Source of the DNA: Microcaldota archaeon
GTDB taxonomy: Archaea; Micrarchaeota; Micrarchaeia; Anstonellales; Anstonellaceae
DNA: 40,734 nucleotides
NCBI GenBank assembly: GCA_026414325.1
Contig: JAOAJF010000001.1
Coordinates: forward strand, 100,090 to 140,823
Direction: 5' to 3'
The notes below the pieces were generated by a model that made no database searches, was not told the DNA's origin, and was given only the letters and a program-made list of their open reading frames with translations. Every line of letters starts with the position of its first letter. The first letter of the stretch is position 1. Shown one piece after another: positions 1-40,734 of the stretch. The translations under genes were made by a program, and so were the position numbers.

Positions 1-468
1 TTTTACCTCTCGCTCTAACGGCCCAAATTCAGGCCTAGCTGCTGCCTGAAATGCAGCAAAAGGAGTAAGTCCGGCATGCATGTTTGCAGCAATCATCAGC
101 AAAAAGTCAGGCAAAACTTCTTCCACTCTTTTAGTGGTGTCATGAATTAAATAATACAAGTGTAAATAAAACAAAGTTAAAATTAGAAAGAATACAATCA
201 CAAATATTACTATCATATAGCCAATCAAGTAAACTATTTTTATATTTGGAAAAATCCCAAAACCAAAATCTATTTTTAAAAAGTAAGAAACAATTATTGG
301 AAGAATTGAAAACAAAAAAGCAATTATTAATGCAGTCAATATTCTTGAACCAAGCCACAGCTGTGGAGGCTCAGCTATTCCAGCATAAGTTAGCATCTTT
401 GAAAGTGTGGTATTAGCTAATTTAGGTTTAGTTTCAACAAACTTTTTGTTTATTATAATTTTTTTCAT
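1..468 (-). CDS. Type II secretion system F-domain / TadC-FlaJ-like membrane protein (partial, runs off left edge)
   Basis: Reverse-strand reading from ATG at 468 (MKKIIINKKFVETKPKLANTTLSKMLTYAGIAEPPQLWLGSRILTALIIAFLFS...VEEVLPDFLLMIAANMHAGLTPFAAFQAAARPEFGPLERE) with Shine-Dalgarno TAGGAGGT upstream. 'LPDFLLMIAANMHAGLTPFAAFQAAARPEFGP' is typical of the T2SSF domain. The ORF-track 72-aa ORF here is in a different frame. Confidence 0.8.
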   Translation of the reverse strand, partial: MKKIIINKKFVETKPKLANTTLSKMLTYAGIAEPPQLWLGSRILTALIIAFLFSILPIIVSYFLKIDFGFGIFPNIKIVYLIGYMIVIFVIVFFLILTLFYLHLYYLIHDTTKRVEEVLPDFLLMIAANMHAGLTPFAAFQAAARPEFGPLEREVK

Positions 469-477
469 TTTAACCTC

Positions 478-1362
478 CTAACCATACATCTTAGGTCTTC
501 TCACATACACATATCCGATTATTATAGCTTGAACTATAAGAGAAATTACAATTAAAGTTAAATACACCTCAGGAGTTATTCCTAAAACTCCAAATACAGA
601 AAAGATTACTAAAACAGTGCTCCCAACTGTTGGCAAAACTGCAGCAGCTAACAAATATATTAAAACTATAAAATTTAACTCAGCATTATATGCTTTTATT
701 TGTTTTAATTGATCATCTACCAACATTTTTATTATTCCTTTTAAGGTAGTTGTAAGATTAGTTCCAGACCTTATTGCTGTTACAAGTTGCCAACACATTT
801 TTTTGAGGTATTTAGATTGATTTTTAATTGCCATCTCTTCTAAGGCTTCTAATAAAGATTTACCGGTTCTAGTTTTAGCTGCAACTTCTTTAAATTCTAC
901 AGACACCTGCCCATAATCTCCTTCAGCAATATTTTCAATTGCCTGATAGAGAGGAATTCCAGAGCTTATCTGAATTAGCATGTCTCTAGAAGCAAAAATT
1001 AAGCCCCTATCTATTTTAGCAGCAACAGTTCTAGAAGTTATTTTAGGATAATACAAATTAAGTGCAAAAAAAGCAAGCGTACAGGCAATAAGTCCAACTA
1101 GGCCTAGAGCAATATTTTTTGGAAACTCAAAACCCCTAATTTGAGAAATTATTAACAAAAATCCAAAGGCAAATACTCCTATTATCAGGGCAGAAAAAAA
1201 CGCACCTACTGCATAGGTTTCAGCATCCATCTCAATATGGGCATTTCTAAGGTCATATTTTAGTCCTGGTATTATCTGAACTGTTTTTTGACCAATAGCT
1301 TTAAACCTGAGGGCAAGCTGCTCTATTGTTTTTTTATTTAAAAACATAAAACCTATTGCCAT
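478..1362 (-). CDS. Type II secretion system F-domain / TadC-FlaJ-like membrane protein
   Basis: 294 aa; 'DRGLIFASRDMLIQISSGIPLYQAIENIAEGDYGQVSVEFKEVAAKTRTGKSLLEALEEMA' T2SSF-like; multiple TM segments. The start may instead be the internal Met at 1347. Confidence 0.8.
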   Translation of the reverse strand: MAIGFMFLNKKTIEQLALRFKAIGQKTVQIIPGLKYDLRNAHIEMDAETYAVGAFFSALIIGVFAFGFLLIISQIRGFEFPKNIALGLVGLIACTLAFFALNLYYPKITSRTVAAKIDRGLIFASRDMLIQISSGIPLYQAIENIAEGDYGQVSVEFKEVAAKTRTGKSLLEALEEMAIKNQSKYLKKMCWQLVTAIRSGTNLTTTLKGIIKMLVDDQLKQIKAYNAELNFIVLIYLLAAAVLPTVGSTVLVIFSVFGVLGITPEVYLTLIVISLIVQAIIIGYVYVRRPKMYG

Positions 1363-1389
1363 CTACTTACCCTTGGTTTTATTTTCAAG

Positions 1390-3153
1390 TTATTTTTTTG
1401 TAAGCTCTTTTTCTGCCAATTTATCAGCTTCTTTTTTGCTAAGATTTGATTGAGCAATTTCATATATTTCTTCAGGATTAGAATAATAAAGGGAAAATAT
1501 TTTTCCAACCTCGTCTATTTGGTTTATATTATTTTTAACCATCCATTTCAAAATAGTTTGTCTTTTTTTATTATCTTTATCTATTTGTTCTTTTGTCATT
1601 CCAGTATAAAGATTAAGTTCTTTGTAAAATCTTATTGGCTCTCCTACTCTCTCCCAAGTATCAGTCCTCGGCCTCCATCTATATATTATATTTGGCTCTA
1701 AAACTCCCTCCCCCGTCCCTTCTGGAATTTCAGCAATCTCAAGAGTTCTTCTTAAATTTCTTCTTCTATCTCTAAATTGTACTACTAATAGATGCATTGT
1801 ATCCAAATCAGTTGGAGGTAAATTTATTGGGGGTGTGGTGAGCCTTCTTATTGCTTGTGCTGCAGTATCTGCATGGAAAGTGCTATATACAGAATGGCCA
1901 GTATGCATTGCTTCAAACGCAACCTCTGCTTCTCTTTGTTTTCTTATTTCACCAACTATTATCCTATCTGGTCTCATTCTAAGAGAAGTAACAATTAGAT
2001 CTAACATAGTTACTTCTCCTTGCCCTTCTGGGTTTGGAAGCCTTGTAAGAAGTGGAACCCAATTCCATTGATATTTTGGGAGCATCAACTCTCTTGTATC
2101 CTCAATCGTTATTATTCTCTGATTAGGTGGAATAAATGATGCTAATGCATTTAAAGCAGAAGTTTTTCCAGAAGCAGTACCTCCAACCACCATCAAATTC
2201 ATCTCATAATGAAAGGCCTGCCAGAGCATTGCAGCCATTTCAAAGTCCATGGTATGGGCTGGCTCCCCAATCAAGCTTATTATAGTCCAAGGAACTCGCG
2301 CAAATCTTCTAATTGTTATGGTGTTTCCATGCGAAGAAATAGGATTTAATGTTGCACATACTCTATCTCCAGTTTCTAATCTTGCATCTAATATAGGAGT
2401 TAGAGTAGCAATTTGTCTTCCCACTCTTCTAGCAATTTGTGAAGCATAATTAAAAATAGAGTTTTCATCAGGCATGTAAATATTTGTTTTTAGCCAACCA
2501 AATTTTCTGTGATAAACTGCTATCGGGTCTTTTGAATTGTTTATTGCAATCTCTTCAAGCAGATCATCTCTATTTATTAGGTCAATCTCTCCTAAGCCAA
2601 ACATTCTATGTAAAAGCAAACCTGCCATAATGTCGCTAACTTCTCCACCTAATTGATATTGCTCTAAATGCTGTCTTATTTTTTGATGAAATTTATTTCT
2701 GATCGCAATCATTTTTTCTACATCTGCGACTTCGGAAGCTTCTGGGGGAACTTCTTTTATCAATATTTCTTTTACCTGGTCTAAAAATATTCTTGTACCT
2801 ATTGAAAGTTCTATCAATGAAATAGAGTATAGTTTATATTGTACAAAATCTATTATCTCCACACTAACTGGAACCTGATCCGCTTTAAATGTGTATGTAG
2901 AAATTATTTTTTTACCTTTATCCTCAATACTTGTTTGTTTTTCGCTTTTTATTTCCGGATAGCCCAAAAAAGTTATTTTTGGAGGTTCCAAAATATTTAT
3001 CGGATAAGTTATTTGTATTACTCCGCTCTGTTCTAATACAGTAGCTATCGCCATAGCTGCAGAAAAAGAAATATTTAATTTTGAAGCAATCTTAGTTAAA
3101 TTACTCTCAGTTTTTAGAAGTGATAGAAATTCGTCTATTTTTGTCTGAAGCAT
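1390..3153 (-). CDS. Type II/IV secretion (GspE/TadA/FlaI-family) ATPase
   Basis: Walker A 'GGTASGKTSALNALA', 'TIEDTRELMLP', Walker B-like 'RPDRIIVGEIRKQREAEVAFEAMHTGHSVYSTFHAD'. Start trimmed to Met34 of the track ORF (MLQTKIDEFLSLL) because the longer form overlaps the divergent gene. Confidence 0.93.
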   Translation of the reverse strand: MLQTKIDEFLSLLKTESNLTKIASKLNISFSAAMAIATVLEQSGVIQITYPINILEPPKITFLGYPEIKSEKQTSIEDKGKKIISTYTFKADQVPVSVEIIDFVQYKLYSISLIELSIGTRIFLDQVKEILIKEVPPEASEVADVEKMIAIRNKFHQKIRQHLEQYQLGGEVSDIMAGLLLHRMFGLGEIDLINRDDLLEEIAINNSKDPIAVYHRKFGWLKTNIYMPDENSIFNYASQIARRVGRQIATLTPILDARLETGDRVCATLNPISSHGNTITIRRFARVPWTIISLIGEPAHTMDFEMAAMLWQAFHYEMNLMVVGGTASGKTSALNALASFIPPNQRIITIEDTRELMLPKYQWNWVPLLTRLPNPEGQGEVTMLDLIVTSLRMRPDRIIVGEIRKQREAEVAFEAMHTGHSVYSTFHADTAAQAIRRLTTPPINLPPTDLDTMHLLVVQFRDRRRNLRRTLEIAEIPEGTGEGVLEPNIIYRWRPRTDTWERVGEPIRFYKELNLYTGMTKEQIDKDNKKRQTILKWMVKNNINQIDEVGKIFSLYYSNPEEIYEIAQSNLSKKEADKLAEKELTKK

Positions 3154-3202
3154 AAAAAAATCACGCTGAAAGGAATTTAAAACTTTTGTGTTTAATAAGT
3201 CT

Positions 3203-3730
3203 ATGGCAAAAATTGTAGCAAAACCAAATCTAAAGGTTTTTTTTCTATTCAATTATTTTTATTTAGTATTAATCAGCGCTTTTAGTTCTCTGTTAGTTTT
3301 ATTTTCTGCTCTTTTTCCCCTCTCTTTATCTTTAGGTGCATTTTTATTTTTCTTTTTAGTTTTTTTAGCAATTTTTCCTATTTTGGCTGCAGCAATTCAT
3401 TCCTACCTTTATTATAAAAACACCTCTTTAGTTGTGATGGATGAAAAATTAATTTATGAAACAGGAATACTTCAACACTCTGTTGTTACTGTTCCTCTAA
3501 AAAGTGTTACTGACTATTCACTAAAAAGAAGTTTTATTCAAAGATTTTTTAATGTAGCAACTTTATCAATCAATACTGCAGGTGGAGTTGGCTTTGAAAT
3601 CATAGCTGATAATTTTGATTATCAAACCTTAGCTGAAATAAAAACATTTTTAGATTCTATCAAGCATCATCCACCTACTCATACACATGCTCACAGCCAT
3701 CGTTCTTCAAGTTCCTCTCATCATAAATAA
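3203..3730 (+). CDS. PH-domain-like (bPH2/YdbS-type) membrane protein with His-rich C-terminal tail
   Basis: Two TM segments followed by 'NTSLVVMDEKLIYETGILQHSVVTVPLKSVTDYSLKRSFIQRFFNVATLSINTAGG' (bacterial-PH-like); tail 'HHPPTHTHAHSHRSSSSSHHK'. Start uncertain (3188 or 3203). Confidence 0.7.
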   Translation: MAKIVAKPNLKVFFLFNYFYLVLISAFSSLLVLFSALFPLSLSLGAFLFFFLVFLAIFPILAAAIHSYLYYKNTSLVVMDEKLIYETGILQHSVVTVPLKSVTDYSLKRSFIQRFFNVATLSINTAGGVGFEIIADNFDYQTLAEIKTFLDSIKHHPPTHTHAHSHRSSSSSHHK

Positions 3731-4636
3731 CTATTTTTTAAATAGTACTAATTTGTTAGCATATCTAAGATTATTACATTCTATTTCAAAATCTGCTGGA
3801 AGATAAGCATAAATCTCTTTATGTGCAGAGCTATTTAGCAGAGCAGTAAATTCAATCAAACAACTAACATTGATTTTTGTATAAGGTGGTGTATAGCTAC
3901 TATTAGTTTCAGACCAGAATTTAATCTCATTGCTTTCTGGCTCATAATCTAGTTTTATTTTATAAATCATATATCCATTTGAATCATAATACGTTGCAGA
4001 AAAATTATTTGCTAAATTTTGAGAGATATATACAAAATTATTATAATTTTCTACGCCATCAACAAAAGTTATGTTAGAAGCAAGAGTAGTTCCTGTAGTT
4101 TGCCAATTAATATATGAAACAGCTGCAGCTTGAGCAGGTCTAGAACAATTTATTTTTAGTTCAATTTTATTTATCTCTGCCGCCGGATTTAGTCCAATTT
4201 TTATTAAGTCGTAACTTTGATTAGAATTATTTTGAGTATAATTAATTCCAAAATTTGTTTGCAGCAGCTGGCCGCTCTGGTTTATAGCACTTAAATTAGA
4301 ATTAATTTTACATTCTCTTATTTTTGAATAATAATTTAAAAATTCTAAAAATTCCGTAAGATTTTTCTGATAAGAACCATAATCCAAAAGAGGAAAACCT
4401 TTGCTTTCTATTCTAAAAAGAATAGTTGTATTGTTTCTATAGCTATATGTATCTAATTCAAGTCTATTTTTTAGAATTCTGCTAATTTCATCCAAATTTT
4501 GTAAAATTTCTTTTTGTTCATTTAAGTAAATATCTTGCTGGTTTATTTGTTCTTTAGCACTAAAAGAAAGTAAATAAATCTGAAATATTATTAAAACCAA
4601 AAAGTAAATAGCTACAGTATATACTATGCCCTTCAT
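3731..4636 (-). CDS. Membrane-anchored extracellular protein of the pilus locus, unknown function
   Basis: 301 aa; one N-terminal hydrophobic segment then an N-rich extracellular-type domain; lies in a tight unidirectional run with pilin-like genes. Confidence 0.6.
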   Translation of the reverse strand: MKGIVYTVAIYFLVLIIFQIYLLSFSAKEQINQQDIYLNEQKEILQNLDEISRILKNRLELDTYSYRNNTTILFRIESKGFPLLDYGSYQKNLTEFLEFLNYYSKIRECKINSNLSAINQSGQLLQTNFGINYTQNNSNQSYDLIKIGLNPAAEINKIELKINCSRPAQAAAVSYINWQTTGTTLASNITFVDGVENYNNFVYISQNLANNFSATYYDSNGYMIYKIKLDYEPESNEIKFWSETNSSYTPPYTKINVSCLIEFTALLNSSAHKEIYAYLPADFEIECNNLRYANKLVLFKK

Positions 4637-4637
4637 C

Positions 4638-5057
4638 TTAACCCCTATAAGCCCTAACTCTTATTATATAATAGTTGTTTTTCTTTCCTCCATCAAAAAA
4701 TATTTTTTGAACAAAGTTGTTGTCTTCTTTATTTATAGTGCAATTATTGGCATAATTATATAACATTGAGCTTTGATTTAGAGTTTTATTATATATCTCA
4801 AAATTTATACAAAGGCCCTTTCTTTTTTCAATTTCTAAATTTAGATAAGTATAATTATTTGTTTCTATTGCTTGTTCTATCTTCTTACTTTTTATCAGGC
4901 TATAAAAAAAAGGATCAGTTTCCTTTTCTATATTTGTTCTTAAAAATTCTTCTTCCAATCCCTCTTTTTCTAATGTCTGAAGGCTTACAACTACTAAAAA
5001 TAAAATTATACTTGCAAAAAGAATTTCAAGACTGAAAATCTGTCCTATTTTTGCCAT
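4638..5057 (-). CDS. Pilin-like protein (atypical class III signal-like N-terminus)
   Basis: 'MAKIGQIFSLEILFASIILFLVVVSLQ': short N-terminus, GQ..S.E motif, single TM. Confidence 0.6.
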   Translation of the reverse strand: MAKIGQIFSLEILFASIILFLVVVSLQTLEKEGLEEEFLRTNIEKETDPFFYSLIKSKKIEQAIETNNYTYLNLEIEKRKGLCINFEIYNKTLNQSSMLYNYANNCTINKEDNNFVQKIFFDGGKKNNYYIIRVRAYRG

Positions 5058-5578
5058 ACTCTAACCTTTAATATTATCGGTTGGTTTAGATAGAGCGCAT
5101 AACTTTTTTTATTTGTTAAAATTTTTTGTGAAGAATAATTTCCTATATAAGCTATTTGAGTTCCATTTAAATAACTAATAGTTAAGTCTGCTTCATACTC
5201 TCCAAGCAAGAGCTTCTTTTTTGTGTAGTTGTTTAAATAAATTTGGTTAAAACGAGCTAGCTTGTATGGATCAATTTCTAAATAGCTTTCTGCAGTTCCA
5301 AAGGCTTTTAATGAATTATTAGATGGTTCTAATTCTATGGCCCAATTAGTTGGATAGCCATAATCTTCTGCTATTGTTTTTATTAATCTATCTGCAACAG
5401 CAATAGCTTTTATTTTCTTTAGTTTTTCTTTTTCTTGAAAAATATTTTTTTCTATATTAATATATAAAAATAAAATTAAAAGTAAAAAAATAGATAAAGA
5501 AACTATCAAATCCACTAGCTGCATCTGACCCTTTTTATTTTCTTGTTTAATTAGGCTGTATACTAATGTTTTGGCCAT
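5045..5578 (-). CDS. Pilin-like protein (atypical type IV pilin-like N-terminus)
   Basis: 'KKGQMQLVDLIVSLSIFLLLILFLYIN': basic-G-Q then hydrophobic helix; overlaps both neighbouring pilin-like ORFs. Confidence 0.6.
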   Translation of the reverse strand: MAKTLVYSLIKQENKKGQMQLVDLIVSLSIFLLLILFLYINIEKNIFQEKEKLKKIKAIAVADRLIKTIAEDYGYPTNWAIELEPSNNSLKAFGTAESYLEIDPYKLARFNQIYLNNYTKKKLLLGEYEADLTISYLNGTQIAYIGNYSSQKILTNKKSYALYLNQPIILKVRVWQK

Positions 5579-5933
5579 AATAACTCACATTAATAATTTT
5601 TAGCTCTCCTTCTATAGAAGTTAGATTAGCTGCTGGAATATAATAAACCTCTAAGCTCTGTTGCTCATCTAAAAAAAATATCTCCTGACCAATTATTTTA
5701 AAATACCTTATTTTGTCTGGCCTAGTAGTAAAAATAGCAGAGCTATTTTGCCCAAGATTAGTTAATACTCTAAAAGTATCTAAAAATTTTTGTGCAACTA
5801 TAACACTTTGATACTCTCTTTTAATATTATCTATCTCCTCTGTTTTTATATTCCACAAATATGTGATTGAAATTAAAATTAACAAAAATATAATTAAAGC
5901 AAAAATATACTCAATACTTGCTTGAGCTTTCAT
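5547..5933 (-). CDS. Class III signal peptide-containing (archaeal type IV pilin-like) protein
   Basis: 'MKAQASIEYIFALIIFLLILIS' matches the QxSxEY class III prepilin motif. Confidence 0.8.
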   Translation of the reverse strand: MKAQASIEYIFALIIFLLILISITYLWNIKTEEIDNIKREYQSVIVAQKFLDTFRVLTNLGQNSSAIFTTRPDKIRYFKIIGQEIFFLDEQQSLEVYYIPAANLTSIEGELKIINVSYYGQNISIQPN

Positions 5934-5950
5934 AACTAAAACATCTGCTT

Positions 5951-6796
5951 TTAGTTTTTAATTTTTATGTCTAAGACTATTTGGCTCAAATTTTTTGAAA
6001 ATGGCCTTACAATTTTACATTCTTCTATCTCTATTTTAGTTTTTTTATTAATTTTTCTAATTTTTTCTTTTATTCTTTCTATTATTTGTTCTAAGCTTTC
6101 ATCTGATTTTTTAAAAGTATAAAGATGCAAAGTTGCACTTTTCTTTGCACACTTTAGTGCATAGCTTAAAAATTCTTCTGCCTCTGTAGGATGAGGCATA
6201 ATTATTCTATCTGCACATTGTGTGTATCTTCTTTTTTGCAATTCCTTTCTAACATCATTTTTTAACAATTCTATCTTAGAACATTTATTTAATTGAATAT
6301 TTTTTAAGGCAAATTTATAAGCAGTTTTATTTAATTCTATAGCAATAATTTTCTTTGGATTAGCTTTTTTTTCAATAATTATTGGATAGGGACCAATTCC
6401 AGAAAACATAACCAGAACTGTTTCCCCTTCTTTTACTTTTTTTGCAATTCTAAGTCTTTCTTCAGAAAAACGAGGATTGTAATAAACCTTGTTTAGATCT
6501 AGCAAAAATCTACAGCCAGATTCTTTATGTGTTGTTATAGTAGTTTTTTCTCCAAGAATGATTTTTATTTTTTTTATTCTAAATTTTTTACTTCGTCCTT
6601 CTTTTCTTAGCGCAACTGTTTTTACATTTTTATTTTTAGCTATCAAAAATTTTGCAATCTCTATTTTTTTATTTTCTAATTCTTTAGGAATATCTAAAAT
6701 AGCAATAGAGCCGATTATATCATATGAGGATAGATTTACTTTAGATTTTAACTTTTTTCTTATAAATTCAGCTAAACTCTTTATTTCCATTTTCAT
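5951..6796 (-). CDS. Trm5/Tyw2-family tRNA methyltransferase (likely tRNA (guanine37-N1)-methyltransferase)
   Basis: SAM-binding 'GETVLVMFSGIGPYPIIIEKKANPKKIIAIELNKTAYKFALKNIQLNK', 'CADRIIMPHPTEAEEFLSYAL'; 'YYNPRFSEERLRIAKKVKEGE' typical of the family. ATGA overlap with leuS. Confidence 0.8.
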   Translation of the reverse strand: MKMEIKSLAEFIRKKLKSKVNLSSYDIIGSIAILDIPKELENKKIEIAKFLIAKNKNVKTVALRKEGRSKKFRIKKIKIILGEKTTITTHKESGCRFLLDLNKVYYNPRFSEERLRIAKKVKEGETVLVMFSGIGPYPIIIEKKANPKKIIAIELNKTAYKFALKNIQLNKCSKIELLKNDVRKELQKRRYTQCADRIIMPHPTEAEEFLSYALKCAKKSATLHLYTFKKSDESLEQIIERIKEKIRKINKKTKIEIEECKIVRPFSKNLSQIVLDIKIKN

Positions 6797-9597
6797 CCTA
6801 CAAAAATTATTGCTGGTTTTGCTGGTAGAGAATTAATTGCCTTTTTTGCAAATTCAACTCCAACTTCCTCCTCTTTTATTATTTCTATCATTTCTGCTAA
6901 ACAAGCAGTTTTTAGCTGTTCTTTTAACTCTTTTAAGTATTCTATTTCTTTGTTTTGGTTCAAATCAAAATTTATATATTGAGAAATATTTTTCATAATT
7001 TTATTTGTTACTACAAACAAATTAGATTTGTATTTTTCAAATTCCTTTTCTTTTAGAATTTTCTCAAACACTTTTTTTTGTTCTTGTATATTCTCTTGCA
7101 CAATTTTTATTATTTTATACTTATAGTTCCCAGCCACAATCACAATCACTTTTTTTGGGTTTTCAATTTTTGAAAGTTTTTTAATTTGCTGGATATCTTC
7201 AATCAAGTTTTGAAAATATTCCTCTTTTTTTTCTAGTTCTGCATTTATCTGTTTTTTATCAGCTTTAGGATAAGTTGAAGTTGTTGCAAATTCTGAATTT
7301 TCAATATAGTATTTTTCACCTAACTTTTCAAAAAATTCTTCAGCAGTGTGTGGCATTATTGGGCATATCAACAAACTCCAGTATTCTAAAAATTCTCTTA
7401 AATAAGGTGAGGGGCAAGTCTTAAGATATTTTTCAATATCATTATACATTTCATAAAATATCTTTTGAGCTATTTGTTTTAATTCAAGATTTTGATAATG
7501 TAAGTAGCATTCTTCAATTTTTCTGTGTAATTTAGAATAAAATAATTTTGTTGCCAAATCCTCTTTTTTATCTTTTGGTTTTTGTCCCCTATATTTCTCT
7601 AATATTTCATAAAAGAAAATTAAACGAGTTTTTGCCCCCTCTACTATTGATTCTGAAAAGTCAGAAGAAGCATCTATCTCAGCAGTAGAACTTACAGCAA
7701 GCCTTACTAAATCTGCCCCATACTTATCTAAAGCTTTTATTAGAGGCAAAATATTTCCGAAGGATTTTGACATTTTTTTTCCTTCCATTGTTACTAATGC
7801 ATTTGCAACTATTTGCTTTGGCCAATACTTTTTTGGCCAAATTGCTACATGATTAAATATAAAAAATGTTAAATGGTTATGAACCAGATCGATAGCACTG
7901 TGTCTGCTATCCAAAGGATACCAATATTCAAATTCTTCTCTGCATTCATCCCACCATTTCTTTTTATTTTTTGAGTTTATGCCAAGAAAAACATAATCAA
8001 AAAATTCTTCATCTAACTCTTTTGGATCTTTATTTTTTACAATATGACTAATAGTATAATAAGCCATGTAGATAGTGGAATCAGATAAAGCCTCAATCAC
8101 TTGGCTTTTATCAAACGGATATTTTGTTCCAAAACCTTTTGATCTGGTACAAGCTTTTTTTTCTAGCCAATCTATAGTATACTCAAATTCTGGCCTTAAT
8201 TTTTGAGGTATTATTTTCATATTTTCTAAAGCAAGTTTTGTTTTTTCTTTCCAATCTTTTTTTGAATAGTTTATAAACCATTGGTCTTTTACAATTTTTA
8301 CTGTACAAATATTTCCAGCCCGAGAATAAATAGGACCATTTGCAAGAATATATATTAAAATCCCATTCTTATCTTTTAGAAGTTGTTCTTTTATTTTTTC
8401 CTTTGCCACAGAGCTTTTCATTCCTTCAAAGTCTTTTGCAAGCATTATTCCTTGATGAGCTTCTTTTTGATAAATCTCTTTAGTTAATTCTTCTAATCGC
8501 GGATCGTCCTCTTGCTCTATTTTGTTTTTTTCAACCAAATCTACTGCTGGGCATGAGCCATACTCTTCTGTTTTAAGTGCAGAGACTATTTTTACTTGTT
8601 TAAATTCTTCTTCTTTTAAATTTTTTAGTGCAACATAGTCATAAGGAGCATGTGCAGGAACTGACATCACTACGCCGCTTCCAACCTCTTCTTTCACAAA
8701 TTTAGCTCTAAAGATTGGTATTTTTTCTTTAGTTAAAGGATTTAGCACTTTTTTTCCAATATATTTTAGAGCATCGACTTTTTGAAGGATTTTTAGCTCA
8801 AGCTGCTCGGCTAATAATTCAGCTGCTTTCTTTGCCATTATCATTTTTTTGTTTTCATATTCTACTAACACATATTCTATTTGTGGATTTATCCAGATGT
8901 TGGTAGTTGCTGGTAAAGTATCTGGTCTATATGTAGCTGTTGGAAAATAAACTCCACTTTCTTCTTCGTAAAAAAATACCAAAATTACTTGTTCTATCTC
9001 TGGGTCAACATCCCCCTTTGTATCATGTGCTCCTATTGCTTGATTTTCAGCTATACACCAAGGCACAGGATGGCTTGCTTTTTCAAGCAAACCTTGTTTA
9101 TTTAATTTTATAAATTGCCATTCGATGAATTTTGTATAATGTCCATCAAAAGTATAAAATTTTCTAGTCCAGTCTATACTATAGCCAATTCTTTTCATAC
9201 CTTTTTCTATCTCGTCAGAAAAGTACAAAACAAGTTTTTTTGGATCAGTTAATTGTTTAATTTTGCTTTTTTCAATTCCATAAATTTTTTCAAAAATTTC
9301 AATCATTTCTGGGTCATTGTCTTCTATTCTTTTTGCCATAGCAAATATTGGAGTTCCTGTTACATGAAAAGCCATAGGAAAAAGAACATTTTTTCCAATC
9401 ATTTTGTTAAATCTAGCTACTATATCTGCTATGGTATAAGTTCTGGCATGCCCAATGTGTTGTGGGGAATTTGGATAAGGATAAGCAGCAGTTAAATAAA
9501 ATTTTTCTTTTTTTTCTGGTTTTGGTTCAAAAATTTTTGCTTCTTGCCATCTCTTTTGCCATTTTTTATCTATCTGAACTAAATTAAACTCGTTCAT
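6793..9597 (-). CDS. leuS: Leucyl-tRNA synthetase, archaeal type
   Basis: HIGH-type 'PNSPQHIGHARTYTIADIVARF', CP1 editing 'TYRPDTLPATTNIWINP', 'KKMSKSFGNILPL'; 934 aa. Confidence 0.95.
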   Translation of the reverse strand: MNEFNLVQIDKKWQKRWQEAKIFEPKPEKKEKFYLTAAYPYPNSPQHIGHARTYTIADIVARFNKMIGKNVLFPMAFHVTGTPIFAMAKRIEDNDPEMIEIFEKIYGIEKSKIKQLTDPKKLVLYFSDEIEKGMKRIGYSIDWTRKFYTFDGHYTKFIEWQFIKLNKQGLLEKASHPVPWCIAENQAIGAHDTKGDVDPEIEQVILVFFYEEESGVYFPTATYRPDTLPATTNIWINPQIEYVLVEYENKKMIMAKKAAELLAEQLELKILQKVDALKYIGKKVLNPLTKEKIPIFRAKFVKEEVGSGVVMSVPAHAPYDYVALKNLKEEEFKQVKIVSALKTEEYGSCPAVDLVEKNKIEQEDDPRLEELTKEIYQKEAHQGIMLAKDFEGMKSSVAKEKIKEQLLKDKNGILIYILANGPIYSRAGNICTVKIVKDQWFINYSKKDWKEKTKLALENMKIIPQKLRPEFEYTIDWLEKKACTRSKGFGTKYPFDKSQVIEALSDSTIYMAYYTISHIVKNKDPKELDEEFFDYVFLGINSKNKKKWWDECREEFEYWYPLDSRHSAIDLVHNHLTFFIFNHVAIWPKKYWPKQIVANALVTMEGKKMSKSFGNILPLIKALDKYGADLVRLAVSSTAEIDASSDFSESIVEGAKTRLIFFYEILEKYRGQKPKDKKEDLATKLFYSKLHRKIEECYLHYQNLELKQIAQKIFYEMYNDIEKYLKTCPSPYLREFLEYWSLLICPIMPHTAEEFFEKLGEKYYIENSEFATTSTYPKADKKQINAELEKKEEYFQNLIEDIQQIKKLSKIENPKKVIVIVAGNYKYKIIKIVQENIQEQKKVFEKILKEKEFEKYKSNLFVVTNKIMKNISQYINFDLNQNKEIEYLKELKEQLKTACLAEMIEIIKEEEVGVEFAKKAINSLPAKPAIIFVG

Positions 9598-9629
9598 ATT
9601 TGTCTTTATGTAAAATTTATAATAAAAAA

Positions 9630-10448
9630 CTATTTGTTTTTTTGTTTTTGAATTTTTGCTGCAGCGAGTGCTAAACTTTTTGCTAATTCTTCTGCAGTAT
9701 AATAAAATCGATATTTTTTAAATAGTAAATCTGCTGCATAGCCATTTAAAAAAGCAGCTGCAGATGCACTCAAAAAAGGCTCGTTTTTTGTTAAAAGTGC
9801 AGCACATAATCCAGCTAAGCAATCTCCAGTTCCACCCTTTGTCATTCCAGCATTGCCTGTTTTATTTATTTTACAAAAATCTTTTGAGCAGATTATATCT
9901 TGCTGCCCTTTAAGTATTAAAACAATATTATATTTTTCTGCAACTTTAGTAGCATTTTTCAAATTTGCTTTTAGCATAAAACAATTCTCAAATTCTTTTT
10001 TGTGTGGTGTTAACACCACATTTGGTCCAAAAAATCTTTTGTTAGCTAGCTTTATTGCTAAGGCATCTAGCACAATTGGCTTTTTTGTTTTTAAAAGCAA
10101 GTTTGTTATTTTTTTTGTTTTATTTTTTTCTTCCAGTCCAGGGCCAACCAAAAAAGCATCTGCTTTTTCAATTATTTTTGGAAGTTGTTTTTTATCAATC
10201 ATTATAATATTTGGCTCTAGCTTTAATTGCCTTATATACTTTTTATTTTCTGGACTATAAACATATACCAAATCGCAAAATCTTACAGCAGCTTTAATGG
10301 AAAAATAAAGAGCTCCAAAATAAGTTTTTGAGCCAGCTACTATTAATAAAATTCCATTCTGACCTTTATGTGAATTAGGTTTTGGAGTTTTTATTTTTAG
10401 CCAATCCTTTTTTGAAGTTTGTTTGCAGCTTTTAGAAAAATTGCTCAT
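9630..10448 (-). CDS. nnrD: ADP-dependent NAD(P)H-hydrate dehydratase (NnrD/YjeF C-terminal carbohydrate kinase-like domain)
   Basis: 'NSHKGQNGILLIVAGSKTYFGALYFSIKAAVRF', 'VLTPHKKEFE', 'GNAGMTKGGTGDCLAGLCAALL'. No YjeF N-terminal epimerase domain in the ORF. Confidence 0.85.
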   Translation of the reverse strand: MSNFSKSCKQTSKKDWLKIKTPKPNSHKGQNGILLIVAGSKTYFGALYFSIKAAVRFCDLVYVYSPENKKYIRQLKLEPNIIMIDKKQLPKIIEKADAFLVGPGLEEKNKTKKITNLLLKTKKPIVLDALAIKLANKRFFGPNVVLTPHKKEFENCFMLKANLKNATKVAEKYNIVLILKGQQDIICSKDFCKINKTGNAGMTKGGTGDCLAGLCAALLTKNEPFLSASAAAFLNGYAADLLFKKYRFYYTAEELAKSLALAAAKIQKQKNK

Positions 10449-10576
10449 AAATTAAAAAAAACTTCTAGGTATAAAAAAGTAGAGGCCAAAACAATTTTAG
10501 ATTGTAGTTTAACTTCTAACACTATTCAAAATAAAAGCTATAACATTTTTTAATTTCTTTTTTTATAAATAAGATT

Positions 10577-10706
10577 GCAGGGATGGCAGAGCGGTCAAAT
10601 GCGGTAGACTCAAGTTGAAAAATTCCTCGCTTTGGTCCTATGCTAAAAGCTGCATGGGATATCTACTGGCCTAGCGCCTTCGAGGGTTCGAATCCCTCTC
10701 CCTGCA
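10577..10706 (+). tRNA. tRNA-Leu(CAA), type II with long variable arm, containing a ~46-nt intron at 37/38 (10615-10660)
   Basis: Acceptor GCAGGGA/TCCCTGC, T-arm GAGGG-TTCGAAT-CCCTC, anticodon stem GTAGA/TCTAC with loop CT-CAA-G interrupted after G37; variable arm GGC...GCC; discriminator A; no encoded CCA. Confidence 0.88.
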
Positions 10707-10767
10707 AATAAAAAGATAAAAAGAAGTTAATTACAATACTTATTATACCTAAGCTCAAAAAAATCTT

Positions 10768-11442
10768 CTAAAGAATTTTCCCAGCACAAATAACAATTGG
10801 TTTTTTCTTAGAGAAAATTCCATTTTCTACTATTCCACAAATCGAGTTTATTTTTTCCTCCAGTTTAGAGGGATTTTTTATTTCACCAAAATATGCATCC
10901 ACAAGCCAATTTTGATTATCTGATACAAATTTTTGTGAGCCTTCCATTCGTTCAGCAATCTTTTTTACCCCAAGTTTTTTAAGTTGCTTAAAAACAGCTG
11001 CCCTAGCAAATGGAACATATTCTATCGGGATCTCTTTATCTAATACTCCAGATGGAGATATTTTTGAGCTATCTACTATAACTACAAATTTTTCAGAATT
11101 GTAAGCAACTATTTTTTCTCTTACGAGTGCTCCACCATAACCTTTAATCAGGTTTTTATTTTTATCTACCCTATCTGCTCCATCAACAGCAATATCTATT
11201 TGTTCAACATCGTCTAGTGAAACTATTTTCAGCCCAGCATTTGTAGCATTATTTTTAGTACGAGAAGAAGTAGCCACACATTCTATTTTCAATTTTTCTT
11301 CTTTAACTTTCTTTCCTAAAAGTGAAATAAAAATATCTGCGGTCGAACCAGTTCCAAGGCCAACCACCATATTATCTTCAATAAATTCCAACGCCTTTGC
11401 TGCTGCTTGAAATTTTTCCTCCTCTACTCTAAAGCTATCCAT
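10768..11442 (-). CDS. rpiA: Ribose-5-phosphate isomerase A
   Basis: 'MVVGLGTGSTADIFISLLG', 'DIAVDGADRVDKNKNLIKGYGGALVREKIVAYNSEKFVVIVDSSK'. Confidence 0.95.
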   Translation of the reverse strand: MDSFRVEEEKFQAAAKALEFIEDNMVVGLGTGSTADIFISLLGKKVKEEKLKIECVATSSRTKNNATNAGLKIVSLDDVEQIDIAVDGADRVDKNKNLIKGYGGALVREKIVAYNSEKFVVIVDSSKISPSGVLDKEIPIEYVPFARAAVFKQLKKLGVKKIAERMEGSQKFVSDNQNWLVDAYFGEIKNPSKLEEKINSICGIVENGIFSKKKPIVICAGKIL

Positions 11443-11511
11443 AACTAATTTGTGCTTGTCTTTATTTTTAAGCTTTAGCTAGAGCCAGGTTGCTGTTTTG
11501 TTTTTTCTTCT

Positions 11512-11733
11512 TTATTTATGAAGATACTGTAATAGGCCCTTTAGACAGAATAACACTCCCAAAACTGCAGAGAGAATTTCTAGTGTTATCACTCTAGCTG
11601 AAAGTGATAAAAGCAAAAGCCCTATTGCAAGATTGAAAAGCCCTTTACCTTCATAAAATCTCTCTCCTTTTATTATCACAGAAGGCATTTGCTCTTTTTG
11701 TTGGCTTTTTTTCACATTTTTCATATTTATCAC
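11512..11733 (-). CDS. Small membrane protein, unknown function
   Basis: 73 aa, two hydrophobic segments; same strand as rpiA. Confidence 0.5.
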   Translation of the reverse strand: MINMKNVKKSQQKEQMPSVIIKGERFYEGKGLFNLAIGLLLLSLSARVITLEILSAVLGVLFCLKGLLQYLHK

Positions 11734-11813
11734 TTAAATATCAAAAAGAATTAAAATTATAAATCAATCGGTAGTTAAAATTTAGTAAGTATTTTACTTT
11801 TTTCGTGGTTTTT

Positions 11814-12566
11814 ATGCTAAATGTTGTTGTAATCTATTCCTATCCTCCAGATGCAGAGCATGGAAAAAAAATATTGGAAGTAGTTCTAAACACTTTAAAT
11901 CAGCAACAGCTAAATTATACTCTAATCGATCTCTATTCGGAAAATTTTAACCCAGTTTTATCTGTTGAGGAATATAAAAACTATGGCAATTATACTTCTT
12001 ATGATGTTGCAAAATACCAACAGAAGCTAAAAGCTGCCCAAATTTATATTTTTCTCTATCCGGTTTGGTGGTCCAGCCCACCAGCAATACTAAAAGGTTT
12101 TATAGACCGAGTATTTTTACCAAATTTTGCATTTAAATTTGAAAACAATGCTCTAAAAGGGTTATTAGATGGAAAAGTAGCTCTTGTTATTTGTAGTTAT
12201 GGTTCTAGTGCTAAAGAGCAACAAGAGCTTGGTTTTATCTCAAAAAAATTTATAGAAAAGGCAGTATTAGAAAGCTGCGGCATAAAAAGCCAAATTTTTG
12301 AGATCTATTCTATAGATAAAATGGACAAAACAGTTTTTGAGCATGTGCTTTTTCAAGTTCCTGGAGCAATAAGCCGAATTATAGCCTTTTATAAGAATTT
12401 GTTTAGAGAACAAAAATCCCTTAAAGAAATGATTGAAAAAAGCCAACAAAAACAAGCCCTTGCCTCAGAAAAATTGCTAAAACAAAAAGAGCTTGAAGAT
12501 TTAAAATATTTTCAAAAAGAGCAAAAAAAAGCTAAACAAAAAGCAAGAAAATCTAAACGCTTTTAA
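11814..12566 (+). CDS. NAD(P)H-dependent oxidoreductase / flavodoxin-fold quinone reductase-like
   Basis: 'YIFLYPVWWSSPPAILKGFIDRVFLPNFAFKF' flavodoxin-like FMN-binding motif; extra charged C-terminal coiled-coil tail. Confidence 0.85.
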   Translation: MLNVVVIYSYPPDAEHGKKILEVVLNTLNQQQLNYTLIDLYSENFNPVLSVEEYKNYGNYTSYDVAKYQQKLKAAQIYIFLYPVWWSSPPAILKGFIDRVFLPNFAFKFENNALKGLLDGKVALVICSYGSSAKEQQELGFISKKFIEKAVLESCGIKSQIFEIYSIDKMDKTVFEHVLFQVPGAISRIIAFYKNLFREQKSLKEMIEKSQQKQALASEKLLKQKELEDLKYFQKEQKKAKQKARKSKRF

Positions 12567-12590
12567 ATCTAAAAGTTCAATATTATTATT

Positions 12591-12649
12591 GCCATACGCG
12601 GATGGCACCCAGACAAATGGGAATGAAGAGGCTGTCAACAACGTATGGC
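12591..12649 (+). ncRNA. Candidate small structured RNA (possible pseudoknot); strand inferred
   Basis: Perfect 8-bp closing stem GCCATACG/CGTATGGC, internal hairpin CCCA-GACAAA-TGGG whose loop GACA complements downstream TGTC; about 54% GC by my count inside a very AT-rich intergenic region. Confidence 0.4.
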
Positions 12650-12861
12650 TTAATTTGTATTAAAAATAAATAAAAATTATGAATAAAAATTAAAAAACCA
12701 AAAAAGCTTTGAAGATAGTTTATTGTTGGTGCTCATCATGCTTATAAAAAAATTTATTTTGTTTCTTTGGAGTAACTTTTCTATCCAATTAACTCCATGT
12801 CTACTTCAGCCCACATACTAGCTATTTTCAAAGCTATTTTTGGTTTAATTAAGGTGGGAAA

Positions 12862-14250
12862 ATGGCTAAGACATATATAGATACAGTAAAGTATATAGTT
12901 TATGCCTCGTGCGAGATCGATGGCTTGGTAGAAAAACCAGATGTGGTTGGTGCAATTTTTGGTCAAACCGAAGGTTTATTAGGTGACGAATTAGACTTAA
13001 GAGAATTACAAAAAAATGGAAGAATTGGCAGAATAGTTGTAGAGCTACAGCCAAAGGGAGGAAAATCTGTTGGTTCTATAAAACTTCCCTCTTCTTTAGA
13101 TATGGTCGAAACCTCTATTTTAGCAGCTGCATTAGAAATAGTAGATAGAGTTGGCCCATGCGAGGCAAAAATAAAAGTAGAAAAAATAGAAGATACTCGA
13201 AACCTCAAAAGGACAGCTGTAATCGAAAGAGCAAAAGAGCTCTTAAAAACCCTTCTAGTAAATGAGATTCCTGAATCTAAAGAAATATCTGAACAAGTAA
13301 GAGTAGAGGTAAAAGCAGCAGAGCTTTCCTATTTTGGTCCAGAAAAATTACCTGCAGGGCCAAACATCGCTCAATATGACAGTATAATTCTGGTAGAGGG
13401 ACGAGCAGACGTTTTAAATCTATTAAAAAACGACATAACCAATGTTGTTGCTATTGGAGGTGCGAATATCTCAAAAACAATCATCGATTTAACTAAAGAA
13501 AAAGAAGTAACAGTATTTTTAGATGGAGACAGGGGTGGGGACATTATATTAGCTGAGCTTTCTAGATTAGGAGATATAGATTATGTTGCAAGGGCTCCTA
13601 CAGGAAAAGAGGTAGAAGAACTTACAAGAAAAGAAATAATCAAGTGCCTAAGAGCAAAGGTACCTTTCGAGCAAAGAATGGTATTTACAGAAAAAGACAA
13701 TAATTACAAGAACGATAACCACTATTCTTATAAACCAAAGCAATTTTATCCAAATTATCCGCAAAAAAAACAAAAATATCCTCAGCAGCAGGAACAAATT
13801 CAGGAACAGTCTCAGCTAAATTCATCTTTTACTCAGAATTTTTCTGAAGTAGAACAAGAAAATTTTCAACCAAGTATAGAACAAACGGGCTTTGAGCCAG
13901 AAGAGCAAACAAAACTACAAACGGCAGAGGTTACTGCAAAAGCAGAAGGGATAGACGATTTAGAAAAAATAAAAGAGCACTATATGGAAGAATTAGATCA
14001 ATTAACCGGTACTGCAAAAGGAAAGATTTACAAAACTCCAGATGAATTATTATGCGAAATACCTGTAAGGGATATTATAAAAACACTAGAAAACTACCCA
14101 GAAAATATCTTTGCTATCGTCTACGATGGCCTTGTAACTAAAAGATTGGCAGACTTAGCATCTCAAAAAGGAGCTAAAATAATTGCTGCATTTAAATTAG
14201 GCAATATCTCTCAAAAACCAGAAAATTTACTAATCTATACAAAAGAATAG
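12862..14250 (+). CDS. dnaG: Archaeal DnaG-like primase (TOPRIM)
   Basis: 'MAKTYIDTVKYIVYASCEIDGLVEKPDVVGAIFGQTEGLLG', TOPRIM 'SIILVEGRADVLNLLKNDITNVVAIGG', 'TVFLDGDRGGDIILAELSRLGDIDYVARAPTGKEVEELT'. Confidence 0.95.
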   Translation: MAKTYIDTVKYIVYASCEIDGLVEKPDVVGAIFGQTEGLLGDELDLRELQKNGRIGRIVVELQPKGGKSVGSIKLPSSLDMVETSILAAALEIVDRVGPCEAKIKVEKIEDTRNLKRTAVIERAKELLKTLLVNEIPESKEISEQVRVEVKAAELSYFGPEKLPAGPNIAQYDSIILVEGRADVLNLLKNDITNVVAIGGANISKTIIDLTKEKEVTVFLDGDRGGDIILAELSRLGDIDYVARAPTGKEVEELTRKEIIKCLRAKVPFEQRMVFTEKDNNYKNDNHYSYKPKQFYPNYPQKKQKYPQQQEQIQEQSQLNSSFTQNFSEVEQENFQPSIEQTGFEPEEQTKLQTAEVTAKAEGIDDLEKIKEHYMEELDQLTGTAKGKIYKTPDELLCEIPVRDIIKTLENYPENIFAIVYDGLVTKRLADLASQKGAKIIAAFKLGNISQKPENLLIYTKE

Positions 14251-14293
14251 CAAGATTAATTTTTTATTTTTCTTTCTTTTATTTTTTATATTA

Positions 14294-14365
14294 GGGCCCA
14301 TGGTCCAATGGCTACGACACCTGCTTGACGTGCAGGAGATAGGAGTTCGATTCTCCTTGGGCCCA
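14294..14365 (+). tRNA. tRNA-Val(GAC)
   Basis: Acceptor GGGCCCA/TGGGCCC, anticodon arm CCTGC-TTGACGT-GCAGG, T-arm AGGAG-TTCGATT-CTCCT; no encoded CCA, no intron. Confidence 0.93.
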
Positions 14366-14443
14366 TTTTTATTTTTTTGCTTTTCTAAACATTTTTAAAA
14401 CTTTATACGAGATAAAATGGGGTGTTTATCGACGATTTATAAA

Positions 14444-14461
14444 TCCGAAAGATTTATATAT
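14444..14461 (+). promoter_or_regulatory. Archaeal BRE/TATA promoter upstream of tfb
   Basis: TCCGAAAGATTTATATAT: BRE-like CGAAAG followed by TTTATATA, about 50 nt upstream of the tfb start codon. Confidence 0.65.
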
Positions 14462-14511
14462 CTGCCTATTTATTACTTTATCATCAACTGTTTTTAGTTA
14501 GAGGTGAAAAG

Positions 14512-15420
14512 ATGTCTACAGGCAAATGCCCAGAATGTGGAAGCAAAAAAGTAATTAAAGATTTTGCCAGAGGAGAAATAGTTTGTGGCTCCTGTGGGAT
14601 TGTAATAGAAGAAAACATAGAAGATCACAGGCCTGAATGGAGGTCTTTTGACTCAGAGCAAAGAGAGAAAAGAGCTAGGGGAGGAGCACCAATAAAATAC
14701 ATGAGACCAAATAAAGGTTTAGTTACTGAAATCGATCAGTACAATAGAGATATTAGAGGAGCAAAAATTTCTCCAAAAAAACAAGCACAACTTTATAGAA
14801 TGAGAAAATGGCATAAAAGAGCTTCTATTGCATCTTCTATGGAGAGAAATCTAGCAATTGCTCTATCAGAACTAGATAGAATTGCTTCTTATTTAGGTTT
14901 ACCTGATTCAGTTAGAGAGTCAGCAGCTCTTTTATACAGAAGATGTATAAAGGCGGAATTAATTCGAGGTAGACTGATAGAATCGGTTGTTGCTGCTGTA
15001 ATATATGCAACTTGTAGAATGCAAGGCAATCCAAGAACATTAGAAGAATTATCAAAAGTTTCTGGTATTGAAAAAAAGGAAATCGGTCGAGCTTATCGTT
15101 TTATTAGACGAGAGTTAAGCCTAGATATTCCTCTAACAGATCCTTCTCAATATGTTCCAAAATTTACTGCTGCTTTAAAACTTTCTGGGCAGGTGCAGGA
15201 GAAAGCAATAAAACTTCTACGAAAAGCAATAGGAAAAGGTTTAATTTCAGGAAGAGGTCCAACTGGAGTTGCAGCAGCTGCAGTTTACATTGCTTCAGCA
15301 ATGTGTAATGAGAGAAGAACACAAAAAGAAGTTGCTGATGTTGCAGGTGTAACTGAAGTAACTATTAGAAATCGATATAGAGAACTAAAAAAAGAGCTTG
15401 GTCTAAAGATAGCCCTTTAG
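14512..15420 (+). CDS. tfb: Transcription initiation factor IIB (TFB)
   Basis: Zn ribbon 'CPECGSKKVIKDFARGEIVCGSCGIVI', B-reader region 'EWRSFDSEQREKRARGGAP', two cyclin repeats; RBS GAGGTG. Confidence 0.97.
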   Translation: MSTGKCPECGSKKVIKDFARGEIVCGSCGIVIEENIEDHRPEWRSFDSEQREKRARGGAPIKYMRPNKGLVTEIDQYNRDIRGAKISPKKQAQLYRMRKWHKRASIASSMERNLAIALSELDRIASYLGLPDSVRESAALLYRRCIKAELIRGRLIESVVAAVIYATCRMQGNPRTLEELSKVSGIEKKEIGRAYRFIRRELSLDIPLTDPSQYVPKFTAALKLSGQVQEKAIKLLRKAIGKGLISGRGPTGVAAAAVYIASAMCNERRTQKEVADVAGVTEVTIRNRYRELKKELGLKIAL

Positions 15421-15540
15421 CCAACATTTTTTCCTTTTTCTTTTTTATTTTTCTTCACTTTTTTTTATTAATCAGATCAGAATTTAAAAAAGAAAGTTTT
15501 AAAATAGTTATAGTTGTTTTTATATTGGGAGGTTGATCCG

Positions 15541-15804
15541 ATGGCAGATGCACCAGCAGGCAAAGAATTTATTTTCAAATTACCAAACGGAACTGTAGTA
15601 GGTAGGGCAAAAAATTTAGAAGAGCTGATCTATCTGATCAAAACCGCACCTATTGATGCAGTGCTCTATCACACAAAAGGCAAGCATTTCTCTCCATGGT
15701 TAGAAATGTTAGGCTTAAAAAATTTAGCAGATAAACTTGCAAAAACCGAGATTAATGATAAAACAGCTCGCCTTACTTTAGTAAGACTTTTACGCTCAAA
15801 ATAA
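15541..15804 (+). CDS. Small conserved archaeal protein, DUF5752-like
   Basis: 'FIFKLPNGTVVGRAKNLEELIYLIKTAPIDAVLYHTKGKHFSPWLEMLGLKNLADKL' pattern; RBS GGGAGGTGA-like upstream of the internal ATG. Confidence 0.55.
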   Translation: MADAPAGKEFIFKLPNGTVVGRAKNLEELIYLIKTAPIDAVLYHTKGKHFSPWLEMLGLKNLADKLAKTEINDKTARLTLVRLLRSK

Positions 15805-15862
15805 AATAAATTTATTTTTTAATTCCAATTGTTTAATAAATTCTTCTTTTTAATTTTTTATT

Positions 15863-16354
15863 ATGTTAGATTTTTTCTTGGTTTTATTAGCTAGTTTCTG
15901 CGCAGGTTTAGCTGCAAAAGCAGCCGATAGCTTAGAGCAAAAAAGTTTTTTCTCCTATTTTTTTGCTTTTCTTTATGGGTTTTTTTTGTTTATTTTAAGC
16001 TCATTTTTTGGGCTTGCAACTTTGTTTGTGAGTTTAGCATTAGCAAATTTTGTAGCTGGAAAAATAGATAGTAAAACTCATCTCTTTGGTTTTTTTGTTT
16101 TTGTTTTAGGAGTTTTAATTTTTGATTTTAGCATAGATAATTTTTGGTTATTTGGCCTATTTTTTATAGCTGGCTTTTTAGATGAACTTTTTTCCAACTC
16201 AAAAATTTTATTTTTAAAAAATAGGATTTTTTTACCTTTGCTAGCTCTAGCTTACTTCTTATTTTTTTCTAATCCCATTTATTTTTTTTCTATACTCTTT
16301 TTTGACTTTGGCTACAAGCTTTTTATTTTTTTAAAGCCAAAATTAAAGTTATAG
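15863..16354 (+). CDS. Integral membrane protein, unknown function
   Basis: 163 aa, highly hydrophobic, several TM segments. Confidence 0.6.
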   Translation: MLDFFLVLLASFCAGLAAKAADSLEQKSFFSYFFAFLYGFFLFILSSFFGLATLFVSLALANFVAGKIDSKTHLFGFFVFVLGVLIFDFSIDNFWLFGLFFIAGFLDELFSNSKILFLKNRIFLPLLALAYFLFFSNPIYFFSILFFDFGYKLFIFLKPKLKL

Positions 16355-16365
16355 GCTGAAATTTT

Positions 16366-17349
16366 ATGAATAGAAATGAATTCAATCTTGAATTTTTAAG
16401 TCACTATCCTTTTTTAGCAGAAGCAAAAAAATATGTAGATAGCCTAAAGCTTGAGCTGGATGACTCTATTTTAGAATTGGGTAAAAAAAGGCTTGAAGAA
16501 GGAATAGCCTCAGGTTTAAAACCAATTGTAGAGCTAAACGAGGAATCATTTAAAAATAGTATTTTAGCTTATGCTGCTTCTCGCCTTATTCTATCTAATT
16601 GGAAAAATATTTATATTCGCCAGAGAATGGCAATTGCAGAGTCAAAACTTGCTAGGCACTATCTTTCTACAGAAAACTTTGAAAATCTAAAAACTATAGC
16701 TGAAGAATTTAAAATTTCTTTTAGTGTAGAAAAAGACTTAGTTTACATAGATGTTGTAAGCTATCTTAAATATGCTCCAAAAGATATTCATTATAAACTT
16801 CTTTTTATTCCTCTAAAAGAAGGAAAAGTAAAGCTAACCAAAGATCAACTTACGAGGGTTTTAGAAGAAGCAATAAGGGCAAGATTAGAGGTTTTAGCTC
16901 CAGTCTCATTAGCCTCTAATAAAATCCAGCAGATTATAAAAGAATTGAGCAGTTCCATTCCTAAGCATCGAATAGACCAAATAAAAATAAATAGCCAAGA
17001 CTTTCCACCATGTATAAAAAAACTAATAGCCCAACTTTCATCTTCTATAAACGTTTCTCATTATGGAAGAGTTGCTCTGGCAATTTACTTAATAAAGGCA
17101 GGATATTCAAATGAGCAAATACAAAAAATTTTTTCTTTTGCACCTGATTATAATTTTGAGACTACGAACTATCAAATAGAATTTATTCGTAAAAAAAACT
17201 ACAATATGTTTTCCTGCGCAACAATGGATTCTTTAGGTTTATGCATTGCAGATTGTAAGTGTTCTAATCCATCGCTATTTAGAAGAAAGCTCCATCTTTT
17301 TAATGCGCAAAAAAGTGTTTTAGCTGAAGATGAGGAATATGTCAAATAA
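16366..17349 (+). CDS. priL: DNA primase large subunit PriL
   Basis: C-terminal Fe-S type region 'FPPCIKKLIAQLSSSINVSHYGRVALAIYLIKAGYSNEQIQKIFSFAPDYNFETTNYQIEFI...MFSCATMDSLGLCIADCKCSNPSLFRRK'. Confidence 0.93.
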   Translation: MNRNEFNLEFLSHYPFLAEAKKYVDSLKLELDDSILELGKKRLEEGIASGLKPIVELNEESFKNSILAYAASRLILSNWKNIYIRQRMAIAESKLARHYLSTENFENLKTIAEEFKISFSVEKDLVYIDVVSYLKYAPKDIHYKLLFIPLKEGKVKLTKDQLTRVLEEAIRARLEVLAPVSLASNKIQQIIKELSSSIPKHRIDQIKINSQDFPPCIKKLIAQLSSSINVSHYGRVALAIYLIKAGYSNEQIQKIFSFAPDYNFETTNYQIEFIRKKNYNMFSCATMDSLGLCIADCKCSNPSLFRRKLHLFNAQKSVLAEDEEYVK

Positions 17350-18487
17350 TATAGAGATGCCTGTTTGGTTAAGCCAAAAATTTAAGGAGTATTATTCAAA
17401 AAATTTTATAGAGATTGATCAAATAGAAAAAAGAGAATTTGGCTTTGGAACTTATGATAAAAAAATAGAGTATCGCCACGTTTCTTTTTCTTCAAATAAA
17501 GATTTTAATACAAAATTAGCTCAAGATGGCCCTCTCTATGTTTCTTATTCAGCAGCCTATTATGCCTCTCCTGCAGCTAGGCCTATGCAAAAAAAAGAAT
17601 GGCTAGGGGCAGACCTTGTCTTTGACTTAGATGCACATCAAGATTCTATTCTTATAAGTCCAGAAGAATTGGAAAAACTAAAATCAAAACTTTTTTTACT
17701 TATTGATATTTTAGAGAATGATTTTGGTATTTCTAAAACAAAAATCAAGATTAATTTTTCAGGCTCTAGGGGTTTTCATCTTAGAGTTTTTGATGAAGAC
17801 TTTAAAACATTAGGCAGATACGCTAGAAAAGAAATTGTTGATTATATCGATGCTATAGGTTTAGATCTTTCAAAATTTTTCTATATAGAAAACAAAAATA
17901 TAGTTGGTCCTAAACTTTCAGATTGGGGCTATAGTGGAAAATTAGCCTCTACTTTATATTCAATTTTATCAGATGAAAGCAAAGCAAGCAAATATTTTGG
18001 AAAAGCTTTAGAATTAGAAAAATTTAAACAAAAATATTTAGATGGTCTAAAAAATGGAAACTGGACTTTTTTAGCAGCTAAGCTTTCCAAATCTCCTACT
18101 TTAAATCTTTCTAATGCCGCCAAAAACCTTATTGAAAAGTTACAACTAATTCTAGAGCGAGAGGGACCAAATATTTTTTCTAAAGTAGATACTGATGCAA
18201 ATGTTACAGTCGACACCTCCAAACTTTTAAGAGCAGAAAATACTTTACATGGTGGTTCTGGACTAATTGCAAAAACAATTTTTGATTTAGCTGGCTTTGA
18301 GCCTCTAAAAGATAGTTTAGCCTTCTCAATGAAGAAAACATTAACAGTTCAGGTTTTGAGTGATATTCCTGCTTATGAATTTGGAAATATGAGTTTTGAA
18401 AAATTAGAAAAACAAAAAAAAGTAGAGCTACCTGAAGCATATGCAATTTATTTAGCTTGTAAAAAATTGGTCTTAGTTGTGGAATGA
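17339..18487 (+). CDS. priS: DNA primase small subunit PriS
   Basis: 'EWLGADLVFDLDAHQ' catalytic Asp motif, 'KIKINFSGSRGFHLRVFDEDFKTLGRYARKEIVDYI', 'TVDTSKLLRAENTLHGGSGLIAKTI'; start overlaps the priL end. Confidence 0.95.
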   Translation: MSNNIEMPVWLSQKFKEYYSKNFIEIDQIEKREFGFGTYDKKIEYRHVSFSSNKDFNTKLAQDGPLYVSYSAAYYASPAARPMQKKEWLGADLVFDLDAHQDSILISPEELEKLKSKLFLLIDILENDFGISKTKIKINFSGSRGFHLRVFDEDFKTLGRYARKEIVDYIDAIGLDLSKFFYIENKNIVGPKLSDWGYSGKLASTLYSILSDESKASKYFGKALELEKFKQKYLDGLKNGNWTFLAAKLSKSPTLNLSNAAKNLIEKLQLILEREGPNIFSKVDTDANVTVDTSKLLRAENTLHGGSGLIAKTIFDLAGFEPLKDSLAFSMKKTLTVQVLSDIPAYEFGNMSFEKLEKQKKVELPEAYAIYLACKKLVLVVE

Positions 18488-18490
18488 TTC

Positions 18491-19018
18491 TTAGTAGTTT
18501 TGTTGTTCTTTTACTTCAAAATCTATTAAAATATTTTTTATATTTGTTTTTAGCTGCCGATAACTAACCTTTGCCATATCAAACATTTTTTTTGCTGCTT
18601 TTACAGAATCTGTTTCACTATATTTATCTGACAAATAAATTACTTCTTTAATCCCTGATTGTATTATTACTTTAGCACATTCATTACAAGGAAAAAGTGC
18701 AACATACATTCTACAATCATAAAGCTCTTTAGTTGAATTTAATATAGCATTTACTTCTGCATGAACAACATAAGGATATTTTGTTTCATTTATATTTTTT
18801 CCCTCTCTGGACCATGGAAGTAAATCATCTGAGCATCCTATTGGAAAACCATTGTAACCTATTCCAACAATTTTATTTCTTTTATCTACTATGCATGCCC
18901 CAACTTGTGTATGTGGGTCTTTGCTTCTCTTTGCAGATAGTAAAGCTATTCCCATAAAATACTCGTCCCAGGATATATAGTCTTTTCGTTTAGTAGTTTT
19001 ATCCATTTTTTCCCCCAT
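18491..19018 (-). CDS. dCMP deaminase family protein
   Basis: Zn motif '[14 protein letters not shown]...[28 protein letters not shown]'; '[29 protein letters not shown]'. Confidence 0.92.
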
Positions 19019-19067
19019 TACTCTTTGGAAGATAAAGCATTAAAATATTATTAATATAAATTTATTT

Positions 19068-19640
19068 ATGAAAATCTCCAGGTTTTTATTATTCTTACTA
19101 ATTATCGCTACTATCTCATTCTTTTTGTTTATTAGGCTTTTTAGCTATAGTACTGAACAAGATGCTAAAAAATTTTTCGAAGAAGATCTGGCTTATACTT
19201 ATCCGGATGCCTCAGAAAGAAAAATAATTTCAATAGAAAAAGTCTCAGAACAGTCTAATGAGTATATTCTAAAGGCATGGGTATCAAAAGGTCTGCATAC
19301 TCCCTGCCCAGAAAAAATAGAAGTTCAATATGGTTATCCCTCTAGAAATTTTATTGGAAGTGAAATAAAACTAGTAAAGAGCTGCAGTGTCTGCCAAACA
19401 GATAAAAAGAATTGCCACATACTCTATCCAGAAGAAGCCATAATTGCTTCCCATACTTATGAAGGTACTGAACCAATAAAAGAATTTATAAGAAAAAACC
19501 CAGATGCAACTCCTTCTGTAGAGTTTCTAGAAAATTTTGATGGTTATAAATATGTCTGGAAAATAAATTGGAGCTCTTCTAAAGCTTCATTAGCAATTTA
19601 TATAAACCAGGCTGACAATTCTATTCTAAAAATAGAATAA
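19068..19640 (+). CDS. Membrane-anchored secreted protein, unknown function
   Basis: 190 aa, N-terminal TM then 'CSVCQTDKKNCHILYPEEAIIASHTYEGTEPIKEFIRKNPDATPSVEFLENFDGYKYVWKINW'. Confidence 0.6.
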   Translation: MKISRFLLFLLIIATISFFLFIRLFSYSTEQDAKKFFEEDLAYTYPDASERKIISIEKVSEQSNEYILKAWVSKGLHTPCPEKIEVQYGYPSRNFIGSEIKLVKSCSVCQTDKKNCHILYPEEAIIASHTYEGTEPIKEFIRKNPDATPSVEFLENFDGYKYVWKINWSSSKASLAIYINQADNSILKIE

Positions 19641-19643
19641 AAA

Positions 19644-20606
19644 GTGAACAAAATGTTTGATACTCAAAAATTCATTGAACAAAAAGTTCAAGAAGCAAAA
19701 AATTTTATTCTAGATCAAAAGGCCTTAATAGCATTATCTGGTGGGGTTGACTCTTCTGTTTGTGCAGCTCTTGTTCATAGAGCAATAGGGCAAAATCTTC
19801 ATGCAGTTTTTGTTGATAGTGGCTTGATGCGAGAAAATGAAGCAAAGAAGGTTAAAGAAATATTTGAAAAATTAGGGATAAACATAATTGTTTTAGAAAA
19901 ACAAAAAGAATTTCTCAAAGCTTTAAAAGGAGTAGCTGATCCAGAAAAGAAAAGAAAGATAATTGGAAAACTATTTATAAAAATCTTTGAGGATTATGCT
20001 AAAAAAAACAATATACAAGTTTTAGTCCAAGGAACAATAGCTCCAGACTGGATTGAATCTGGTGGAGCAGGGCGCGACACTATAAAATCTCATCATAATG
20101 TTGGAGGATTACCAAAAAAATTAAACTTAAAATTATTTGAGCCTCTAAGGGATTGTTATAAACATGAAGTAAGAGCACTAGCTGCTGCTCTAGCTCTTCC
20201 TCCAGAAATTGTAAATCGCCAGCCATTTCCAGGCCCTGGTTTAGCAGTAAGAATAATTGGCCCAGTAGATGAAAAGAAATTAGAAATATTAAGAAAATGC
20301 ACAGCTATTTTAGAAGAAGAAATTGAAAATGCTGCAAAAGAAGGAAAAATAAAATTACCCTGGCAATATTTTGCAGTTTTGTTAGATACAAAAACAGTAG
20401 GTGTAAGAGGAGATGAAAGAGCTTATTGTAATGTTCTTGCTATAAGGGCAGTAGACTCTTTAGATGGAATGACTGCAAATTTTTCTAAACTTCCTTTGGA
20501 TTTATTACAATCAATTTCAAATAAAATAACTTCAAATATAGCTGAAGTGAATCGTGTAGTATATGATATTACAAATAAGCCTCCAGCAACTATAGAATAC
20601 GAATAA
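19644..20606 (+). CDS. guaAb: GMP synthase (glutamine-hydrolysing) subunit B, ATP pyrophosphatase
   Basis: PP-loop 'ALSGGVDSSVCAALVHRAIG', 'VQGTIAPDWIESGG', 'RQPFPGPGLAVRIIGPV', 'NKPPATIEYE'. Confidence 0.96.
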   Translation: MNKMFDTQKFIEQKVQEAKNFILDQKALIALSGGVDSSVCAALVHRAIGQNLHAVFVDSGLMRENEAKKVKEIFEKLGINIIVLEKQKEFLKALKGVADPEKKRKIIGKLFIKIFEDYAKKNNIQVLVQGTIAPDWIESGGAGRDTIKSHHNVGGLPKKLNLKLFEPLRDCYKHEVRALAAALALPPEIVNRQPFPGPGLAVRIIGPVDEKKLEILRKCTAILEEEIENAAKEGKIKLPWQYFAVLLDTKTVGVRGDERAYCNVLAIRAVDSLDGMTANFSKLPLDLLQSISNKITSNIAEVNRVVYDITNKPPATIEYE

Positions 20607-20615
20607 ATCACTTTA

Positions 20616-21585
20616 TTATTTAGGATTTATTAGTTCTATCTTTTTTTCAATTAGGTTTAAAATGTCTTCCTCTTTTTTATAAACAAGTTCTAACAATTGA
20701 GCAAATTCCTGATCAAGCCTTTCCAGCTCTTTAAATAGAAGGACTTTTTTATTTTCTAAACAATATAACAAATACAAAGCAGCTAATGGTTCTAATAAAA
20801 CACAATATTCTAAATAAAGGTCTGAGCCCTTCTCTTTTTGTTTTAGTTTTAGCCATCCTCTAAATTTTTCATCGATTTCTACTATTGGATTTTCTATAAC
20901 CTTAACTTTATTTTTTATCTTCTCGTAATTTTTTTCTAAAAATTCATAAATTAATTTGTCAAGAGTATTTTTAGAAAGTTTTGTCAGACTGTTTTTTAAT
21001 TTTTGTTTTTCTACACTCAGGCGAAGTTTTTCAATCGTTTTATTTTTATATTCTATATCCTTCCATTTTTCTTTTATTTTTAGACTCAAAGAGAGCCTTC
21101 TTTTTTCATTTTGCATTCTTTCTTTTGCTTTTTGAGAAAGCAGCTGTTTACTTCTTTCTTTTGCCAAATTTTCTAATCTGTAGCTCAACTCAACTGCTTC
21201 GGCTCTATTAAACCATCCAGTCTGCAAAAGCAAAAAACAAATAACAGATTTTTCTGAACCATACCAACGATTTTCTAATCCCTTCACTCTTTTTGGCAGA
21301 TGTTTTGCAACCCAAAACCAATGCTCTTTGTTATTCTTCGCTTCTTTTAAAAGTCTTGCATTAAAAACCAAGTGAGGATTTTTTAAAAGATTCTCTTTTG
21401 AAACAACGTATTTTTTAAATTCTTCAACTATTCTGTGAGATTGTCAGGCGTGGCGGTCTCCCCCCTATCTTTTTTTCTATTTTCTCTGTTAGAGGAAAAA
21501 TTTTAGAAAAGCTGTTAGTCTTTTCTTTTGTTTCCAGTATTAAAATTTCAAATATCTTTTGGCTAGGGTTTAAAAAATGGCTCAT
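20616..21585 (-). pseudogene. Unknown coiled-coil-rich protein interrupted near its 5' end by a frameshift
   Basis: Frame A from ATG 21585 (MSHFLNPSQKIFEILILETKEKTNSFSKIFPLTEKIEKKIGG...) stops at 21424-21426; frame B is open from 21443 to 20616 (QSHRIVEEFKKYVVSKENLLKNPHLVFNARLLKEAKNNKEHWFW...) and extends upstream of the annotated TTG start without an RBS. A programmed shift or sequencing error is also possible. Confidence 0.55.
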
Positions 21586-21597
21586 ATTTATATATTT

Positions 21598-22182
21598 ATG
21601 AAAATCCTTATTATAAACTTAGGTTCGCAATATACTCATGCTATTTGGCGAACTTTTAGAGATTTAGGAGTAGAGGCAGTTGTGCATCCACCAACTTTTC
21701 AGCTAAAGGATGCACTTTTTTTCAATACTTTTGTTTTTTCTGGAGGTCCTTCTTCAGTTCAGACAATGAAAAAAAATTTAGCAACAGTTCTTTTAGAACT
21801 TACAAAAGAGCAAAAACTCAATAGACCAATCCTAGGTATTTGTCTGGGCCATCAGCTAATTGCTCATGTATTTGGAGGAGAAGTAAAAAAAGGCCAAACA
21901 GCAGAGTATGGATTAGTAGAAATAGAAGTATTAAAATCTCATCCTGTTTTTGAAGAAGTTCCAAAGAAATTTACTGCTTGGGCATCGCATTTTGATCAGG
22001 TTTACTCTCTTCCTCAGGAGTTTTCAGTTTTAGCTAAATCTCAAAATTGCCAAATAGAAGCTTTTGCACATAACTTAAAACCAATTGTTGGTGTGCAATT
22101 TCATCCAGAAGTTTTGCATACACAATATGGTAGTAAGATATTGTCTAATTTTGCAAATTATGCTTCCAAATTTATAGATTGA
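21598..22182 (+). CDS. guaAa: GMP synthase glutamine amidotransferase subunit A
   Basis: 'MKILIINLGSQYTHAIWRTFRDLGVEA', 'ILGICLGHQLIAHVFGG', 'VGVQFHPEVLHTQYG'. Confidence 0.95.
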   Translation: MKILIINLGSQYTHAIWRTFRDLGVEAVVHPPTFQLKDALFFNTFVFSGGPSSVQTMKKNLATVLLELTKEQKLNRPILGICLGHQLIAHVFGGEVKKGQTAEYGLVEIEVLKSHPVFEEVPKKFTAWASHFDQVYSLPQEFSVLAKSQNCQIEAFAHNLKPIVGVQFHPEVLHTQYGSKILSNFANYASKFID

Positions 22183-22183
22183 A

Positions 22184-23059
22184 CTATTCTAATCCTATTT
22201 TTAAAAAGAGCTCTTGCAAATACTTTTTTACATCATCAATAATTTTTCTAACATTCAAACTTTCAAAATAATTTTTATCAACTTGATTTTTCAATTTATT
22301 TGAAAGAGCCTCAGTAGAATTTTCTATAAGTAAAAAGACCCCATCTTTATACCTTTTCCAATTTATTAATTTTGGACAGCCGTTAACATTATTTTCTACT
22401 CTTTTTTCTATCATCTCTCTATCTGTATCTAATCCAAAAAATTGAGTCAAATAATAAATATCAAAAATATCGGTAATTTTTATACTATTTCTTTTTGCAA
22501 TTCTGCTAAAAAGACAAACAATCTTTTCAGTAAGAATTTCTTTTGGCTGTTGTACTAACAATTTTCCAAAAAAGTTTATGTTTATCTTCACAGGCTTAAG
22601 TAATAATTTTTCATATTTTCCCTCTACTCTAATAGTTGGCTGATATCCCTCATGAAAATAAATTTTATAGTTTATTTTTATCTCTAAGTCATTAGTCTCT
22701 TTCAATATTGGCTTTAGCTCAAGTTTTTCTACCTTTGGTTTTAAATTTAAAAAATATTTTTTTAGCCCATCCACCTCTTTTTTAATTTCTTCTTCACTTT
22801 TTTTAGTCGGTAGAATAACAAAGTCTATATCTGGTGTTATTCTTTGTGAATTGTAAGCTAAAAATAAAGCAGAACCCCCTTTTATAACAATATTTTCATT
22901 TATCTCTGAGTGTAGAGAAATTCGATCTATAATGCTTTTATACATTCTTTCCTGAATTGCTTTCTTATACGAACTAAAAGGTAGTTTTTTTGCATCTATA
23001 TTCTTTAAATTTAATTTATCTAAAACCCTTTGCGCATTTTTCCATTTAATATCACTCAT
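22184..23059 (-). CDS. Nucleotidyltransferase, AbiEii/AbiGii-like toxin family
   Basis: 'IVIKGGSALFLAYNSQRITPDIDFVILP', 'PKEILTEKIVCLFSRIAKRNSIKITDIFDIYYLTQF'; start at MSDIKWKN. Confidence 0.78.
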   Translation of the reverse strand: MSDIKWKNAQRVLDKLNLKNIDAKKLPFSSYKKAIQERMYKSIIDRISLHSEINENIVIKGGSALFLAYNSQRITPDIDFVILPTKKSEEEIKKEVDGLKKYFLNLKPKVEKLELKPILKETNDLEIKINYKIYFHEGYQPTIRVEGKYEKLLLKPVKININFFGKLLVQQPKEILTEKIVCLFSRIAKRNSIKITDIFDIYYLTQFFGLDTDREMIEKRVENNVNGCPKLINWKRYKDGVFLLIENSTEALSNKLKNQVDKNYFESLNVRKIIDDVKKYLQELFLKIGLE

Positions 23060-23193
23060 AACAATATTAAGATTTTTAATAAATATAAACCTTATCCTTT
23101 CCAAAAAACAAAACAAAAAACAAAAAGTCACACTATAAGTAAGGTTTAAAAACCCTATTTTTTAAATTAATTTAATAAATAGGTGTGGGGCAA

Positions 23194-24471
23194 ATGTCTG
23201 AGAGGTTTAAGCCAAATACTAAAAATATTGCTGTTTGGGCCCCTCCATCTTCTCGCTCTTTTAAACTTTCAAAATCTTTTTTTAGAAAGAATGGAAAACA
23301 TTTAGATAAAAACTCTGCAATAGAATTGTTTAAAGAAGATGTTTTATTAGCAGAAAAAATGTTGGACAATTCAGCTACTGTAGCAGTATTTGGTTCTGCA
23401 AGAGTTTCTAATACTTTTCATAAAAATTTAGCAGATGCTTCTTATTCTTTAGGTTATATGCTAGGAAAAAGAGGATTTGTTATTAGTACTGGTGGTGGGC
23501 CAGGAATAATGGAGTTTGTCTCAAGAGGAGCAACAGATGCAAAATCTTTAGCAATAGGCTTTCAGCCAAAATTTTTAGAAAAGTCCGAACCACCCATTTT
23601 ATTTGATGGAAAAATTCATTATTTTGTTTATAGTTTACATTCAAGAAAAATTCTTATGGCAAATAATGCTTTGGCATTTGTCTTTTTTCCAGGAGGAGCA
23701 GGTACAGTAGATGAGTTTTTTCATTATTTAAATTTTGCAAAAAATGGCTGGATAAAAAATATAAAATTTATTTTATTTGATTCCAAGTTCTGGTCAGGTT
23801 TAGTAAAGTGGGTAGAAAAATTACTAAATAATGGTTTTATAACCAAACAAGTATTTGAAAATATTGTTCTTGTAGATGATATAAAGCAAGTAAATGAAAT
23901 AATTCTATCCACAAAGAAGCCAACAGTCCAATATTGTCCAAATCCAATAAAACTTTCTATCAACTTTGAACAAGACATAAAAGAACTTTACAATTATATA
24001 GAAAAGTTAAGCCATCCCTCAGCATCCTTTTTTGGTAATGTAAATACCAAAAAAATGTCTACAATGTTTTCTTATCTAGTTAACAAACTTCAAGAAATGA
24101 ATTTTACTATATATTACTCTTCTCAAAATGGTTTAGCAAGTTTTTTCCAAAAAAACCAAGCTAATTCAAAAAACATAAACTTTGAAATTTCTCTAAATCT
24201 TTTGGAGACCAAAAAACTTGTTTTAGGTGCAACTGATGTTTTGTTTTTTTTAAATTCTGATCTAGAGTGTATTGATGCACTCACCGAATATATTGTACGA
24301 ATTCAGATGGGGGATATGGAAAAAGTTTTCATAAATCTTTTAGAACCTACTTTCTGGAAGGATTACTTTAAATGGTTTTATAATTATCCAGTTTCCTATG
24401 GTTTTGCAGAAGAAGAGCTTTTAGGTCTTTGCAAATTTGTTTATTCTAAAAAAGATTTAATAGTTCCATAA
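23194..24471 (+). CDS. LOG-family (lysine decarboxylase-like / Rossmann) protein, two-domain
   Basis: 'VAVFGSARVSNTFHKNLADASYSLGYMLGKRGFVISTGGGPGIMEFVSRGA...RKILMANNALAFVFFPGGAGTVDEFFHYL' with PGGxGTxxE-type motif. Confidence 0.85.
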   Translation: MSERFKPNTKNIAVWAPPSSRSFKLSKSFFRKNGKHLDKNSAIELFKEDVLLAEKMLDNSATVAVFGSARVSNTFHKNLADASYSLGYMLGKRGFVISTGGGPGIMEFVSRGATDAKSLAIGFQPKFLEKSEPPILFDGKIHYFVYSLHSRKILMANNALAFVFFPGGAGTVDEFFHYLNFAKNGWIKNIKFILFDSKFWSGLVKWVEKLLNNGFITKQVFENIVLVDDIKQVNEIILSTKKPTVQYCPNPIKLSINFEQDIKELYNYIEKLSHPSASFFGNVNTKKMSTMFSYLVNKLQEMNFTIYYSSQNGLASFFQKNQANSKNINFEISLNLLETKKLVLGATDVLFFLNSDLECIDALTEYIVRIQMGDMEKVFINLLEPTFWKDYFKWFYNYPVSYGFAEEELLGLCKFVYSKKDLIVP

Positions 24472-24480
24472 GGTTTTATT

Positions 24481-24846
24481 ATGGAGAGCAAAAATCTTAT
24501 TTTGATTTTTGGAGTTATATTGCTAGTCTCTTTAGCTTTATTTTTCTTTCAAAACAAATCTTTTTCTCTTCCAAACTCAGATAATAAATTAATTCTATAT
24601 TGGGGTGTGGGCTGTCCTCATTGTCAGAAAGTAAAAGATTATATCAATCAAACTTCTTTAGACTCAAAAGTTATGATTGTTGAAAAAGAAGTTTATTCTA
24701 ATTCTTCTAATGCTCAAGAACTAGTTTTAGTAGCTAAAAGCTGTGGTTTAAAAGAACAAGAAATAGGTATACCTCTAATATTTTTTAATAACAAGTGCTA
24801 TATTGGGGAAGTTGAGGCAATCGATTTATTAAAAACTTTTAATTAA
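24481..24846 (+). CDS. Membrane-anchored thioredoxin/glutaredoxin-like protein
   Basis: N-terminal TM, 'LILYWGVGCPHCQKVKDYIN' CxxC, 'GIPLIFFNNKCYIGEVEAIDLLK'. Confidence 0.82.
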   Translation: MESKNLILIFGVILLVSLALFFFQNKSFSLPNSDNKLILYWGVGCPHCQKVKDYINQTSLDSKVMIVEKEVYSNSSNAQELVLVAKSCGLKEQEIGIPLIFFNNKCYIGEVEAIDLLKTFN

Positions 24847-24867
24847 TCTGTTTATTTTTTTCTAGTT

Positions 24868-25704
24868 CTACTCGACTTTTAATATCGATTGTAACTTTTT
24901 TATTTCTTGCAAAGCACTCTCTAAATAATCTTGATTAGTTTTCAGATAAGCATATGATATAGAACTAGATGCATTTATTAGAGCCATTTTTTGCATATTG
25001 TATTTTTTTAGTAATTCGATTACCTTAGATGGATCGCCCCCTTGGGTTCCTATCCCAGGAATAAGCAATAGCACTGGTCTTTTACTTATAGAATTTAAAA
25101 TATTTTCTAAATCTGACAAACTTGTTGCACCTGCAACCAACCCAAAACATTGAGGATAGCTTTCAGCCCAGCTCTGAACTTTTTGAATAATGTATTGATA
25201 AAGAGTTTGGCCATCTTGCATTTTTTTTGTTAGAAAGTCTTCTGCTCCAGGATTTGTTGTTCTACAAAGCAAATAAAGCCCTTTTGAATTCTGAATAGAA
25301 TAAGTTGCAAAAGGCTCTATACTATCCCATCCCATAAATGGCCAAAGAGTTGTAGCATCTGCTCCAAAAAACTCAAAAATTTCTTGAACATATGCTTTGG
25401 AAGTATTTGCAATATCTGCTCTTTTTGCATCAAGTACAATAAGATGAGTTTCTTTATATCTATCAATTAATTCTCTTAGAGCCATAAGTCCATGAAAACC
25501 ATATTGGGCAAAAAAAGCATAGTTTGGTTTTAGAGCCCAAAGCTTTGGGCTAGCATCAATTATTGAGCTATAAAAATTAACTATTTTTTGCTTTGTTGAT
25601 CCGTCTAAATTGGGGGGAAATTTTTCAAGATCTGGATCTAGACCAAAACAAAGGAGGTTTTTATAAGAATTTACAAATTTTTCAAATTTTTGGTAATAGT
25701 TCAA
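24868..25704 (-). CDS. pyrF: Orotidine-5'-phosphate decarboxylase (resembles the 'type 2' subfamily)
   Basis: 'LLCFGLDPDLEKFPPNL', 'LIVLDAKRADIANTSKAYVQEIFEFFGADATTLWPFMGWDSIEPF', 'LLCRTTNPGAEDFL', 'LLIPGIGTQGGDPSKVI'. TTG start at 25704 preceded by AGGTGA is more plausible than the longer track ORF that overlaps pyrE. Confidence 0.9.
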   Translation of the reverse strand: MNYYQKFEKFVNSYKNLLCFGLDPDLEKFPPNLDGSTKQKIVNFYSSIIDASPKLWALKPNYAFFAQYGFHGLMALRELIDRYKETHLIVLDAKRADIANTSKAYVQEIFEFFGADATTLWPFMGWDSIEPFATYSIQNSKGLYLLCRTTNPGAEDFLTKKMQDGQTLYQYIIQKVQSWAESYPQCFGLVAGATSLSDLENILNSISKRPVLLLIPGIGTQGGDPSKVIELLKKYNMQKMALINASSSISYAYLKTNQDYLESALQEIKKLQSILKVE

Positions 25705-25712
25705 TTTTTCAC

Positions 25713-26456
25713 CTACTTGCTGTTTAGTAATTTTTCTTTTTCCATTTTTGCCCAAATTTTTGTTTTTTCTTCTCCCCACTCCATTATATAATCTAAAATA
25801 TACTCTCTTTGTTGAGTACTTATTTTTCCAATTAATGTAGAATAGATATCCCCAATATTTATTATACTATAAACTTTACAGCCTAAAACACGTTCGATTT
25901 CTTCTTTTGCAGAATTACCCTCAACTCCAATCTCTTCTCGATCTACTCCAACCAAAACCCCAACCATTTCCACTTTTTTTACATTTATTAATTTTTGATA
26001 TGCTTCAATTTTTGCTTTTCCAGAGGTGATCACATCGTCTATCATCAATACAGAGCCATTTTCTTCTATTTGGTCTTGGCCAACTATTAAAGAATCTGCC
26101 TTTTGATCTCCATATCCTTTTTGCTCCTTTCTATCGTAGATAAACTTAAGTTGTATTTTGTATTTTTCATATAGCTTTGCACATACTAAAGAGCCAATAA
26201 CAATTCCTTTATATGCTGGACCATAAATATAATCTAAATTTGCTATCTCTTTTTCTTCTATAAGTCTGTAGATTTTAGTAGCATAAGCATCAGCCAAATA
26301 GGAAAGAGAGTGACCATCTATTAAGCTTCCAAGATTTATAAAAAATGGGCATTTTCTTCCTGATTTTAATAAAAAAAATTCATCTTTATTTGATGCAATT
26401 TTTATACATTTTTTACTATATAAAAATTTAACAAAATCTTTTTCTAAATTTTTCAT
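25713..26456 (-). CDS. pyrE: Orotate phosphoribosyltransferase
   Basis: 'YIYGPAYKGIVIGSLVCAKLYEKYKIQLKFIYDRKEQKGYGD', PRPP motif 'VLMIDDVITSGKAKIEAYQKL'. Confidence 0.94.
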   Translation of the reverse strand: MKNLEKDFVKFLYSKKCIKIASNKDEFFLLKSGRKCPFFINLGSLIDGHSLSYLADAYATKIYRLIEEKEIANLDYIYGPAYKGIVIGSLVCAKLYEKYKIQLKFIYDRKEQKGYGDQKADSLIVGQDQIEENGSVLMIDDVITSGKAKIEAYQKLINVKKVEMVGVLVGVDREEIGVEGNSAKEEIERVLGCKVYSIINIGDIYSTLIGKISTQQREYILDYIMEWGEEKTKIWAKMEKEKLLNSK

Positions 26457-26536
26457 ATACTAATTTAAAAAGATAAAATAAAAAAACCTATTTTTGTAAT
26501 ATTTTTATTCAATTCTAGTCTTAAGAGGGTGTAAAA

Positions 26537-27928
26537 ATAAACAAGAAAAAAATTTTCTCTTTAACAAAAAATGATGGAATAGCCTGGTCTATAATGGTTG
26601 GTGCTGGAGAAAACTATGTTACTCCTTTTGCAATTGCTCTTAATGCCCCAACTTATTTTATAGGGCTTCTCTCAACACTTCCACTTCTAATAGGTTCGAT
26701 ATTTGAAATTTTTTCTCTTAATATCTTTAGACTAATTTTAGACAGAAAAAAAATTATTCTAATTGGTATCTTATTTCAAAGTATTGTTTGGTTCTTTTTT
26801 TCAATTTTTGCACTAAATCCAAGCTCTTTTTCTCTTAATACCTTGCTCTTTTTATTTACAGCTTATTTTATTTTCGGAATGGTTCCTTCTCCACTATGGA
26901 ATTCTTGGATAAGTGATTTGGTTAAAAAATCAGATTTAGCAGAATTCTTTTCTAAAAGAAATCGTTATTTATTATTTTCTCAATTTTTTACTATTATAAC
27001 TGCAGGCTATTTATTAAACACAATTTTTAAAGACAATCCATTTCTTGGGTTTTTTATTTTATTTTTAGTTGCTTTTATCTCAAGATTATTCTGCTTGTAT
27101 TTTGTTAATCAATTGCCAGATATAAGGAGAGGAGAAAAAGAGATTTTAAAACCATTTAGTATCCGCTCTTTTTTGTTAGATAAACACTTTAGCTCTTATA
27201 AAAACTTTTCAATTTTCAATTTTTTAATAATATTAGGAACTAACATCGCCTCCCCATTTTTTCATGTATTTATGCTAAAGATTTTAAATTTTGATTATTT
27301 CACCTGGAGCTTAACTGTTTTTGCAACTGGAATTTCAAAAATTTTTGCTTATCCTTATTGGGAGATGGCCCTTAAAGTTTTTGGCCAAAAAGTAATTTTA
27401 CTTTCAAGTGCAATTGCGATATCTCTAGTGCCACTTTTTTGGATATTCTCTTCTGACCCACTCTATATATTTTTAATAAATTTATTTACTGGGTTTTGTT
27501 GGGCAGGTTATGATTTAGTAGCTTCTTTATTGCTTTTAAGCCCAAATTCATTAAGAGTAAAAATAACTTACACCTCTTTTTTTGAACTCTTAAAGGGAAT
27601 TGGCTCTGTTGGAGGTGCTATTTTAGGAGCAATTCTTTTAGGATTTTTTTCTGAAACTTTAAAATTAGATATCTACTTATCTTTTTATCTAATCTTTTTT
27701 ATTAGTTTTCTAACAAGGTTTCTTCCAGTAACACTATTTTACAAAAAGCTTGAGCGCTATCCATTTACTTCTTATTCTCATTTTCTTAAACAAATCTTTT
27801 TTTCCTATTTTATCAAATGGTTTTATAAAAATAAAGAAACTGTTTTCTACCCATTTTTATTGGCAAGAAAAAAAGTAAAACAATCTCCAACTTACAAAGC
27901 TTTCAAATCTCTTTTAAAGGAAGTTTAA
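26537..27928 (+). CDS. MFS-like multi-TM transporter
   Basis: About 12 hydrophobic segments, 'WNSWISDLVKKSDLAEFFSKRNRYLLFSQFFTI'. The open frame extends upstream of the track start: INKKKIFSLTKNDGIAWSI-MVGAGENYV; no ATG/GTG/TTG until 26594. Confidence 0.7.
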   Translation: MNKKKIFSLTKNDGIAWSIMVGAGENYVTPFAIALNAPTYFIGLLSTLPLLIGSIFEIFSLNIFRLILDRKKIILIGILFQSIVWFFFSIFALNPSSFSLNTLLFLFTAYFIFGMVPSPLWNSWISDLVKKSDLAEFFSKRNRYLLFSQFFTIITAGYLLNTIFKDNPFLGFFILFLVAFISRLFCLYFVNQLPDIRRGEKEILKPFSIRSFLLDKHFSSYKNFSIFNFLIILGTNIASPFFHVFMLKILNFDYFTWSLTVFATGISKIFAYPYWEMALKVFGQKVILLSSAIAISLVPLFWIFSSDPLYIFLINLFTGFCWAGYDLVASLLLLSPNSLRVKITYTSFFELLKGIGSVGGAILGAILLGFFSETLKLDIYLSFYLIFFISFLTRFLPVTLFYKKLERYPFTSYSHFLKQIFFSYFIKWFYKNKETVFYPFLLARKKVKQSPTYKAFKSLLKEV

Positions 27929-28708
27929 ATTATACTCTTTTAAAACATCTAAGAAAATTTTTATACTAAAAAAAACTATTATTAGGCTAAGAAGTTTTCT
28001 AAAAGTTGACTGGCCTATTTTTTTGTCTACAAGCTTTTCAGAACCAATTTTTGAGCCTATTGCAGCTGCAGCTACTAAAAAAAGTATTAAATTCTGCTTC
28101 TGAACTATTAGCTCAAAATTAAAATTTAAACTAAAAGCAACTAAAGAAGAGAAAAAAACACAAATATGCGACAAAAAAGAAGCTTTATTTATTTCAATAT
28201 TTTTGTGCAAAAAGAAAGGAACTAAAAATATCCCACCGCCTATCCCAAATAAAGATGCTATTAAGCCCATTAAACTACCTATTAAAAATTTTTCTATTTT
28301 TGAAATCTTTGGATAACTTCTAGCCTTTTTTTCCCTATTTTTATTTTGGTCAGAATATGTTTTGTAAGCAACTATTAATAAAAAAGTACTAAATAAGGCT
28401 TTTAGAGTAGTTGTGTCTAAAATAAAAAATAGCTTTGAACCAATATAACTTCCAAAAATTATTCCTAAAAATATCCAAGAAACATATTTATAGTCAGTGG
28501 TCGAAAATTTTTCTACTTTATAATGTGTGATTATAGAGGTTAGAGAACTAACTAAATTTAAGATAAGCCCAACAATTATAGCTTCTTTAATTAAAAATCC
28601 AAAAGAATAAAAAAGAGGAATGTAAACTGACGCTCCACCAATTCCTACAATCGCAAAAAAAATTGATAAAATAGCCACTGTTAATACAATTATAATCTCA
28701 AGCATCAT
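27914..28708 (-). CDS. TauE/SafE-family sulfite exporter-like membrane protein
   Basis: 'IVGIGGASVYIPLFYSFGF' and repeated 'GLIASLFGIGGGIFLVPFFL' motifs. Confidence 0.88.
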   Translation of the reverse strand: MMLEIIIVLTVAILSIFFAIVGIGGASVYIPLFYSFGFLIKEAIIVGLILNLVSSLTSIITHYKVEKFSTTDYKYVSWIFLGIIFGSYIGSKLFFILDTTTLKALFSTFLLIVAYKTYSDQNKNREKKARSYPKISKIEKFLIGSLMGLIASLFGIGGGIFLVPFFLHKNIEINKASFLSHICVFFSSLVAFSLNFNFELIVQKQNLILFLVAAAAIGSKIGSEKLVDKKIGQSTFRKLLSLIIVFFSIKIFLDVLKEYNLNFL

Positions 28709-28793
28709 TATTTCACCAAAAATATTAAAAGTATTAAAACTTTATTCTTTTTATCTATTATCACTTTAGCAGTTAACAATTGAAAGTGATTTT

Positions 28794-29456
28794 ATGGTTT
28801 ACAATCAATTTTTTAAAGCAGCTTTATTAACAGCAGTCATAGTTTTCTTCTCCTTTTTTTTAGCCTATATTATTGATTCAACTAGAACTGGAGAAGTAAA
28901 ATCTTTTGTACAAGATTTAATATTTGAAAGCGAGTCCAACCGACTTATCTCAAAATTTTATTTGTTTGCTGCAAATTCTACTAAAAAATGTGAAATTTTG
29001 CAAATTCCAAAAGAAGTTCAAACAGCAAAAACATATCAACTTGCTCTTAAATTTAAAGAGTATGAGCAGGCCAATCTTTTTAATACAGAATTAGAATATT
29101 TAAAAAAATCCTATTTTGTAAATTTATTTGACCTTTATTTATTAGCATTAGAAAAAAACAATGCCTGTCCTGAAAATAAAGATGTAATAGTTGTGTTTTT
29201 TTATCTTGAGGCAGCCTGCCCAGCTTGTATAGAGACCGACTATATTATTAGAAATGTAACTGCAAACTGCCAAAATATACAAACCTTTGCTTTTCCTTTA
29301 AATGTAAACTACTCTTTTATCAAAGCACTAAAAAATTACTATGCTCTAGAAGATGAACCAACACTGGTGATAAATAATAAAAAATATTCTATAACAAATT
29401 TAACAGAAGAAAAACTTTTAACACTGCTAAAATTAGAACAAGCTATTTGTAAATAA
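28794..29456 (+). CDS. Membrane-anchored thioredoxin-fold-like protein
   Basis: N-terminal TM, 'VFFYLEAACPACIETDYIIRNVTANCQNIQTFAFPLNVNYSFIKALKNYYALEDEPTLVINNKKYSI' (CxxC plus cis-Pro-like TLVI). Confidence 0.65.
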   Translation: MVYNQFFKAALLTAVIVFFSFFLAYIIDSTRTGEVKSFVQDLIFESESNRLISKFYLFAANSTKKCEILQIPKEVQTAKTYQLALKFKEYEQANLFNTELEYLKKSYFVNLFDLYLLALEKNNACPENKDVIVVFFYLEAACPACIETDYIIRNVTANCQNIQTFAFPLNVNYSFIKALKNYYALEDEPTLVINNKKYSITNLTEEKLLTLLKLEQAICK

Positions 29457-29471
29457 AACTGAGGGAAAAAA

Positions 29472-30800
29472 ATGCATTATGAGCGTTCTCATTTTACAAA
29501 AGAAGGAAAAAAAGAGCTAATCTTAATCGGCTTATTTATGTTCGCTTTAGTTGTTTTGATTTTTCTTTGGATCTCTTATAAAATAATATTTATTGTAAAT
29601 GGAATTATAATTATCTATATATTTTCTGTTTATTTATTTTTATTTTTAGACCATTCTCAAAAAGAGACTAAACTACCCACTTTAAAATCCTGGCCAGAAG
29701 TTTCAATTATAATTCCTTCGTTTAATTCTTCTCAAACTATCTTTAAGTGTCTTGAAGCTTGTAAAAGTTTAAACTATCCAAAAAATTTTGAAATAATTGT
29801 TGTTGATGACGGGAGCCAGGATGGCTCATATGAAAAACTCAAAGAAGTTAAAGGAATAAAACTTTTAAAAAATCCAAGAAATTTAGGAAAAGCAGCTGCT
29901 CTAAATCATGGTATAAAAAATGCAAAAGGAGAAATAATTGTTTGTGTAGACTCAGATTCTTATCCAGAAAAAGATACGTTAATCAAAACCATCCCTTATT
30001 TTTATTGTGAAGAAAAAGTTGGAAGTGTAGTTGTTTTTATCAAAGTTGCAGAACCAAAAACCCTTATACAAAAAATGCAGGAAATCGAATATAATCTTTC
30101 TTTTGGATTTTTTTTCAAAATTATTGCTTTTATAGATTGTTTATATGTTACCCCAGGTCCAACTTCTCTTTATCATAAAAAAGTTTTTGAAGAAATTGGC
30201 TATTTTGCAGAAGATAATATTACTGAAGATATGGAGATAGCTCTAAGAATACAAAAAAATGGTTGGAAAATAAAACGAGCTTCAGATGCAATAGCATATA
30301 CTGAAGTTCCAGCTGATCTTATAGGCTTATTTAAACAAAGGTTAAGATGGTTTAGAGGTGCAATTTATAATCTCTTAACTTATTTTGATATGTTCTTTAA
30401 TCCACGATATAAAACCTTGGGATTATTTATTTTACCTTTAGTTCTTTTTTCTGGATTTTTTACTGCAATCTTCTTTTTTTGGGCAATTTTAAATTATTTT
30501 GATTTATTTTGGAAATTCGCTCTTCCAACTTTTTTGTACTCTCCTATATTATTTTTTCAGTCTTTGGCTCTTTACTTTTTAGATATACGTTTAGTTAATT
30601 CATCATTTTTGTTAGGATTTTTTGGCTTTTTGTTTTGGTTATTTTTCTGCCTCAAAAGCTTTGAATTAGCAAATGAAAAGCTCAAAACTTATCACATACC
30701 TGGCTTTGTTTTAATGCTTTTCTTCTACCCTGTTTTTATTGGTTTTAGTTTTTTTGTAAGCTATCTTATGGAGTTTAGTGGCCAGCGCTATCGTTGGTAG
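29472..30800 (+). CDS. Family 2 glycosyltransferase, membrane-embedded
   Basis: 'VSIIIPSFNSSQTIFKCLEACKSLNYPKNFEIIVVDDGSQDGSYE', 'VCVDSDSYPEKDTL', 'EDMEIALRIQKNGWKIKRA', 'KQRLRWFRGAIYNL' (QxxRW). Confidence 0.93.
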   Translation: MHYERSHFTKEGKKELILIGLFMFALVVLIFLWISYKIIFIVNGIIIIYIFSVYLFLFLDHSQKETKLPTLKSWPEVSIIIPSFNSSQTIFKCLEACKSLNYPKNFEIIVVDDGSQDGSYEKLKEVKGIKLLKNPRNLGKAAALNHGIKNAKGEIIVCVDSDSYPEKDTLIKTIPYFYCEEKVGSVVVFIKVAEPKTLIQKMQEIEYNLSFGFFFKIIAFIDCLYVTPGPTSLYHKKVFEEIGYFAEDNITEDMEIALRIQKNGWKIKRASDAIAYTEVPADLIGLFKQRLRWFRGAIYNLLTYFDMFFNPRYKTLGLFILPLVLFSGFFTAIFFFWAILNYFDLFWKFALPTFLYSPILFFQSLALYFLDIRLVNSSFLLGFFGFLFWLFFCLKSFELANEKLKTYHIPGFVLMLFFYPVFIGFSFFVSYLMEFSGQRYRW

Positions 30801-31662
30801 GTTTTAATAAGCAATATCCAGCAAGTTTATATGCTAATTTAGCACAACTAAATTCACTATAATTTTCTCCTACAATAGGTGCAAGCTCAACAATATCAAA
30901 ACCAACAACTTCTTTTTTTGTACAAACTTGCTTTAGCAGCTTTAGTGTTTCATTCCATCCCAATCCTCCTGGTTCAGGGGTACCTGTGGCTGGGATTATG
31001 GCTGGATCAAAACCATCAACATCTATAGTGATATAAACTTTGTTTTTTAGCTGCTGTAAAATCTTTTTTATTTCTTCTTCTCCAATTTCAGGCCCATAGA
31101 AATATTCTTTATAGTTTTTTTCAATAATTTCTGCCTCTTGCTTAGAGTAGCTTCTTATTCCAACAGAAACTACTGGACAAATTTCTCTTACTCTTGCCAT
31201 AACACAAGCATGGTTATATTCTGAGCCCATATAATTTTTACGCATATCTGCATGCGCATCAATTTGCAAAACTTCTATTTTACTAAAAAATTCTTTAGAA
31301 GCTTTAATTGGGCCAAGAGAAATAGAGTGCTCTCCTCCAAATATAATGGGAAATTTTTTATCTTCTAAAACTTTTTTTGTTGTTTTATAAACTTGCTCTA
31401 TAGCTTTGCTAACACTAAGTTTTTGGATTTTTAATGGCTTTAGAGTATTAAAACCTATTTTATCAATAAAATCGTCTTTTAGTTCTATATCGTAAGTTTC
31501 AACCTGGTTTGAGGCATGTATTATTGCTTTCGGACCTAAAGCTTGGCCTTTTCTATAAGTTGAAGTTCCCTGATAAGGTGCTTGAATTACAACTGCTCTT
31601 GACTTTTCGTAAGGATAATTAAAACCCATAAAACTATTTTTATCTTCTAGCAACTTTCTCAC
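30775..31662 (-). CDS. Agmatinase / ureohydrolase family
   Basis: 'IIFGGEHSISLGPIKA', 'VLQIDAHADMRKNYMGSEYNHACVMARV', 'VYITIDVDGFDPAIIPATGTPEPGGLGWNE'. Confidence 0.93.
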   Translation of the reverse strand: MRKLLEDKNSFMGFNYPYEKSRAVVIQAPYQGTSTYRKGQALGPKAIIHASNQVETYDIELKDDFIDKIGFNTLKPLKIQKLSVSKAIEQVYKTTKKVLEDKKFPIIFGGEHSISLGPIKASKEFFSKIEVLQIDAHADMRKNYMGSEYNHACVMARVREICPVVSVGIRSYSKQEAEIIEKNYKEYFYGPEIGEEEIKKILQQLKNKVYITIDVDGFDPAIIPATGTPEPGGLGWNETLKLLKQVCTKKEVVGFDIVELAPIVGENYSEFSCAKLAYKLAGYCLLKPTNDSAGH

Positions 31663-31704
31663 CTAAGGACAATCTTTTTAAAATTATATAACTTAATTTT
31701 ATTA

Positions 31705-32577
31705 ATGGGAGGTTTAAAATATTTATTTGAATGGCTAAAGCTTACTAGGTTTGAGCATGCTCTTTTATCTTCTTTTGGAGTGTTAATAGGCTTGCTTTTA
31801 GCCCCCTCCTCTATACCTCTTCATACTCTTTTTTTTGTTTTTGCAGTTCCAATATTAATAAATTTAGGAGCATTTATTCTAAATGATTATTATGATATAG
31901 CTACAGACATTGCAAACAAAAGATTTGACAGACCACTAGTGAAACAAACAATAAAGAAAAATCATGCATTTGCTGTTGCAATTTTATTATTACTTTTAGG
32001 AATAGTTTGCAGCTTTTTTATAAATATTTTTGCAGCAGCTATAGCCATTCTTTTTGCAATTCTTTCCTTTCTATATAATTATAAACTAAAAGAGTTGCCT
32101 TTAGTTGGAAACATAGTTATTGCTCTTTGTATGGCTATTGCTTTTCCCTTTGGTTATGTTTCTAGTACCAATTCTCTTGACTTTCCAGCCTCAGTTTCTC
32201 TTCTATTTTTTGGAGCATTTTTTGTAGGGCTAGCTAGGGAGATAATAAAATCTATTCAAGATATGCACGGAGATAGCCTAACAAGAAACTCAAAAACACT
32301 CCCTATTTTAATAGGAAAAGAGAAATCAGCATTTTATGCTTCTTTGCTTTTTTTACTTTTTTGTTTTTATATTCTTTTGTTTTTATTTTTAGTTGATGAT
32401 TTAGAATGGAATTACTTTTCTATTTCTTTAATTTTAATTTCTTTATTTGCATTTTTTGCATTAGCTTACAAATCTTATAAGTTGGATGGGTTAGAAGAAA
32501 TACGAAAGGTCTCTCTTTTTAATCTATTTATTATTATGCTAGCAATATTTTTAGCAGGGTGGTCTAAATGGATGTAA
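31705..32577 (+). CDS. UbiA-family prenyltransferase (likely geranylgeranylglycerol-phosphate geranylgeranyltransferase)
   Basis: 'FILNDYYDIATDIANKRFDRPLVKQTI', 'GLAREIIKSIQDMHGDSLTRNSKTLPI'. Confidence 0.88.
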   Translation: MGGLKYLFEWLKLTRFEHALLSSFGVLIGLLLAPSSIPLHTLFFVFAVPILINLGAFILNDYYDIATDIANKRFDRPLVKQTIKKNHAFAVAILLLLLGIVCSFFINIFAAAIAILFAILSFLYNYKLKELPLVGNIVIALCMAIAFPFGYVSSTNSLDFPASVSLLFFGAFFVGLAREIIKSIQDMHGDSLTRNSKTLPILIGKEKSAFYASLLFLLFCFYILLFLFLVDDLEWNYFSISLILISLFAFFALAYKSYKLDGLEEIRKVSLFNLFIIMLAIFLAGWSKWM

Positions 32578-33455
32578 TAACAAAAACCTCTCTACCTTTG
32601 GAAAAATTCTCGAGCGGAAAAGTTCGAGACACCTATGTTTTGGATTCAAAAACGCTTTTGATGGTCTGCACTGATAGAATCAGTGCATTTGACGTTGTTT
32701 TTGAGCAAGGTATTCCTTATAAAGGAGTAGTTTTAAACCAACTTTCGATTTTTTGGTTTAATTTTTTAAAATCAGTTATTGATTCACACTATATTAAGGA
32801 TTTTTCTCTTCCAAAAAATTTACAAAAAAGAAAAGAAAGACTTGAGCTTCGGGCGATGGCTGTAAAAAGAGCAAAACCAATAAAATTAGAGTGTGTTGTA
32901 CGAGGATATTTAGCAGGTTCTGGTTACAAGGAATATCTGGAAAAGCAGTCGGTCTGTTCTATTCCTCTTCCTTCTGGTTTAAAACTAGCTTCTAAACTTC
33001 CTGAACCAATTTTCACTCCTTCTACAAAAGCAGATGTTGGTCATGATCAAAATATTTCTTACAAAGAAGCAGAAAAGTTGGTGGGAAAAGACACCTTTGA
33101 ATTTTTAAAAGAGAAAAGTATAGAAATTTATACTAAAGCTTCAGATTATGCACTCAAAAAAGGAATAATATTAGCAGATACAAAATTTGAATTTGGTTTT
33201 TTTGAAGACAAAATAATTTTAATAGACGAGGTTTTAACTCCAGACTCTTCAAGATATTGGGATGCAAGCACCTATAAAGAAGGAATAAGCCCCCCATCAT
33301 TTGATAAGCAATATGTAAGGGATTACTTGGAGTCAACTGGTTGGAACAAAACTCCACCAGCCCCACCCCTTCCACCAAATATAATAAAAAATACTACTAA
33401 AAAATATATCGAAGCATACGAAAAATTAGTTGGAAAAAAATTTAGTTGGAGGTGA
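32568..33455 (+). CDS. purC: Phosphoribosylaminoimidazole-succinocarboxamide synthase
   Basis: '[51 protein letters not shown]', '[16 protein letters not shown]', '[13 protein letters not shown]'. Confidence 0.96.
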
Positions 33456-33459
33456 GCAA

Positions 33460-33885
33460 ATGCCAAAGGTTTTGATTTTGGTTGGAAGCCAGTCCGATTT
33501 AGAGCATGCAAACAAATGCTCTGAGATTCTAACCAAATACGGAGTAGAAAACAAAGTTGAGGTTGCATCAGCCCATAGAGATCCAAAGAAAGTAGACGAG
33601 CTTGTAACAAACTCTGACGCAGATATTTTCATCGCAATGGCAGGACTTTCAGCAGCTTTGCCTGGTGTTGTAGCATCCAAAACAATAAAACCAGTTATAG
33701 GTGTTCCTCTAAATGTAAAACTGGATGGGCTAGATGCACTTTTATCAACTATGAACATTCCAGCAGGAGTTCCAGTAGCTACAGTGGGAATAGATAATGC
33801 AAAAAACGCTGCCTTTTTAGCTCTTAGAATATTGGCTCTAAAAGATAGCAAATTGCAAAAAAATTTAAAACCAGCAATGTCCTAA
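33460..33885 (+). CDS. purE: N5-carboxyaminoimidazole ribonucleotide mutase / AIR carboxylase catalytic subunit
   Basis: '[46 protein letters not shown]', '[29 protein letters not shown]'; RBS GGAGGTGA. Confidence 0.95.
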
Positions 33886-33894
33886 AATCTTTTT

Positions 33895-34647
33895 ATGAAA
33901 TCCAAACTATTTTTTTTATTTTTTAATTTTCTTGTTTATTTTTTTCTTTGCTCTTCTTATTCTTCTATTTATCTTTCTGAGGCAAATTTAGTTGGGCAGA
34001 GTGTAGAAATCTTAGTAGAAAATGGCTCAAATGCTACTCTTGAAATAACTCGGCCTGATGGTTCAACTTTTTCTAAACAGCTTGATCAATCTGGGCAGAC
34101 AAGAATTTTTTTGGATCAGCCAGGACTTTGGAAATTTTCTTACCTTTCTGAGTCAAAAACACTTTATATTAAAGATACAAAACAATCAACAAAAGAAGAG
34201 CAAAATCTTACAGAACAATTCTTTGTAGTTGGATTTTTTCTACTCTTATTAATCTCAGCTATTTTGGTGTATCTATTATTCAATCTTTATAAGAATATGA
34301 ATATAAAAGAACCCTCTCTTTCAAAAACTTCAGCTAACCAACAGCTCACAATAACCTTTCAGGCTTCTAAGGACTTATTAGAAAATGTTGTTTTAAAAAT
34401 AAAATTAGAAAACGATGAAATTGTTTTAAGAAAAGAAAAACTTCAACCATTTCAAAAACTTTCCTATTCTTGTCCATCCTCAGCTTTTAAGACAGCTACT
34501 GTTAATTATCAAATAGGTGAGCAAAAATATCATATTTCTTTAGATGAGCCTTCTTGCCTTTCTCATTCTCCAGAAGAACAAAAAATAGAAAAAACCCCCC
34601 TCAAAGAAAATCAAAAACAAAAAAGAAAACTCCAAAAACTAGATTAA
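33895..34647 (+). CDS. Secreted/membrane protein with Ig-like domain character, unknown function
   Basis: Signal peptide-like N-terminus, beta-rich 'GQSVEILVENGSNATLEITRPDGSTFSKQLDQSGQTRIFLDQPGLWKFSY', central TM, charged tail. Confidence 0.6.
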   Translation: MKSKLFFLFFNFLVYFFLCSSYSSIYLSEANLVGQSVEILVENGSNATLEITRPDGSTFSKQLDQSGQTRIFLDQPGLWKFSYLSESKTLYIKDTKQSTKEEQNLTEQFFVVGFFLLLLISAILVYLLFNLYKNMNIKEPSLSKTSANQQLTITFQASKDLLENVVLKIKLENDEIVLRKEKLQPFQKLSYSCPSSAFKTATVNYQIGEQKYHISLDEPSCLSHSPEEQKIEKTPLKENQKQKRKLQKLD

Positions 34648-34649
34648 TT

Positions 34650-35081
34650 TTATTTTTCATAACGATGGGATGGGTAAATAACGTTTAGATAGTAAAAAAA
34701 TAGAAGTAAAATTACATCAAAAACAAAGAATAGAATTAAGAAATCCTCTTTTAAAAACCAAAAAAACAAAACATTTGGTATTATAAAATAAATATTTTTT
34801 TCAACAAGTTGGTAAAGAATATATTGCAAAATTAAAATATTTAAAAAAATTAATCCTTGTTTTGCCTTCACACTTTTTAGAGAATAATAGAGATTTAATA
34901 GCAAATAGAAAGTTATTATAAAAAACAAAAAAATCATATTAAACTCTTTTCCATATTTTAAAAAAAATAAGAAAGCAATTATTATACTTAAAATTTCATT
35001 TACTGAAAAAAGAATTATTTTATATAGTTCATATTCTTTTTTGTATTCTGGTTTTTTTATCTTTTTAAGCCATCGATACAC
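34650..35081 (-). CDS. Integral membrane protein, unknown function
   Basis: 143 aa, about four hydrophobic segments; adjacent to ksgA on the same strand. Confidence 0.55.
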   Translation of the reverse strand: MYRWLKKIKKPEYKKEYELYKIILFSVNEILSIIIAFLFFLKYGKEFNMIFLFFIITFYLLLNLYYSLKSVKAKQGLIFLNILILQYILYQLVEKNIYFIIPNVLFFWFLKEDFLILFFVFDVILLLFFYYLNVIYPSHRYEK

Positions 35082-35858
35082 TCATTCCACCAATTTTTTA
35101 GCAATCTGATTTATTTCCTGCCAATTTAGCATAAATACTTTTTTATCATAATTTTTAAATTTTTTTAATTTTTCCCCAACTTCTTCTTTTGTCCAACCAA
35201 AGAAATGTCTTGAGCGTTTTATAGCATTTTTTACATCTGCTAATCTGTGGGCAAATAATGCAGCTGAAACTAATTCAAAATTTTTAGAAAGTTTTGGAGT
35301 TTTTTTTCTTTTGAGCATAATTATCTGCGAATCTACTTTGGGTTTAGGATAGAAATTTTCTTTTGATACTTGTGCAATTTGCTCAATATCAAAATAAGCC
35401 TGAGCTAGTGCACTAATTCGACCATATTCTGAGGTAGCTGGAGGTGCTGCTAGACGTTGGCAAAATTCTTTTTGCATCATTAAAATTGCTTTTTCAAACT
35501 CTATTTTGCGCAATTTTAAAATAATCTTACTGCTTATGTTGTATGGAACATTGCCAATAATTATATCAATTTTTTTTATATCTAAGTTTAAAAAATCCTC
35601 ATTTACTATTTCAAGTCTTCCCTGGCTAATTTCATTTTTAAATTTTTTTTCTAATTGATAGCAAAGCTCTCTATCTATTTCTATAGCTAGTACTTTTTTT
35701 GGTCTTTGTTCTAAAAGCTTTTTAGTAAGTCTTCCATCCCCAGCCCCGATCTCAAGAACTTCTTTATTGGCTAAATTTGTTATTTTTGCTTCTAGCTCTA
35801 AAACATCCTCGTTCTTTAAAAAATGTTGTCCAAAAATTTTAGTTTTTTTTGTCTTCAT
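35082..35858 (-). CDS. ksgA: 16S rRNA dimethyladenosine transferase
   Basis: 'FGQHFLKNEDVLELEAKI', 'VLEIGAGDGRLTKKLLEQ', 'IIIGNVPYNISSKIILKL', 'MMQKEFCQRLAAPPATSEYGRISALAQAYFDIE'. Confidence 0.95.
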   Translation of the reverse strand: MKTKKTKIFGQHFLKNEDVLELEAKITNLANKEVLEIGAGDGRLTKKLLEQRPKKVLAIEIDRELCYQLEKKFKNEISQGRLEIVNEDFLNLDIKKIDIIIGNVPYNISSKIILKLRKIEFEKAILMMQKEFCQRLAAPPATSEYGRISALAQAYFDIEQIAQVSKENFYPKPKVDSQIIMLKRKKTPKLSKNFELVSAALFAHRLADVKNAIKRSRHFFGWTKEEVGEKLKKFKNYDKKVFMLNWQEINQIAKKLVE

Positions 35859-36427
35859 CCTCTATCCTTAAATTGGATTTTTTTTGGTTTTACAAATAAA
35901 TAGTTTTTTTCATTCCCTTCGATTTCTTTTACTATTCGATTTACAATCATCATTGCTGGATCTGGCAAAAAACTTATTCTTCTTTTTATGTCCTCGTAGC
36001 TTTCAAAAGGCTTTTTTTCTCTTTCTTCTAAAATCTGATTTAGGTGTTTTTTTCCTATCCCTTGTAAAAATTCCAGTTGGTGCAATCTAATTGAGAGTGG
36101 GCCGGCTTTATTATAAAAATTTACAAAGTCTTTTTCTCTAAATTCCACTATCTTTTTTAATGTTGGTTCTAATTCAGCTTTTGCTGTTGAGGTCAACTCA
36201 TTATAATCTATTCTTCTTTTTATTTTTTCAATTTCATTTCTTTGATTTTTTCCAACATATACTCTTGAGCCAAATTTTAATTCAACATTTTGCTTGGCAA
36301 TTCCCTCTAATAATATAAAATATTTTTCTCCTACTAACTGAACAAGCCTTTCTTTGTTTTTTTGATCGGCTTTTCCATAGGGTAAAAAATCAATAACCCA
36401 ACCCCACTCCTCTTTTTCTTCCTCCAT
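35855..36427 (-). CDS. DUF655-family HhH nucleic-acid-binding protein
   Basis: 'WGWVIDFLPYGKADQ', 'LEFLQGIGKKHLNQILEEREKKPFESYEDIKRRI'. Confidence 0.88.
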   Translation of the reverse strand: MEEEKEEWGWVIDFLPYGKADQKNKERLVQLVGEKYFILLEGIAKQNVELKFGSRVYVGKNQRNEIEKIKRRIDYNELTSTAKAELEPTLKKIVEFREKDFVNFYNKAGPLSIRLHQLEFLQGIGKKHLNQILEEREKKPFESYEDIKRRISFLPDPAMMIVNRIVKEIEGNEKNYLFVKPKKIQFKDRG

Positions 36428-36475
36428 TTAACTACCCTTATTTTATTTCTTCTTTACTTTATATAATTCTTTGGC

Positions 36476-36883
36476 CTATTCCTTTTTGTCTTTAGCTTCC
36501 TTTTTTTCTTTTTCTTTTTCTTCTGAAGAAGAAGAGTATCTAGCCTTATCCTCGTATTCTTTTACATATTTCATTATTTGTTCTATTTTTGAATCATCCA
36601 AAATTATTTTGTCTTTTGCCAATATCAATAAAAGAGTTTCTTTAAACTTTGGCAAGATATCAGCTATTTTAATAGCTGTTTCTAAATTCATACCTTCAAT
36701 TTCTAATAATTTTTCAATAAGCTCCTGGCTTTGTTTTTTATTTAATTTTTTAAATTTTTCAACATAGGAGAGAGTGGTTTGCTGTTCATAACCTATTTCA
36801 GACTCCTGAAGCCTTTGTTGCATTATTTCATAAACTTCTGCTAAAGTAATAGGTTTTATCTCTAATTCTTTTCTTCCAACCAT
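36476..36883 (-). CDS. rpoF: DNA-directed RNA polymerase subunit F (Rpb4)
   Basis: 'KPITLAEVYEIMQQRLQESEIGYEQQTTLSYVEKFKKLNKKQSQELIEKLLEIEGMNLETAIKIADILPKFKETLLLILAKD'. Confidence 0.87.
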   Translation of the reverse strand: MVGRKELEIKPITLAEVYEIMQQRLQESEIGYEQQTTLSYVEKFKKLNKKQSQELIEKLLEIEGMNLETAIKIADILPKFKETLLLILAKDKIILDDSKIEQIMKYVKEYEDKARYSSSSEEKEKEKKEAKDKKE

Positions 36884-36894
36884 CTAACCCACCT

Positions 36895-37173
36895 TTATAC
36901 TTCCTTTATATGCTCGCAATTTGCAATTATTATCTTGTTTTTTTCCCCATCTTTTATCTCTATCTCGTATGCTTTTCCCTTTTTTCCAATAATTTTTCCC
37001 ACTCTTCCTTTATATTTTGGATGGGGCATCCCAGCAGGATAACGAGGATGAGGAACTATTGCGACCTTTTGGCCAATCTCGTATTTTTTAACCAATACGC
37101 TTGCTGTTAGCTTTAGGGCATTGTTACCAACCTTTCTAGTTCTTTTTGACATTTTTCCCTTTGACCTTTTCAT
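36895..37173 (-). CDS. rpl21e: Ribosomal protein L21e
   Basis: 'MKRSKGKMSKRTRKVGNNALKLTASVLVKKYEIGQKVAIVPHPRYPAGMPHPKYKGRVGKIIGKKGKAYEIEI'. Confidence 0.93.
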   Translation of the reverse strand: MKRSKGKMSKRTRKVGNNALKLTASVLVKKYEIGQKVAIVPHPRYPAGMPHPKYKGRVGKIIGKKGKAYEIEIKDGEKNKIIIANCEHIKEV

Positions 37174-37319
37174 AAACTACTACCTCTAAGAAAGCTGTAA
37201 TTATATTATTTTATTTTACTCTTTTTAAACTTTTTATTCTTTTTATTCTACTTTTTAAAGCAGGAAGGTTTTTAAACTTACTATGTTCCTTTTTAAATAT
37301 ATCGCTTAAGGGTGTTTTA

Positions 37320-37610
37320 ATGGCAATTGTTATAAAACCAACATTTAGAATAGAAAATATCGTTGCTTCAGCAGATTTAAATTTAGAATTAGATCTTTAT
37401 TCTATCTCTTTTAAGGTTTATGATGTAGAATATGAACCAGAGCAATTTCCAGGAGCAATCTTTAAACTCAAAGAGCCAAAATCTTCCCTACTATTGTTTA
37501 AAAATGGAAAAATAATTTGCACTGGCTGTAAATCAGAAAAAGAAGTAGAACTAGCTCTAAAAAAGACAGCTCAAATTCTAAAACCCTTTGCTTCCAAGAA
37601 GGAGGACTAA
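37320..37610 (+). CDS. TATA-binding protein-like, single-repeat (half-length TBP)
   Basis: 96 aa: MAIVIKPTFRIENIVASADLNLELDLYSISFKVYDVEYEPEQFPGAIFKLKEPKSSLLLFKNGKIICTGCKSEKEVELALKKTAQILKPFASKKED. Matches one complete TBP repeat and ends in a clean TAA. Confidence 0.88.
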   Translation: MAIVIKPTFRIENIVASADLNLELDLYSISFKVYDVEYEPEQFPGAIFKLKEPKSSLLLFKNGKIICTGCKSEKEVELALKKTAQILKPFASKKED

Positions 37611-37611
37611 A

Positions 37612-38244
37612 ATGCCAAATCCTTTATTATTAGATTTTGTTGGACTTACCCTAGCTATACTTTTTGGTTTAATTGTTTTGATTTTTGGCTCAACTAATTT
37701 CTTCATAATTTTTCTAATTTTTTTAGTCTTGTCAGTAGCTGTAACCAGATATGGCTCTAAAAAAAAGAGAGAAAATGCTTTGTATGAGCATGAGAGAAGT
37801 TGGGAAAATGTTCTTTCAAACGGCTTAGTTCCAACCTCTATTGTGTTTTTACCTTACTTTGGGCTAAATCCAATAGGTGCTTATATTGGTTCAGTTGCAG
37901 CAATAACTGCTGATAAATTTGCCTCAGAACTTGGTGTATTGGGCCCTCCTCCAATAGACCTAGCAACTTTAAAAAAGGCGAGGAACGGTCAGAGTGGCTG
38001 TATTTCTTCTTTTGGAACATTTATGTCTTTTGTAGGAGCTTTAATTATAGGCTTATTTGCACATTTTTTATTTTTTGATTTAATTGGGCCTTGGAAGATT
38101 TTCACCATAGCTTTTATTGGTTTGTTTGGTTCTTTGGCTGATTCCCTAGCAGGAGTTTTAGAAGAGAAAGGAATAGGAAATAAGTCTACTTCTAATTTGG
38201 TCTGCTCTTTGGTTGGAGCAATCTTAGGTTTAGCTTTTATATAA
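37612..38244 (+). CDS. DUF92/TMEM19-like integral membrane protein
   Basis: 'IGAYIGSVAAITADKFASELGVLGPPPIDLATLKKARNGQSGCISSFGTFMSFVGALIIGL...DSLAGVLEEKGIGNKSTSNLVCSLVGAILG'; SD AAGGAGG at the end of the preceding ORF. Confidence 0.85.
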   Translation: MPNPLLLDFVGLTLAILFGLIVLIFGSTNFFIIFLIFLVLSVAVTRYGSKKKRENALYEHERSWENVLSNGLVPTSIVFLPYFGLNPIGAYIGSVAAITADKFASELGVLGPPPIDLATLKKARNGQSGCISSFGTFMSFVGALIIGLFAHFLFFDLIGPWKIFTIAFIGLFGSLADSLAGVLEEKGIGNKSTSNLVCSLVGAILGLAFI

Positions 38245-38307
38245 TTTTTATTTAAAATTAATCAATTTTAAAAAAACATTTTTATATTTTAGTGTTTTTA
38301 TTGTTCT

Positions 38308-39627
38308 ATGTATTTTCAAGAAAAAAATAAAGAAAAACAAGTTGTAACTCCAGGCCCTTACATCCCATCTATCTCAGGGGAAGCATTTGATAACTTTAAG
38401 AAAGAATCAGAAATATATAAGGGTTCAAATCTTAATCTTTCGCTTACACAAATTCAGAATTGGGTAAATCTGATTTATTCTTCTGCTGATCTTCTAAATA
38501 CTTATAGTCTTCTAAATACTTATAGTCTTGATAAATTATATAATTTTCCTATTGGCAGCGCTGAACTTGTATTAAAATGGTTTTCAAGTAAAAATTATCT
38601 ACCAGGTCTAGTTTTTTTTTCAAATTTTGTTGGTGTAATAAGAAATGAGAATGATTTATCCAAGTTAGCTGATATATATGGGAAATTAGTACGGGAAGAG
38701 TTAGGTTTCATTTTATCATCCATTTTAAAAAATGAGCAAAACTTTTTACAAGAAAAATTTTTACAAGAAAAAAATAAGCTAATTGATACATTCTTAAAGT
38801 ATGGGTATATTAGTAGAAAAGATACTCAACATTTTAATAAGATAAAAGAAGAATTAGAAAGATCGACACCCAATTTAAAATTTTTAATTACTGAAAACGC
38901 AATCATTCTTCCTCTACCGAAACTTTCTAATAATCAAGTTACTGAGTCATTAACTATCGAATTGGATCTATCTAAAGAAACTGATATCAATTCTTTTATA
39001 AATCTAATAAAATCTTATAACGAGGTTAAGATCGTATTTGCGGGTTTTTCACAGGATGAGGAGAAGAACCTGGTTGGTATATTCACTAATAAGTTAAAAT
39101 CATCAAATTTCTATCGTTCGGAATATACCCCATCTTCTCATGAGCTTATTATAAAATTTAAAAATGAAAAGGAAAGTTCAAATTCTGCAATAATAACAAT
39201 AAAAGAGAAAATCCCACTTGACGCAATTGTTCACAAAAAACAAGAAGACACTTCTGATAAAAATGTTGATAAAGAAAAACCCCAGAGTGCTATCGCTGGG
39301 GAATCTAAAGAAAATAAACAAAAAGAACAACCAAAAATAGAGAAAAAAGAACAACCAACAGTGAAAAAAGAAGAGAAAAAAGAACAACCAACAGTGAAAA
39401 AAGAAGAGAAAAAAGAAGAATTGCCTGATACTTATGAAGAGCTTAAAACGAAAATTCTATCAAAAATAGAAAATGAATCCATCTCATTTTCTTATGATGA
39501 TTTAAAGAAGTCGCTCCTTAATTGGGGCATTTATAGTGATTTCATAATTTTTCTAAATAAAAATGGGATCAAATACGAAATAAATAAAGAAAATGGTACA
39601 ATTATTTTTTTCAAAAACAAAAAATAA
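38308..39627 (+). CDS. Large unknown protein with Lys/Glu-rich linker and several in-frame tandem duplications
   Basis: 439 aa continuous ORF; no recognised family; low-complexity 'KKEQPTVKKEEKKEQPTVKKEEKKEELP' then a C-terminal domain 'TYEELKTKILSKIENESISFSYDDLKKSLLNWGIYSDFIIFLNKNGIKYEINKENGTIIFFKNKK'. Confidence 0.75.
   Translation: MYFQEKNKEKQVVTPGPYIPSISGEAFDNFKKESEIYKGSNLNLSLTQIQNWVNLIYSSADLLNTYSLLNTYSLDKLYNFPIGSAELVLKWFSSKNYLPGLVFFSNFVGVIRNENDLSKLADIYGKLVREELGFILSSILKNEQNFLQEKFLQEKNKLIDTFLKYGYISRKDTQHFNKIKEELERSTPNLKFLITENAIILPLPKLSNNQVTESLTIELDLSKETDINSFINLIKSYNEVKIVFAGFSQDEEKNLVGIFTNKLKSSNFYRSEYTPSSHELIIKFKNEKESSNSAIITIKEKIPLDAIVHKKQEDTSDKNVDKEKPQSAIAGESKENKQKEQPKIEKKEQPTVKKEEKKEQPTVKKEEKKEELPDTYEELKTKILSKIENESISFSYDDLKKSLLNWGIYSDFIIFLNKNGIKYEINKENGTIIFFKNKK
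38491..38526. repeat. 18-bp exact tandem duplication (cttctaaatacttatagt x2) encoding LLNTYS x2
   Basis: Read directly at 38491-38508 and 38509-38526. Confidence 0.95.
38743..38772. repeat. 15-bp exact tandem duplication (tttttacaagaaaaa x2) encoding FLQEK x2
   Basis: Read directly at 38743-38757 and 38758-38772. Confidence 0.93.
39340..39405. repeat. 33-bp exact tandem duplication (gagaaaaaagaacaaccaacagtgaaaaaagaa x2) encoding EKKEQPTVKKE x2
   Basis: Read directly at 39340-39372 and 39373-39405, followed by a partial third unit. Confidence 0.93.
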
Positions 39628-39645
39628 TAACTAGAAGGTGAAATA

Positions 39646-40734
39646 ATGAGGTTTACATATGAAGATAGTTCGCAAAGTTTTTTTAATAATTTTCCATATA
39701 CTAACGCTGCTTTAGCTAAGAAAGAAGAGTTATTAAAAGAACCATTTAAAGATTTTTTTTCTACTTATTTTTCCCCGAGTTCTATAGGACTTTCTGAGCT
39801 TTCATATAAAAATATAAAAAATATTATAAAAAATATAGACACTATTTTTAATGCTTTTCTTTCAAATCCTAATTTAGATAATTTTTTATTTACTATCCTA
39901 GCCTCAAAAATAGAAGAAAGCAAGCAGAAATTCGCAGATTTAGTAAAGAATCTTTCCAGTCTTTCCAGAAAAGATTTTATTCCAGCTATTTCCAGATCTT
40001 CTGCTCAAACCGCATCTGCTATCTCTTATCAAAGGATAAATCCGGAAAGTGAAATCTTTGATGGTAATGCTCTAAGAAATGATGCAGATGCTATTGCAAT
40101 TTTAAATTTTGCTGACCTGAATGCAACCGTCAATATATTCAATAGTTTACATAAAAAAGTAGATCCAAATAAATTAGATGAATTAACACATAGTCTTTTA
40201 CATTTATCTTCAGGAAATATACGTTTAACTATTTATAACAATGGTTTTATCTATTTTTGTGAAGAAGAAATAAAAAACTTAATTGAACAATTTTCAAAAG
40301 CAAACTTTTCAAATAATACTATGATGTTAACTTTATTTAACATCACAATCAACAAGGCAAAAATGCTCTATAATCAATTCGGTCCAGAGAAGGCAAAAGA
40401 ATATTTAAATTATTGTTCCAACGAGATATTACGTATTAACAATCCACTTAATGCTGCAAGAAAGCTTACAATTGGTCCTACAGCACCTGGCGAAATTACC
40501 GTTCGAAAACCAATAAACTTGGTCGAAGATATAATTTATTCTACTAACCCAACTTACACTTTTTTTGGTATGGACCTATCTCCATGGGCTTCTATTTATC
40601 TTGATCGTAGAACAGAACAAAAGTATCCTACAAGAAATGTATTCTATCAAGAACAAGGTGATCTAAAATATACTCTATATAATTTAGCTAATTTTTATGA
40701 GTATGGGGGTGGAATTACTGGCCCCTATCTATCC
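39646..40734 (+). CDS. Large unknown protein (partial, runs off right edge)
   Basis: Open from ATG 39646 (AAGGTGA upstream) to the window end, 363 codons: MRFTYEDSSQSFFNNFPYTNAALAKKEELLKEPFKDFFSTYFSPSSIGLSELSYKNIKN...FYEYGGGITGPYLS; not in the ORF track because no stop lies in the window. Confidence 0.75.
   Translation, partial: MRFTYEDSSQSFFNNFPYTNAALAKKEELLKEPFKDFFSTYFSPSSIGLSELSYKNIKNIIKNIDTIFNAFLSNPNLDNFLFTILASKIEESKQKFADLVKNLSSLSRKDFIPAISRSSAQTASAISYQRINPESEIFDGNALRNDADAIAILNFADLNATVNIFNSLHKKVDPNKLDELTHSLLHLSSGNIRLTIYNNGFIYFCEEEIKNLIEQFSKANFSNNTMMLTLFNITINKAKMLYNQFGPEKAKEYLNYCSNEILRINNPLNAARKLTIGPTAPGEITVRKPINLVEDIIYSTNPTYTFFGMDLSPWASIYLDRRTEQKYPTRNVFYQEQGDLKYTLYNLANFYEYGGGITGPYLS

Follow-up and report, generated by a model that had tools for sequence, protein, structure and literature searches.

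The TATA-binding protein (TBP), which marks the starts of genes, is usually described, in archaea and eukaryotes alike, as an internally duplicated saddle. In solved TBPs each lobe forms one half of the saddle about a dyad and carries two Phe which kink the DNA, and the DNA-contact roles of this Phe pair and of a central Asn/Val in each lobe are known from the same structures. The stretch of DNA analysed here (the window, 40,734 nucleotides of a Microcaldota archaeon contig) holds an open reading frame (ORF) in which one such lobe is found, and this raises the question whether an archaeon lives with half a TBP, or whether the other half disappeared during assembly. The genes concerned are the following.

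14512..15420, + strand: TFB, 302 aa, two cyclin repeats (ORF; PF00382 twice)
35855..36427, - strand: DUF655 protein (PF04919; synteny)
36476..36883, - strand: Rpb4-like RNA polymerase subunit (PF03874; synteny)
36895..37173, - strand: ribosomal protein L21e, conserved divergent neighbour (PF01157; synteny)
37320..37610, + strand: single-lobe TBP, 96 aa (PF00352 once, the sole match in the assembly; AlphaFold2 model; TBP matches in the PDB)
37612..38244, + strand: DUF92 membrane protein, the next gene after TBP (PF01940)

As the assembled sequence stands, the ORF is confirmed as a half-length TBP. The first-pass annotation had described a 96-aa ORF with one TBP repeat ending in TAA (37608-37610) and a DUF92-like gene 2 nt downstream, and both points hold: PF00352 matches in one stretch (residues 9-89, profile positions 2-84 of 85) with 100.1 bits and E=6.4e-29 (curated cut-off 22.9 bits), no other domain was found in the Pfam search, and the DUF92 gene starts at 37612. 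With one stretch and 96 aa the ORF falls short of the two lobes and ~180 aa of a canonical archaeal TBP, and with the full-length TBP models of NCBIfam it scores up to 92.6 bits versus a cut-off of 270. Both equivalent Phe, F43 (in QFPG) and F60 (in LLLFKNGK), are retained as had been claimed, and are, together with N13, V15 and G63, invariant across 59 Micrarchaeota repeats. With these 59 repeats as input alignment, AlphaFold2 predicts a complete lobe (mean pLDDT 95.3) which superposes on solved TBPs at ~0.9 A over 84-85 residues, and the Foldseek search against the PDB returned, at E <= 0.001, TBPs exclusively, alone or within complexes. The ORF also carries two signatures, FPGA and FKNG, which are found in 158/159 and 156/159 Micrarchaeota repeats, respectively, while both are missing from all eight canonical lobes tested.

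The window belongs to an assembly (G000) of 798,445 bases in 62 contigs, 84.1% complete, in which the ORF is the sole PF00352 match. A search for a second lobe, using a two-lobe relative as query and E up to 10, returned only the window ORF. In this assembly, in which a collapse is possible, the TBP ORF has a single lobe and a two-lobe form is absent, and the earlier option of the ORF being a paralogue of a normal TBP is left unsupported, as the assembly contains no other TBP. This genome and 13 others have a normal TFB carrying two cyclin repeats. Downstream of the DUF92 gene, a 439-aa ORF (38308-39627) without Pfam match at E <= 0.01 contains an exact tandem repeat of 46 bp (at 39339 and 39372), which encodes a lysine/glutamate-rich stretch, and beyond this ORF a further uncharacterised ORF runs to the contig end.

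A survey of 303 Micrarchaeota genomes gave a TBP match in 287, and outside the order of the window the TBP loci were examined in 55 genomes representing 16 other families of the class. The native TBP ORFs have one lobe each in 55/55 of these, so that half-length relatives of the window ORF are indeed present, and a phylum of single lobes departs from the usual description of TBP. G123, assembled as one contig of 771 kb, has one half-TBP copy, four other single-contig genomes (G190, G246, G258 and G263) have two copies separated by hundreds of kilobases on the linear coordinates, and G089 (2 contigs) has three half-TBP genes. Since single-contig genomes and unlinked copies are among these, assembly collapse is excluded as the cause of the phylum trait: the half-length TBP of Micrarchaeota is a genuine trait on the scale of the phylum. 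Its occurrence in every sampled genome of the other families implies that one lobe per gene is sufficient for life, the half-TBP presumably acting as a dimer. Many of the single-lobe genes, those of closed genomes included, adjoin L21e, Rpb4 or DUF655, which makes them likely orthologues sharing one locus. Two lobes in one ORF were seen in just one of the 55 genomes, G255. The Micrarchaeota signatures are missing from this TBP (L081, contig C43, 1207-1761), and its contig is probably of foreign origin (contamination or transfer); the genome has two half-TBPs as well. Two clades of half-TBP copies, A and B, are found in family f21 and in part of f20, and B is set apart at a support of 100. Pairs of A and B paralogues are seen in G190 (L088/L108), G246 (L103/L125), G258 (L096/L134) and G263 (L094/L137), and may constitute an obligate heterodimer or alternative dimers. 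In the near-complete genome G089 two of the three half-TBPs (L061, L111, L112) are nearly identical in the lobe. G124, with one half-TBP, has a second TFB-like gene (G124:C3:462822-463433), a 480-aa open frame with two PF00382 repeats.

The order to which the window belongs (84 Micrarchaeota genomes, 81 with a TBP match) does not follow this rule. Apart from the window ORF, which is the lone single-lobe case in the 84 genomes, all whole TBPs combine two lobes in a single ORF, which measures ~185-265 codons between stops. G016 and G080, considered as additional single-lobe cases, were rejected, their genes being cut by contig ends, and the TBP of G052 is broken over two contigs. The tandem relatives G002, G003, G010, G012 and G014 show 74-80% identity to the window ORF, the gene order KsgA-DUF655-Rpb4-L21e-TBP is kept in the nearest genera, and DUF92 is found downstream of TBP in G003 too. 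The TBP of LFW-29, a genome assigned to Ca. Anstonellaceae by its authors (PMC8561730), closely resembles the TBPs of the window's family, which makes Anstonellales the probable name of the order. The first-pass annotation had named full-length TBP at this locus in all close relatives as an argument against its reading, and such a TBP is what every relative with a whole gene possesses. The objection thus stands in part, and both a recent loss and a collapse in assembly have to be considered.

The two TBP lobes are 46-80% identical within the order (medians of 73%, 62.5% and 52% in families f1, f7 and f8, respectively), compared to 40-54% in three solved archaeal TBPs, and both lobes carry the FPGA and FKNG signatures. 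In a phylogeny with the lobes as separate tips (38 Micrarchaeota lobes together with 12 canonical N and C lobes), all Micrarchaeota lobes split from all canonical ones (99/94), and N and C lobes from one genome pair together in f2 (99/93), f10 (97/78) and f11 (84/89), although the alignment has 86 columns and many forks are weakly resolved. AU tests rejected a grouping of the order's N lobes with canonical N (p=0.004) and of its C lobes with canonical C (p=0.006). Monophyly of the order's N lobes was marginally rejected (p=0.047), whereas that of its C lobes (p=0.10) and that of the canonical N lobes (p=0.365) was not. These rejections and the signatures in both lobes argue that the tandem TBP of the order is not a simple heir of the ancient N/C duplication. 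Judged from the lobe sequences, a new duplication of half-TBP with later homogenisation would explain it best, a possible alternative being an inherited tandem that was homogenised here and lost elsewhere. At the DNA level the N and C cores match exactly over 89 bp in G002, 85 bp in G038, 79 bp in G004 and 60 bp in G020. In LFW-29 a contig end and a contig start lie inside TBP with an exact 101-bp overlap, which is the pattern of an unresolved tandem core, and G052 breaks inside a TBP core with 69 bp of identity to the other one. Within the TBP genes L013, L022, L028, L017 and L036/L038, the lobes match each other exactly over 60-101 bp of DNA. Concerted evolution inside an essential gene is the likely picture, presumably by gene conversion.

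Set against these tandem relatives, the window ORF divides into three parts.

37338..37475, + strand: mostly N-lobe-like part, residues 7-52 (N-like at 20, 22, 31, 34; C-like at 21, 23)
37425..37556, + strand: core near-identical between the lobes of relatives, residues 36-79, containing the join (exact matches; LFW-29; G052)
37557..37592, + strand: C-lobe-like end, residues 80-91 (C-like at 80, 84, 86; majority at 89-91)

The assignment relies on ten lobe-specific positions, at which, in the five nearest genomes, N lobes and C lobes have no residue in common; the ORF is N-like at 20, 22, 31 and 34, C-like at 21, 23, 80, 84 and 86, and neither at 88. By its residues it is an N/C chimera joined in the shared core, and the frame is intact across the join. 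As its N-like states at 22, 31 and 34 and its C-like state at 84 differ from those of the single-lobe outgroups, the ORF appears to stem from an already diverged tandem gene, and as the lobe-specific residues are still sharp, any loss of a lobe would be recent. The suggested likeness to the ancestor of TBP before its duplication therefore holds only as an analogy of form, the protein having an N-lobe start and a C-lobe end.

We give about an even chance to the ORF being a genuine single-lobe TBP, working as a homodimer, that arose through in-frame loss of one tandem unit. The lobes of the order's tandem TBP being kept near-identical, recombination inside the shared core could have removed one unit in frame, which would be a return to the single-lobe state of the rest of the phylum. 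On this reading the half-TBP would dimerise and bend DNA, and the deletion would have taken place in the living cell rather than during assembly. Counting against a real loss are the two lobes of all other whole TBPs in the 84 genomes, the position of the join exactly within the core that confuses assemblers, and the absence from the window assembly (396 kb examined) of any exact direct repeat longer than 77 bp.

The same points lend weight to the main competing explanation, to which we assign a probability somewhat short of even, namely that a short-read assembler merged a two-lobe TBP and dropped a unit of ~280 bp in frame. The longest direct repeat, of 77 bp, is located at a contig end, which suggests a final k-mer of 77, and cores identical over that length would knot; exact stretches of 79-101 bp are present in the lobe cores of relatives, and the contigs of LFW-29 and G052 do break inside the core. 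The chimera is what a collapse is expected to produce, yet it is equally predicted by deletion of a unit in the cell, and the lack of a second such case in the order would also suit an artefact. However, knots mostly break contigs, whereas this TBP lies within a contig of 141 kb, at a distance of 3 kb from the contig end. Both lobes were correctly assembled in relatives whose cores agree exactly over 79-89 bp, so such identity is usually no cause of collapse, and no leftover lobe fragment is present in the bin, even if short contigs are normally dropped. Contig breaks in TBP affect ~4/85 genomes of the order, which is within chance given the contig counts, and LFW-29 and G052 are the only ones among them with sequence evidence of a knot.

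The gene might also be split, with the other lobe encoded separately, in the 16% of the genome that is missing, and the two forming a heterodimer, as is possible in f20/f21. The 84.1% completeness leaves room for this, and f21 and some of f20 usually have unlinked A and B paralogues, but we regard it as very improbable: the permissive search gave no second lobe in G000, the order has no split arrangements except via contig ends, and a clean split would not yield an N/C chimera. Equally slight is the chance that the genus retained the phylum's single lobe and at no time possessed a tandem, since, even with a single lobe as the rule in other families and many forks left open by short alignments, the trees place the ORF within the family, next to the N-lobes of its nearest genera (85; 88/50), and its lobe-specific states (22, 31, 34 and 84), absent from the single-lobe outgroups, disfavour it.

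The window case is thus undecided, as the data agree about equally well with a true recent loss and with a collapse in assembly (the likelihoods expressed for these two are judgements, made without computation), while the half-TBP trait is real in the phylum. If the loss of one unit was genuine, two identical lobes would pair about a dyad to give the usual saddle, now symmetric, which would bend the TATA element with two Phe pairs; as the TFB has its normal pair of cyclin repeats, direction would be set by TFB and its upstream element (BRE). A half-TBP that would need to dimerise, in line with the homodimer suggested by the first-pass annotation, is well supported for the phylum, but less so for a genome whose relatives are two-lobed. 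For the TATA-like motif of G123, with its one half-TBP, a palindrome fits like the free model (2dlnL 10, 12 extra parameters), but it does so also in G246, which has A and B (7.5), and in the tandem genome G006 (16.4), and hence does not discriminate. In the AT-rich genome of the window the TATA-like motif shows no palindrome fit (31.7, p=0.0015).

Lobe number of TBP may be fluid altogether, with a phylum relying on homodimeric or heterodimeric half-TBPs, an independent re-duplication with gene conversion in this order and a reversion to one homodimeric lobe in the window genome, a scenario to which we attach rather less than an even chance. If true, living organisms both repeat and reverse the founding duplication of TBP. 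Single lobes and a seemingly remade tandem make the idea of a homodimeric ancestor testable with living proteins, and raise the questions of how promoter direction is obtained from a symmetric saddle, whether TFB alone provides polarity, and what is gained from lobe fusion. They also carry a warning, as short-read assembly can merge or break tandem TBPs with near-identical lobes.

TBP has been treated as the product of a single duplication, with evolutionary indicators derived from its two repeats (Adachi et al. 2016, PMC4910066). No description of a single-lobe TBP in Micrarchaeota was found in the literature, subscription papers being mostly outside the search, and two genome papers on this group, PMC8561730 being one, contain no mention of TBP. 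Nor did the literature searched yield an earlier report of the half-TBP distribution, the apparent re-duplication or its possible reversal. Archaeal TBPs with one lobe per protein, as in the window ORF, are mentioned in passing by Ravarani 2020, citing Brindefalk 2013, in one Methods sentence which, in the part of the paper available to us, comes without distribution, genome context or tandem relatives (PMC7221094).

Among known systems, the N-terminal domain of RNase HIII / DUF3378 (PF11858) resembles the window ORF in being a single TBP-fold that acts on nucleic acid (PMC7221094). In that case the TBP-like domain is fused to a nuclease, whereas the window ORF has no PF11858 match and no further domain. 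The tandem TBP of the window's order is found at the same locus with the same signatures, but with two lobes in one ORF. Canonical archaeal TBP (2z8u of M. jannaschii, 1mp9 of S. acidocaldarius, 1pcz/1ais/1d3u of P. woesei) has the same fold in each lobe and the same DNA-contact residues per lobe, with 41-47% identity to the window ORF over one lobe, and works with TFB, a partner present in the window genome too. It differs in having two lobes per chain where the window ORF has one, and in lacking, in its lobes, the FPGA and FKNG of the latter.
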